Source: Tychonema bourrellyi FEM_GT703 (GTDB lineage: Bacteria; Cyanobacteriota; Cyanobacteriia; Cyanobacteriales; Microcoleaceae). From it: 37,956 nucleotides of DNA. The stretch's first letter is position 1. Every line of letters starts with the position of its first letter. A model generated the notes under the pieces. That model was given only the letters and a program-made list of their open reading frames with translations. It had not been told where the DNA came from and did no database searches. The position numbers and the translations under genes were made by a program. Below are positions 1-37,956 of this stretch, piece by piece. The stretch spans positions 1-37,956 of the forward strand of contig NZ_NXIB02000018.1 in the NCBI RefSeq assembly GCF_002412335.2, given 5' to 3'.

Positions 1-112
1 AGTCTTCTCAAAGTCCCCCTTCTTAAGGGGGATTTAGGGGGATCTAGACTCAGGTAAAAACCAGATTTCTCAGGGCTTTCAGGCTTAAGTTGACACCAAT
101 GGGCACTGCCGT
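1..112. repeat. Partial MITE-like element, family A (right part)
   Basis: The window opens inside a repeat. Its C-rich/G-rich core (CCCCCTTCTTAAGGGGG) and its end (TTAAGTTGACACCAATGGGC) match, almost base for base, the reverse complement of the element at 34173-34284, and the same terminal sequence closes the copy at 21474-21700. The left part lies outside the window. It ends 16 bp downstream of the cobI stop codon and could act as a transcription end because the core forms a strong hairpin. Confidence 0.75.
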
Positions 113-128
113 GTCCTCTTAAGCCGGG

Positions 129-839
129 TTAGGTGACGGATTTTTGTTGGCTGGGAATCATCACTAGGGCCCAATAGGGAACTACTGCGGGATCGACATC
201 TGCGATCGCCCGAATGACCTGATTTGGCATAGTAGCGCGTTCGATATACAAAGCGCGATCGAACTGTCCCAACTCAATCAACACATCCCGAACCTTAGCA
301 AAGTGTCGGCCCAGCTTAATGATCACAGCAGCATCAGCAACCGCCAAGCGATCGCGCAAAACCTCAGCATCCAACGTCGCAGGCATAATACTCAACACAT
401 CATTACGATAAGTTAGCGGCACCCCCAACGCACTCGCACTCGCCATTGTCGAAGAAATTCCCGGCACAACTTCCGTAGTAAATTTTCCCGACAAACGGTT
501 GAATAGATACATAAAAGTGCCGTAGAGAAAAGGTTCGCCCTCACACAAAACAGCCACATCCCGTCCCTCGGACAGATGGGCGGCAATTTTCTCGGCCGCG
601 ATATCATAATAAGGTTGAGACGATCGCGTGGGACTAAAAGGCAACGGCATCGGAATCTCAATTTGTTCTGGGCGCAAGTAATCTGCCACGATCGATCGCG
701 CCAACACCTTACCATTTTCCATAGCCGGATAAGCAATCACAGGCACCGATTGCAAAATCCGATAAGCTTTCAAAGTAATCAATTCTGGATCGCCAGGGCC
801 AATACCCAAACCGTACAATTTACCAGTAGTCTCAGTCAT
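129..839 (-). CDS. cobI: Precorrin-2 C(20)-methyltransferase
   Basis: This 236-residue protein is an S-adenosylmethionine-dependent methyltransferase of the tetrapyrrole methylase family. It methylates precorrin-2 at C20 to give precorrin-3A in cobalamin synthesis, in the cytoplasm. The N-terminal glycine-rich loop GIGPGDPELITLKA (about residues 12-25) is typical of the CobI/CbiL group, and the GEPFLYGTFMYL and VVPGISS motifs (about residues 101-130) belong to the same fold. The length is normal. It is the third gene of the minus-strand run cobG-cobH-cobI and so probably lies under the cobalamin riboswitch in front of cobG, although 160 bp of repeat separate it from cobH. Confidence in the family is high. 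CobI rather than another methylase of the pathway rests on the motifs and the context. Confidence 0.93.
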   Translation of the reverse strand: MTETTGKLYGLGIGPGDPELITLKAYRILQSVPVIAYPAMENGKVLARSIVADYLRPEQIEIPMPLPFSPTRSSQPYYDIAAEKIAAHLSEGRDVAVLCEGEPFLYGTFMYLFNRLSGKFTTEVVPGISSTMASASALGVPLTYRNDVLSIMPATLDAEVLRDRLAVADAAVIIKLGRHFAKVRDVLIELGQFDRALYIERATMPNQVIRAIADVDPAVVPYWALVMIPSQQKSVT

Positions 840-841
840 TC

Positions 842-983
842 GATTTTAGATTTTAGATTTTAGATTTGGGATTTGGGATTGATCCCACGGATAAATTCGG
901 GGGCTTGAGGATTTTAGATTTGGGATTTTAGATTTTAGATTTGGGATTTGGGATTGATTCCACGGATAAATCCGGGGGCTTGT
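842..983. repeat. GATTTTA/GATTTGG heptamer array in two 75-bp copies
   Basis: The spacer between cobH and cobI is built of the heptamers GATTTTA, GATTTGG and GGATTTG, followed by a shared tail (GATCCCACGGATAAAT and a CGGGGGCTTG end). The tail occurs twice, 75 bp apart, with only a few differences. This matches the short tandemly repeated repetitive sequences (STRR) known from filamentous cyanobacteria. The same GATTTTA heptamer occurs at the 3' end of the PIN-like gene near 17990. Confidence 0.8.
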
Positions 984-998
984 ACCATCAATTATGGG

Positions 999-1628
999 TC
1001 ATAATTCGTCCTTTTTCGCTAACGCATTCACAGCCGCCGTTGCCATTGCACTGCCACCGCGCCGACCGTGTACTGTAATAAATGGCACTCCCCGACTGTT
1101 CTCCGCGAGTTCCGCTTTAGATTCGGCCGCCCCCACAAATCCTACCGGGAAACCCAGGATTAAAGCCGGTTTCGGGGCTCCATCATCCAACATTTCCAGC
1201 AGTCGGAACAAAGCAGTGGGGGCATTACCGATCGCCACTACCGCACCTTCTAAATCATTTAGCCACAAATCAAGGGCTGCGGCCGATCGAGTATTGCCGA
1301 TTTTTATCGCTAATTCGGGGACTTCGGGATGCCAGAGGGTGCAAATCACTGGATTGTCGGCGGGGAGACGTTTGCGAGTGATGCCTTCGGCTACCATGCG
1401 GGAATCGCAGAGGATGGGCGCGCCGGCTGCGAGGGCGTTGTATCCAGCGGTGGCGGCACCGGGGGAAGCTGCTAAATCTGTGACAATATCGATCATTCCG
1501 CAACTGTGAATCAGGCGTACTGCGACGGATTCTAAATCTTCTGATAAGGTTGACAAGTCTGCTTCGGCGCGAATTGTGGCGAAGGATTTGGTGTAGATTT
1601 CTGTTCCGTCTTTAATATAATCAATCAT
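999..1628 (-). CDS. cobH: Precorrin-8X methylmutase
   Basis: This 209-residue protein moves the methyl group from C11 to C12 of precorrin-8X to form hydrogenobyrinate (or the cobalt equivalent) in corrin synthesis. The motif HSCGM at residues 41-45 contains the conserved histidine used in catalysis. The runs GAPILCDSRMV (about residues 69-79) and the C-terminal HGRRGGSAMA segment are also typical of CobH/CbiC. The length is normal for the family and the start ATG is followed directly by the conserved MIDYIKDG opening. It is the middle gene of the minus-strand set cobG-cobH-cobI. The 76-bp spacer to cobG contains a copy of a CGCGAAG-rich repeat. I am confident of the identity. Confidence 0.94.
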   Translation of the reverse strand: MIDYIKDGTEIYTKSFATIRAEADLSTLSEDLESVAVRLIHSCGMIDIVTDLAASPGAATAGYNALAAGAPILCDSRMVAEGITRKRLPADNPVICTLWHPEVPELAIKIGNTRSAAALDLWLNDLEGAVVAIGNAPTALFRLLEMLDDGAPKPALILGFPVGFVGAAESKAELAENSRGVPFITVHGRRGGSAMATAAVNALAKKDEL

Positions 1629-1644
1629 TATTTAAAACTGGATT

Positions 1645-1688
1645 TTTTTTGAATGAACCGCGAAGGCGCGAAGGGCGCGAAGGAAGAA
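1645..1688. repeat. CGCGAAG-rich interspersed repeat
   Basis: The stretch GAATGAACCGCGAAGGCGCG with its AAGGGCGCGAAGGAAGAAAG continuation is a known kind of cyanobacterial intergenic repeat. The inverse form (CTTCGCGTCTTCGCGGTTCA) occurs upstream of cobL at about 3690-3720, and a variant lies at about 24128-24155. Confidence 0.65.
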
Positions 1689-1704
1689 AGATGAAGAGGG
1701 AGGT

Positions 1705-3405
1705 TTATTTGTGATTTTGTTTTTTGGGGTTAAGCAATTGTTGTAATTTGTCGATCGCACTTCGATCGATAAATTCGCCAAAGGATTCGTCGGGCGATCG
1801 CAATTGTTGATATATTCGTAGCATTTGGGCGATGGAACTCGATATTTGCGCCACACTCACGCCCTGGAAAATTTGTCGCCCAAAAGGTGAGTCTGTTTTA
1901 CCTGCGTAAATGTCGTAACCTGCGATCGTCTCGTTTCCTTGTTTAATCTGAATTCCCACCAACGTTATATCAATTGGAGAATGTTGGGCGCAGGATTTTT
2001 CGCAACCGCTGAAATGAATATTTATTGGGCGATCGATCTGCAATTTTTGCTCTAAATCTCTCACCATTTCTATGGCATGACTTTGAGTATCTGTCATCGC
2101 CGAAGCACAACCGCTACTACCGCTACAAGCAACTAAACATGAGTCCAAATTAGTTGTTGACCAATGCAATCCCCAGTCAGTTATTTGTTGTTTGACTTGT
2201 AATAACTGAGAGTTGGGGATATCAGAAATCAACAGATTTTGCCAAGGTGTGAGTCTCAGAGTGCCTCCGGCGAAGTTTTGGGCTAAATTTGCCAAATTTC
2301 GCAGTTGCTTTGATTCTAGCTTACCTAGTGGCAGTGCAATTCCGATATAGGATAAACCGGATTGTTGCTGGGGGTGAATGCCGAGATGTTGGTGATTTGG
2401 GATGGATTTTTTAGATATGGAATGGGCGGGCAAGATGCCCACCCCACAAGAGCATTCACTCCCAGAATCAAATTCACTCTTTGTGGAACAGGCATCTTGC
2501 CTGTTGTTGGCAAAGGTGCGGGCGGGCAAGATGCCCACCCCACAAGAGCATTCACTCCCAGAATCAAATTCACTCTTTGTGGAACAGGCATCTTGCCTGT
2601 TGTTGGCAAAGTTACAAGATGTGAGTTGTAATGAAAAGGACAAATTCTGCTGTACCCGTTCCAGATAACCTTCTACACCCCAATCTGCTAGCAGGTGACG
2701 CAAACGCGGTTTTTTACCTTTAATTCGAGGCTGAATTTTGGTGTATTCAAGATACTCATTGGTTAAGGCTGCTAAAACTGAGATACATTGGGAAGGTTGA
2801 ATCAGAATCCCTGTATCACCACAGTTTTCTGCATTGACATTTAGGTGCAGCCGAAAGCAAATTTCCGTTGTACGGGCGAATGGCCATTCGCCTGTACGGG
2901 CGAATGGCCATTCGCCCCTACGGTTAGCTGCTAATAAAATATCATTGGGGCGATCGCGAATCGAACTCAATTCTCCCCCGTCAAAGCCAACACTAAATTT
3001 AGCCGAAAGTTCCGATAACTCAGGATGAGTTTGTAAGTGATTATCCCAAGCTTGAACTAGCGGGCGAGTATCCAGTAATTGTTCGCGATCGATTCCTGCT
3101 GTCGGGCTTGCCATCATGTTGCGAATCGGATCGACTTCAACCAGCCTAGACGCTAGTCCTAATTCTTGCAAATTCTGCCACACATCTGGGGGAATTTCCG
3201 AGTGGATTTCTCGGATTTGCAAATTTGCCCGATTGGTGATTTGTACCCAGCCGGTACTGTAATTATCGACCAAATCGGCGATCGCCCAACATTGCTGAGC
3301 GTTTAAAATTCCCCCCGGAATCCGCATCCTCGATAATATTCCGTCGCGGGCGCGAGAACCAGAGAATAGGCCCGGACAAGTCGGTAATTCACTCAAAACT
3401 AACAA
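1705..3405 (-). CDS. cobG: Precorrin-3B synthase with in-frame repeat insertions
   Basis: CobG is a nitrite/sulfite-reductase-like iron-sulfur enzyme that hydroxylates precorrin-3A to precorrin-3B, an oxygen-dependent step. The N-terminus has CPGLFSGSRARDGILSRMR, and the C-terminal half has the two cysteine pairs of the 4Fe-4S/siroheme-type site (CSGSSGC and CEKSC, near 2110-2130 and 1995-2010). The open frame reaches an ATG at 3462, but that codon lies inside the cobalamin riboswitch. A TTG at 3405 has a GGAGG 7 bp upstream and gives the usual start of the family just before CPGLF, so I place the start there (566 residues). The protein is longer than usual because two repeats are inserted in frame: a 96-bp unit twice (2424-2615) and a 24-bp unit twice (2870-2917). 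The iron-sulfur motif and frame remain intact, so the gene is probably functional. Confidence 0.88.
   Translation of the reverse strand: MLVLSELPTCPGLFSGSRARDGILSRMRIPGGILNAQQCWAIADLVDNYSTGWVQITNRANLQIREIHSEIPPDVWQNLQELGLASRLVEVDPIRNMMASPTAGIDREQLLDTRPLVQAWDNHLQTHPELSELSAKFSVGFDGGELSSIRDRPNDILLAANRRGEWPFARTGEWPFARTTEICFRLHLNVNAENCGDTGILIQPSQCISVLAALTNEYLEYTKIQPRIKGKKPRLRHLLADWGVEGYLERVQQNLSFSLQLTSCNFANNRQDACSTKSEFDSGSECSCGVGILPARTFANNRQDACSTKSEFDSGSECSCGVGILPAHSISKKSIPNHQHLGIHPQQQSGLSYIGIALPLGKLESKQLRNLANLAQNFAGGTLRLTPWQNLLISDIPNSQLLQVKQQITDWGLHWSTTNLDSCLVACSGSSGCASAMTDTQSHAIEMVRDLEQKLQIDRPINIHFSGCEKSCAQHSPIDITLVGIQIKQGNETIAGYDIYAGKTDSPFGRQIFQGVSVAQISSSIAQMLRIYQQLRSPDESFGEFIDRSAIDKLQQLLNPKKQNHK
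2424..2615. repeat. 96-bp tandem repeat inside cobG
   Basis: Two copies of a 96-bp unit, apparently identical over their length, start at 2424 and 2520. Each holds the palindromic pieces GGCGGGCAAGATGCCCACCC and AACAGGCATCTTGCCTGTT. The latter is the same interspersed repeat seen three times at 15464-15546. Because 96 is a multiple of 3, the frame stays open and each copy adds 32 residues to CobG, including the peptide NRQDACST. Confidence 0.92.
2870..2917. repeat. 24-bp tandem repeat inside cobG
   Basis: The unit GTACGGGCGAATGGCCATTC plus GCCT occurs twice in tandem and is internally palindromic (GGGCGAATGGCCATTCGCCC). It encodes GEWPFART twice in CobG. The outer ends (GTACGGGC and GCCCCTACG) resemble the intergenic palindrome at 22428-22456, which suggests capture of an interspersed repeat by the gene. 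Confidence 0.88.
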
Positions 3406-3439
3406 AGAAACTCCTCCCCGTGCGACGCGGGGAATGTAA

Positions 3440-3565
3440 AGTAAACCTCCTGAAATTGGCATTCTGGCTTTGACAGTTGCGGCACAGCGCCGGAATTACA
3501 CCGGACTTTCCCACTTTCAGGCTTAAGAAATGTATCACAAGTCAGACCACAAAAACCAGATCGAT
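3440..3565 (-). promoter_or_regulatory. Cobalamin riboswitch upstream of cobG
   Basis: Read on the minus strand, the leader holds GGGAAAGTCCGGTGTAATTC followed by CGGCGCTGTGCCGCAACTGT, the conserved core of the B12-box riboswitch. An upstream CTGGTTTTTGTGG and a downstream GCCAGAATGCC can form the closing stems. The downstream arm contains the ATG at 3462. After the aptamer, CCCCG and CGGGG can pair directly next to the GGAGG ribosome site for the TTG start at 3405, a plausible translational switch. Cobalamin binding would be expected to reduce expression of cobG and of cobH/cobI behind it. The aptamer limits are approximate. Confidence 0.9.
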
Positions 3566-3588
3566 CGAGTTTCTTAACAAACCAATCG

Positions 3589-3617
3589 ATTGAAGAATTG
3601 AAGAATTGAAGAATTGA
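3589..3617. repeat. ATTGAAGA octamer repeat
   Basis: ATTGAAGA is repeated three and a half times in tandem in the spacer between the cobG riboswitch and cobL. It is a simple sequence repeat with no visible function. It lies where the diverging promoters would be expected. Confidence 0.8.
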
Positions 3618-3670
3618 CGCTACTGAATTAAAAGTAAGATATACATGACTCTCAAGCTTGCTGTATAAGC

Positions 3671-3722
3671 ATTCTTCCTTCTTCCTTCCTTCTTCGTGTC
3701 CTTCGCGTCTTCGCGGTTCAAT
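3671..3722. repeat. CTTCGCGTCTTCGCGGTTCA interspersed repeat
   Basis: A pyrimidine-rich stretch followed by CTTCGCGTCTTCGCGGTTCA is the inverse of the repeat at 1645-1688. It keeps the frame upstream of cobL open back to 3658, but it looks like intergenic repeat rather than coding sequence. Confidence 0.6.
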
Positions 3723-3753
3723 AATACTAAACAGAATTAACAGTAAAGATTCA

Positions 3754-4962
3754 ATGGAAAAATGGCTGTCAGTAGTGGGGATTGGCGAAGACGGATTATC
3801 GGGACTAAGTGCGATCGCCCGTGTCCAGCTCGATCGCGCTCAAGTCGTAGTCGGCGGTGCCCGTCACCTAGCCATGTTACCAACGGACGACACCCGCGAA
3901 CAATTGGTTTGGCAATCGCCACTACAAGCAACCATCGATGAGATTATCCGCCGCCGAGGTGAGTCGATTTGCGTGTTAGCCAGTGGCGATCCGATGTGTC
4001 ACGGGATTGGCGTCACTTTGTCGCGCCGGATTCCCATTTCGGAAATGACGATAATTCCCGCAGCATCGGCTTTTAGCTTGATTTGCGCGCGTCTGGGCTG
4101 GGCTTTGGCGGATGTTGAGACTTTCAGTTTGACAAATCGCCCAGTTTCCTCGATCGCCCTTTCTCTGTATCCGGGGGCGCGCTTGTTGGTGTTGAGTGCC
4201 GATCGACATACGCCGGATCTTGTGGCCAAAATGTTGACTATTCGGGGGTTTGGTTGCAGTTTGATGACCGTGTTCGAGCGGATGGGGGCGGGATTGGAAC
4301 GGCGGATCGAGGGGGTTGCAGCAGCCTGGAATGTGCTGGATTTGGCTGATTTGAATGCGATCGCGATCGCAGTTGCAGCCGATCGCGAAACTCTAATTTT
4401 CCCTCGCACTTCCGGTTTGCCAGATAGTGCTTATTTGCACGATGGACAACTTACCAAGCGGGAGATTCGAGCCGTTACTCTGTCAACGTTAGCACCGATT
4501 CCGGGTGAGTTGTTGTGGGATGTGGGTGCGGGTTGTGGTTCGATCGCGATCGAATGGATGCGGAGTCATCGGGGTTGTCGGGCGATCGCGATCGAACGCC
4601 ATCCAACTCGACTGCAATACATCGCTGAAAATGCCTCTAATTTGGGTGTTTCGGAACTTCAAATTGTTCAGGGAGAAGCGCCATCAGCTTTGGCAAATTT
4701 GCCTCAACCGGATGCTATTTTCATCGGTGGCGGTGTTACCGCAGAATCTGTGCTGGAAAACTGTTGGGATGCTTTGGGTGAGGGCGGGCGTTTGGTGGTG
4801 AATGCTGTGACAATTGAGAGCGAATTTAAAGTTTTGCAATGGCATTCTTTGCACGGTGGGGAACTAATTAGAATTGGGATTCAGCGGGTTGGTGCGATCG
4901 GTTCTTTTCAGGGTTGGAAACCCCTTGCACCGGTGACTCAGTGGGCGGTTGTTAAGGGGTAA
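3754..4962 (+). CDS. cobL: Precorrin-6Y C5,15-methyltransferase (decarboxylating)
   Basis: This is a fusion of the CbiE-type tetrapyrrole methylase (about residues 1-200) and the CbiT-type Rossmann methyltransferase (about residues 210-402). It methylates precorrin-6B at C5 and C15 and decarboxylates the acetate side chain. The N-terminus has GIGEDGLSGLS and the middle has ASGDPMCHGIG of the methylase half. The C-terminal half has the SAM-binding DVGAGCGSIAIEW (about residues 255-267). The frame is open back to 3658, but that part is encoded by a repeat and the family starts at MEKWLSVVGIG, so I use the ATG at 3754 (402 residues). It diverges from cobG and is not obviously under its riboswitch. 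Two-domain CobL proteins are typical of the aerobic pathway and are common in cyanobacteria. Confidence 0.93.
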   Translation: MEKWLSVVGIGEDGLSGLSAIARVQLDRAQVVVGGARHLAMLPTDDTREQLVWQSPLQATIDEIIRRRGESICVLASGDPMCHGIGVTLSRRIPISEMTIIPAASAFSLICARLGWALADVETFSLTNRPVSSIALSLYPGARLLVLSADRHTPDLVAKMLTIRGFGCSLMTVFERMGAGLERRIEGVAAAWNVLDLADLNAIAIAVAADRETLIFPRTSGLPDSAYLHDGQLTKREIRAVTLSTLAPIPGELLWDVGAGCGSIAIEWMRSHRGCRAIAIERHPTRLQYIAENASNLGVSELQIVQGEAPSALANLPQPDAIFIGGGVTAESVLENCWDALGEGGRLVVNAVTIESEFKVLQWHSLHGGELIRIGIQRVGAIGSFQGWKPLAPVTQWAVVKG

Positions 4963-5007
4963 TATCAATTCTGATTTGGATCGGATTGATTTAACCACAG
5001 AGTTATT

Positions 5008-5033
5008 GTAGGGAAACGGCACTGCCGTCTCCT
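5008..5033. repeat. Short palindromic remnant of the family A element ends
   Basis: GTAGGGAAACGGCACTGCCG followed by TCTCCT joins the two outer ends found on family A elements (GTAGGGAAACGGCACTGCC and GGCACTGCCGTCTCCT) through their shared GGCACTGCC. It could be an excision remnant or the short palindrome into which the larger elements insert. Confidence 0.5.
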
Positions 5034-5083
5034 AATTTCTACGCTAAGATGAAGGCTGGTTTACATTTTCTGATAATGTCGTT

Positions 5084-5470
5084 ATGACCAGTGCGCTGTC
5101 TCCTACAAGCATTTCTCGCTATGTCACCCGCAATCCTGAAGTTTTGCAGGGGGAACCGATTATTGCAGACACTCAAGTTACTGTACGGGATATTGTGGTG
5201 TTTTGGAAATCAGGAATCAAGCCTGAAGAAATCCCACAGAAGTTACTGCAACTCGTGACGGCGGCTCAAGTGTTTGATGCGATTAGCTTTTATCTGGATA
5301 ATCAGCCAGAAATTGACGATCGGATTGCTTGGTACGAGGCGCGTCCGATGTTGAATGTTTCACCTCTTTTGAGATGTAATCCGTTGTTGAATGAAGTCAC
5401 GGAATATGTTGCAGCTTATCGGCGCGATCGAAATGCTGATATCAATTTTCTTGAGTCTGAAGCCCTATGA
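5084..5470 (+). CDS. DUF433-family putative antitoxin
   Basis: This 128-residue protein carries a DUF433 domain. The conserved run GEPIIADTQVTVRDIVVFW (about residues 24-42) and the helix with KPEEIPQKLLQL are typical. DUF433 proteins are small winged-helix-like proteins that often sit next to PIN-domain toxins and are presumed antitoxins and DNA-binding autoregulators. The stop codon overlaps the start of the next gene (ATGA), so the two are translationally coupled in antitoxin-then-toxin order. The extra C-terminal 45 residues beyond the DUF433 core may be the part that binds the toxin (inference). Confidence 0.85.
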   Translation: MTSALSPTSISRYVTRNPEVLQGEPIIADTQVTVRDIVVFWKSGIKPEEIPQKLLQLVTAAQVFDAISFYLDNQPEIDDRIAWYEARPMLNVSPLLRCNPLLNEVTEYVAAYRRDRNADINFLESEAL

Positions 5471-5892
5471 CTCAATACATTCTCGATACCGACCATATTA
5501 CACTGCTGCAACACTCTAATCCACTCATATTGCAACGTTTTGAAACTCTCCATACCAGCGATGTTGCTATTACTGTGATCAATGTTGAAGAATTAATTCA
5601 GGGCTGGTTCAATGCAATTCGACAAGCTTCGCAACCCGGACAGCAGCAACGCTTAACTTGGGCTTATGTGGGTTTGCGATCGGCTGTTAAATTTCTCAAC
5701 GATTTTCTCGTTTTGGATTTTACCGAGTCAGCTTACGAGCAATATTTGGCGCTGCGCCGTCAGGGAATACGAATTGGGACACAAGATTTGCGGATTGCGT
5801 CCATTGCTTTGGTTAATAACTTAATTTTAGTGACCCGAAATCGACAAGATTTTGCACAATTCCCAGGACTGGTTTTGGAGGATTGGACATAG
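5467..5892 (+). CDS. PIN-domain putative toxin (VapC-like ribonuclease)
   Basis: This 141-residue protein has a PIN domain. The acidic residues expected of the metal-dependent ribonuclease site can be seen at D7 (YILDTDH), E41/E42 (NVEEL), D107 (GTQDLRIA) and D128 (NRQDFAQF). It follows the DUF433 gene with a 4-bp overlap, so it is most likely the toxin of a type II toxin-antitoxin pair that cuts RNA when the antitoxin is lost. The target RNA cannot be inferred. The catalytic set looks complete, so the toxin is probably active. It converges with the xisI-xisH pair, whose end lies 18 bp away. Confidence 0.86.
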   Translation: MTQYILDTDHITLLQHSNPLILQRFETLHTSDVAITVINVEELIQGWFNAIRQASQPGQQQRLTWAYVGLRSAVKFLNDFLVLDFTESAYEQYLALRRQGIRIGTQDLRIASIALVNNLILVTRNRQDFAQFPGLVLEDWT

Positions 5893-5910
5893 CAATGGAG
5901 AGGCAATTTC

Positions 5911-6246
5911 CTATGCAACTCCAAACCCTGTATACTCTCGCGCATAGGGAGGCTGAACTCCTAACACGATCTCTTCTTTGGCAATCCCCATTTGTACTAA
6001 TTCATCAGCAAAACTTCGATCGGTTTGATTGCGCTGAATCCAAATTTTTCCATCTTTGATATCTAAGTGAATGAAGCAGTTATAAATACGGTCATGTTCA
6101 TTCCATCCTAAATCGATAACCAGATAGCGATCGCGTTCTTTGTCAAAAACGAATTCTACTTCTATCTGACCATTAATCGGTGGGTCTTCACCCGATTCGA
6201 GCAGTAACTTTTCGATGCACTGGCGATAATAATCTAGTCGATCCAT
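5911..6246 (-). CDS. XisI-like fdxN element excision controlling factor
   Basis: This 111-residue protein matches the XisI family: the opening MDRLDYYRQCIEKLLLESG, the acidic middle with YLVIDLGWNEHDRIYNC, and the end with KEEIVLGVQPPYAREYTGFG. XisI was named from the system that controls excision of the fdxN element in heterocysts. However, many xisH/xisI pairs occur in cyanobacteria without such an element, so the role here is unknown. It overlaps the 3' end of the upstream xisH gene by 13 bp, so the two are expressed together and the products probably form a complex. No fdxN gene or excision element is visible in the window. Confidence 0.87.
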   Translation of the reverse strand: MDRLDYYRQCIEKLLLESGEDPPINGQIEVEFVFDKERDRYLVIDLGWNEHDRIYNCFIHLDIKDGKIWIQRNQTDRSFADELVQMGIAKEEIVLGVQPPYAREYTGFGVA

Positions 6247-6653
6247 TTGACTATTTCCTCCCGTACTGGGTTGTATACAATAATTTTAACTTGATGTCTT
6301 TTGACTGATGCTTTGGGTAATTCGCGTTGAAAGAACGATTCGTAAGAGGCAAGTGGAACTGCTAAATATAAGGTACGCTCTGGATCGAGTTCTTCTAAGA
6401 CTAAGCGATAATTCAAAAATTGTCCCAAGGCTGTATGAAAATCAGCTAATGCGGAATCGTTCAAGAAACTCTTAATTTCGACTGCGATTTTCTCTCCTGC
6501 TTTCTCTGCACCCAAGAGTCTTTCTGCTCCCAAGTCAATCTCCACGCGCTCGTTTTTTGCATACTCAAGCTTCAATGGATCGTGAGTAACCTTCCATTTT
6601 TCTTTTTCAAGACCCCTCTTTACCGAATCATGAAATTTATCTTTAGCTGCCAT
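6234..6653 (-). CDS. XisH-like protein (PD-(D/E)XK-type fold)
   Basis: This 139-residue protein matches the XisH family. It opens with KDKFHDSVKRGLEKEKW, then has VEIDLGAERL (D40) and KIAVEIKSFL (E59, K61). This is the D...E-x-K arrangement of restriction-endonuclease-like folds, so a nuclease activity is possible though not established here. It is the first gene of a two-gene operon with xisI, with which it overlaps by 13 bp. The pair sits between a toxin-antitoxin-like pair and a large restriction-methylation gene, which fits a mobile or defence-related block. Confidence 0.86.
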   Translation of the reverse strand: MAAKDKFHDSVKRGLEKEKWKVTHDPLKLEYAKNERVEIDLGAERLLGAEKAGEKIAVEIKSFLNDSALADFHTALGQFLNYRLVLEELDPERTLYLAVPLASYESFFQRELPKASVKRHQVKIIVYNPVREEIVKWID

Positions 6654-6724
6654 ACTTTCAGAGTCTCAAAAATATACATTTCATTTTGTCCGATAAGCTT
6701 ATGATAACAATCACAAAGCAAAAC

Positions 6725-9700
6725 TTACCGATCGCTTCCAACTTCCGCCAAATGCCAGAACGTCATCCCATTTTCCGCATGACTGAGCAAAATCCCCAAA
6801 TCTTCCAAGCTTTCTAGACAGTCGAGAATGACTTTTTGTTTGCGATTGGCGCCTTTGAAATGGGCGGTGACTTGGGCGGCTGTCCATTCGCCGCTTTGGG
6901 TGCGGAACAAGTCGCGGATAGCGGAAAGTTGCTCTTTGAGGGTTTTGGGGAAGGGTTGCTGTTCCGTGGGGGAGACGGCAATTTCGGTTTCGGTTATGAT
7001 ACCTGCAAGGGATGGTTGGACGTAGGTTTCGCCGGGGGCTTGGTAGTCGGGACGCAGCCAGCGAATGAGTCCGTTGCGTTCTTCTTCGGCGCGTTGGGCG
7101 TTGAGGGTGACGAGGTTTTCCAGGATTTGGTCGTCGGTGAGGGTTGGTTCCCAATCATAGGCGGCAAATACGGCGCGATCGAGTTCGTCGTGGATTTGTT
7201 TGAGGGTGGAGACTAGGGCTTTTTGGTTGAAGGCTTTGTCTTTGTCATCCAGGGGTTCGCCTTCGCGGAGTTTTTCGAGGAGGTTGTACATCCCGGTGAT
7301 GGTGACTTCGGGGTGAGTGGCTTGGACTCGTTTGCGGTGGCTATCGAGGCGTTCTCCGAGTTCTCGGATGGTTTGTTTTTGGGTGTCGGTTGGAGTCGGG
7401 AAGGGGAATGGGTCGAAGCAAACGGTTTGGACATAAACAGGGGTCGGACCAAGCTGCCCGCCACATACTAATGCCCATTTAACATGAATTTGACTAGAAA
7501 GAACTCCCAAGAAATAAGCATCATCTAAAGCGATCGCAAGAATTTTCTGATCGGGAATAACTTTAGTATCAATAAAAGTGAACACACGATGCTTACTGGT
7601 TTGCGTACTACCTATATAACGAGATATCGTTTTTAGAGCAGGGCGGAAACTTGAACGCGGTTCGGCGAAAATCCACCATTTTTCGCGATAGGCTGGACGA
7701 TTGTTCTTTTCACGCTCTGGTTTGACACGCTCATAAATCCATTGGTAGACATTCGGATAACGAGCAAAAACTTCATTTTCTGTTAGTCCAAATAGATCTA
7801 TGACTAATGCTTTTCTTGAAAATTGTAGCAAGTCACGACCATTTAGATAAGGGTGAATTACTTCTGTCTCCAAGTTCTTTGCTTCTGCTTCTGTCAAACA
7901 AAAACCCATACCATGAAGTTTCACCCCAAGACAACCTAACTTCTGATTACCATTGAGAGAAACCGCACTATAAACATCAGTTCCAGCTTGAAGATTGCTA
8001 AATATTTTTCCTGCATTTTTCCACTCTATTTTAATTTCTTCTGCGGAATTTTCTGGTTTTTCTGCTTCAGATTCACGAATTACGAGTCCCAATTTAATTA
8101 GTCTCGATGTGTCATAATTACTAAGTTCACATACCGTCATAGAAATTCTGACCTGTGCGCCATCATCAGTCCAAGGGTGATCGGGAATGGCATAAATTAA
8201 CCGAAGTGGATTTTTCGGATTTAACAAGTGAAAATCTATAACTTTTTTTTGCCAAACCTGACGAATACTATTTGTTGTGATAAACCCAAATATGTTAACA
8301 TTTCTAGCACGTACTACCTCTGCTGCTTTGTGCCACCAGTACATCACAAAATCAACTGTATCCGGTACATCTTTATAAACTTTTCTCAATGTTTCGACAT
8401 ACCCATCTCCCAAAATTTCGCGCATTTTACGATTCCCAATAAACGGCGGATTCGACACAATATAATCCGCCTCCTGCCACCCGGCCGCCCTTGGATTCAA
8501 ATACCGATAAATTGTTACTTGGTTTGTCGGATCGGGAATATCGTCCCCTGTCACCGGACTTTTCATCATCCGTCCACCCCAACGAGTTCTCACCTTCCCC
8601 AACCCATCCACATCCGGTTCGATCGCATCATAGGCCAACACCGCATCCCGGCATTCAATATTGTTGTACTCTCGCAACACAGGTTCGATCGGCGGAATAT
8701 CGCCAAACCGCCGAAAATGCCACTGCAAATATCCAATCCAAATCACCAAATCCGCGATCGCCGCCGCCCTCGGATTGATCTCAATTCCCAAAAACTGACT
8801 CGGATTAACTTGAGCAATATCTAACCGCAACTGCGCCGATCCGGTGACATCCTCCAAGCGCCGCAACACCTCCGACTCCAACCCCTTCAACAAATCCAAT
8901 GTCACATACAAAAAATTCCCCGATCCGCACGCCGGATCGAGAATCTTCACCTGTTGTAACTCCGTCAGAAATGCCTCTAAAACCGCGATCGCCTTTTTCC
9001 TTTGATTCGCAGTCGGTTCCGATTCCCCCGCGTTGAGTAGCTGTTTAACCTCCGCTTGTACCGCAATCCAGCGATCGCCCAAAGGCTCCATCACCACAGG
9101 CTTTACCAATCTTTCCACATACGATCGCGGCGTATAATGCGCCCCCAACTTACTCCTCTCCCGTGCATCCAGCGCCCTTTCCAACAAAGTCCCAAAAATC
9201 GCCGGTTCCACATTGCACCAATCCCGCTTCGCCGCCTGTAACAATACTTCTAACTGCGCCTTTGTCAACGCAAACGCCTGGGATTCGGCAAACAATCCGC
9301 CATTAAACCGCAACAGTTGGCCATGAAAACCAAAACTCGTCCCCTCATTCATCGCCTCCCACAGCGCCTCTACCTCCGGCTTAAACATCTTCGGGTTAAG
9401 AATCCACCGCGTTTCCAGCGCCTGCGTAAACAAATGTTCTTTCAGCAACCCCACATCCTCAGCAAACATGGTAAAAATACAGCGCATCAAAAACTGGGCG
9501 ACTTGCTGCGGATCGACATTCGCCTCCATTCCCTTCGCCAACTCTGCCAAATCCGCCGCCACTTCCCGCGTCACCCGCGCCGCAATTTTCTCTGGGTTGC
9601 GCTGCTGTGGATTGCTAAATATATCGACAAACAAATCGAAAACATCCGGCTTTCGCAACTCTGTCAATCCAATATCTCGCCGCGCCCCATAGCCGCCGTA

Positions 9701-10144
9701 ATCGCCGCTAAAACCCATCCACAATTCAAAATGATCGCCAATATCACAAGTAAACAAAAACGGTGGCTTACTGGGCAAATTTCGCGTATAAGAAACGGCT
9801 TGCACAAACGCTTTTTCCATCTCTCGCAAATAGGTATTCGTTCCTCGTTTTGCCGTGCCTTTTTTGCTGGTTGTTCCGCCTTGTTTAGCTTCGATTAAAA
9901 AGTGTTCGGCTTTGTAAAAATCCACAAACCCCGAAGTTACTTGGCCGCTGGGGTGAAAAATTTTGACATCTTTATCAAAGCAGTAAGGATCGTTGGGAAT
10001 TCTGCCTTTATCCAAAGGGCGATCGACTCCCAGCGCATCACACATTTCCGCAAAAAACAACTGGTAGTTGGCGCGTTCGTTGCCGCTAGAACCTTCCCAG
10101 CGCGTGATGAATGTTTCGACTCTGGTGCGATCGGCTTCATTCAT
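6725..10144 (-). CDS. MmeI-like DNA methyltransferase/restriction protein (type IIG/IIL)
   Basis: This 1139-residue protein combines a putative nuclease and a DNA methyltransferase. Near the N-terminus is GFVDFYKAEHFLIEAKQ, where D75, E85 and K87 form a PD-(D/E)XK site. A helical spacer follows (about residues 180-395) with FGTLLERALDARER and LGAHYTPRSYV. SAM-binding motif I is LDPACGSGNFL (402-412), with FLGIEINPRA as the next element, and catalytic motif IV is NPPF (565-568), typical of N6-adenine methylases. The region after about residue 700 should be the target-recognition domain, followed by a C-terminal segment with a winged-helix look. This order matches MmeI-type single-chain enzymes, which methylate one strand and cut at a distance. 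Both active sites look intact. It is a single gene with no separate specificity subunit. Confidence 0.85.
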   Translation of the reverse strand: MNEADRTRVETFITRWEGSSGNERANYQLFFAEMCDALGVDRPLDKGRIPNDPYCFDKDVKIFHPSGQVTSGFVDFYKAEHFLIEAKQGGTTSKKGTAKRGTNTYLREMEKAFVQAVSYTRNLPSKPPFLFTCDIGDHFELWMGFSGDYGGYGARRDIGLTELRKPDVFDLFVDIFSNPQQRNPEKIAARVTREVAADLAELAKGMEANVDPQQVAQFLMRCIFTMFAEDVGLLKEHLFTQALETRWILNPKMFKPEVEALWEAMNEGTSFGFHGQLLRFNGGLFAESQAFALTKAQLEVLLQAAKRDWCNVEPAIFGTLLERALDARERSKLGAHYTPRSYVERLVKPVVMEPLGDRWIAVQAEVKQLLNAGESEPTANQRKKAIAVLEAFLTELQQVKILDPACGSGNFLYVTLDLLKGLESEVLRRLEDVTGSAQLRLDIAQVNPSQFLGIEINPRAAAIADLVIWIGYLQWHFRRFGDIPPIEPVLREYNNIECRDAVLAYDAIEPDVDGLGKVRTRWGGRMMKSPVTGDDIPDPTNQVTIYRYLNPRAAGWQEADYIVSNPPFIGNRKMREILGDGYVETLRKVYKDVPDTVDFVMYWWHKAAEVVRARNVNIFGFITTNSIRQVWQKKVIDFHLLNPKNPLRLIYAIPDHPWTDDGAQVRISMTVCELSNYDTSRLIKLGLVIRESEAEKPENSAEEIKIEWKNAGKIFSNLQAGTDVYSAVSLNGNQKLGCLGVKLHGMGFCLTEAEAKNLETEVIHPYLNGRDLLQFSRKALVIDLFGLTENEVFARYPNVYQWIYERVKPEREKNNRPAYREKWWIFAEPRSSFRPALKTISRYIGSTQTSKHRVFTFIDTKVIPDQKILAIALDDAYFLGVLSSQIHVKWALVCGGQLGPTPVYVQTVCFDPFPFPTPTDTQKQTIRELGERLDSHRKRVQATHPEVTITGMYNLLEKLREGEPLDDKDKAFNQKALVSTLKQIHDELDRAVFAAYDWEPTLTDDQILENLVTLNAQRAEEERNGLIRWLRPDYQAPGETYVQPSLAGIITETEIAVSPTEQQPFPKTLKEQLSAIRDLFRTQSGEWTAAQVTAHFKGANRKQKVILDCLESLEDLGILLSHAENGMTFWHLAEVGSDR

Positions 10145-10220
10145 GTTTCCATCCTGCTACTGCTGATTTTTCCTAGGACTAATCATATCAAATCCGGTTG
10201 CACGACCTATGAGGCAAGTC

Positions 10221-10285
10221 TGTAGGGTGCGTCAGCTTGATCGCTTATGAGGCAAGGGAAACGCTGGGGGCTGACGCACCCTACA
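10221..10285. repeat. Inverted repeat with perfect 15-bp arms
   Basis: TGTAGGGTGCGTCAG at 10221-10235 is matched exactly by its reverse complement at 10271-10285, with a 35-bp loop. TAGGGTGCGTCAG palindromes are common intergenic repeats in cyanobacteria. A TATGAGGCAAG word occurs just before the left arm and again in the loop. Confidence 0.85.
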
Positions 10286-10309
10286 ATACTTAGTATTAAT
10301 TTAAACACA

Positions 10310-10346
10310 AATAGGTTGGGTTTAACACAATTAAACCCAACCTATT
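10310..10346. terminator. Perfect 16-bp hairpin downstream of cphA
   Basis: The arms AATAGGTTGGGTTTAA and TTAAACCCAACCTATT pair perfectly around the loop CACAA. The hairpin lies 22 bp beyond the cphA stop codon and could end its transcription. It lacks a long T-run, and the AGGTTGGGTTT word is also a common cyanobacterial repeat, so terminator and repeat are both possible. Confidence 0.6.
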
Positions 10347-10367
10347 AATTAAATGAGAATTAAGACT

Positions 10368-13088
10368 TTATCCTTGATTCACAACAGTCGGTTTTAAACT
10401 TTCCTGCGACTTTGATTTAACTAAACCATTTTGAACTTCCACAGATTCCTGAATCGGTTTCCGGGCTTCAATCAAAGCCAGAGCTTTCGTGACACCTTCA
10501 GGCAAAATCACCACCAAACTGCCAGCAGGTGCTTCGTCTAAAGCCTTGTTAACAGCAATTGTTTCATCCAGAATCAACTCGTATTCAACTTTAGATCGAT
10601 CAGCAGTTCGTGCAGAAATCGCCTCTGCAATCCCCTGACAAATTAACTTAGCCACCACACCGGGTTCTCGCCCGCGCCGATCGACATCTTCTTTCACAAT
10701 AATGCGATCGAACATTTCGGCCGAAAGCTTACCCAACGTCACAAAATCCTCATCTCGCCTGTCTCCAGGGGCACCAACTACCCCGATTCGCATTCCGTCC
10801 CAATTCTGCACAAAACTGCCCAAAGCTTTGTAGCTGTGAGGGTTGTGGGCGTAGTCGAGCAAGGCGTGATACTTACCCAAATTAAACAGGTTCATCCTTC
10901 CCGGAGTTTGGCCCACAGATGCTTGGAAACTGGACAAAGCAGCCCGAATGTCTTCTATTTTCAATCCTTGGGCAAAAGCTGCCAAACAAGCTGCTAAAGC
11001 ATTAGCAATCATAAACGGCGCGCGTCCGCCCATAGTCAAGGGAACGTTGACCGCCTGTTCGATTCTCAGCGTCCAATCGCCTTTTAAGATCGACAAGTAG
11101 CCATTCTCGTAAATCGCAGCCAGCCCGCCCGCAGCGGTATGTCTGGCCACCAGTTCGTTGTCTGGGTTCATCGAGAAATATGCAATTTGAGCCTTGACAT
11201 TTTGCGCCATCCGTGCTACCAGCGGATCATCTGCATTCAAAACTGCATAGCCTTTGGGCATCACCGACTCGACGAGCACGCTCTTGAGAGTCGCCAGTTG
11301 TTCCACGGTGTCGATGTCGCCAATTCCCAAGTGGTCGGCCGCGACGTTCAAAACGACACCGACATCGCACTGGTCGAATCCTAAGCCCGATCGCAAAATT
11401 CCGCCCCTAGCAGTTTCCAGCACCGCGACTTCCACCGTCGGATCTGACAAAATCAACTGAGCGCTTTGGGGCCCAGTATTGTCTCCGCTTTCCACCAAAT
11501 ATTCACCGATATAAGTGCCGTCGGTAGTTGTGTAGCCCGTAATTTGGCCAGTCTGCTTGACAATGTGGGCAAGCAAGCGAGTAGTTGTAGTTTTGCCATT
11601 TGTCCCCGTTACCGCTAAAATCGGCACCCGACTCACTCCAGGCGAAGGGAACAGCATATCCATCACTGCGCCGGCGACATTGCGGGGCAAACCTTGACTC
11701 GGTGCAACGTGCATTCTGAAACCCGGTGCGGCGTTGACTTCGACGATGACTCCGTTCGTATCGCGCAAGGGTTTCGAGATATCGGAAGTTACGACATCAA
11801 TGCCGGCGATGTCTAAACCGATAATTTTGGCAACTCTGGAAAACAGCCAGACATTTTCGGGGTGAATTTCGTCGGTGCGATCGACTGCAATGCCACCAGT
11901 GCTCAAGTTGGCTGTCGCCCGCAAGAATACTCTTTCGCCGACGGGCAATACGGAATCCATCGAGTATCCTTGTTTGTTCAGCAAATCCAAAGACAATTTA
12001 TCAACAACAATCCGGGTGAGAACGTTATCATGTCCATCTCCCCGTTGCGGATCGCGATTTACTTCATCAATCAGTTGTTCTACTGTCAGCCTGCCATTTC
12101 CCACCACATTAGCGGGGACTCGTTCAGCCACTGCTACGACTTGACCATTCACTACCAACACTCTGTGGTCGCGACCGGTGTAATAGCGTTCAATAATTAT
12201 GCTTTTCGTTTTCGATGCGGCGCTGGCGAGGTCGTAGGCTTCTTCTGCTACTTCCCTGGAATTAATGTCGATCGTAATCCCGCGTCCGTGATTGCCATCT
12301 AGCGGTTTAATCACAATGGGATAGCCGCCAACTTCTTCGATCGCACTTTCGAGTTCGTCTAAATAGTGAATTACCGTACCTCTGGGCACGGGCACACCCG
12401 CACTACCCAGGATATTTTTAGTACCTTCCTTGTCGCAAGCTAGTTCTACCCCCAAAACTCCCGTGCGGTTGCTCAAAGTTGCTTGAATCCGCTTTTGGTG
12501 AACCCCGTAGCCCAACTGGATCATAAACCTAGCACTCAACTGCATCCAGGGAATGCCACGAGCTTCTGCTTCCTTGACCAGTGTTTCCGTACTCGGTCCC
12601 AGGGATGCCGACGCAGCAAACTCTGTGAGGTCTCTTAAATCCTGGGCCAACTCTGTAGGTGAATAGGTGCCGGTACTGACAATGCTCTGGCACAGACGAA
12701 CGCCAGCCCTGGCAGCATAGCGACCTGCTTGTTCGTTTTGATACTCAAGTACCACCTGATAAGTACCCGGAGTCGAAGTCTCACGGGTGCGACCGAATCC
12801 CGCAGGCATTCCCGCCATTTCCTGAAGTTCTAGGGCTACGTGTTCAATGACGTGTCCCATCATCGTGCCTTCTTTGACACGTTGCAGAAAGCCTCCCTGA
12901 CGACCTGGGGAACAAAAATGCTCGTACAAACTAGGTAGAACCGTCAGCAAACCCTCATAGAATCCTGGAATTTGGGCTGTCGTCTTGTCTGCCAATTCTT
13001 CTAAATCTAGACGCATGACGATCAGTTTTTGTCGTCGAATGCTCCAGTAGTTGGGGCCGCGCAATGTCTGGATTTTTAGTATTTTCAT
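10368..13088 (-). CDS. cphA: Cyanophycin synthetase
   Basis: This 906-residue enzyme builds cyanophycin, the arginine-aspartate polymer used for nitrogen storage, using ATP. The N-terminal domain of the CphA family begins MKILKIQTLRGPNYWS. It is followed by an ATP-grasp domain (YPIVIKPLDGNHGRGI, about residues 255-270; FRMHVAPSQG near 460), which adds aspartate. A Mur-ligase-like domain with the P-loop VTGTNGKTTTTR (about residues 490-500) adds arginine. The length is typical and all three parts look complete. The degrading enzyme gene cphB lies upstream on the same strand, 444 bp away, the common arrangement in cyanobacteria. The spacing suggests a separate promoter for cphA. No clear NtcA box (GTA-N8-TAC) was found by eye. 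Confidence 0.96.
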   Translation of the reverse strand: MKILKIQTLRGPNYWSIRRQKLIVMRLDLEELADKTTAQIPGFYEGLLTVLPSLYEHFCSPGRQGGFLQRVKEGTMMGHVIEHVALELQEMAGMPAGFGRTRETSTPGTYQVVLEYQNEQAGRYAARAGVRLCQSIVSTGTYSPTELAQDLRDLTEFAASASLGPSTETLVKEAEARGIPWMQLSARFMIQLGYGVHQKRIQATLSNRTGVLGVELACDKEGTKNILGSAGVPVPRGTVIHYLDELESAIEEVGGYPIVIKPLDGNHGRGITIDINSREVAEEAYDLASAASKTKSIIIERYYTGRDHRVLVVNGQVVAVAERVPANVVGNGRLTVEQLIDEVNRDPQRGDGHDNVLTRIVVDKLSLDLLNKQGYSMDSVLPVGERVFLRATANLSTGGIAVDRTDEIHPENVWLFSRVAKIIGLDIAGIDVVTSDISKPLRDTNGVIVEVNAAPGFRMHVAPSQGLPRNVAGAVMDMLFPSPGVSRVPILAVTGTNGKTTTTRLLAHIVKQTGQITGYTTTDGTYIGEYLVESGDNTGPQSAQLILSDPTVEVAVLETARGGILRSGLGFDQCDVGVVLNVAADHLGIGDIDTVEQLATLKSVLVESVMPKGYAVLNADDPLVARMAQNVKAQIAYFSMNPDNELVARHTAAGGLAAIYENGYLSILKGDWTLRIEQAVNVPLTMGGRAPFMIANALAACLAAFAQGLKIEDIRAALSSFQASVGQTPGRMNLFNLGKYHALLDYAHNPHSYKALGSFVQNWDGMRIGVVGAPGDRRDEDFVTLGKLSAEMFDRIIVKEDVDRRGREPGVVAKLICQGIAEAISARTADRSKVEYELILDETIAVNKALDEAPAGSLVVILPEGVTKALALIEARKPIQESVEVQNGLVKSKSQESLKPTVVNQG

Positions 13089-13532
13089 AAAACCTCGTAG
13101 ATGTTTGGAAAGCTTTAACTTTGAGTTGGGGGATGAAAAAGAACTTAGGCGATTTTAAGCGCCGTGATTCGACTTGATTGCTTGGAGAGAAACTTTGGGT
13201 TGTTACAATCGGCATTAATTAAACAACTTTTGGCCGCGCTATTTAATCCACGCTTACTATTTTTGACTTGATTGGATCATTTATTCAATTTCCAGCCTGA
13301 CTCCCCGATAAACTGTTCGTTAAGAACATTTTTGTACTAATTTTTCAGTTACTGCCCACCGAATTTGAGATTTTAGGTATGAGATGGGAAGATCCACATC
13401 CATCCGGCGATCGGATACGCCGGGCGTGGGATTCCTGATTCTCCAATAGCTTATCCTCCGTCATCAATCTTTGGCTAGCAAATAAATTACTAATGACTGA
13501 CGATCGGCGACCAATGACTATTATTTGGTGTG
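13089..13532. other. cphB-cphA intergenic region
   Basis: This is 444 bp without a convincing gene. A short inverted repeat CCGGCG/CGCCGG with an 8-bp loop lies at 13404-13423. The part next to cphA should hold its promoter and leader on the minus strand. No riboswitch, tRNA or known repeat was recognised. Confidence 0.55.
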
Positions 13533-14426
13533 TTAGTTGGATGTGCGACATTCAGCAGGCCATCCAGACTCGGAACAGGCGGAAGATGGCATAGCTTTGC
13601 CTAGAGACATATTGTAACAATCTCCGTGGCAAAGTACGTGCAGGCGCAGATTGAAAAGACTCAAGGGTTGTGTTGCTTCTATTTGAGGCTCATTGGTGTA
13701 CAGCATTTCTCTAGAATCAACAATGGTCACGGTTCCTTTACCAAGGATTTTAATCGTGTCGTCTCCTTCAAATAGGGCGCAGGTATCTTCGTCAATGCCA
13801 AGAGCAAGCAAATCTGGATGAGATGCGATCGCCGACAGCAACCGAGCCATCCGATTGCGGTTGTGAAAATGCTGGTCTACAATCACTTCCGGTATAATAT
13901 TAAGCCCATTTGCCAAATCAACTAAAGAGCGATTTGGAGAAGCACCACTTCCACCACCTGCAATCATGTGATAGCCCATCACAGCAGCCCCAGCACTCGT
14001 TCCAGCTAGAGTAATTTTGCCTTCCCTGGTTTCTTTGCGAATTTTTTCCATCACTGGTGTGTCGGCCAGCAACCCACAGAGCCGCAGTTGGTCACCACCT
14101 GTGATAAATACGCCCGTACAGTCGTCTAAGTAATCTTTCCACACGGGGTTTTCAGCCTGTTCCCGTTCCCGGATGTCAACAACTTTGATAGCTCTGACAC
14201 CCATTTCGTCAAAGATGGTGCGGTAGCGGTTGCTGATCCCTTCTGGATCTCGCGAAGCTGAGGGAACGATCGCCAGCCGAGCCTCTGTACCCCCAGAACG
14301 GTGAAAAAATGTGTTCAGAATCTCCCGTCCGTGAACTTTGTCTTCGGCTCCCCCGATCACCATAATCGAGGTTTTTGTGCGTTGGGGGATGTTTTGTGGA
14401 ACGGCTGGAGATGTCAATTGCTGCAT
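13533..14426 (-). CDS. cphB: Cyanophycinase
   Basis: This 297-residue serine exopeptidase of family S51 splits cyanophycin into beta-Asp-Arg dipeptides. The nucleophile lies in GTSAGA (Ser144), GGDQLRL holds the oxyanion/substrate loop (about residues 110-116), and DQHFHNRNR (about residues 184-192) contains the conserved histidine. The length is somewhat above the roughly 270 residues usual for the family. About 12 residues are extra at the N-terminus and about 20 at the C-terminus, where the tail is rich in serine and cysteine and shows no family motif. The gene lies upstream of cphA on the same strand, so polymer synthesis and breakdown are encoded together. Confidence 0.95.
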   Translation of the reverse strand: MQQLTSPAVPQNIPQRTKTSIMVIGGAEDKVHGREILNTFFHRSGGTEARLAIVPSASRDPEGISNRYRTIFDEMGVRAIKVVDIREREQAENPVWKDYLDDCTGVFITGGDQLRLCGLLADTPVMEKIRKETREGKITLAGTSAGAAVMGYHMIAGGGSGASPNRSLVDLANGLNIIPEVIVDQHFHNRNRMARLLSAIASHPDLLALGIDEDTCALFEGDDTIKILGKGTVTIVDSREMLYTNEPQIEATQPLSLFNLRLHVLCHGDCYNMSLGKAMPSSACSESGWPAECRTSN

Positions 14427-14739
14427 TGTATGTTTTCCTCGGTTGGGTGTGAAATTAAATTTTGCCGTGTTGTGGGTACGATCGGACTTTTGAAGAATAA
14501 ATAATTTGGCTGGAGATTTGATCGGCGATCGACATAACCCGCAGTTATTTAGAAGCTAGTTTAGGAAAGGCACTGTGCTAAGAAGGGATAATTTTCATAC
14601 AAAACCTGCCCCATATACATAAAAATAAAAATTCAGTGCCAAAAATTTTAAGAAATTATGAAGAATCATACAATTACCTAAAACCGATCGCCCTCTAGAG
14701 GTCAAACTAGAGGAAGTGTGTTGATAAATTCCAATTATT
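14427..14739. other. Divergent cphB/trmD intergenic region
   Basis: These 313 bp separate the divergently transcribed cphB and trmD, so they should hold both promoters. The part next to trmD is AT-rich. No convincing operator, repeat or small gene was seen. Confidence 0.5.
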
Positions 14740-15435
14740 GTGCGATTTGACGTTGTTACCCTATTTCCAGAATTTTTCTTGGCTCCCCTAGGGTCGGGAT
14801 TGATGGGCAAAGCCTTAGCTAAAAATATTGCTGAGGTGAATTTTGTCAATCCTCGTGATTTTACCACAGACAAGCACCACCGAGTTGATGATGAACCTTA
14901 TGGTGGCGGGGTGGGGATGCTGATGAAGCCCGAACCGATTTTTGCGGCGGTGGAGTCCCTGCCGATTTTGCCACGGCGCGAGGTGATTTTGCTAACTCCC
15001 CAGGGTGAACCGATGCAGCAGGGGATGTTTCGGGGTTTTGCTGCTGAGTGCGACCAGTTGGTGTTAATCTGCGGTCATTATGAGGGTGTGGACGATCGCG
15101 TTTTGGATTTAGTCACTCGCGAGGTATCCTTGGGCGATTTTGTGCTCACGGGGGGCGAAATTCCCGCTTTGGCTTTGATTAATGGGGTTTTGCGCTTGCT
15201 GCGGGGCACTGTGGGGAAGGAAGATTCGCTGAAGTTTGAGAGTTTTGAGGACGGGCTTTTGGATTATCCACAGTATACTCGACCCGCAGATTTTCGGGGC
15301 TTGAAGGTTCCTGATGTGCTGCTATCTGGGAATCACGCCGAAATTGCCCGTTGGCGGAGGGAACAGCAAATCGAAAAAACGCGATCGCGCCGACTAGATT
15401 TGTATGAGGTTTGGTTGCAAGAGAGGGGAGAATAG
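14740..15435 (+). CDS. trmD: tRNA (guanine-37-N1)-methyltransferase
   Basis: TrmD methylates guanosine 37, next to the anticodon, in tRNAs that read CNN-type codons, and so prevents frameshifting. The 231-residue protein starts MRFDVVTLFPEFF from a GTG codon at 14740. The SPOUT knot region is clear: ICGHYEGVDDRVLDLV and EVSLGDFVLTGGEIPAL (about residues 110-150), which bind S-adenosylmethionine in the deep trefoil knot. The length is typical of short TrmD proteins. No good ribosome site lies directly upstream of the GTG, but no alternative start fits the conserved N-terminus. It is followed by three hairpin-forming repeats that may end transcription. Confidence 0.95.
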   Translation: MRFDVVTLFPEFFLAPLGSGLMGKALAKNIAEVNFVNPRDFTTDKHHRVDDEPYGGGVGMLMKPEPIFAAVESLPILPRREVILLTPQGEPMQQGMFRGFAAECDQLVLICGHYEGVDDRVLDLVTREVSLGDFVLTGGEIPALALINGVLRLLRGTVGKEDSLKFESFEDGLLDYPQYTRPADFRGLKVPDVLLSGNHAEIARWRREQQIEKTRSRRLDLYEVWLQERGE

Positions 15436-15463
15436 GAGAAAGCGCGATCGTATTTATCTTTTG

Positions 15464-15546
15464 TGGAACAGGCATCTTGCCTGTTTTGATCGTGGAACAG
15501 GCATCTTGCCTGTTTTGATCGTGAAACAGGCATCTTGCCTGTTTTC
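15464..15546. repeat. Three tandem copies of an AACAGGCATCTTGCCTGTT palindrome
   Basis: AACAGGCATCTTGCCTGTT appears three times at a spacing of about 28 bp, joined by TTGATCGTGG or close variants. Each copy can fold as a hairpin with T-rich sequence after it, so the array may end trmD transcription. The same palindrome is found inside cobG (2424-2615). Confidence 0.92.
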
Positions 15547-15588
15547 ATAACAAGACATAACAAACTAAATTTTACCAGCTATAAACTT

Positions 15589-16320
15589 ATGTCACTAGCC
15601 ATAGAAAAGTTACCAATAGATTTAATTACCGATGATGGCGAACCGATGGAAAGCAATAACCATAGAGTTTCGATGAATGTACTGATCCAATCCCTCAAAT
15701 ATCACTGGCGCGATCGGCAAGACTTTTTTGTAGGCGGCAATATGTTTGTCTACTACAGTGCAAACCAAGTCAAAAATCAAGACTTCAAAGGCCCAGATTT
15801 CTTTGTTGTCTTAGATGTAGATGGAACCACAAATAGAGATGCTTGGATTGCTTGGGAAGAAGACAGTCGATTGCCAGATGTGGTAATTGAATTAATGTCT
15901 CCCTCGACTGCTGAAGTAGATTTAACCACCAAAAAAGACATCTACGAGCGTAAATTAAAAACCCAAGATTATTTTGTCTACAATCCCAAAAATTCCAATT
16001 CTCTGAGAGGTTGGCAATTAATCAATCGTCGATATCAATCCTTATCTCCTAATCAACAAGGGAGATTATATTGTGAATCATTAGGCTTATGGCTGGGTAT
16101 ATGGGAAGGTCAAATAGAAAACTCTCAAGGTAACTGGTTGAGGTTCTTTGATACTGATGGAAATTTAGTATTAATGGGAGATGAAGCTGAAACTCAAAGA
16201 GCCGAATTAGAGCGGCATCAGAAAGAGCAGGCAATACAACAATTAGAAATTGAAAAGCAACAGAAAGAAAAGTTAGCCGCCAAATTAAGAGAGTTGGGTA
16301 TTAACCCAGATGAAATTTGA
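15589..16320 (+). CDS. Uma2-family (DUF820) putative restriction-like endonuclease
   Basis: This 243-residue protein belongs to the Uma2/DUF820 family of PD-(D/E)XK nucleases, which are greatly expanded in cyanobacteria and of mostly unknown role. The motif FKGPDFFVVLDVDG (D70) and the strand LPDVVIELMSPST (E101) carry the acidic residues. The KKDIYERKLKTQDYFVYNP segment completes the typical core. The last 50 residues form a charged coiled coil rich in E, Q and K. The frame is open back to 15535, but that part overlaps the CATCTTGCCTG repeat, so the ATG at 15589 is preferred. It shows no partner gene and may be a free-standing domesticated or mobile nuclease. Confidence 0.85.
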   Translation: MSLAIEKLPIDLITDDGEPMESNNHRVSMNVLIQSLKYHWRDRQDFFVGGNMFVYYSANQVKNQDFKGPDFFVVLDVDGTTNRDAWIAWEEDSRLPDVVIELMSPSTAEVDLTTKKDIYERKLKTQDYFVYNPKNSNSLRGWQLINRRYQSLSPNQQGRLYCESLGLWLGIWEGQIENSQGNWLRFFDTDGNLVLMGDEAETQRAELERHQKEQAIQQLEIEKQQKEKLAAKLRELGINPDEI

Positions 16321-16366
16321 TTGCTTGGATATTTGAAGTTGGATTTTCCCCATTCCCCATTCCCAA

Positions 16367-16846
16367 ATGAACATTCGCATCGGCAACGGCTACGACATTC
16401 ACTGCTTAGTGACCGATCGCCCCCTCATCCTGGGCGGCGTGAACATTCCCCACGAATTAGGATTACTCGGCCACAGCGACGCCGACGTGCTCACTCACGC
16501 GATTATGGACGCCATGTTAGGAGCCCTCAGCCTCGGAGATATCGGCCATTATTTCCCACCGACTGACCCCAAATGGAAGGGTGCTGATAGTTTAGTCTTG
16601 CTAGAACAAGTCAACCAGTTGATATTAGATAAAGGCTGGGAAATAGGCAATATTGATTCTGTAATTGTAGCCGAACGTCCGAAGCTGAAACCGCATATTG
16701 GGCAAATGCGCGATCGCCTTTCTAGCGTCCTCAAGCTCAACCCAGACCAAATCGGCATCAAAGCCACCACCAACGAAAAATTAGGCCCGGTGGGAAGAGA
16801 AGAAGGCATCGCAGCTTACGCTGTAGTTTTGTTAATGCTAAAATAG
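16367..16846 (+). CDS. ispF: 2-C-methyl-D-erythritol 2,4-cyclodiphosphate synthase
   Basis: IspF makes the cyclic diphosphate intermediate of the MEP pathway, which supplies isoprenoids for carotenoids, the chlorophyll phytyl tail and quinones. The 159-residue protein has the zinc ligands D10 and H12 (GNGYDIH) and H44 in [32 protein letters not shown] and the C-terminal [17 protein letters not shown] complete the family signature. Length and start are normal. It functions as a trimer with active sites between subunits (family knowledge). It lies 46 bp after the Uma2 gene. Confidence 0.96.
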
Positions 16847-16890
16847 TTGTCAGGTTATGACAATTTTCAGCTAATTTAGGATGGAAATCT

Positions 16891-17436
16891 ATGCTTGACG
16901 AAAACTTAGAAATCGAAACCCCGATCGATGTTGATATTATCGCCTTAGATAAAGACGATCGGGTAGTCGTGCTCATCGAGGTCAAAATTATTCAAGCTCA
17001 AGAACCAGCAGCAAAACAGAGGATTGCTGATTACATGATATCTTGGATGAAAGCTGTGTTAGCGAAGATATCCGAGCAACGCACCATAATTCCCTATGCT
17101 ATGTTTGTTGACACCGAACAAATTCTGATTTTCAAATGGGACGGAGTAAATTTATCTGAACCTGTTTGTTCTCTAAACACTGGTGAGATACTTCGCCATT
17201 ATGAGCCTGAATTTGGCAAAAAATGGATATCTGAGCGTTACTTAGAGAGTCTAATCGAATCGTGGCTGCGAGACTTAGCATATAACTGGAAATCGGAAAT
17301 GCCACCAGCATCAGAACAGATAGCAATCATTGGCTTGTTACAAAGACTGGCTAGTGGAACAACAAAAGCAGGAGTGCAACTTGGTCATTTTGTATATAGA
17401 GACAAACTTCTTGATGAGTATTGCCACAGGGCGTGA
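16891..17436 (+). CDS. Putative PD-(D/E)XK nuclease-like protein
   Basis: This 181-residue protein is not firmly recognised. The N-terminus, with VDIIALDKDDRVVVLIEVKI, shows D15 and E30-V-K32 in the D...E-x-K spacing of restriction-endonuclease-like folds, as in the HSDR_N or Uma2-related nucleases. The middle has IIPYAMFVDTEQILIFKWDG, reminiscent of small cyanobacterial proteins that bind or sense nucleic acid. It overlaps the next gene by about 56 bp if the latter begins at 17381, so the two are likely translationally coupled. A catalytic role is plausible, but the domain is short. It could also be an antitoxin-like partner of the PIN-like protein. Confidence 0.6.
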   Translation: MLDENLEIETPIDVDIIALDKDDRVVVLIEVKIIQAQEPAAKQRIADYMISWMKAVLAKISEQRTIIPYAMFVDTEQILIFKWDGVNLSEPVCSLNTGEILRHYEPEFGKKWISERYLESLIESWLRDLAYNWKSEMPPASEQIAIIGLLQRLASGTTKAGVQLGHFVYRDKLLDEYCHRA

Positions 17437-18004
17437 CCCTGAAGCCAGTACGTTGCTGATGCAAACGCCAGCATCTGTACAGTTGACAATACCCAGTATT
17501 TGCTACATGGAATCTTTCTCTGCTTTAGAGGATGAAGTGAAGCGAAATAATTATTTTAAACAACAAATTGACAATCAAATCAGCGAGGCTAATCGAGATT
17601 TTACCTCACACCACGCCCGGTCTCTATCTTTCAACTTAGGTCAGTCTAGAAACGACCATGAAAGACGACTCCAGGATATAAAATTGCGTCTGCGCGAATC
17701 TATTGAGCAGTTGTCTCAAAATGGTCAGATGATTGCCTTAACAGCTAATATTATTCAAAAAAGCTTGAATGCAACTATCATCACCAAAGACCCAACAGAT
17801 AATTTGATTCTACACTGTATACTGAATCATGCCCGCTTGCACCCCACAGAAACTAAAGTATTTCTAAGTGGCAACATCAAAGAATTTCGCCAACTTCCAG
17901 AAGTTCAAGATGCTTTGCAACAAGCTGGAGTGGCAAAGTATTTTTCGCGCACTGAAGACTTTCTCGGTTGGCTACAATCTCAGTCATTCGATTTTAGATT
18001 TTAG
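17381..18004 (+). CDS. PIN-like domain protein
   Basis: From a TTG start at 17381, this is about 207 residues. It begins VILYIETNFLMSIATGRDPE, a PIN-like first strand with an acidic residue (E6), and later has IITKDPTDNLILHCILNHA and KVFLSGNIKEF, typical of the last acidic positions of PIN-fold nucleases. A GGAG at 17371-17374 lies 6 bp before the TTG, which supports this start over the longer frame back to 17330. The gene overlaps the upstream nuclease-like gene in another frame. The last residues (FDFRF) are read from a GATTTTA heptamer repeat, so the original C-terminus may have been altered. It probably works with its neighbour as a toxin-antitoxin or RNA-cutting pair (inference). Confidence 0.68.
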   Translation: MVILYIETNFLMSIATGRDPEASTLLMQTPASVQLTIPSICYMESFSALEDEVKRNNYFKQQIDNQISEANRDFTSHHARSLSFNLGQSRNDHERRLQDIKLRLRESIEQLSQNGQMIALTANIIQKSLNATIITKDPTDNLILHCILNHARLHPTETKVFLSGNIKEFRQLPEVQDALQQAGVAKYFSRTEDFLGWLQSQSFDFRF

Positions 18005-18015
18005 ATTTTAGATTA
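17988..18015. repeat. GATTTTA heptamer repeat at the 3' end of the PIN-like gene
   Basis: GATTTTA is repeated three times and covers the end of the coding region. The stop codon TAG is supplied by the repeat. The same heptamer forms the array at 842-983. Confidence 0.8.
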
Positions 18016-18038
18016 CGGAAATGGTATAGTTGAAAATT

Positions 18039-19811
18039 ATGAAAATTTCTATGATGCTACATTCAAAACTGCGATCGCTCATAATTTTACTGGCAGCAAT
18101 TGTTACCATAGCGTTGTCTGCGTGTACTCCAGCCCGATCGCAATTAACAAACAGACTCATCGTCCCCACCCCCAGCGGCCCAGCCACCTTTAACTATCCG
18201 CTAAATCAGTCAGCCTACAGCGTTTTTGGCTATCTCAACGAAGGATTGATCAACGAAAATGGTCTGACATCAGAACTAGAACCCGGTTTAGCCGAGTCGT
18301 GGGAAGTCTCCAAAGATGGCAAAAAGATTGTCTTCACCCTGCGAGAGGGATTGAAATGGTCTGATGGCGAACCGATGACTACTGATGACATTATCTTCAG
18401 CTATGACAAAATTTATTTCAATGATAAAATCCCTAGCGGTTTAAAAGATACTCTGAGAGTTGGGATGAGTCGCCAATTTCCCAAACTCAAAAAACTTGAC
18501 AGCCGCCTCGTTGAATTTTCCGTTGCCGAACCCTTTGCTCCATTTATTAGATATGCTGGGGGAATACCGATTTTACCAGCTCATATTCTACAAGAATCAA
18601 TCAGCAATACAGATAGTGAAGGCAAGCCGAAGTTCCTGAGTACCTGGGGAACCGATACAGACCCCAAAAAAATTGTCGGTAACGGTCAATACCGAATGCT
18701 CAGTTATACTCCAAATCAGCGAGTTGTGTTGGAACGCAATCCCTATTTTTGGCGCAAAGATACTCAGGGAACTACTCAGCCTTACATCCAGCAAATTGTC
18801 TGGCAAATCATCGAAAATACTGATACTCAACTGCTGAATTTCCGATCGGGCGATTTGGATAGTCTGGAGGTACAACCAGAAGTATTTCCGCTGCTAAAAC
18901 GGGAGGAAAAACGGGGTAAATATACGGTGTTTAACGGCGGCCCGGACACTGGCAGTGTCTTTATGTGTTTCAACCTAAACAAGGGGCGTAATCCTCAAAA
19001 GCAGCCCTTTGTAGACCCGATTAAGTCTCGGTGGTTCGCGACTAAGGAGTTCCGGCAGGCGATCGCCTACGCCATCAACCGGGACGCCATGACTAACAAC
19101 ATCTATCGCGGACTTGGCGCGCCCCTCCATTCCCCAATTCCAGCCCAAAGCCCGTTCTACTTATCCCCAAAAGAAGGATTAAAAACTTACAGCTACGATC
19201 TACAAAAAGCCAAAGATTTGCTGTTAAGTGCTGGCTTCAAGTATAATACCGAAGGGGAATTACTGGACACAGAGGGCAACAAAGTGCGATTTACTTTGTT
19301 AATGGCTGCGGGGAAAAAAGTTCGGGAACAAATGGGAACGCAAATCAAACAAGATTTGGGCAAACTGGGGATGCAAATTGATACGCAATTTCTGAGTTTT
19401 AACACATATGTGGAAAAGCTGCGTTTGAGTAAAAATTGGGATACTTACCTCGGTGGTTTTACCGGAGGTCTGGAACCGCACAGTGGCTACAATATTTGGT
19501 CTGTTAACGGTACTTTGCACAGTTTCAACCAGGGCCCGCAAGCGGGAGAACCACCGATCAAAGGTTGGGAAGTGGCTGAGTGGGAACAGAAAATTGATGA
19601 CCTTTACGTGAAGGCTTCCCAGGAACTTGATGAAGCTAAGCGCAAGGAACTTTATGGGGAGACGCAGAAGATTATCGCAGAACAAGTGCCGTTTATCTAT
19701 ATGGTAAATCCCTTGACTTTTGAGGCTGTGCGCGATCGCATTTCCGGTATTAAATACAGTGCGATCGGAGGTGCTTTCTGGAATTTGTACGAACTAAAGA
19801 TTGCCGAATAG
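18039..19811 (+). CDS. Peptide/nickel-type ABC transporter substrate-binding lipoprotein
   Basis: This 590-residue protein is a family 5 (SBP_bac_5) extracytoplasmic solute-binding protein. A signal peptide ends in the lipobox LSAC with Cys29 as the lipid-anchored residue. Typical family runs are LAESWEVSKDGKKIVFTLRE, WSDGEPMTTDDIIFSYD and EFRQAIAYAINRDAM. The ligand is probably an oligopeptide or a similar molecule, delivered to a membrane permease encoded elsewhere, because no permease or ATPase gene lies beside it. The frame opens at a TTG 9 bp earlier, but the ATG at 18039 is preferred. The protein should face the periplasm, tethered to the inner membrane. Confidence 0.9.
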   Translation: MKISMMLHSKLRSLIILLAAIVTIALSACTPARSQLTNRLIVPTPSGPATFNYPLNQSAYSVFGYLNEGLINENGLTSELEPGLAESWEVSKDGKKIVFTLREGLKWSDGEPMTTDDIIFSYDKIYFNDKIPSGLKDTLRVGMSRQFPKLKKLDSRLVEFSVAEPFAPFIRYAGGIPILPAHILQESISNTDSEGKPKFLSTWGTDTDPKKIVGNGQYRMLSYTPNQRVVLERNPYFWRKDTQGTTQPYIQQIVWQIIENTDTQLLNFRSGDLDSLEVQPEVFPLLKREEKRGKYTVFNGGPDTGSVFMCFNLNKGRNPQKQPFVDPIKSRWFATKEFRQAIAYAINRDAMTNNIYRGLGAPLHSPIPAQSPFYLSPKEGLKTYSYDLQKAKDLLLSAGFKYNTEGELLDTEGNKVRFTLLMAAGKKVREQMGTQIKQDLGKLGMQIDTQFLSFNTYVEKLRLSKNWDTYLGGFTGGLEPHSGYNIWSVNGTLHSFNQGPQAGEPPIKGWEVAEWEQKIDDLYVKASQELDEAKRKELYGETQKIIAEQVPFIYMVNPLTFEAVRDRISGIKYSAIGGAFWNLYELKIAE

Positions 19812-19817
19812 TCAGTT

Positions 19818-19951
19818 GTTATTGGTTATTGGTTATTAGTTATTAGTTATGAGTTATTGGTTGCGAATGTCCAATGCCCAATGCCCCATGCCCAATGCCC
19901 AATGCCCAATGCCCAATGCCCAATGCCCCATGCCCCATGCCCCATTCCCAA
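19818..19951. repeat. TTATTGG and CCCAATG heptamer arrays (STRR)
   Basis: First comes a run of TTATTGG/TTATTAG words, then about 12 copies of CCCAATG or CCCCATG. These are the short tandemly repeated repetitive sequences of filamentous cyanobacteria. The array sits between the binding-protein gene and larB and keeps an artificial open frame upstream of larB (a proline-methionine-rich peptide), which should not be taken as coding. Confidence 0.92.
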
Positions 19952-19963
19952 TTCACAATATTT

Positions 19964-20737
19964 ATGGAACCAGAAATCTTACAAAAGTTACTCGAATCTG
20001 TGGCCGCTGGTGATATCAGTCCCGCCACCGCTTTAGACAAATTAAAGCATTTTGACTTTGAACAAGTGGGCGATTTTGCGAAAATTGACCACCACCGCAA
20101 ATTAAGAACCGGTTTCCCAGAAGTAATCTGGGGCCCAGGTAAAACACCAGACCAAATTGTGGAGATTATCCAGGCGATGCGCGGGCGAAATCCGGCGGTG
20201 ATGGCCACACGAATTGAGCCGGAAGTTTTCGAGCAATTACAACAAAAAATACCAGATTTGTGCTATTATCAAAAAGCTCGAATTTGTGCAATTTCTGCTA
20301 GTTCTCCAACTTCGCAACATCCAGGTAAGGTAACAATTATTAGTGCAGGAACAGCAGATTTAGGTGTAGCAGAAGAAGCGGCCGTTACTGCGGAACTTTG
20401 TGGTTTTCAGGTGCAGCGTTTGCGGGATGTGGGAGTTGCCGGCATTCACCGCTTGCTGAGTAATCGCCACGTAATTGATGATGCTGATGTGTTGATTGCG
20501 GTTGCGGGTATGGAAGGTGCGTTGGCGAGTGTGGTTGCTGGTTTGGCAGATTGTCCAGTGATTGCTGTGCCGACAAGTGTTGGTTATGGCGCTAGTTTTG
20601 GGGGAATTGCGCCTCTTTTAACTATGCTTAATTCTTGTGCGGCTGGTGTTGGCGTGGTGAATATTGATAATGGGTTTGGTGCGGCAATTTTGGCTTGTCA
20701 AATTCTCAGAACCGCTGGTAAAGTTGGGAAAAAGTAA
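19964..20737 (+). CDS. larB: LarB, nickel pincer cofactor biosynthesis carboxylase
   Basis: This 257-residue protein carboxylates and hydrolyses nicotinic acid adenine dinucleotide in the first step of making the nickel-pincer cofactor of lactate racemase and related enzymes. The C-terminal half is a PurE-like (AIR carboxylase) domain, with KVTIISAGTADLGVAEEA, VLIAVAGMEGALASVVAGL and VPTSVGYGASFGG. The N-terminal part has DHHRKLRTGFPEVIWG, typical of LarB. The start is the ATG at 19964, just after the CCCAATG repeats. The open frame reaches 19874 only through that repeat. No larC or larE is visible in the window. Confidence 0.9.
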   Translation: MEPEILQKLLESVAAGDISPATALDKLKHFDFEQVGDFAKIDHHRKLRTGFPEVIWGPGKTPDQIVEIIQAMRGRNPAVMATRIEPEVFEQLQQKIPDLCYYQKARICAISASSPTSQHPGKVTIISAGTADLGVAEEAAVTAELCGFQVQRLRDVGVAGIHRLLSNRHVIDDADVLIAVAGMEGALASVVAGLADCPVIAVPTSVGYGASFGGIAPLLTMLNSCAAGVGVVNIDNGFGAAILACQILRTAGKVGKK

Positions 20738-21035
20738 CAAAAAAACGCGAAACCCAACACTTTACAGCTTGGTAGTCTGTAGGGAGTAAGAAATTCACAA
20801 ATGATTTAGGATTGCTATATCTACCTTACGAGATACTCAGAGATTAAACCTAAGACAGATGAGAATAACTCCGCATCATGAAATCATGTAGTCATGAAAG
20901 ATCAAACCATAAAACAATCAGTTCAGTTTTTCACAAGTAGATCGAGTCATTGACAACAAAGACTTTTGTGACTGGCTGGCAATTTAATAACACTATCGAC
21001 AAGTCCCATAAACTCCACATACTAGAGGAATCATC
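20738..21035. other. Intergenic region with a partial family B element
   Basis: About 298 bp lie between larB and the coiled-coil gene. GTAAGAAATTCACAAATGAT and ATTTAGGATTGCTATA at about 20786-20822 match the right half of the MITE at 36002-36108, so this is a fragment of that family. The rest probably holds the promoter of the next gene, with an AGAGGA ribosome site just before 21036. Confidence 0.6.
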
Positions 21036-21467
21036 ATGAGTACGACAATTGACAACTTCACCAAACAACTCCATGACAATTTAGAAGCGATTGAAGATCG
21101 GGCAAAATTGCTGAAGGAAAGCGTTCAATCTGCAACGAAAAATACTGAAGCTGAGCTGCAATCGAAACTCGACGAAATGAAGACAAATCTAGAGGCTAAG
21201 AAACAACAATTTGATGAATATCGGGAAAAGCTCAAAACTCAATTTGAGGAAAAAGAATCTGAGGTGAAGTCGAACGTCGAGGAATGGAAAGCGAGTCGCG
21301 AAGTCAAGAAACTCGAACATCGGGCGGATCAAGCCGAGGATTATGCCAATACAGCGATCTTATTTGCAATGGCGACGATGGAAGAAGCCGAAGCAGCAAC
21401 CTTGAAAGCGATTTGTACCAGGCTAGATGCAACAACTGCGGCGGCGGCAACTACTACGCAAAAGTAG
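21036..21467 (+). CDS. Coiled-coil protein, putative stress-related
   Basis: This 143-residue acidic protein is helical and coiled-coil along about residues 5-110, with repeated E, K and Q (EAELQSKLDEMKTNLEAKKQ). It has no signal peptide and ends in an alanine/threonine-rich tail. An AGAGGA ribosome site precedes the ATG. I do not recognise a named family. It resembles small coiled-coil proteins encoded beside DUF1269- and DUF5335-type genes, which also follow here, so a role in a stress response is likely but unproven. The family A MITE begins 7 bp after the stop codon. Confidence 0.75.
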   Translation: MSTTIDNFTKQLHDNLEAIEDRAKLLKESVQSATKNTEAELQSKLDEMKTNLEAKKQQFDEYREKLKTQFEEKESEVKSNVEEWKASREVKKLEHRADQAEDYANTAILFAMATMEEAEAATLKAICTRLDATTAAAATTTQK

Positions 21468-21473
21468 GGAGGA

Positions 21474-21700
21474 GGAGACGGCAGTGCCCATTAGTGTCAA
21501 CTTAAGGTCAAACCCTGTCACAGACTGCTGTTTGACTATTAACCCTAGATCCCCCCTATCCCCCCTTAAGAAGGGGGGGACAAGAGTCCGATCAAAGTCC
21601 CCCTTCTTAAGGGGGATTTAGGGGGATCTAGAGTTGGCTATGAACGAGAGATACCAAGGCTTTCATGCTTAAGTTGACACTAATGGGCAGTGCCGTTTCC
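21474..21700. mobile_element. MITE-like element, family A (complete copy)
   Basis: The ends GGAGACGGCAGTGCCCATTA/GTGTCAACTTAA (21474-21505) and their inverse (21669-21700) form 32-bp terminal inverted repeats with two mismatches. The inside has C-rich and G-rich blocks (CCCCCCTTAAGAAGGGGGG and a second inverse block) that fold as strong hairpins. There is no coding sequence. Other copies or parts lie at 1-112, 31350-31430 and 34173-34388. This non-autonomous structure suggests movement by a transposase encoded elsewhere. Confidence 0.82.
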
Positions 21701-21824
21701 CTACGCCCAAGATGCTTGTGAATCGAAGCTCGACAAGATGAAATCGAACGTCCAAAGATAAAAAACAAATCAAAAATTAAAAATTTTGTCCTTAATGCGG
21801 ACAAATAACAAAGGAAACAAACTC

Positions 21825-22364
21825 ATGTCATACACACATACGATTGTTGGTCATTTCCCCTCCCATTCAGAAGCTGAAAAGGTCGTATTGGAGCTGCAAA
21901 AAAAAGGATTCGATATGCAAAAGCTCTCGATAATTGGCAAAGACTACCACACCACTGAACACGTGCGCGGATTTCTCACCTGGAAAGATACAGCCAAAGC
22001 TGGAGCAGCCGGAGGGGGTTATTGGGGTAGCTTTGTCGGAGGTTTATTTGGCATTTTAGCCGGGGCTGGAGTGCTGTTTATTCCGGGAATGGGTCCGATC
22101 GTCGTTGCTGGCCCCATTGCTGGGGTGTTAGCTGGTTGGTTGGAAGGAACGGTTATTGGTGGCGCTGGTGCTGCTGCTGTAGGAGGATTGGCTGGTGCCT
22201 TGGGAGGGTTAGGAATTCCGAAAGACGAGGTAGTGAAGTACGACACTAAAATCGAAGCAGGCGAGTTCATTATCCTTGTGACAGGTAGCAGCGAGGATGT
22301 CAGTCAGGCGAAGCAGATGCTAGACAGAATTAGTCAGGAAATGAGTATGTCGATCGCAGTCTAA
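21825..22364 (+). CDS. DUF1269/general-stress-17M-like glycine-rich protein
   Basis: This 179-residue protein opens with TIVGHFPSHSEAEKVVLELQ, an N-terminal domain like that of the general stress protein 17M family, followed by FDMQKLSIIGKDY. The middle (about residues 60-130) is a glycine/alanine-rich hydrophobic stretch (GGLFGILAGAGVLFIPGMGP), which could insert in or bind membranes. The C-terminal part returns to a soluble ferredoxin-like pattern (KIEAGEFIILVTGSSEDV). Proteins of this shape are induced by osmotic, salt or desiccation stress in cyanobacteria (family knowledge). The ATG at 21825 has AAAGGA upstream and is preferred over the start at 21786. Confidence 0.8.
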   Translation: MSYTHTIVGHFPSHSEAEKVVLELQKKGFDMQKLSIIGKDYHTTEHVRGFLTWKDTAKAGAAGGGYWGSFVGGLFGILAGAGVLFIPGMGPIVVAGPIAGVLAGWLEGTVIGGAGAAAVGGLAGALGGLGIPKDEVVKYDTKIEAGEFIILVTGSSEDVSQAKQMLDRISQEMSMSIAV

Positions 22365-22375
22365 GACTTTGAACT

Positions 22376-22412
22376 AGCTAGTAGGGTGCGGCATTCGCGA
22401 ACCCTACTAGCT
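22376..22412. terminator. Perfect 12-bp hairpin downstream of the DUF1269-like gene
   Basis: AGCTAGTAGGGT and ACCCTACTAGCT pair perfectly around a 13-bp loop, starting 12 bp after the stop codon. It probably ends transcription, though no T-run follows. The TAGGGTGCGGCATTCGCGAACCC type of sequence is also a common intergenic repeat. Confidence 0.55.
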
Positions 22413-22427
22413 GAAACGGAAAACCTG

Positions 22428-22456
22428 GTAGGGGCTCTCTTGCCATTCGCCCCTAC
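22428..22456. repeat. GTAGGGGC/GCCCCTAC palindrome
   Basis: An inverted repeat with 8-bp perfect arms lies between the DUF1269-like and DUF5335 genes. It contains GCCATTCGCCCCTACG, the same sequence class as the repeat captured in cobG at 2870-2917. Confidence 0.75.
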
Positions 22457-22543
22457 GCGGAGGAGTTTAAATGCCGAACAGCTTAACTTAGTAACTATTT
22501 CATAGCTCGGCTTCTTTTTACTACTTTTTCACAAGGAATCATC

Positions 22544-22915
22544 ATGGTGAATAAAATGGAAATGACCAACAAGATTGAAATCAACAAATCTGTGCCCCGC
22601 GAGCGATGGGGTGAATTTTTCGATCAGTTTACCGATGGCAATCGCGGCCGGCATATTTCGATCGCAATCATCGGTTCAGAACTCGGTGATGCAGAATTGA
22701 TTAAGAATGCACCTTTAATGGCGATGGTTTACGATCGCCCTGGAAAAGGAGATGATTTGGTGATTGAAGTGGGTAAAGATGAGGTGAATTACGCTCACAC
22801 TGTCGATTCGCCAACTGAAGTTTTAACCGGACAAAACTCAAACGGTGTGATGGTAGCACTGCGGATTAGTGACGCTGCTGGGACACAAACATTGATCCAG
22901 CTACAAGCTAGTTGA
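22544..22915 (+). CDS. DUF5335-family protein
   Basis: This 123-residue protein matches the DUF5335 family by PRERWGEFFDQFTDGNRGR and the strand VYDRPGKGDDLVIEVG. The function of the family is unknown. It is usually a small single-domain cytoplasmic protein found next to stress genes. A good ribosome site (AAGGAA) lies before the ATG at 22544. The neighbours upstream (DUF1269-like) and downstream (zinc alcohol dehydrogenase) suggest a shared stress regulon rather than one operon, since repeats separate them. Confidence 0.78.
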   Translation: MVNKMEMTNKIEINKSVPRERWGEFFDQFTDGNRGRHISIAIIGSELGDAELIKNAPLMAMVYDRPGKGDDLVIEVGKDEVNYAHTVDSPTEVLTGQNSNGVMVALRISDAAGTQTLIQLQAS

Positions 22916-23000
22916 GCTGGTTGAATAATCCTGAGTTCAGCAGCGAACTTGAATCCACTTATGAAATAAAATCATCAGTAAATAATCAGGATCGCAATTC

Positions 23001-24050
23001 ATGAAAACAAACGCCTACGCCGCCCAAAATGCCACGAATCCACTCGCACCCTTCAACTTTCAACGCCGCGAAGTCGGTCAGCACGATGTGCAGATCGAAA
23101 TTCTATATTGCGGCGTGTGTCACTCCGACTTACATATCGTCCGCAACGAATGGCAAAACACCGCATACCCTTGTGTGCCTGGCCATGAAATAGTCGGACG
23201 GGTTATCAAAGTCGGTGCCCACGTCAAAAAATTTAAGGAAGGCGACACCGCAGGAGTGGGATGTATGGTCGATTCCTGCCGCACTTGTGCAAACTGCGAG
23301 GAAGACCTAGAACAGTTCTGTGACAACATCACTTTCACATACAACTCCCCCGACAAACACCTTGGCGGGATGACTTTCGGGGGATACTCTGACAGCATTG
23401 TCGTAGATGAAGCCTTTGTGCTGCAAGTTCCGCAGAATTTGAATCTCGCCGCCGTCGCTCCACTGCTTTGCGCTGGAATCACTACTTATTCCCCATTACG
23501 CCACAACAATGTTACCAAAGGTCAGAAAGTTGGTGTTGTGGGACTCGGTGGACTGGGACACATGGGGGTGAAATTGGCGAAGGCTTTCGGTGCCCATGTC
23601 GTTGTATTCACAACCTCGCCGAACAAAGTTGAAGATGCCCGGAGGCTGGGAGCAGATGAAGTCGTCAATTCCAAGAATGCCGACGAGATGAAAAAACATT
23701 TGAATAGTTTCCATTTCATTCTCGACACTGTATCCGCACAACACGACATCAACGCTTACCTTCTTCTATTAAAACGCGATGGCAACCTCACCCAAGTTGG
23801 CGTACCAGCCGAACCGCTTTCTCTGAATGTCGGTAGCTTGATTTTTGGTCGGCGCAGTCTCAGCGGCTCCCTGATTGGCGGCATCAAAGAAACTCAGGAA
23901 ATGCTGGATTTCTGCGGCAAGCATAACATTACCTCCGACATCGAACTCATCCCCATTCAGAACATAAATCAAGCCTACGATCGCCTGGTGAAGAGCGACG
24001 TTAAATATCGCTTCGTTATTGATATGGCATCGTTGCAAGAGGCCGAGTAG
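23001..24050 (+). CDS. Zinc-dependent alcohol dehydrogenase (cinnamyl-alcohol/YahK type)
   Basis: This 349-residue medium-chain dehydrogenase reduces aldehydes or oxidises alcohols with NAD(P). The catalytic zinc ligands are C40 (CGVCHSDLH) and H62 in GHEIVGRV. The structural zinc site is C93, C96, C99 and C107. The Rossmann loop is VVGLGGLGHMGVKLAKAFGA (about residues 175-194). Length and domain order match the YahK/cinnamyl-alcohol dehydrogenase group, which is often NADPH-dependent and broad in substrate. The context in a stress gene group suggests detoxifying reactive aldehydes (inference). The gene ends before a degenerate region with the fragment of another dehydrogenase. Confidence 0.92.
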   Translation: MKTNAYAAQNATNPLAPFNFQRREVGQHDVQIEILYCGVCHSDLHIVRNEWQNTAYPCVPGHEIVGRVIKVGAHVKKFKEGDTAGVGCMVDSCRTCANCEEDLEQFCDNITFTYNSPDKHLGGMTFGGYSDSIVVDEAFVLQVPQNLNLAAVAPLLCAGITTYSPLRHNNVTKGQKVGVVGLGGLGHMGVKLAKAFGAHVVVFTTSPNKVEDARRLGADEVVNSKNADEMKKHLNSFHFILDTVSAQHDINAYLLLLKRDGNLTQVGVPAEPLSLNVGSLIFGRRSLSGSLIGGIKETQEMLDFCGKHNITSDIELIPIQNINQAYDRLVKSDVKYRFVIDMASLQEAE

Positions 24051-24181
24051 CAGTTTCCGCTCCGATAAGAAGATAGCCATTTTATTCCCTTCCCGGTCTA
24101 AGATTATGTACTTCTTCTTTTCTCTTACTTCGTGTCATGAGCGTCTTCGCGGTTTATTAACATCAAGAACCTAAATTATGA

Positions 24182-24397
24182 CAGATGGCAAAATTGCGCG
24201 GATGTCGTGTCATCGGCTCAGCAGGTTCAGCAGAAAAAGTCAAGTTTCTGCTAGAAGAATGCGGATTCGATCGCGCTTTCAATTACAATTATGGCCCAGT
24301 CATCGAACAATTGAACCAAGCGGCACCGGACGGAATTGATGTTTATTTCGACAATGTAGGAGGCGATGGTCAGACGGAATTTCCCCACTCTTACTAA
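24182..24397 (+). pseudogene. Fragment of a zinc-independent MDR-type NADP oxidoreductase
   Basis: A 72-codon stretch encodes QMAKLRGCRVIGSAGSAEKV and DGIDVYFDNVGGDGQTE, clearly from the Rossmann half of the YncB/CurA-type (leukotriene B4 12-hydroxydehydrogenase-like) oxidoreductases. The N-terminal and C-terminal parts of a full-length enzyme of about 330-340 residues are missing. A stop codon lies directly before the frame, and the tail after GGDG is unrelated. It is a remnant and unlikely to have a function. Confidence 0.8.
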
Positions 24398-24432
24398 CAA
24401 AGATTTATATCTGATGCTGATATAAATCTTTG
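24398..24432. terminator. Bidirectional terminator hairpin
   Basis: CAAAGATTTATATC and GATATAAATCTTTG pair perfectly around a 7-bp loop. The hairpin sits between a plus-strand gene fragment and the 3' end of a minus-strand gene and has A/T-rich stem edges, so it may stop both directions. Confidence 0.6.
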
Positions 24433-24453
24433 CTGCCGTAAATTGAATACTAA

Positions 24454-24756
24454 TTACCCCGCAGCAGGCCCATTCATCGAACTCAAAATCTTCTGTACAA
24501 TTTGCACCCCTGTCACGGCTTGCCAGCCAAACAATCCCAGTAGAATCATGTTCAGCGAAACGTGGATGCTGCGAACCCAGTCATGCTTTTGCATAAAGGG
24601 AACCAGAGCCGCAGAAGTAGAAATCAACCCCACCATTCCTAAGCCTGCAAATAAATGAGGACCGATCGCAATTTTGCCACTATTGATGTAGGTGACAGTG
24701 ATACCCCCGATCGCCCCAATTACCATCAATGCTTGGACGGAAAACGATCCCCGCAC
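24454..24756 (-). CDS. Small multi-pass membrane protein, DUF4079-like, probably truncated
   Basis: From a GTG start at 24756 there are about 100 residues with three hydrophobic segments: VQALMVIGAIGGITVTYI, HLFAGLGMVGLISTSAALV and HVSLNMILLGLFGWQAVTGV. The pattern resembles the C-terminal half of DUF4079-type cyanobacterial membrane proteins. Sequence upstream stays open in the same frame but offers no ATG, GTG or TTG before the region of the next gene, so the 5' part of the original gene is probably lost. The neighbouring oxidoreductase fragment supports decay of this area. It may still be expressed, but I cannot tell. Confidence 0.55.
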   Translation of the reverse strand: MRGSFSVQALMVIGAIGGITVTYINSGKIAIGPHLFAGLGMVGLISTSAALVPFMQKHDWVRSIHVSLNMILLGLFGWQAVTGVQIVQKILSSMNGPAAG

Positions 24757-24822
24757 TGGAGAAAAGCCCTGGTAGGTTTGAGGATGAAGTGATATCGAGA
24801 AAATCCATTTTAGGAGAAATCC

Positions 24823-25344
24823 ATGAGCTTTAAGAAATCAATTCAGAGCATATTACTGGGATTTGCACTATGTTTTTGCCTCTTGGTTGGTATTGGGCAA
24901 AACCCGATCCTCGCAGCAACTATCATAGAAACTAAACCAATTTTTCAAGAAAGGATGCAAACAATGTCTGAAAAAACCGTGAATCTAGAATCAGCAATCG
25001 ATCGCTTTCTCACATCAATTCCACCAGGCTATTACACGATCGCCAATGTCGAAGGGTTGAAAAACCTATTAAAGAACCCTCAAACCCTGTTGGTGGATGT
25101 GCGAGAACCCTCGGAGTATCGATCGGGACATATACCTAATGCCCTCAATATTCCCCTCCAAACCCTGGCGCACAATCTGGAGCAAATTCCGCACGATCGC
25201 CCTGTAGTGCTGTACTGTTCCGCCGGTTATCGATCGGCAATGGGAGTAATGACACTGCACTTATTGGGTTATGAGAATGTCCAAGGTTTTCCACCTAGCT
25301 TTGCCGGCTGGAAAAACGCAGGAGAGGCGATCGCCTCTAGCTAA
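24823..25344 (+). CDS. Exported rhodanese-domain protein
   Basis: This 173-residue protein has a signal peptide (SILLGFALCFCLLVG, with likely cleavage after LAA around residue 32), then a single rhodanese domain. TLLVDVREPSEYRSGHIPNA (about residues 88-107) is the conserved first half, and the active-site loop CSAGYRS has the catalytic Cys132. Such proteins transfer sulfur or bind thiols. In the periplasm or lumen the substrate is unknown. The gene diverges from the truncated DUF4079-like gene. The DUF3122 gene follows 82 bp later and is also exported, so the two may act in the same compartment. Confidence 0.9.
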   Translation: MSFKKSIQSILLGFALCFCLLVGIGQNPILAATIIETKPIFQERMQTMSEKTVNLESAIDRFLTSIPPGYYTIANVEGLKNLLKNPQTLLVDVREPSEYRSGHIPNALNIPLQTLAHNLEQIPHDRPVVLYCSAGYRSAMGVMTLHLLGYENVQGFPPSFAGWKNAGEAIASS

Positions 25345-25425
25345 TGCACCCAAACAATTAGGATTGAAATCCCAAATTTTTACTCTGGAATTGCCATAGA
25401 TTTTAACTTTTTGAGGACTTTTGTG

Positions 25426-25959
25426 ATGAACCCTATCTGCTTTTTTAACGCTGCTAAAATTCGCCTAATGCGACGGCTAATGGCTGCTTTTATCTGCGTT
25501 TTACTGATTGTCTGTATTCCCTTACCTGCTTTTGCTACTGCGGGGCAAATCGAAGAATATCCAGGACAAATGCTCTATCAATCCCGGCAAAAACTGCACG
25601 ATCAGAACGGAAAGTCCTGGCTGGCGATCGCCTTTAAGCGCATTCATCCCGATGGTAGTGCTATTGTCTCCCTACGACTCGTGGGCTTTCCTGGTGGGGT
25701 GGAATTCGATCGCACTCAACCACTTACCTTAACAACATCCCTGGGGCAAACTCTCACCGCCAAGGATATTTCTAGCGAAATTTCTCACGACACACCAGCC
25801 CCAAGCAATGTTGGAGAATATGACATTCAGCTTGCCCTACCTCAGTTACAGGCGGAGATTCCCCTGCAATTGACATTACCAACCATCGACGGTGAATCGG
25901 TGAGATTATCTGTTCCCTCTGCTGCAATTCAGGAATGGCAAACCCTGATTAGCCATTGA
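25426..25959 (+). CDS. DUF3122-family exported protein
   Basis: This 177-residue protein has an N-terminal hydrophobic signal (LMAAFICVLLIVCIPLPAFA, cut near residue 38), then the DUF3122 pattern: QMLYQSRQKLHDQNGKSW, AIAFKRIHPDG and VSLRLVGFPGGVEFDR. DUF3122 is mostly cyanobacterial and its function is unknown. I use the ATG at 25426 because a GAGGA lies 8 bp upstream. A longer frame begins with TTG at 25411. It follows the exported rhodanese on the same strand and may share its transcript. Confidence 0.85.
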   Translation: MNPICFFNAAKIRLMRRLMAAFICVLLIVCIPLPAFATAGQIEEYPGQMLYQSRQKLHDQNGKSWLAIAFKRIHPDGSAIVSLRLVGFPGGVEFDRTQPLTLTTSLGQTLTAKDISSEISHDTPAPSNVGEYDIQLALPQLQAEIPLQLTLPTIDGESVRLSVPSAAIQEWQTLISH

Positions 25960-26063
25960 TTAAAAGATGTGCTTGGAAAATCTCTCACCCCCTACATTTC
26001 CGAACAGAATGCTTTCGTTCAAACAAAAATAAGGAGCGTTACATTTCATTAACTCACCCTAAA

Positions 26064-26220
26064 GCGATCGCTATTACTGTGAGTCGTAATTTTTAGCGGT
26101 ATGCGATCGCTATAATTGTGAGTCGTGATTTTTAGGAGCTCGCTTTAACGATATATTTTCTATGGGTTTGCGGTATGCGATCGCTATTCCTGTGAGTCTT
26201 GATTTTTAGGCGATCGCATC
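26064..26220. repeat. Three copies of the HIP1-capped repeat
   Basis: Copies at about 26064, 26102 and 26170-26220 follow the pattern GCGATCGCTATTCCTGTGAG then TCGTGATTTTTAGG, the last with another GCGATCGC behind it. The third copy overlaps the 3' end of the GNAT gene and provides its last codons. Other copies are at 27583, 30370 and 30445. Confidence 0.88.
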
Positions 26221-26861
26221 ATCATCCATAAGGGCGGTGCATCGTTGAGAATTCGCAATTCATCGCGTACCACAAATCCATGCCGTTGATAGAATTTTAC
26301 AGCGCGAGGGGTGGAAGTATAGAGATAGCAAATTTCACCTTGGTGATCGGCTTGCTGCAAAACAGGTTGCAATAGCATACTACCTATCCCTTTGCCTTGC
26401 GTAGTTGGTGATACGGCTAATCCATCTAGATACCAGTGCGGAGTTGGACAGTCACGCAGGCGATAGGCTTCCGTTTTAGTCAAGGTGTTGAGAATTCGGC
26501 TTGTGGAACGAAAACCACTCTGTAGGAATATTTCAAAAATCAAGGGAAGTGATTGTAGTAATGAAGGTGACTTGGCGTTAGGAGGCAACCAACTAGCAAT
26601 CCCTAACAGTTGAGAGCTACCGATCGATGCCGAAGCGTTACTATTACTGTGATGACTGGCATAGACATTTCCTAAATGAATATCGTGATTTATCATTTCG
26701 CTCCAAGCTTTTTCGAGGATTTTCACGCGATGCCGTTCGTTGGGCATGAGATAGCAAGATACGGGATCTGGCAAGAAGGTTTCAGCCATCAATTTTGCAG
26801 CAGCAGGGATTTGAGATTGCTGAAGATAGAGTATTTGCGGAGCTTCATTTCTGACAGTCAT
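26184..26861 (-). CDS. GNAT-family N-acetyltransferase
   Basis: This protein of about 225 residues has the acetyl-CoA binding motif VSPTTQGKGIGSMLLQPVL in its C-terminal half, followed by CYLYTSTPRAVKFYQRHGF, the standard motif B of the GNAT fold. The N-terminal half has ETFLPDPVSCYLMPNE. The substrate is unknown; an antibiotic, an amine or a protein are all possible. A TTG at 26882 would lengthen it by 7 residues, but the ATG at 26861 is preferred. It lies 37 bp behind a TetR gene on the same strand, so the TetR protein probably controls it. The final residues RSPKNQDSQE are read from a HIP1-capped repeat, so the original tail has been replaced or extended. Confidence 0.88.
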   Translation of the reverse strand: MTVRNEAPQILYLQQSQIPAAAKLMAETFLPDPVSCYLMPNERHRVKILEKAWSEMINHDIHLGNVYASHHSNSNASASIGSSQLLGIASWLPPNAKSPSLLQSLPLIFEIFLQSGFRSTSRILNTLTKTEAYRLRDCPTPHWYLDGLAVSPTTQGKGIGSMLLQPVLQQADHQGEICYLYTSTPRAVKFYQRHGFVVRDELRILNDAPPLWMMMRSPKNQDSQE

Positions 26862-26898
26862 TGTTTTACTAATCCATTTCAAAAAAACTTAGCGAACT

Positions 26899-27474
26899 TT
26901 AGTCATCGGCGTAGGTCATCCGAATTAGTTCCCAAATCAGATGCGATCGATCCTCATCAGAAATGCAGTTAAGTCCTAGTAACTGATTCCAAGAAAGTCC
27001 ATCCGCAGCTAAGAGAATTACCCCTGCCTTGAGTGGAGCAACACCACAATTACAGGCTTGCTGATACCACCGAGTAGAGGCTTCTTGGTATGGTTGGAGG
27101 AGTTTACGATCCTTAGCGACAGCAGCCAACAATCCAGACTGAATTGCTGCATTCTGGCGATCGAATAGATCTCCAGCCCTGATGTAAGCCCGCAACCAAG
27201 CACCTTTGGCGGTGAGATCGCCTTCGCGAGTTAGTTCTAGCTCTAATAATTGCTCAAACTCGGTGATCAGGTTTGCCACCATACTCGTCAGGAGAGCTTC
27301 TTTATTAGGGAAATGATAGAGCAATCCGCCTTTACTTACGCCTGCTTCTTTAGCAACTGCATCAAGGGTCAAAGCGTCAGCCCCAGAGCGTAAAACGACC
27401 TCACCCGCCGCATTGAGGAGTGATTCTCGCGTCGCCGATCGCGATCGCTTGCCTATCTCTAAAGCCTCTGCCAT
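26899..27474 (-). CDS. TetR/AcrR-family transcriptional regulator
   Basis: This is a regulator of about 191 residues. The N-terminal helix-turn-helix is clear (LTLDAVAKEAGVSKGGLLYH and FPNKEALL), followed by an all-helical ligand-binding C-terminal domain. The frame opens at a TTG at 27522, but the conserved start is MAEALEIGKRSRSATRE at 27474. A near-perfect palindrome lies 55-76 bp upstream, most likely its own operator. The GNAT gene follows on the same strand, so the pair forms a self-regulated unit that likely responds to a small molecule. The ligand is unknown. Confidence 0.9.
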   Translation of the reverse strand: MAEALEIGKRSRSATRESLLNAAGEVVLRSGADALTLDAVAKEAGVSKGGLLYHFPNKEALLTSMVANLITEFEQLLELELTREGDLTAKGAWLRAYIRAGDLFDRQNAAIQSGLLAAVAKDRKLLQPYQEASTRWYQQACNCGVAPLKAGVILLAADGLSWNQLLGLNCISDEDRSHLIWELIRMTYADD

Positions 27475-27528
27475 ACCCTTTTGCTCGAATACTAAAAAAT
27501 TAAGACAATCAACTTGCCTCAAAAATAA

Positions 27529-27550
27529 CTATACCGTCCAGACGGTTTAG
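27529..27550. promoter_or_regulatory. Palindromic operator of the TetR regulator
   Basis: CTATACCGTC and GACGGTTTAG flank a central CA, giving 9 of 10 matched positions in each half. It lies just upstream of the tetR-GNAT unit, the typical place for autorepression by a TetR protein. Confidence 0.75.
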
Positions 27551-27582
27551 TGTCAACAGGTAGATTAAATTTTTTGATTACG

Positions 27583-27623
27583 GCGATCGCTATTCCTGTG
27601 AGTCGTGATTTCTAGGCGATCGC
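27583..27623. repeat. HIP1-capped repeat copy
   Basis: GCGATCGCTATTCCTGTGAG followed by TCGTGATTTCTAGGCGATCG is the same repeat as at 26170 and 30370. The orphan C-terminal gene fragment begins directly after it. Confidence 0.88.
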
Positions 27624-27629
27624 ACTTAA

Positions 27630-27803
27630 CCTACAAGATCAGCGATCGCGCCCTTTACTCACCGAACACCAGACCGAACCACACTACAGCGTCATGCGGA
27701 TATGATTGAACGTGGTAGTGTGGAAGGAATTGCGGAGGAGTTGGACTACGAAAATGTGAAGGAGCGGTATCTGGCTGCGGTGAAGGCGATCGGTCAAGTT
27801 TAA
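27630..27803 (+). pseudogene. Orphan C-terminal gene fragment
   Basis: A frame without a start near its beginning encodes about 57 residues with a convincing protein look, including TPDRTTLQRHADMIERGSVE and LDYENVKERYLAAVKAIGQV, and ends in TAA. A stop codon lies right before it, next to the HIP1-capped repeat. It looks like the end of a gene whose 5' part was removed when the neighbouring AT-rich module and repeats came in. I do not recognise the family. An internal ATG at 27702 could in principle give a 33-residue peptide. Confidence 0.5.
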
Positions 27804-27819
27804 TCAATCTGCGATCGCA

Positions 27820-28884
27820 CTATTTTTTGATTATGTAAAATGTTTGGTTAGGCTTTATTTTAGGCTCAACGCTAATACCAATATTTGTTTTTTCTATAAC
27901 TGCCAGTTCTGGATATGATTGATCATCTAATCGAATGGTCAAAATAGGCTTTTTATAAAATCTTCCTTCTTTAGTTTCAATAATTAGCATATCTTTAACT
28001 TTTATCGTATAGTTTTCAATCTCAAATGCTAATATTTTATCATTAAAAATTTTAATCACCTTTTCTATTTTTTGAAAAGTATGTATTGATTCTTGTTTGA
28101 TAAATTGTTCAAATAATGCTTGAAAAATAGCTTGACAATATTTTTCTAAAAATTGAATATAAGGTTCTAATTCAGATATGCTTTTGATATCCTCTACGTT
28201 TTCTGAACCGTGAGCAATTTGGTTTCGTCTTTCAACTAAATCATTGATTTTATTGTACAAAATATCTTTTCCTATTGTGGAAATTCTTTCTGGTGTTAAA
28301 CCGATCTCATTATTAAGTTCTTCATTCTTCAGTAATTCATCGTTTAAATCTAAACTTAACTTATTGAATATTTCTACAATTTTATTATGTTTTAAATTAC
28401 CTGATAAAAGAACAAACGCTTCTGTGTTAATTTGATAGTTGCTAGGATTAACAATACATTCATTTAACTTCTTTAATACCTCCTCTTTTTTAAGATGCTG
28501 ATATTTAGCACTTTCTCTGGTTGCAATAGTATTTATCAATTTTAAAGACAGTTCAAAATGATTAATTCTAATCTTTTCATCCACTTGATTATATTCAGGT
28601 ACTACTTTAGAGAGGGAATCAAGATATTCTTTAATCCAGATTTCTACATATTTTTCTAGCAGTCCATAAAGTGAAATAATAGAAGCTTTATATTCAAATA
28701 TTCGTTTATCTGTTCTAAAACCCCTATCATGCTCTTTTAGTCTATTAAGTAATTCCTTGATTTGTCCATTATCAGTGTCTATAATAGCATAAGCTGTTAA
28801 ATCATTTACATATTGAATGTGTTTTAAATATTCTTTAATTTGATTTAATTCTCTTTTGAAGTTTTCCAATGATTGTATATTCAT
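27820..28884 (-). CDS. HEPN-domain protein (MAE_28990/MAE_18760-like)
   Basis: This 354-residue protein is strongly helical. NDLVERRNQIAHG (about residues 214-226) has the R-x4-H motif of HEPN ribonucleases with R220, N221 and H225 intact. The N-terminal half (SIISLYGLLEKYVEIWIKEY) fits the MAE_28990/MAE_18760 HEPN-like family known from cyanobacteria. The C-terminal 90 residues are a beta-rich add-on with unknown role. The gene follows the DUF262 gene by 15 bp on the same strand, so both are one operon. Base composition is visibly AT-rich, with many ATT/AAT codons, and I saw no HIP1 site inside, unlike the flanks, which suggests horizontal transfer. A ribonuclease effector role is likely (inference). 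Confidence 0.84.
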   Translation of the reverse strand: MNIQSLENFKRELNQIKEYLKHIQYVNDLTAYAIIDTDNGQIKELLNRLKEHDRGFRTDKRIFEYKASIISLYGLLEKYVEIWIKEYLDSLSKVVPEYNQVDEKIRINHFELSLKLINTIATRESAKYQHLKKEEVLKKLNECIVNPSNYQINTEAFVLLSGNLKHNKIVEIFNKLSLDLNDELLKNEELNNEIGLTPERISTIGKDILYNKINDLVERRNQIAHGSENVEDIKSISELEPYIQFLEKYCQAIFQALFEQFIKQESIHTFQKIEKVIKIFNDKILAFEIENYTIKVKDMLIIETKEGRFYKKPILTIRLDDQSYPELAVIEKTNIGISVEPKIKPNQTFYIIKK

Positions 28885-28899
28885 AATTTATATCAATAA

Positions 28900-30090
28900 T
28901 TAAATATAGTTTTTTAGGAAATTATGAAAATACTCAATGCGTGCTTCTACATCCTTTTTGTTATTGTATCTACCATCAAAAAGCGATCTATTATTTTCTT
29001 CTTTGATATATAGCAATTCTTTATTTGAATATAGATTACTTTTAATGTCAGCTTTATTTCTGAGTAGACTTTCCTTATGGGGAATATTATTTGCAAACAC
29101 CTGCATTATTGGATCATAAATAGTTTTTAATGGTGTTTTTCTATCACGCTGTTCTTTTGGAGGGATGAAAGCTGAATCCCCTAATATAGAATAAATCAAC
29201 TGAATAGTTTGTTGGAAAATATTTTCAAGATTTTCAATCGTTTGATCTGAATAGTTATTTGCTTGTTTTAAATATTCATCTAAAAATTTATCCACTGGAG
29301 ATTTTAAATTCTCTATATGACGATAAGCAAAGAATCGCAAAACTAATTCTACATCTTCCATTTTGCGATAAGATTCACTTTCAAGTAACTTTTCTTCCCC
29401 TTCACTTTCTAAGGGTAAGTTCCACATTTTACGGAAAGGGTCATTTTCAGAAAGTTTTATACATAGTCGGTTAAACTTGCCATTGTGTAAGGCATTTCTT
29501 GTTTCTTGTGCAGTTAGCTTCTCTCCTCCACTATTCAATCTTTCAAAAACTATCTGTTTGAGATATTCAGCTTCTTCTTTACTTTTAGCTGTTTCTTGCA
29601 ATAAAATAATAGAAGACAAATATCGTCTATCTATACCTTTTTGAACTTGCTCAGGTAAATTTTGATAATTTCGCCCGTTAAGTTCCTGCCAATACTCTAA
29701 TCCTTCTAGCTCAAATTTTCCTTTATAAAAATCATATATAGCTGTCAGTCTTTGTTGTCCATCCATTACTTCATAAATAGAATAGTCTATTTCATACAAA
29801 AAAATAGGTGGAATAGGTACATTCATTATGAATGATTCTATTAAACGAGATTTTCGAGTATTGTTCCATCTTTTACGACGTTGGTATTCAGGATTTCGGA
29901 TATATTTTGCACTGTCAAGCATAGCTTCTATACTATCAAGTGGATAACGAGCTTGTTCTGTTACAATTCTTATCTCTCCCTTTTTGTATTTTTCGTTAAT
30001 TTCATCATCTGGCGGAAAGTTGTGAGTTGTATCTGGTCTATTTTGAGAAATATATGTTTCACCTGAAATTAAATAGCTATTTGTAATCAT
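28900..30090 (-). CDS. DUF262 (GmrS/ParB-like nucleotide-sensing) protein
   Basis: This 396-residue protein belongs to DUF262, the ParB-like N-terminal domain of GmrSD type IV restriction enzymes. NPEYQRRKRWNNTRKSRLIE (residues 66-85) and YEVMDGQQRLTAIYDFYKG (with D110-G-Q-Q-R114) are the typical motifs; DGQQR is thought to bind or hydrolyse nucleotide. ERLNSGGEKLTAQETRNAL follows. No DUF1524 HNH nuclease half is present, so the HEPN protein encoded 15 bp downstream may provide the nuclease. The gene is AT-rich like its partner. It could be the sensing or activating subunit of a two-part anti-phage system. That is inference from gene pairing and domain roles. Confidence 0.88.
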   Translation of the reverse strand: MITNSYLISGETYISQNRPDTTHNFPPDDEINEKYKKGEIRIVTEQARYPLDSIEAMLDSAKYIRNPEYQRRKRWNNTRKSRLIESFIMNVPIPPIFLYEIDYSIYEVMDGQQRLTAIYDFYKGKFELEGLEYWQELNGRNYQNLPEQVQKGIDRRYLSSIILLQETAKSKEEAEYLKQIVFERLNSGGEKLTAQETRNALHNGKFNRLCIKLSENDPFRKMWNLPLESEGEEKLLESESYRKMEDVELVLRFFAYRHIENLKSPVDKFLDEYLKQANNYSDQTIENLENIFQQTIQLIYSILGDSAFIPPKEQRDRKTPLKTIYDPIMQVFANNIPHKESLLRNKADIKSNLYSNKELLYIKEENNRSLFDGRYNNKKDVEARIEYFHNFLKNYI

Positions 30091-30343
30091 ATTTATTCTT
30101 CCTTGTTAATTATGAGATCAATGAGTGCACGACAACTAGCGGCTTGGGTTAAGTGCGATTATTATGGGTTGCTATGCCCACTTTTTTTGATGAAGCGAGG
30201 TCACCGCTCTTTTGGGTCGGCTTAATAAAATTACTCCAAGTAACAGTTTAGTGCAATCGCCGATCTTTTAGGGGCATTATAACTGTGTTTTTGGCTAACT
30301 GTCAAGTTACTACGATCGCTTTCTCCGATGAAGGACGATCGCC

Positions 30344-30493
30344 TCAATTATCTATCTGCTAAAGGTTTTGCGGTATGCGATCGCTGTTCCTGTGAGTCGT
30401 GATTTTTAGGCGATCGCATCAATTATCTATCTGCTAAAGGTTTTGCGGTATGCGATCGCTATTCCTGTGAGTCGTGAGTTCTAGGCGATCGCT
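30344..30493. repeat. Two 75-bp tandem copies with the HIP1-capped repeat
   Basis: A 75-bp unit (TCAATTATCTATCTGCTAAA, then GGTTTTGCGGTATGCGATCG, then the HIP1-capped sequence) occurs twice in direct tandem at 30344 and 30419 with a few differences. It lies upstream of the AT-rich DUF262-HEPN operon. Copies of the inner part are at 26170 and 27583, so the module is bracketed by this repeat. Confidence 0.9.
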
Positions 30494-30517
30494 CAAATCC
30501 AGTAAATTTATCCTAGT

Positions 30518-30715
30518 TTGATTATTTATCAACATTCTAATCACTCTCTTGCTCTATTCGTGTATATCATACCACAGCGAGGTTTTAATGTCAAAGATGC
30601 GAGGGTATCCTTTAACTCCAATGGCGATCGCATCTATTTAACAGCTAGCAGCGATCGCGGCACGAATATTCAAGGACTTTTGCAGGCGAAGGCAATACTT
30701 GAAAGTAATCAGTAA
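30518..30715 (+). CDS. Hypothetical 65-residue frame, possibly a remnant
   Basis: The frame encodes NVKDARVSFNSNGDRIYLTA and SSDRGTNIQGLLQAKAILES, which look protein-like, but no family is recognised and no good ribosome site is visible. It is flanked by repeats and decayed sequence, so it may be the end of a lost gene. Confidence 0.3.
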   Translation: MIIYQHSNHSLALFVYIIPQRGFNVKDARVSFNSNGDRIYLTASSDRGTNIQGLLQAKAILESNQ

Positions 30716-31158
30716 AGATTGCTGCTGATGAAGCAATTTATGGAACGAGGTGCGATGTTCCGCTACTACTCCTTGCCGATCGCGCTGCCATCTTTCCTGG
30801 ACACAGTTTGACACACCTGTTATTTTTCAAAGCCAAGATTTAGAAAGCAATGCCTGATGTCTAGCTACCTAGAATCAAAATCTCATCCTTCAGAGAGGTA
30901 GCAAGCTGCTAGTTTACTGCCAGGATTGGGGTGAGGTGGAGTAGATTGAAGCAAATCTCAAAGCGGCTTTAGTAAAGGTTCAAACTGAGCAGGAAGTTCA
31001 GGTAGGATAGCCTCACTTTTTTTGCGACGATCCTCCGCGCCGACAGACAATTTATTAACGATAACTAGAGATTTACAGCGGTCATGCTTCGCCCCTAGGA
31101 ATATATTTGCCAAACACAGATGCACCCAATAAATTAGCCTATTCAACCCACGAATAAA
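30716..31158. other. Degenerate intergenic stretch
   Basis: About 440 bp without a convincing gene. Short broken frames (for example one with EANLKAALVKVQTEQEVQVG near 30950-31008, closed by stops on both sides) suggest former coding sequence. No RNA gene or known repeat was seen. Confidence 0.45.
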
Positions 31159-31344
31159 ATGATTACTCATCAATCTCAAGCGACGCAGCCCGTCACGCCA
31201 CCCAACCATAATAGTGAAACCCTGCTGCCAGCAAATCGCGTTGCAGTCTTACTTGCAGGGTATGGTGAAGTACAATCTTATCGCGATCTGAGTAGTTACA
31301 ACCAAGCTGCAACACTGATACCAATTTTTTATGAAGCTGCATAG
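31159..31344 (+). pseudogene. 5' fragment of a ferrochelatase-like gene
   Basis: The frame begins MITHQSQATQPVTPPNHNSE and goes on with NRVAVLLAGYGEVQSYRDLS and SYNQAAT. The LLAGYGEVQSYRDLSSYNQ part closely resembles the N-terminus of a cyanobacterial ferrochelatase-like (HemH-like) protein family with GYGEVESYEDF. Only about 54 residues remain before the sequence runs into a nested repeat at 31318, which supplies the final codons and stop. Nothing of the rest of the gene is recognised beyond the insert. The product would be non-functional. Confidence 0.6.
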
Positions 31345-31462
31345 AATTCGATCCCCCCTAACCCCCCTTAAGAAGGGGGGGACAAGAGTCCAATCAAAGT
31401 CCCCCTTCTTAAGGGGGATTTAGGGGGATCGGAATATGTGCAACTTCACATTAAATTGGTAT
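31318..31462. mobile_element. Nested repeat element (ATACCAATTT ends with a family A core inside)
   Basis: The outer ends ATACCAATTT (31318) and AAATTGGTAT (ending 31462) are inverted, and the inner bases TGAAGCTGCATA and TATGTGCAACTTCA pair imperfectly. Inside, 31350-31430 is the C-rich/G-rich core shared with the elements at 21474, 34173 and 1. It therefore looks like one element inside another. It interrupts the ferrochelatase-like gene. Confidence 0.65.
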
Positions 31463-31504
31463 GAACTCATTTTTTATCGACTCGCATATCAAGGAGATTA
31501 TTTT

Positions 31505-31828
31505 ATGACTACCTCAAATCATAGCCACTATTTTCAAGATATTAGGCATCTTCATCGCATACTTGCTCCCATTATGTTGTTGCCTCTATTGCTGACAACT
31601 ATTACAGGGACGGTTTATCAGGTCGTTGATTTGGCAGGCCAAGAAAAAGCGTTTAAGTGGTTATTACATTGGCACAAGGGACATTTTGGAGCACTTAATT
31701 TAGAAGTCATTTATCCCTTCCTGAATGCTCTCGGCTTGTTCCTATTACTTTTTACGGGAATTTCGATGTGGCAACGTTCGCAGCATAGTTCTAAAAAGCA
31801 ATCTACTGAGGTTAAAAGCAATGATTAG
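31505..31828 (+). CDS. Small PepSY-type membrane protein
   Basis: This 107-residue protein has two hydrophobic segments, LAPIMLLPLLLTTITGTVYQ and FLNALGLFLLLFTGISMW, separated by a loop with LLHWHKGHFG. The arrangement resembles the PepSY-associated transmembrane family of small cyanobacterial proteins, often near iron or heme genes. An AAGGAG lies 8 bp before the ATG at 31505. The frame further upstream, back to 31436, is repeat sequence. The stop overlaps a degenerate copy of the ferrochelatase gene start (31821), so this gene was probably followed by that gene in an earlier arrangement. Confidence 0.72.
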   Translation: MTTSNHSHYFQDIRHLHRILAPIMLLPLLLTTITGTVYQVVDLAGQEKAFKWLLHWHKGHFGALNLEVIYPFLNALGLFLLLFTGISMWQRSQHSSKKQSTEVKSND

Positions 31829-32339
31829 TCATTAATCTCAAGGGACGCAGCCGTCGCGCCACTTAACAACAAACCTGTTTGGGCAACTATTCTAGCGTTG
31901 TTTTTGGGTGGAGCTTTTTTTGTATGGGTTAATGGGCTTCTCAAATTGAGCAAGAATCGACTGCGTGGTATCGATCTCAATACTGTGAGTTTGGCGATTT
32001 TTCTCAGCATTGCGATCGACTTATTTGGTGATGGCTTAATGATTGGCACCAGTCTGACGATCGCGCCTCATCTAGGGGTAGTGCTGGCATCGGGGAGAGT
32101 TGTGGCTCACATTCCAGAAGGATTTATCACTAATGCAGCGTTTAAGAGTCAAAATATGCCGCGGACAAGGCGAGCTTCCCAAGCTAATTGTGCTGGCATT
32201 TACCACAGGCACTTTAATCGTAGCGATCGCGGAAGAAATTATTCCTGAAGCGCATCAAACTCAAGATACAAACTGGTCTACTTTAACGTTTATCGGAAGT
32301 TTTGCACTTTCAATCCTGTTCTCGTCTTATATTAAATAG
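31829..32339 (+). pseudogene. Frameshifted ZIP-family metal transporter
   Basis: One frame reads NKPVWATILALFLGGAFFVW, AIFLSIAIDLFGDGLMIGTS and VVAHIPEGFITNAAFKSQN, and another frame continues with KLIVLAFTTGTLIVAIAEEI and IPEAHQTQDTNWSTLTFIGS, together matching the C-terminal part of ZIP-type transporters. Reading must shift near 32170-32185, where some 25 residues of a membrane segment also seem lost. The N-terminal membrane segments are missing. It is most likely a dead gene of a zinc or iron transporter, or two leftover pieces. Confidence 0.78.
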
Positions 32340-32366
32340 GTGAGCAAATTTGTATGAATAGAAGTA

Positions 32367-34160
32367 ATGCAACGATTTAATCTAACTATACTCAAACAGT
32401 TCTGGTCGATCGCCAAATCATACTGGTCAAGCGACGAAAAATGGCGGGCGCGCGGCTTATTGCTATTAGTCATCCTGTTGTCCTTTGGCTACACAGGACT
32501 TAGCGTGCTGCTCAACAACAAGCGAGGCGAGCTAATTTCGGCATTGTCTGCTCAGGATGAAGCTAGATTTTGGCAAACAATTTTGATTTTTGCCGGAACA
32601 TTAGTTATTTATGCACCATTATATGCAGGCTATGATTATTTGCGCGATCGCCTGGGCTTAGAGTGGCGACGATGGCTGACTAACTATTTTATCGATCGCT
32701 ATTTCCAGAATCGCGCATTTTACAATCTAAATCATGCCGATGCGGACATCGATAACCCCGATCAGCGGATTGCTGAAGATGTCAAAAGTTTTACCCAAGA
32801 ATCGTTAAAGCTACTGCTAGTGGTAGTTGATTCTTTGTTAGCCGTAGCAGCCTTTAGTGGCGTGCTCTGGGGCATTTCTAAGCCGTTAATCTTGTTTTTG
32901 GTGCTCTACGCCCTGGTGGGAACCCTGGCGACTGTTGGGGTATTCGGGAAGCCCTTAATGCGACTCAATTTTGGGCAGCTTAAAACAGAGGCCGATTTTC
33001 GGTTTAGTTTAGTCCGGGTGCGAGAAAATGCGGAGGCGATCGCTTTTTATCAGGGAGAAGACTGCGAGTCAGCTCAAATCAAAGGCAGATTTGTCGAAGC
33101 TTTTGATAACTTCAAACGCTTGATTTTTTGGGAGTTGAATCTCAATATCCTAACCAACGCCTATGAATTCATTCCCTTCATTTTGCCAGCAATTGTAGTC
33201 GCCCCCGGCATTTTTGCGGGTGAGTTAGAAGTTGGTAAAGTTACCGAGGCGCAAGGGGCTTTCATCCGAGTCTTTTTCTCGCTGAATCTAATTGTGGCGC
33301 GCTTTCAATCCCTTGCTACTTTTGGCGCGGGTGTCGAGCGTTTATACACCTTTTTAGAGTGTTTGGAAACTCACCATTTAACTTCTCAAGAGTCTGAGGA
33401 GGCCCTGGAAACAAGTATCAAAACTGAAATTGCCGACGATCGACTGGCGATCGAAAACATGACCCTCCAAACACCTAACCGTCAACGGACTTTGGTGGAG
33501 GATCTATCTGTGAAACTCTCTACTGGTGAGGGTTTGCTGGTGAGAGGGCCTAGCGGGTGCGGGAAGAGTTCTTTGCTAAGGGCGATCGTCGGACTATGGG
33601 ATGCAGGGACTGGTAAAATTTTGCGGCCTACCCTCGATCGAATGTTATTTTTGTCCCAGCGGCCTTACATGATTTTAGGGACGTTACGCGATCAAATGCT
33701 CTATCCAAATATGGATGGGTCAGTAGAAGATTCGCAGTTGAGGCAAATTTTGATTCAAGTAAATTTACCCAACTTAGAGCAAAATTATGGAGGATTCAAC
33801 ACCGAACAAAACTGGGCGCAGGTTCTATCTTTGGGAGAACAACAGCGCCTAATTTTCGCACGTCTTCTGCTGAATAAACCTAGTTATGCCATATTAGATG
33901 AGGCTACTAGCGCCCTCGATACTCATAATGAACAACTTTTATACCAACAGTTACAAGCCTCTGGCATGACATTTTTGAGCATTGGACATCGAGAAAGTTT
34001 GAGTAATTATCACCAGACTATTTTGGATTTGACCGCCGATCGCACCTGGTCTTTAAAAGATTCGGAAGCTCTACCTGTTTTGATTTCTGACAATCTTGTT
34101 GATGAAGGCAGAAAGATAGAAACCGAGGAGACGGCAGTGCCCTTGGACTACCCCAATTAA
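32367..34160 (+). CDS. ABC transporter, fused permease/ATPase (SbmA/BacA-YddA/ABCD type)
   Basis: This 597-residue half-transporter has an N-terminal membrane domain (about residues 1-330) of the SbmA/BacA-like or ABC_membrane_2 type, with LEWRRWLTNYFIDRYFQNRA and YNLNHADADIDNPDQRI as typical markers. The ATPase domain has Walker A GPSGCGKSSLL (about residues 394-404), the signature LSLGEQQRL (about 487-495) and Walker B YAILDEATSALD (about 507-518). It should dimerise. Relatives import peptide antibiotics, cobalamin or fatty acids. The substrate here is unknown. The end EETAVPLDYPN is read from the outer end of a family A repeat, so the original C-terminus may have been changed, though the ATPase domain is complete. 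Confidence 0.9.
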   Translation: MQRFNLTILKQFWSIAKSYWSSDEKWRARGLLLLVILLSFGYTGLSVLLNNKRGELISALSAQDEARFWQTILIFAGTLVIYAPLYAGYDYLRDRLGLEWRRWLTNYFIDRYFQNRAFYNLNHADADIDNPDQRIAEDVKSFTQESLKLLLVVVDSLLAVAAFSGVLWGISKPLILFLVLYALVGTLATVGVFGKPLMRLNFGQLKTEADFRFSLVRVRENAEAIAFYQGEDCESAQIKGRFVEAFDNFKRLIFWELNLNILTNAYEFIPFILPAIVVAPGIFAGELEVGKVTEAQGAFIRVFFSLNLIVARFQSLATFGAGVERLYTFLECLETHHLTSQESEEALETSIKTEIADDRLAIENMTLQTPNRQRTLVEDLSVKLSTGEGLLVRGPSGCGKSSLLRAIVGLWDAGTGKILRPTLDRMLFLSQRPYMILGTLRDQMLYPNMDGSVEDSQLRQILIQVNLPNLEQNYGGFNTEQNWAQVLSLGEQQRLIFARLLLNKPSYAILDEATSALDTHNEQLLYQQLQASGMTFLSIGHRESLSNYHQTILDLTADRTWSLKDSEALPVLISDNLVDEGRKIETEETAVPLDYPN

Positions 34161-34172
34161 TTGTAGGGACGC

Positions 34173-34388
34173 GGCACTGCCCATTAGTGTCAACTTAAGC
34201 ATGAAAGCCCTGAGAAATCTGGTTTTTACCTGAGTCTAGATCCCCCTAAATCCCCCTTAAGAAGGGGGACTTTGAGAAGACTCCTGTCCCCCCCTTGGGA
34301 AGGGGGGTTAGGGGGGATCTGGCCTTAATCGTCAAACAGTAGTCTCTGAAGGGGTTTGACGTTAAGTTGACACTCCTTGGGCACTGCC
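34173..34388. mobile_element. MITE-like element, family A
   Basis: The left end GGCACTGCCCATTAGTGTCA/ACTTAAG and the right end TTAAGTTGACAC...GGGCACTGCC form inverted repeats with a few mismatches around C-rich and G-rich hairpin blocks. The first 110 bp are nearly the exact inverse of 1-112. A further end-like sequence, GGAGACGGCAGTGCCC (34127-34142), lies in the 3' end of the ABC transporter gene. Confidence 0.8.
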
Positions 34389-34634
34389 GTCTCCTCTCTC
34401 AGGTAGATGATGTGCTTAATCTATTCCTATTGATAGAGATTATAATTATAAAATAGGAGTCAATATCTATCTATTGATTGATTCATTTACTGGTGATTCC
34501 GAGTCTAGTTAAAGGAAAGATAATTGCGCGGTTAAAACCGATCCAACCAGGATTAATATAACAAGATAACATCACTTTTTACAGCCAATGATTTAAATTC
34601 CGAACTAAAAAATACCCAATTTAAAAGGTCAGTG
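34389..34634. other. Upstream region of dnaJ
   Basis: The 246 bp after the element are AT-rich, with a TATAATTATAAAATA stretch near 34440-34454 that could hold a promoter for the dnaJ-cbpM operon. I saw no clear CIRCE palindrome. Confidence 0.45.
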
Positions 34635-35594
34635 ATGCCAACTGCAACGGATTTTAAAGACTATTACACAATACTAGGAGTCAGCAAAACCGCAACTCCT
34701 GAAGAAATCAAACGGGCTTACCGCAAACTTGCTCGCAAATATCATCCCGATCTAAATCCTGGAGATAAAGACGCAGAGGCAAAATTCAAAGACCTGAATG
34801 AAGCAAATGAGGTGCTTTCCGATCCAGAGAAACGGCCGAAATACGATCGCTTTGGCGAACACTGGAATCAGCCTGCTTACAGTGAAGGGCCACCATCTAG
34901 AGGAACTAATTCTGGGACGGTTGACTTCGATCAATACGGCGATTTTGATTCATTTATCAAGGATTTGTTAGGTCGATCGCGAAACGGATCGCAACGTAGA
35001 ACCAACACAACCAGCGGCTTCGATGATTATGGTGGCGGATTTCGCTCTCAAGCCCCCGCACCTGATAGCGAAGCTGCGATCGCCCTGACATTTTCCGAAG
35101 CCTTTCACGGTGTCCAGAAACGCCTGCAATTCGACGACGAAACCATCAATGTCCGCATTCCCGCAGGCGCAAAACCTGGGAGTAGAATTCGCCTCAAAGG
35201 TAAAGGCCGCGCTAGTCCGTTTTCTCAACAGCGTGGCGATTTGTATCTCACCATTGAAATATTAGCCCATTCCTGCTTCCGATTCGATGGCGATGACCTC
35301 GTTTGTGACGTGCCAATTCGCCCCGATGAAGCGGTTTTAGGGGCCGAAATCAGCGTGCCCACACCGGATGGTAGCGTGACGATGAAAGTGCCTCAAGGAG
35401 TGCGATCGGGACAATCCCTCAGACTGCGCGGCAAAGGCTGGACATTGCAAAAAGGGGGACGCGGTGATTTACTCGCCAAACTCCTGATTGTCACGCCAAA
35501 AGACTTAAGTGCGATCGAGCAAGAATGCTACGAAAAAATCCAAGCCAATACTAACTTTAACCCGCGCGCCCAGTTAGAGGAGATTAAATTATGA
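34635..35594 (+). CDS. DnaJ-class chaperone, CbpA type
   Basis: This 319-residue co-chaperone stimulates DnaK. The J-domain is at about residues 8-75 with the HPD tripeptide at 37-39 ([10 protein letters not shown]). A glycine/serine-rich linker follows, then the two C-terminal substrate-binding domains ([53 protein letters not shown]). The zinc-finger region of type I DnaJ is absent, so it is type II or CbpA-like. The frame has a GTG 3 bp earlier, but ATG at 34635 is the better start. A CbpM-type modulator gene overlaps its stop by 4 bp, which supports the CbpA assignment. Confidence 0.92.
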
Positions 35595-35947
35595 GCTTTA
35601 GCCTTTCAACAACCGTGGTTTCACCCGAAGGTGAGCAACTCTACACCTTTGAATATGCCGCATTGGTAACAGACACTTCGATTACGCTGGTCAAGGTTTA
35701 TGTTGAATTAGGGGTAATCGAGCCGATCGGCTCAATGCTTCATCCCCGCGAGATTGCTCGAATTCCTCAGATTCAGCGGTTGCGTCAAGACTTGGGCTTG
35801 AACTTAGTCGGAGCCGCAATGGTGCTCGATATGGCGACTGAAATTGCCCAACTACGATCACAACTTAAGGCGCATCAATCTCATCGATCGACAGTAGAAG
35901 ATGCCTTTATTGGAGAAGTGCAACGGGCAGGAGGCGCACCACCATGA
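35591..35947 (+). CDS. CbpM-like chaperone modulator (MerR-like fold)
   Basis: This 118-residue protein has a helix-turn-helix-like N-terminal part ([18 protein letters not shown]) and [20 protein letters not shown], typical of CbpM, which binds the J-domain of CbpA and limits its activity. The C-terminal half is a short coiled coil ([12 protein letters not shown]). The ATG overlaps the dnaJ stop codon (ATGA), so the two are translationally coupled and probably made in fixed ratio. A further short frame overlaps its own stop in the same way. Confidence 0.85.
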
Positions 35948-36021
35948 TCCGACGAATTCGCAATCAAGTTTTCAAAGAATTGCAAAAATTTCAGCGCGAT
36001 CGCTATAGCAATCCTAAATGA
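35944..36021 (+). pseudogene. Start of a third gene in the dnaJ-cbpM operon, cut by a MITE
   Basis: An ATG overlaps the cbpM stop (ATGA). The frame reads [20 protein letters not shown] and then YSNPK and stops. The last five residues come from the terminal repeat of the family B element, which begins at 36002. It is most likely the 5' end of a gene that the element interrupted, and no continuation is recognised after the element. A very short functional peptide cannot be excluded. Confidence 0.5.
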
Positions 36022-36108
36022 GTCGTAAAGATTTTCACCCCACCCCAACCCTCCCCTTACTAAGGGGAGGGGGTAAGAAGTTCACAAATGATTTAGGATT
36101 GCTATAGC
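36002..36108. mobile_element. 107-bp MITE-like element, family B
   Basis: Perfect 18-bp inverted ends, GCTATAGCAATCCTAAAT at 36002-36019 and ATTTAGGATTGCTATAGC at 36091-36108, enclose an inner hairpin CCCTCCCCTTA/TAAGGGGAGGG. There is no coding sequence. A fragment of the same family is at about 20786-20822. Confidence 0.88.
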
Positions 36109-36126
36109 TGTAAAAGGAACAACTGT

Positions 36127-36750
36127 TTATTTTGGTGTAGAGAGACTTGCCAGCCAAATTGGATAACTAGAAGAATCCTCTGTTGTCAACCTTTGCGCCT
36201 GATAATTTTTGCTAGTCCAATTAGCGACTGTTTGCAGACTTTCTGTCAAAAAACTTTCGCTTCCAAAGGCTTCAAATCCCAAAGTCCACGAGGGTGTCTC
36301 GTTAATATTTAATTGGTTGATTTCTACTATGCAGCCTTGGGGTATTGGGGCTTCTACGGGGACAGACATCAGCGCACCAGGGGCAGAAACTTGGTAAAGA
36401 CGCTGTGCTCGTTTTTTCTTGACTTTCACCCATTTTCCTGTGGCGATCAAATCTGCCGACAGTGGCCCCATTGTGTCGGCACAAATCCACTTCAGCCACT
36501 TCTCGGCTTTTCCTTCCCAGCGATTTCCGAACTGCATCGCCCCAAATTCTGCCTGCCGCCACTTTACTTGTAGATTTTTCCCGCGCAGCTTTACTCCCAA
36601 GTAGTCGCAGCCCGGTATCAGTAAATATAAGTCTTCTCGTTCTTCTGGTGGCGACAGATACCCGCCCAGACTTTCGCTTCCAAACCATTGCCCGATCGCC
36701 TTTGGTAACATTCCTTTACAAAACCACCGCATTTCCAGACTGGTACGCAT
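36127..36750 (-). CDS. Conserved hypothetical protein, family not recognised
   Basis: This 207-residue protein has no clear family by eye. It opens MRTSLEMRWFCKGMLPKAIG and has YLLIPGCDYLGVKLRGKNLQ and WTLGFEAFGS, a beta-rich pattern somewhat like CYTH-type domains, although the key EXEXK signature is not visible. There is no signal peptide and no membrane segment. An AGAGGA 7-8 bp before the ATG at 36750 supports that start over the TTG at 36771. Good coding character and a regular start suggest a real gene. It diverges from the hli gene. Confidence 0.65.
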   Translation of the reverse strand: MRTSLEMRWFCKGMLPKAIGQWFGSESLGGYLSPPEEREDLYLLIPGCDYLGVKLRGKNLQVKWRQAEFGAMQFGNRWEGKAEKWLKWICADTMGPLSADLIATGKWVKVKKKRAQRLYQVSAPGALMSVPVEAPIPQGCIVEINQLNINETPSWTLGFEAFGSESFLTESLQTVANWTSKNYQAQRLTTEDSSSYPIWLASLSTPK

Positions 36751-36904
36751 AATTCTTTCCTCTATTCCCAAATTTTCAAACCCAGACTGGATTTGCTAGA
36801 TGCCTTCGTTTTTGAACCTCGCTGATCCTATGCCTCCCAGTGGGGACTCTAGGGCTTACTTTCCCTAGTTCAGATCAACGTCCTAAAAAACTTTCTCACA
36901 TTCC

Positions 36905-36943
36905 TTTACATATCTTTATAAGTCTGTTACATTTATTTACAGT
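36905..36943 (+). promoter_or_regulatory. HLR1-like RpaB binding sites upstream of hli
   Basis: GTTACATT-TA-TTTACAGT at 36926-36943 fits the HLR1 direct repeat (G/T)TTACA(A/T)(A/T) with a 2-bp gap, allowing one off-consensus base. A weaker pair, TTTACATA-TC-TTTATAAG, lies at 36905-36922. HLR1 is the site of RpaB, which controls high-light genes such as hli. The position 27-65 bp before the start codon fits control of the next gene. Confidence 0.55.
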
Positions 36944-36969
36944 ACACAGCACAAATTTAAGAAACCAAA

Positions 36970-37182
36970 ATGACTAACAAAGGCTTAATCCTGGATGACG
37001 ACGGCAAAATGAACAATTTCGCGATCGAACCAACAGTATACGTCGATGATCAACAGCGGATCGGCTTTACCCCCTACGCCGAACGCTTAAATGGTCGCCT
37101 AGCCATGATTGGTTTTGTCTCACTGCTGGCTTTGGAAGTTTCCACCAAGCATGGGCTGATTACCTGGTTAACTCACATTTAA
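36970..37182 (+). CDS. High-light-inducible protein (one-helix Cab-like, Hlip/SCP)
   Basis: This 70-residue protein has the single chlorophyll-binding helix of Hlips: [20 protein letters not shown] (about residues 36-55), with the conserved E and R of the ExxNGRxAMIGF motif. It sits in the thylakoid membrane, where such proteins bind chlorophyll and carotenoid and protect photosystem II assembly and chlorophyll recycling in strong light. The N-terminal 30 residues are soluble. HLR1-like sites upstream support light control. The stop is followed by a possible terminator hairpin. Confidence 0.94.
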
Positions 37183-37208
37183 TGATTTGCTTAAAAATTA
37201 AACTGGAC

Positions 37209-37261
37209 AGCTATGGCTTGTATGCGTTACGCAAATTACAATCCATAGCTTAACTGTTTTT
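37209..37261 (+). terminator. Possible terminator after the hli gene
   Basis: AGCTATGG at 37209-37216 pairs with CCATAGCT at 37243-37250, followed by TAACTGTTTTTAGG with a short T-run. The loop is long (26 bp), so this is a moderate candidate. Confidence 0.4.
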
Positions 37262-37325
37262 AGGAGCAAGGTTTGGTGGGATAATTTAGAAACAAATATT
37301 TAACTGTCATTCGATCGCAAAAATA

Positions 37326-37865
37326 ATGATCAAAAGAATTGTAACCATGCTTCTGGTAGTGTTCAGCCTCACCTTGACCGGTTGTGTATCTAATGTTGTC
37401 GGACTCAAAAGCTACGTTGATACTGGCGACGGCTATCAATTTCTCTATCCCAACGGCTGGCTACCGATTGCGGTTGCTAATGGCCCGGATGTGGTATTTC
37501 GCGATTTGATTCAGCAAACTGAGAATGTGAGCGTAGTCATCAGTCCTGTCAGGGGAGACAAAACTCTGGCAGATTTGGGAACACCATCGGAGGTTGGTTA
37601 CAAACTTAGCAAAAATGCGATCGCCCCGCCAGATTCCGGCCGCGAAGCTGAGTTAGTCAATGCTGAATCTCGTGAATCGCGATCGAAAAACTATTACCTT
37701 TTAGAATACGCCGTCAAGCTTCCAAATCAACAACGGCACAACTTAGCCAGCGTAGCCGTCAGCCGTGGCAAACTTTTTACACTCAACATTTCCACTACCG
37801 AAGAACGTTGGCCGAAGGTTAAAGAAGCTTTCGAGAAAGTAGTTAAGTCTTTTTCTGTTTATTAG
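37326..37865 (+). CDS. PsbP-like photosystem II lipoprotein (CyanoP)
   Basis: This 179-residue protein has a lipoprotein signal ([13 protein letters not shown], Cys20) and a PsbP domain: [40 protein letters not shown] and [15 protein letters not shown]-like strands near the end. CyanoP is anchored on the lumenal side of the thylakoid and helps early photosystem II assembly. Length and domain are normal. The stop codon lies directly before a long GGGAATT heptamer array. It follows hli on the same strand after 143 bp, a sensible grouping of photosystem II care genes. Confidence 0.92.
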
Positions 37866-37956
37866 GGAATTGGGAATTGGGAATTGGGAATTGGGCATTG
37901 GGAATTGGGAATGGGGAATGGGGAATGGGGAATAGGGAATGGGGCATTGGGCATTG
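37866..37956. repeat. GGGAATT/GGGCATT heptamer array (STRR)
   Basis: About 13 heptamers of the types GGGAATT, GGGAATG and GGGCATT run from the psbP-like stop codon to the window end, and the array probably goes on. The class is the inverse complement of the CCCAATG array at 19870-19951. Confidence 0.93.

What the first reader, a model, noticed from the sequence alone, without database searches (positions are those of the whole stretch)
27820..30090. AT-rich DUF262 + HEPN two-gene operon: candidate defence system
A DUF262 protein with intact DGQQR (GmrS-like, but without the DUF1524 HNH nuclease half) is followed after 15 bp by a HEPN protein with intact R-x4-H. Both are strongly AT-rich and, as far as I can see, contain no HIP1 site, while repeats with HIP1 ends lie on both sides (27583-27623 and 30344-30493). 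The domain roles suggest that DUF262 senses a modified nucleic acid or nucleotide and HEPN cuts RNA, an abortive-infection-like logic. The gene families are known, but I know of no established mechanism for this exact pair.
Basis: partly seen in the sequence, partly recalled or inferred. Interest (0 to 1): 0.78.

Follow-up and report, generated by a model that had tools for sequence, protein, structure and literature searches.

The report
Two-gene phage defence with EF-Tu-like barrel
A mobile two-gene bacterial module, of a kind one member of which is known to block phage T4, here carries a predicted RNA-cutting enzyme with an extra domain shaped like part of the translation factor EF-Tu, which hints that it may stop infection by attacking the protein-making machinery.

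Summary
In detail: a DUF262 gene (30090-28900, minus strand) is followed after 15 bp by a HEPN gene (28884-27820), AT-rich and free of HIP1 sites, between HIP1-ended repeats. The pair is not new: a 2013 survey lists such operons, and a 2023 review gives both domains to PD-T4-2, an E. coli system that blocks T4. Of 55 genome loci found by HEPN alone, 54 have DUF262 directly upstream; in the other the contig starts inside HEPN. Plasmids and P2-like Vibrio phages carry it too. New here: the HEPN protein ends in an 85-residue beta-barrel that AlphaFold plus Foldseek liken to EF-Tu domain II; profile comparison agrees moderately. Close copies are mosaics; in one pair the foreign part is the DUF262 C-terminal half, in another the barrel, in others elsewhere. 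Most likely mechanism: DUF262 is an NTP-dependent infection sensor controlling a HEPN RNase that the barrel steers to tRNA or the ribosome. Pairing and conserved catalytic residues are shown; sensing, RNA target and phage defence are inferred. Defence-island enrichment was tested and not seen. Verdict: new variant of a known kind.

The parts
28900..30090 (-). DUF262 (GmrSD_N, ParB/Srx-like) gene, 396 aa; QR 70-71, DGQQR 110-114, FERLN 182-186
   Evidence: Pfam PF03235 1.1e-29; PADLOC NsnA 1.1e-70 over 28-395 and PD-T4-2_A 9.4e-38; AF2 pLDDT 84.8
28903..29478 (-). codons 205-396 of DUF262: fast-changing C-terminal half, proposed sensor specificity part (inferred)
   Evidence: window vs G007/L053: dS 0.60 here against 0.14 in codons 30-204 and 0.02-0.04 in HEPN; highest mean dN (0.193) of the four segments over 66 pairs
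28885..28899 (-). 15-bp intergenic gap
27820..28884 (-). HEPN gene, 354 aa; helical HEPN part residues 1-268 with E77, R220-N221-x2-A224-H225
   Evidence: Pfam PF18735 2.6e-27; E77, R220, N221, H225 in 57 of 57 aligned full-length proteins; AF2 pLDDT 90.8
27823..28077 (-). C-terminal beta-barrel of HEPN, residues 270-354, resembling EF-Tu domain II; proposed targeting part (inferred)
   Evidence: Foldseek PDB: the 50 listed hits are EF-Tu or eIF5B entries; viral library ranks 1-3 are translational GTPases; hhalign Prob 63.9
30276..30305 (-). sigma-70-like promoter, 12 of 12 consensus (TTGACA-18-TATAAT), upstream of DUF262
   Evidence: consensus match only (24 sites of at least 9 of 12 found, mean 14.1 in shuffles)
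27811..27818 (.). HIP1 site at the left module edge; alignments to the copies in G007, G023 and L054 end here
30377..30492 (.). HIP1-bounded repeats at the right module edge
27583..27623 (.). HIP1-ended 41-bp repeat left of the module

Best explanation
A horizontally moving two-gene anti-phage module. DUF262 (NTP-binding ParB/Srx-like protein) is the sensor and regulator; its C-terminal half probably sets what is sensed. HEPN is the effector, a metal-independent RNase with the R-x4-H site, held inactive until DUF262 is triggered. Its C-terminal EF-Tu-domain-II-like barrel brings it to tRNA or the ribosome, so that cleavage of translation RNA stops phage growth, probably with loss of the infected cell. 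Shown here: the two genes, their near-constant pairing, conserved catalytic residues, transfer between lineages, the barrel (by model, and moderately by profile), mosaic alleles. Inferred: sensing, complex formation, RNA target, phage defence.
For: Pairing: DUF262 directly upstream on the same strand in 54 of 55 genome loci fetched by HEPN alone; the 55th contig starts inside HEPN. HEPN downstream in 8 of 11 viral-contig loci fetched by DUF262 and in 9 of 11 plasmid or phage DUF262 hits that I opened, two of them near-identical Vibrio phages. Catalytic residues: 57 of 57 (56 of 66 loci passed the length filter, plus the window). Mobility: phages and plasmids; operon 95.3% identical over 2462 bp in Oscillatoria HE19RPO, whose flanks match the window only in repeats and 166 bp; operon GC below flanks in 14 of 14 loci computed, of 55. 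A described relative with a phage phenotype: PD-T4-2. HEPN as the costly part: of 52 loci with both genes on the contig, HEPN is clearly broken with DUF262 open in 5, shortened at its end in 1 more, the reverse in 0. Barrel. DUF262 residues 201-396 differ by 26% between window and G007 while HEPN differs in 1 of 354, so that half is unlikely to be the HEPN contact.
Against: No experiment on this subfamily. PADLOC model PD-T4-2_B: 0 of 7 genomes or records tested. No defence-island enrichment: no PADLOC family matches more than 4 of 100 neighbour proteins, against 3 of 100 in the control. Barrel: whole-model TM about 0.18 with large rmsd; Pfam GTP_EFTU_D2 hits 1 of 8 C-termini, below cut-off (E 0.0061); hhalign against single domain II members ranges from 0.1 to 42 and is 0.6 for EF-Tu itself. 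Mosaic exchange is not confined to the two proposed parts: in L057/L058 the most diverged part is DUF262 codons 30-204 (dS 0.64), and over 11 close copies HEPN residues 26-50 and 176-200 and DUF262 residues 1-25 are less conserved than the barrel. Foldseek for DUF262 gave no hit at E up to 0.001. Some HEPN breaks may be draft-assembly errors; in one Vibrio phage DUF262 is the split gene.
Confidence: 0.6

Rival explanations
1. An ordinary PD-T4-2-like system whose extra barrel is only a structural or dimer-stabilising add-on; the RNase acts on bulk RNA.
For: Many paired HEPN proteins lack the barrel: the 8 viral-contig partners have 239-296 aa and match the profile only to position 245-250; E. 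coli, Klebsiella and P24B2 partners have 177-239 aa.
Against: The C-terminal domain is kept in long HEPN proteins of cyanobacteria, Desulfococcaceae, Flavobacteriales, Micromonospora and others and resembles a translation-factor part.
Confidence: 0.25
2. A modification-dependent DNA restriction system like GmrSD or BrxU, in which DUF262 reads phage DNA and the HEPN is accessory or regulatory.
For: DUF262 motifs as in GmrSD-type proteins; BrxU is Foldseek rank 3, E 0.4. Some related pairs lie near DNA methyltransferases: L027, L029, L038, L040 by annotation, L050 by my reading of the sequence.
Against: No DUF1524 domain. HEPN catalytic residues invariant in 57 of 57. Among the 25 families listed for neighbours of the cyanobacterial loci, each of the three MTase_II models matches 1 of 100 proteins.
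Confidence: 0.15
3. A toxin-antitoxin (addiction) module in which DUF262 simply neutralises HEPN and maintains mobile DNA.
For: Two-gene operon with a toxin-like HEPN, on plasmids and prophages; HEPN is broken more often than DUF262.
Against: A pure antitoxin would not obviously need the invariant NTPase motifs or a fast-changing C-terminal half. PD-T4-2 defends against T4.
Confidence: 0.15

Closest known systems
PD-T4-2 (Vassallo 2022, PMC9519451; PADLOC PD-T4-2_A/_B)
   Same: DUF262 plus HEPN; the DUF262 matches PD-T4-2_A 9.4e-38. The review PMC10952713 lists DUF262 and PF18735 for it.
   Different: HEPN here has 354 aa with a barrel; the PD-T4-2_B model has 168 positions and finds nothing here. 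I did not have the PD-T4-2 sequences themselves.
PADLOC NsnA family
   Same: Best PADLOC model for the DUF262 protein, 1.1e-70 over 28-395.
   Different: The model NsnB matches other contigs of the genome, not this one. Two searches found no paper on Nsn.
Ribo L-PSP-HEPN / MAE_28990 HEPN operons with ParB (Anantharaman 2013, PMC3710099)
   Same: HEPN family and ParB-type neighbour already listed.
   Different: EF-Tu, elongation factor, translation factor and beta-barrel do not occur in the held text.
GmrSD, BrxU, SspE, TgvAB, GrwAB type IV restriction
   Same: DUF262 with QR, DGQQR and FxxxN motifs.
   Different: They carry a DUF1524 nuclease; this system has a HEPN instead.
PrrC/RloC anticodon nucleases
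   Same: NTPase-controlled HEPN RNase that cuts tRNA in the response to T4: the suggested logic.
   Different: ABC-ATPase in the same chain, no DUF262 mentioned in the passages read.
CoCoNuT type III-A (PMC11090510)
   Same: HEPN effectors in a system whose CnuH OB-fold has EF-Tu domain II among its best DALI hits: a precedent for translation-factor-like parts.
   Different: McrBC and helicase architecture, a different sensor.

Membership tests
PD-T4-2 (PADLOC definition) | protein matching PD-T4-2_A | tested here: met
   9.4e-38 over residues 57-386, but NsnA scores higher
PD-T4-2 (PADLOC definition) | protein matching PD-T4-2_B beside it | tested here: not met
   0 of 7 genomes or records, the window's genome included, at E up to 1
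PD-T4-2 (PADLOC definition) | protects against T4 | not testable with these tools
   no assay; reported for the E. coli system
DUF262-HEPN pair (broad kind) | DUF262 with QR, DGxQR and FxRxN motifs | tested here: met
   D110, G111, Q113, R114, F182, R184, N186 in 57 of 57; Q70 in 54, R71 in 56; position 112 is Q in 42
DUF262-HEPN pair (broad kind) | adjacent HEPN with R-x4-H | tested here: met
   57 of 57 full-length pairs; one shortened copy, L107, lacks that stretch
DUF262-HEPN pair (broad kind) | recurrent pairing across phyla | tested here: met
   54 of 55 loci
GmrSD type IV restriction | DUF1524 HNH nuclease domain | tested here: not met
   no match in either protein at E up to 1
EF-Tu domain II fold (C-terminal domain of HEPN) | beta-barrel fold | tested here: met
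   predicted only: strands 270-352, block pLDDT 88-95; Foldseek
EF-Tu domain II fold (C-terminal domain of HEPN) | sequence-profile relation | tested here: inconclusive
   hhalign Prob 63.9, E 6.6e-5; 50 column shuffles of each of two alignments at most 1.6; S1 decoy 0.4; single members 0.1-42
Toxin-antitoxin module | HEPN toxic alone and neutralised by DUF262 | not testable with these tools
   needs expression

The most novel reading that the evidence does not exclude
A subfamily of DUF262-HEPN immunity in which an EF-Tu-domain-II mimic aims a HEPN RNase at aminoacyl-tRNA ends or the ribosomal factor site, and in which nature exchanges two specificity parts independently: the DUF262 C-terminal half (what triggers) and the barrel (what is cut).
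Probability: 0.25. Interest if true: 0.75.

Novelty: new variant of a known kind. Interest (0 to 1): 0.5.

Why it matters
The DUF262-HEPN pair is widespread, yet in the texts I saw nobody says what it senses or cuts. The barrel gives a concrete, testable guess about the RNA target. The natural mosaic alleles (window, G007, HE19RPO), with most of the operon nearly identical and a few stretches changed, are ready-made pairs for finding which part sets specificity.

Tried and rejected
HIP1 avoidance as separate evidence of foreign origin: rejected, base composition explains it. Enrichment near known defence genes: not seen; 100 of 157 neighbour ORFs (up to two on each side) from 44 cyanobacterial loci against 100 of 127 control ORFs from the stretches. 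The control by chance held CRISPR genes, and the tool shows only the first 25 families, so the test is weak. Co-evolution: Mantel r 0.94 over 57 pairs (0 of 2000 permutations reach it) is largely shared phylogeny; within the 12 close copies r is 0.55 (11 of 5000). A scan of viral contigs with the HEPN alignment gave no relative. Peptidase_U32_C in the own genome: none. Solved structures by sequence: nothing convincing for HEPN (best E 0.23); BrxU 7p9k at E 0.0089 for DUF262. NsnA literature: none found. DefensePredictor (passages): DUF262 does not occur in the held text. The first ATP-synthase decoy was mis-framed and redone.

Rows dropped. Damage census: L064 (contig starts in HEPN, which also holds an insertion), L066 (contig end) and L106 (a stop 49 bases before the contig end) left out, leaving 52 of 55. 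Clearly broken HEPN with open DUF262: L084, L092, L096, L104, L107; L105 shortened at the C-terminus; both genes damaged: L065. Motif counts: 10 of 66 loci failed the length filter. GC against flanks: 14 loci that I chose, of 55.

Full report
What is there. The span holds two minus-strand genes: DUF262 (30090-28900, 396 aa), 15 bp, HEPN (28884-27820, 354 aa). Pfam gives GmrSD_N 1.1e-29 and HEPN_RiboL-PSP 2.6e-27, the latter ahead of HEPN_MAE_28990 2.8e-11; neither protein matches DUF1524. PADLOC gives NsnA 1.1e-70 and PD-T4-2_A 9.4e-38 for DUF262; for HEPN only a chance-level Cas2 match (E 0.075). GC is 28.2% against a mean of 46.0% (sd 2.0%) in 623 overlapping windows of equal length outside. 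A 12-of-12 sigma-70-like promoter lies at 30305-30276 (consensus match only).

Is the pair real? Yes. A scan of the species-genome collection with a HEPN alignment returned 55 loci. DUF262 is directly upstream on the same strand in 54; in the other, L064, the contig starts inside HEPN. Of the 20 loci that one search kept for the HEPN protein from the window's genome and its relatives, DUF262 was detected in 16; the other four lie at contig edges, two of them on one gene. Eight of 11 viral-contig loci fetched by DUF262 have HEPN downstream; the three without match DUF262 at about 30% over 140 residues. Of 11 plasmid or phage DUF262 neighbourhoods that I opened, 9 have HEPN, two of them in near-identical Vibrio phages; the exceptions are an E. 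coli IncF plasmid gene (H10) and an Acinetobacter three-gene set (H6). A Tabrizicola mobilizable plasmid found by HEPN also has the pair. In 57 aligned full-length pairs (56 of 66 loci, plus the window) the HEPN residues E77, R220, N221, H225 and the DUF262 residues W75, E85, D110, G111, Q113, R114, F182, R184, N186, R198 never vary; position 112 is Q in 42 of 57.

What is known of the pair. Anantharaman 2013 (passages seen) lists Ribo L-PSP-HEPN 'operon with ParB' and MAE_28990 'In operon with a ParB nuclease and DNA methylase genes'. Mariano and Blower 2023 (section 6 and passages seen) list DUF262 and PF18735 among the domains of PD-T4-2. Vassallo 2022 (section 7 and passages seen) reports that deleting PD-T4-2 in ECOR65 strongly raises T4 plaquing; whether it acts by abortive infection is marked only in a figure, which is not held. 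The PD-T4-2_B model (168 positions) finds nothing in the window's genome or six records. So this is the same broad kind, but not a PD-T4-2 by that definition. Text searches for DUF262 with HEPN, NsnA, PF18735 and HEPN with EF-Tu terms brought up no report of a barrel on this HEPN family; papers of subscription journals are mostly not held.

The barrel. The AF2 model of HEPN (46 sequences) has mean pLDDT 90.8: helices to residue 268, then strands 270-352. Foldseek against the PDB gave 860 hits at E up to 10, 33 at E up to 0.001; the 50 listed are all EF-Tu or eIF5B entries by title, best E 1.8e-4, listed probability 1.00. TM for the whole model is about 0.18 with rmsd near 17, because the barrel is a quarter of the chain. 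In the viral library ranks 1-3, and by name 10 of the first 14, are translational or other GTPases; one has rmsd 3.7 over 90 columns; only rank 1 is at E up to 0.001. Profile comparison with seven domain II sequences of the host gives Prob 63.9, E 6.6e-5, 67 columns (46 rows) or 53.4 (18 rows); 50 column shuffles of each reach at most 0.8 and 1.6, a reversed profile 1.2, an S1 decoy 0.4, an ATP-synthase barrel 0.1, the HEPN half 0.05. Against single members it is uneven: 42 and 18 for two, 6.5 for one, under 1 for EF-Tu itself and three others. In the same crude test five members reach 97-99 against the rest of their family, EF-Tu only 4.6 and one other 13 (which member is EF-Tu is my reading of its length and neighbour). 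I take the fold as likely and common descent as open. Paired HEPN proteins of the viral contigs, E. coli, Klebsiella and Arthrobacter are too short for it.

Mosaic alleles. G007, whose contig has the length of RDXX01000029.1 (an Oscillatoriales MAG), carries the operon at the same locus. HEPN is 99.7% identical in protein (98.8% of 86 four-fold sites), DUF262 codons 1-200 95% (96.7% of 60), codons 201-396 only 74% (68.3% of 41), and the flanking ABC gene 94% (75.2% of 250). In Oscillatoria HE19RPO the operon is 95.3% identical over 2462 bp, although the flanks match the window only in repeats and a 166-bp gene end; dS is 0.01, 0.05 and 0.01 for DUF262 codons 30-204, DUF262 205-396 and HEPN 1-265, but 0.39 for the barrel. 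Over 66 pairs of close copies mean dN is 0.081, 0.193, 0.141 and 0.171 for those four segments. Against a neat reading: the HE19RPO copy also differs in DUF262 residues 1-25 and HEPN 101-150; over the 11 close copies HEPN 26-50 and 176-200 are less conserved than the barrel; in L057/L058 the DUF262 N-terminal part is the most diverged (dS 0.64), and in L055/L056 HEPN differs more than DUF262 30-204. The operon is thus a mosaic throughout, and DUF262-C and the barrel as exchanged specificity parts remain an inference from one pair each. One point follows more firmly: DUF262-C can change by a quarter while HEPN changes by one residue, so it is unlikely to be the HEPN contact.

Mobility and the HIP1 repeats. 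Operon GC is 27-30% in ten close copies whose flanks range from 35 to 49%, and below the flanks in all 14 loci computed. Seven other genomes of the genus keep the neighbouring ABC gene at 91-95% identity. One, G007, has the operon beside it. Of six fetched, the stretch beside the gene was read in five, and it holds other genes there, such as a CHAT-like gene (G025), a HEPN/nuclease-like gene (G016) or AlkB-like plus methyltransferase-like genes (G022); these names are my reading, not a search result. Of 10 alignment ends at the module edges that I inspected, 8 lie at a HIP1 site (G007, G023 in the form GCGATTGC, HE19RPO, G022 twice, G025, G016 twice) and 2 do not (G016 at 27807 and 27599). I did not count ends elsewhere, such as a junction of 30845 to 32295 shared by four genomes, or test the number against chance. 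HIP1 octamers thus often mark the seams; whether they drive movement is untested. The 41-bp repeat occurs 4 times in the assembly, all near this operon, one at the 3' end of the acetyltransferase gene.

Decay. Of 52 loci with both genes on the contig, HEPN is clearly broken with DUF262 open in 5 (one of them, L107, has lost profile positions 132-267, the catalytic stretch, but keeps the barrel), shortened at the end in 1, both genes are damaged in 1, the reverse is seen in 0. HEPN also carries an insertion in G023, a deletion in G008 and a stop in the Nostoc plasmid. In one Vibrio phage (L032) it is DUF262 that is split. This fits a costly effector; draft errors may add to it.

Mechanism. DUF262 domains of BrxU and SspE bind and hydrolyse NTPs; in SspE hydrolysis couples recognition to the nuclease (PMC10952713 section 6). 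HEPN R-x4-H enzymes are described as metal-independent RNases, and PrrC and RloC as NTPase-controlled HEPN enzymes that cut tRNA in the response to T4 (PMC3710099 passages). I therefore propose sensor (DUF262), release or activation of HEPN, and cleavage of translation RNA directed by the barrel. That EF-Tu domain II contacts the aminoacyl end of tRNA and the small ribosomal subunit is recalled. Confidence: defence module 0.8, HEPN as effector RNase 0.85, barrel as translation-directed targeting part 0.45, DUF262-C as trigger specificity 0.45.

Against it. There is no phage data for this subfamily; defence-island enrichment was looked for and not seen; the DUF262 model finds ParB, BrxU and Noc only weakly, none at E up to 0.001.

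Noticed in passing
G000:C11 (L049), G000:C58 (L050), G000:C271 (L052): Three more DUF262-HEPN pairs in the same genome, with HEPN ORFs of 219-230 aa; the C271 DUF262 ORF has only 177 aa. The C58 pair lies beside what reads as a cytosine DNA methyltransferase.
   Followed up: partly
G000:C79:4655-5257 (L051): A HEPN gene next to what reads as a ParA-like ATPase, an arrangement listed for MAE_18760 HEPN in PMC3710099.
   Followed up: no
window 6725-10144: Type IIG restriction enzyme-methyltransferase in one open ORF (PADLOC REase_MTase_IIG, E 0), beside XisH and XisI genes at 5911-6653.
   Followed up: no
window 27642-27807: Fragment matching the 3' end of a gene that is longer beside the operon in HE19RPO (L054 6798-8132); it lies between the left repeat and the module edge.
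   Followed up: partly
window 31320-31460: A 60-nt inverted repeat (82% complementary, 21 nt between the arms), MITE-like, next to a short piece of a gene that is longer in G027.
   Followed up: partly
L207 6393-7355 (G016): At the same variable locus, a gene that reads as HEPN-like plus nuclease-like; possibly another defence cargo.
   Followed up: no
L046 440-1878 (G023): An insertion of about 1.4 kb inside HEPN; the two matching ends overlap by 8 bp, as a target-site duplication would give.
   Followed up: no
L066 (Desulfobacterales HSG2): DUF262 70% identical and the first 90 HEPN residues 67% identical to the cyanobacterial proteins, suggesting transfer between phyla or a contaminant contig.
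   Followed up: no
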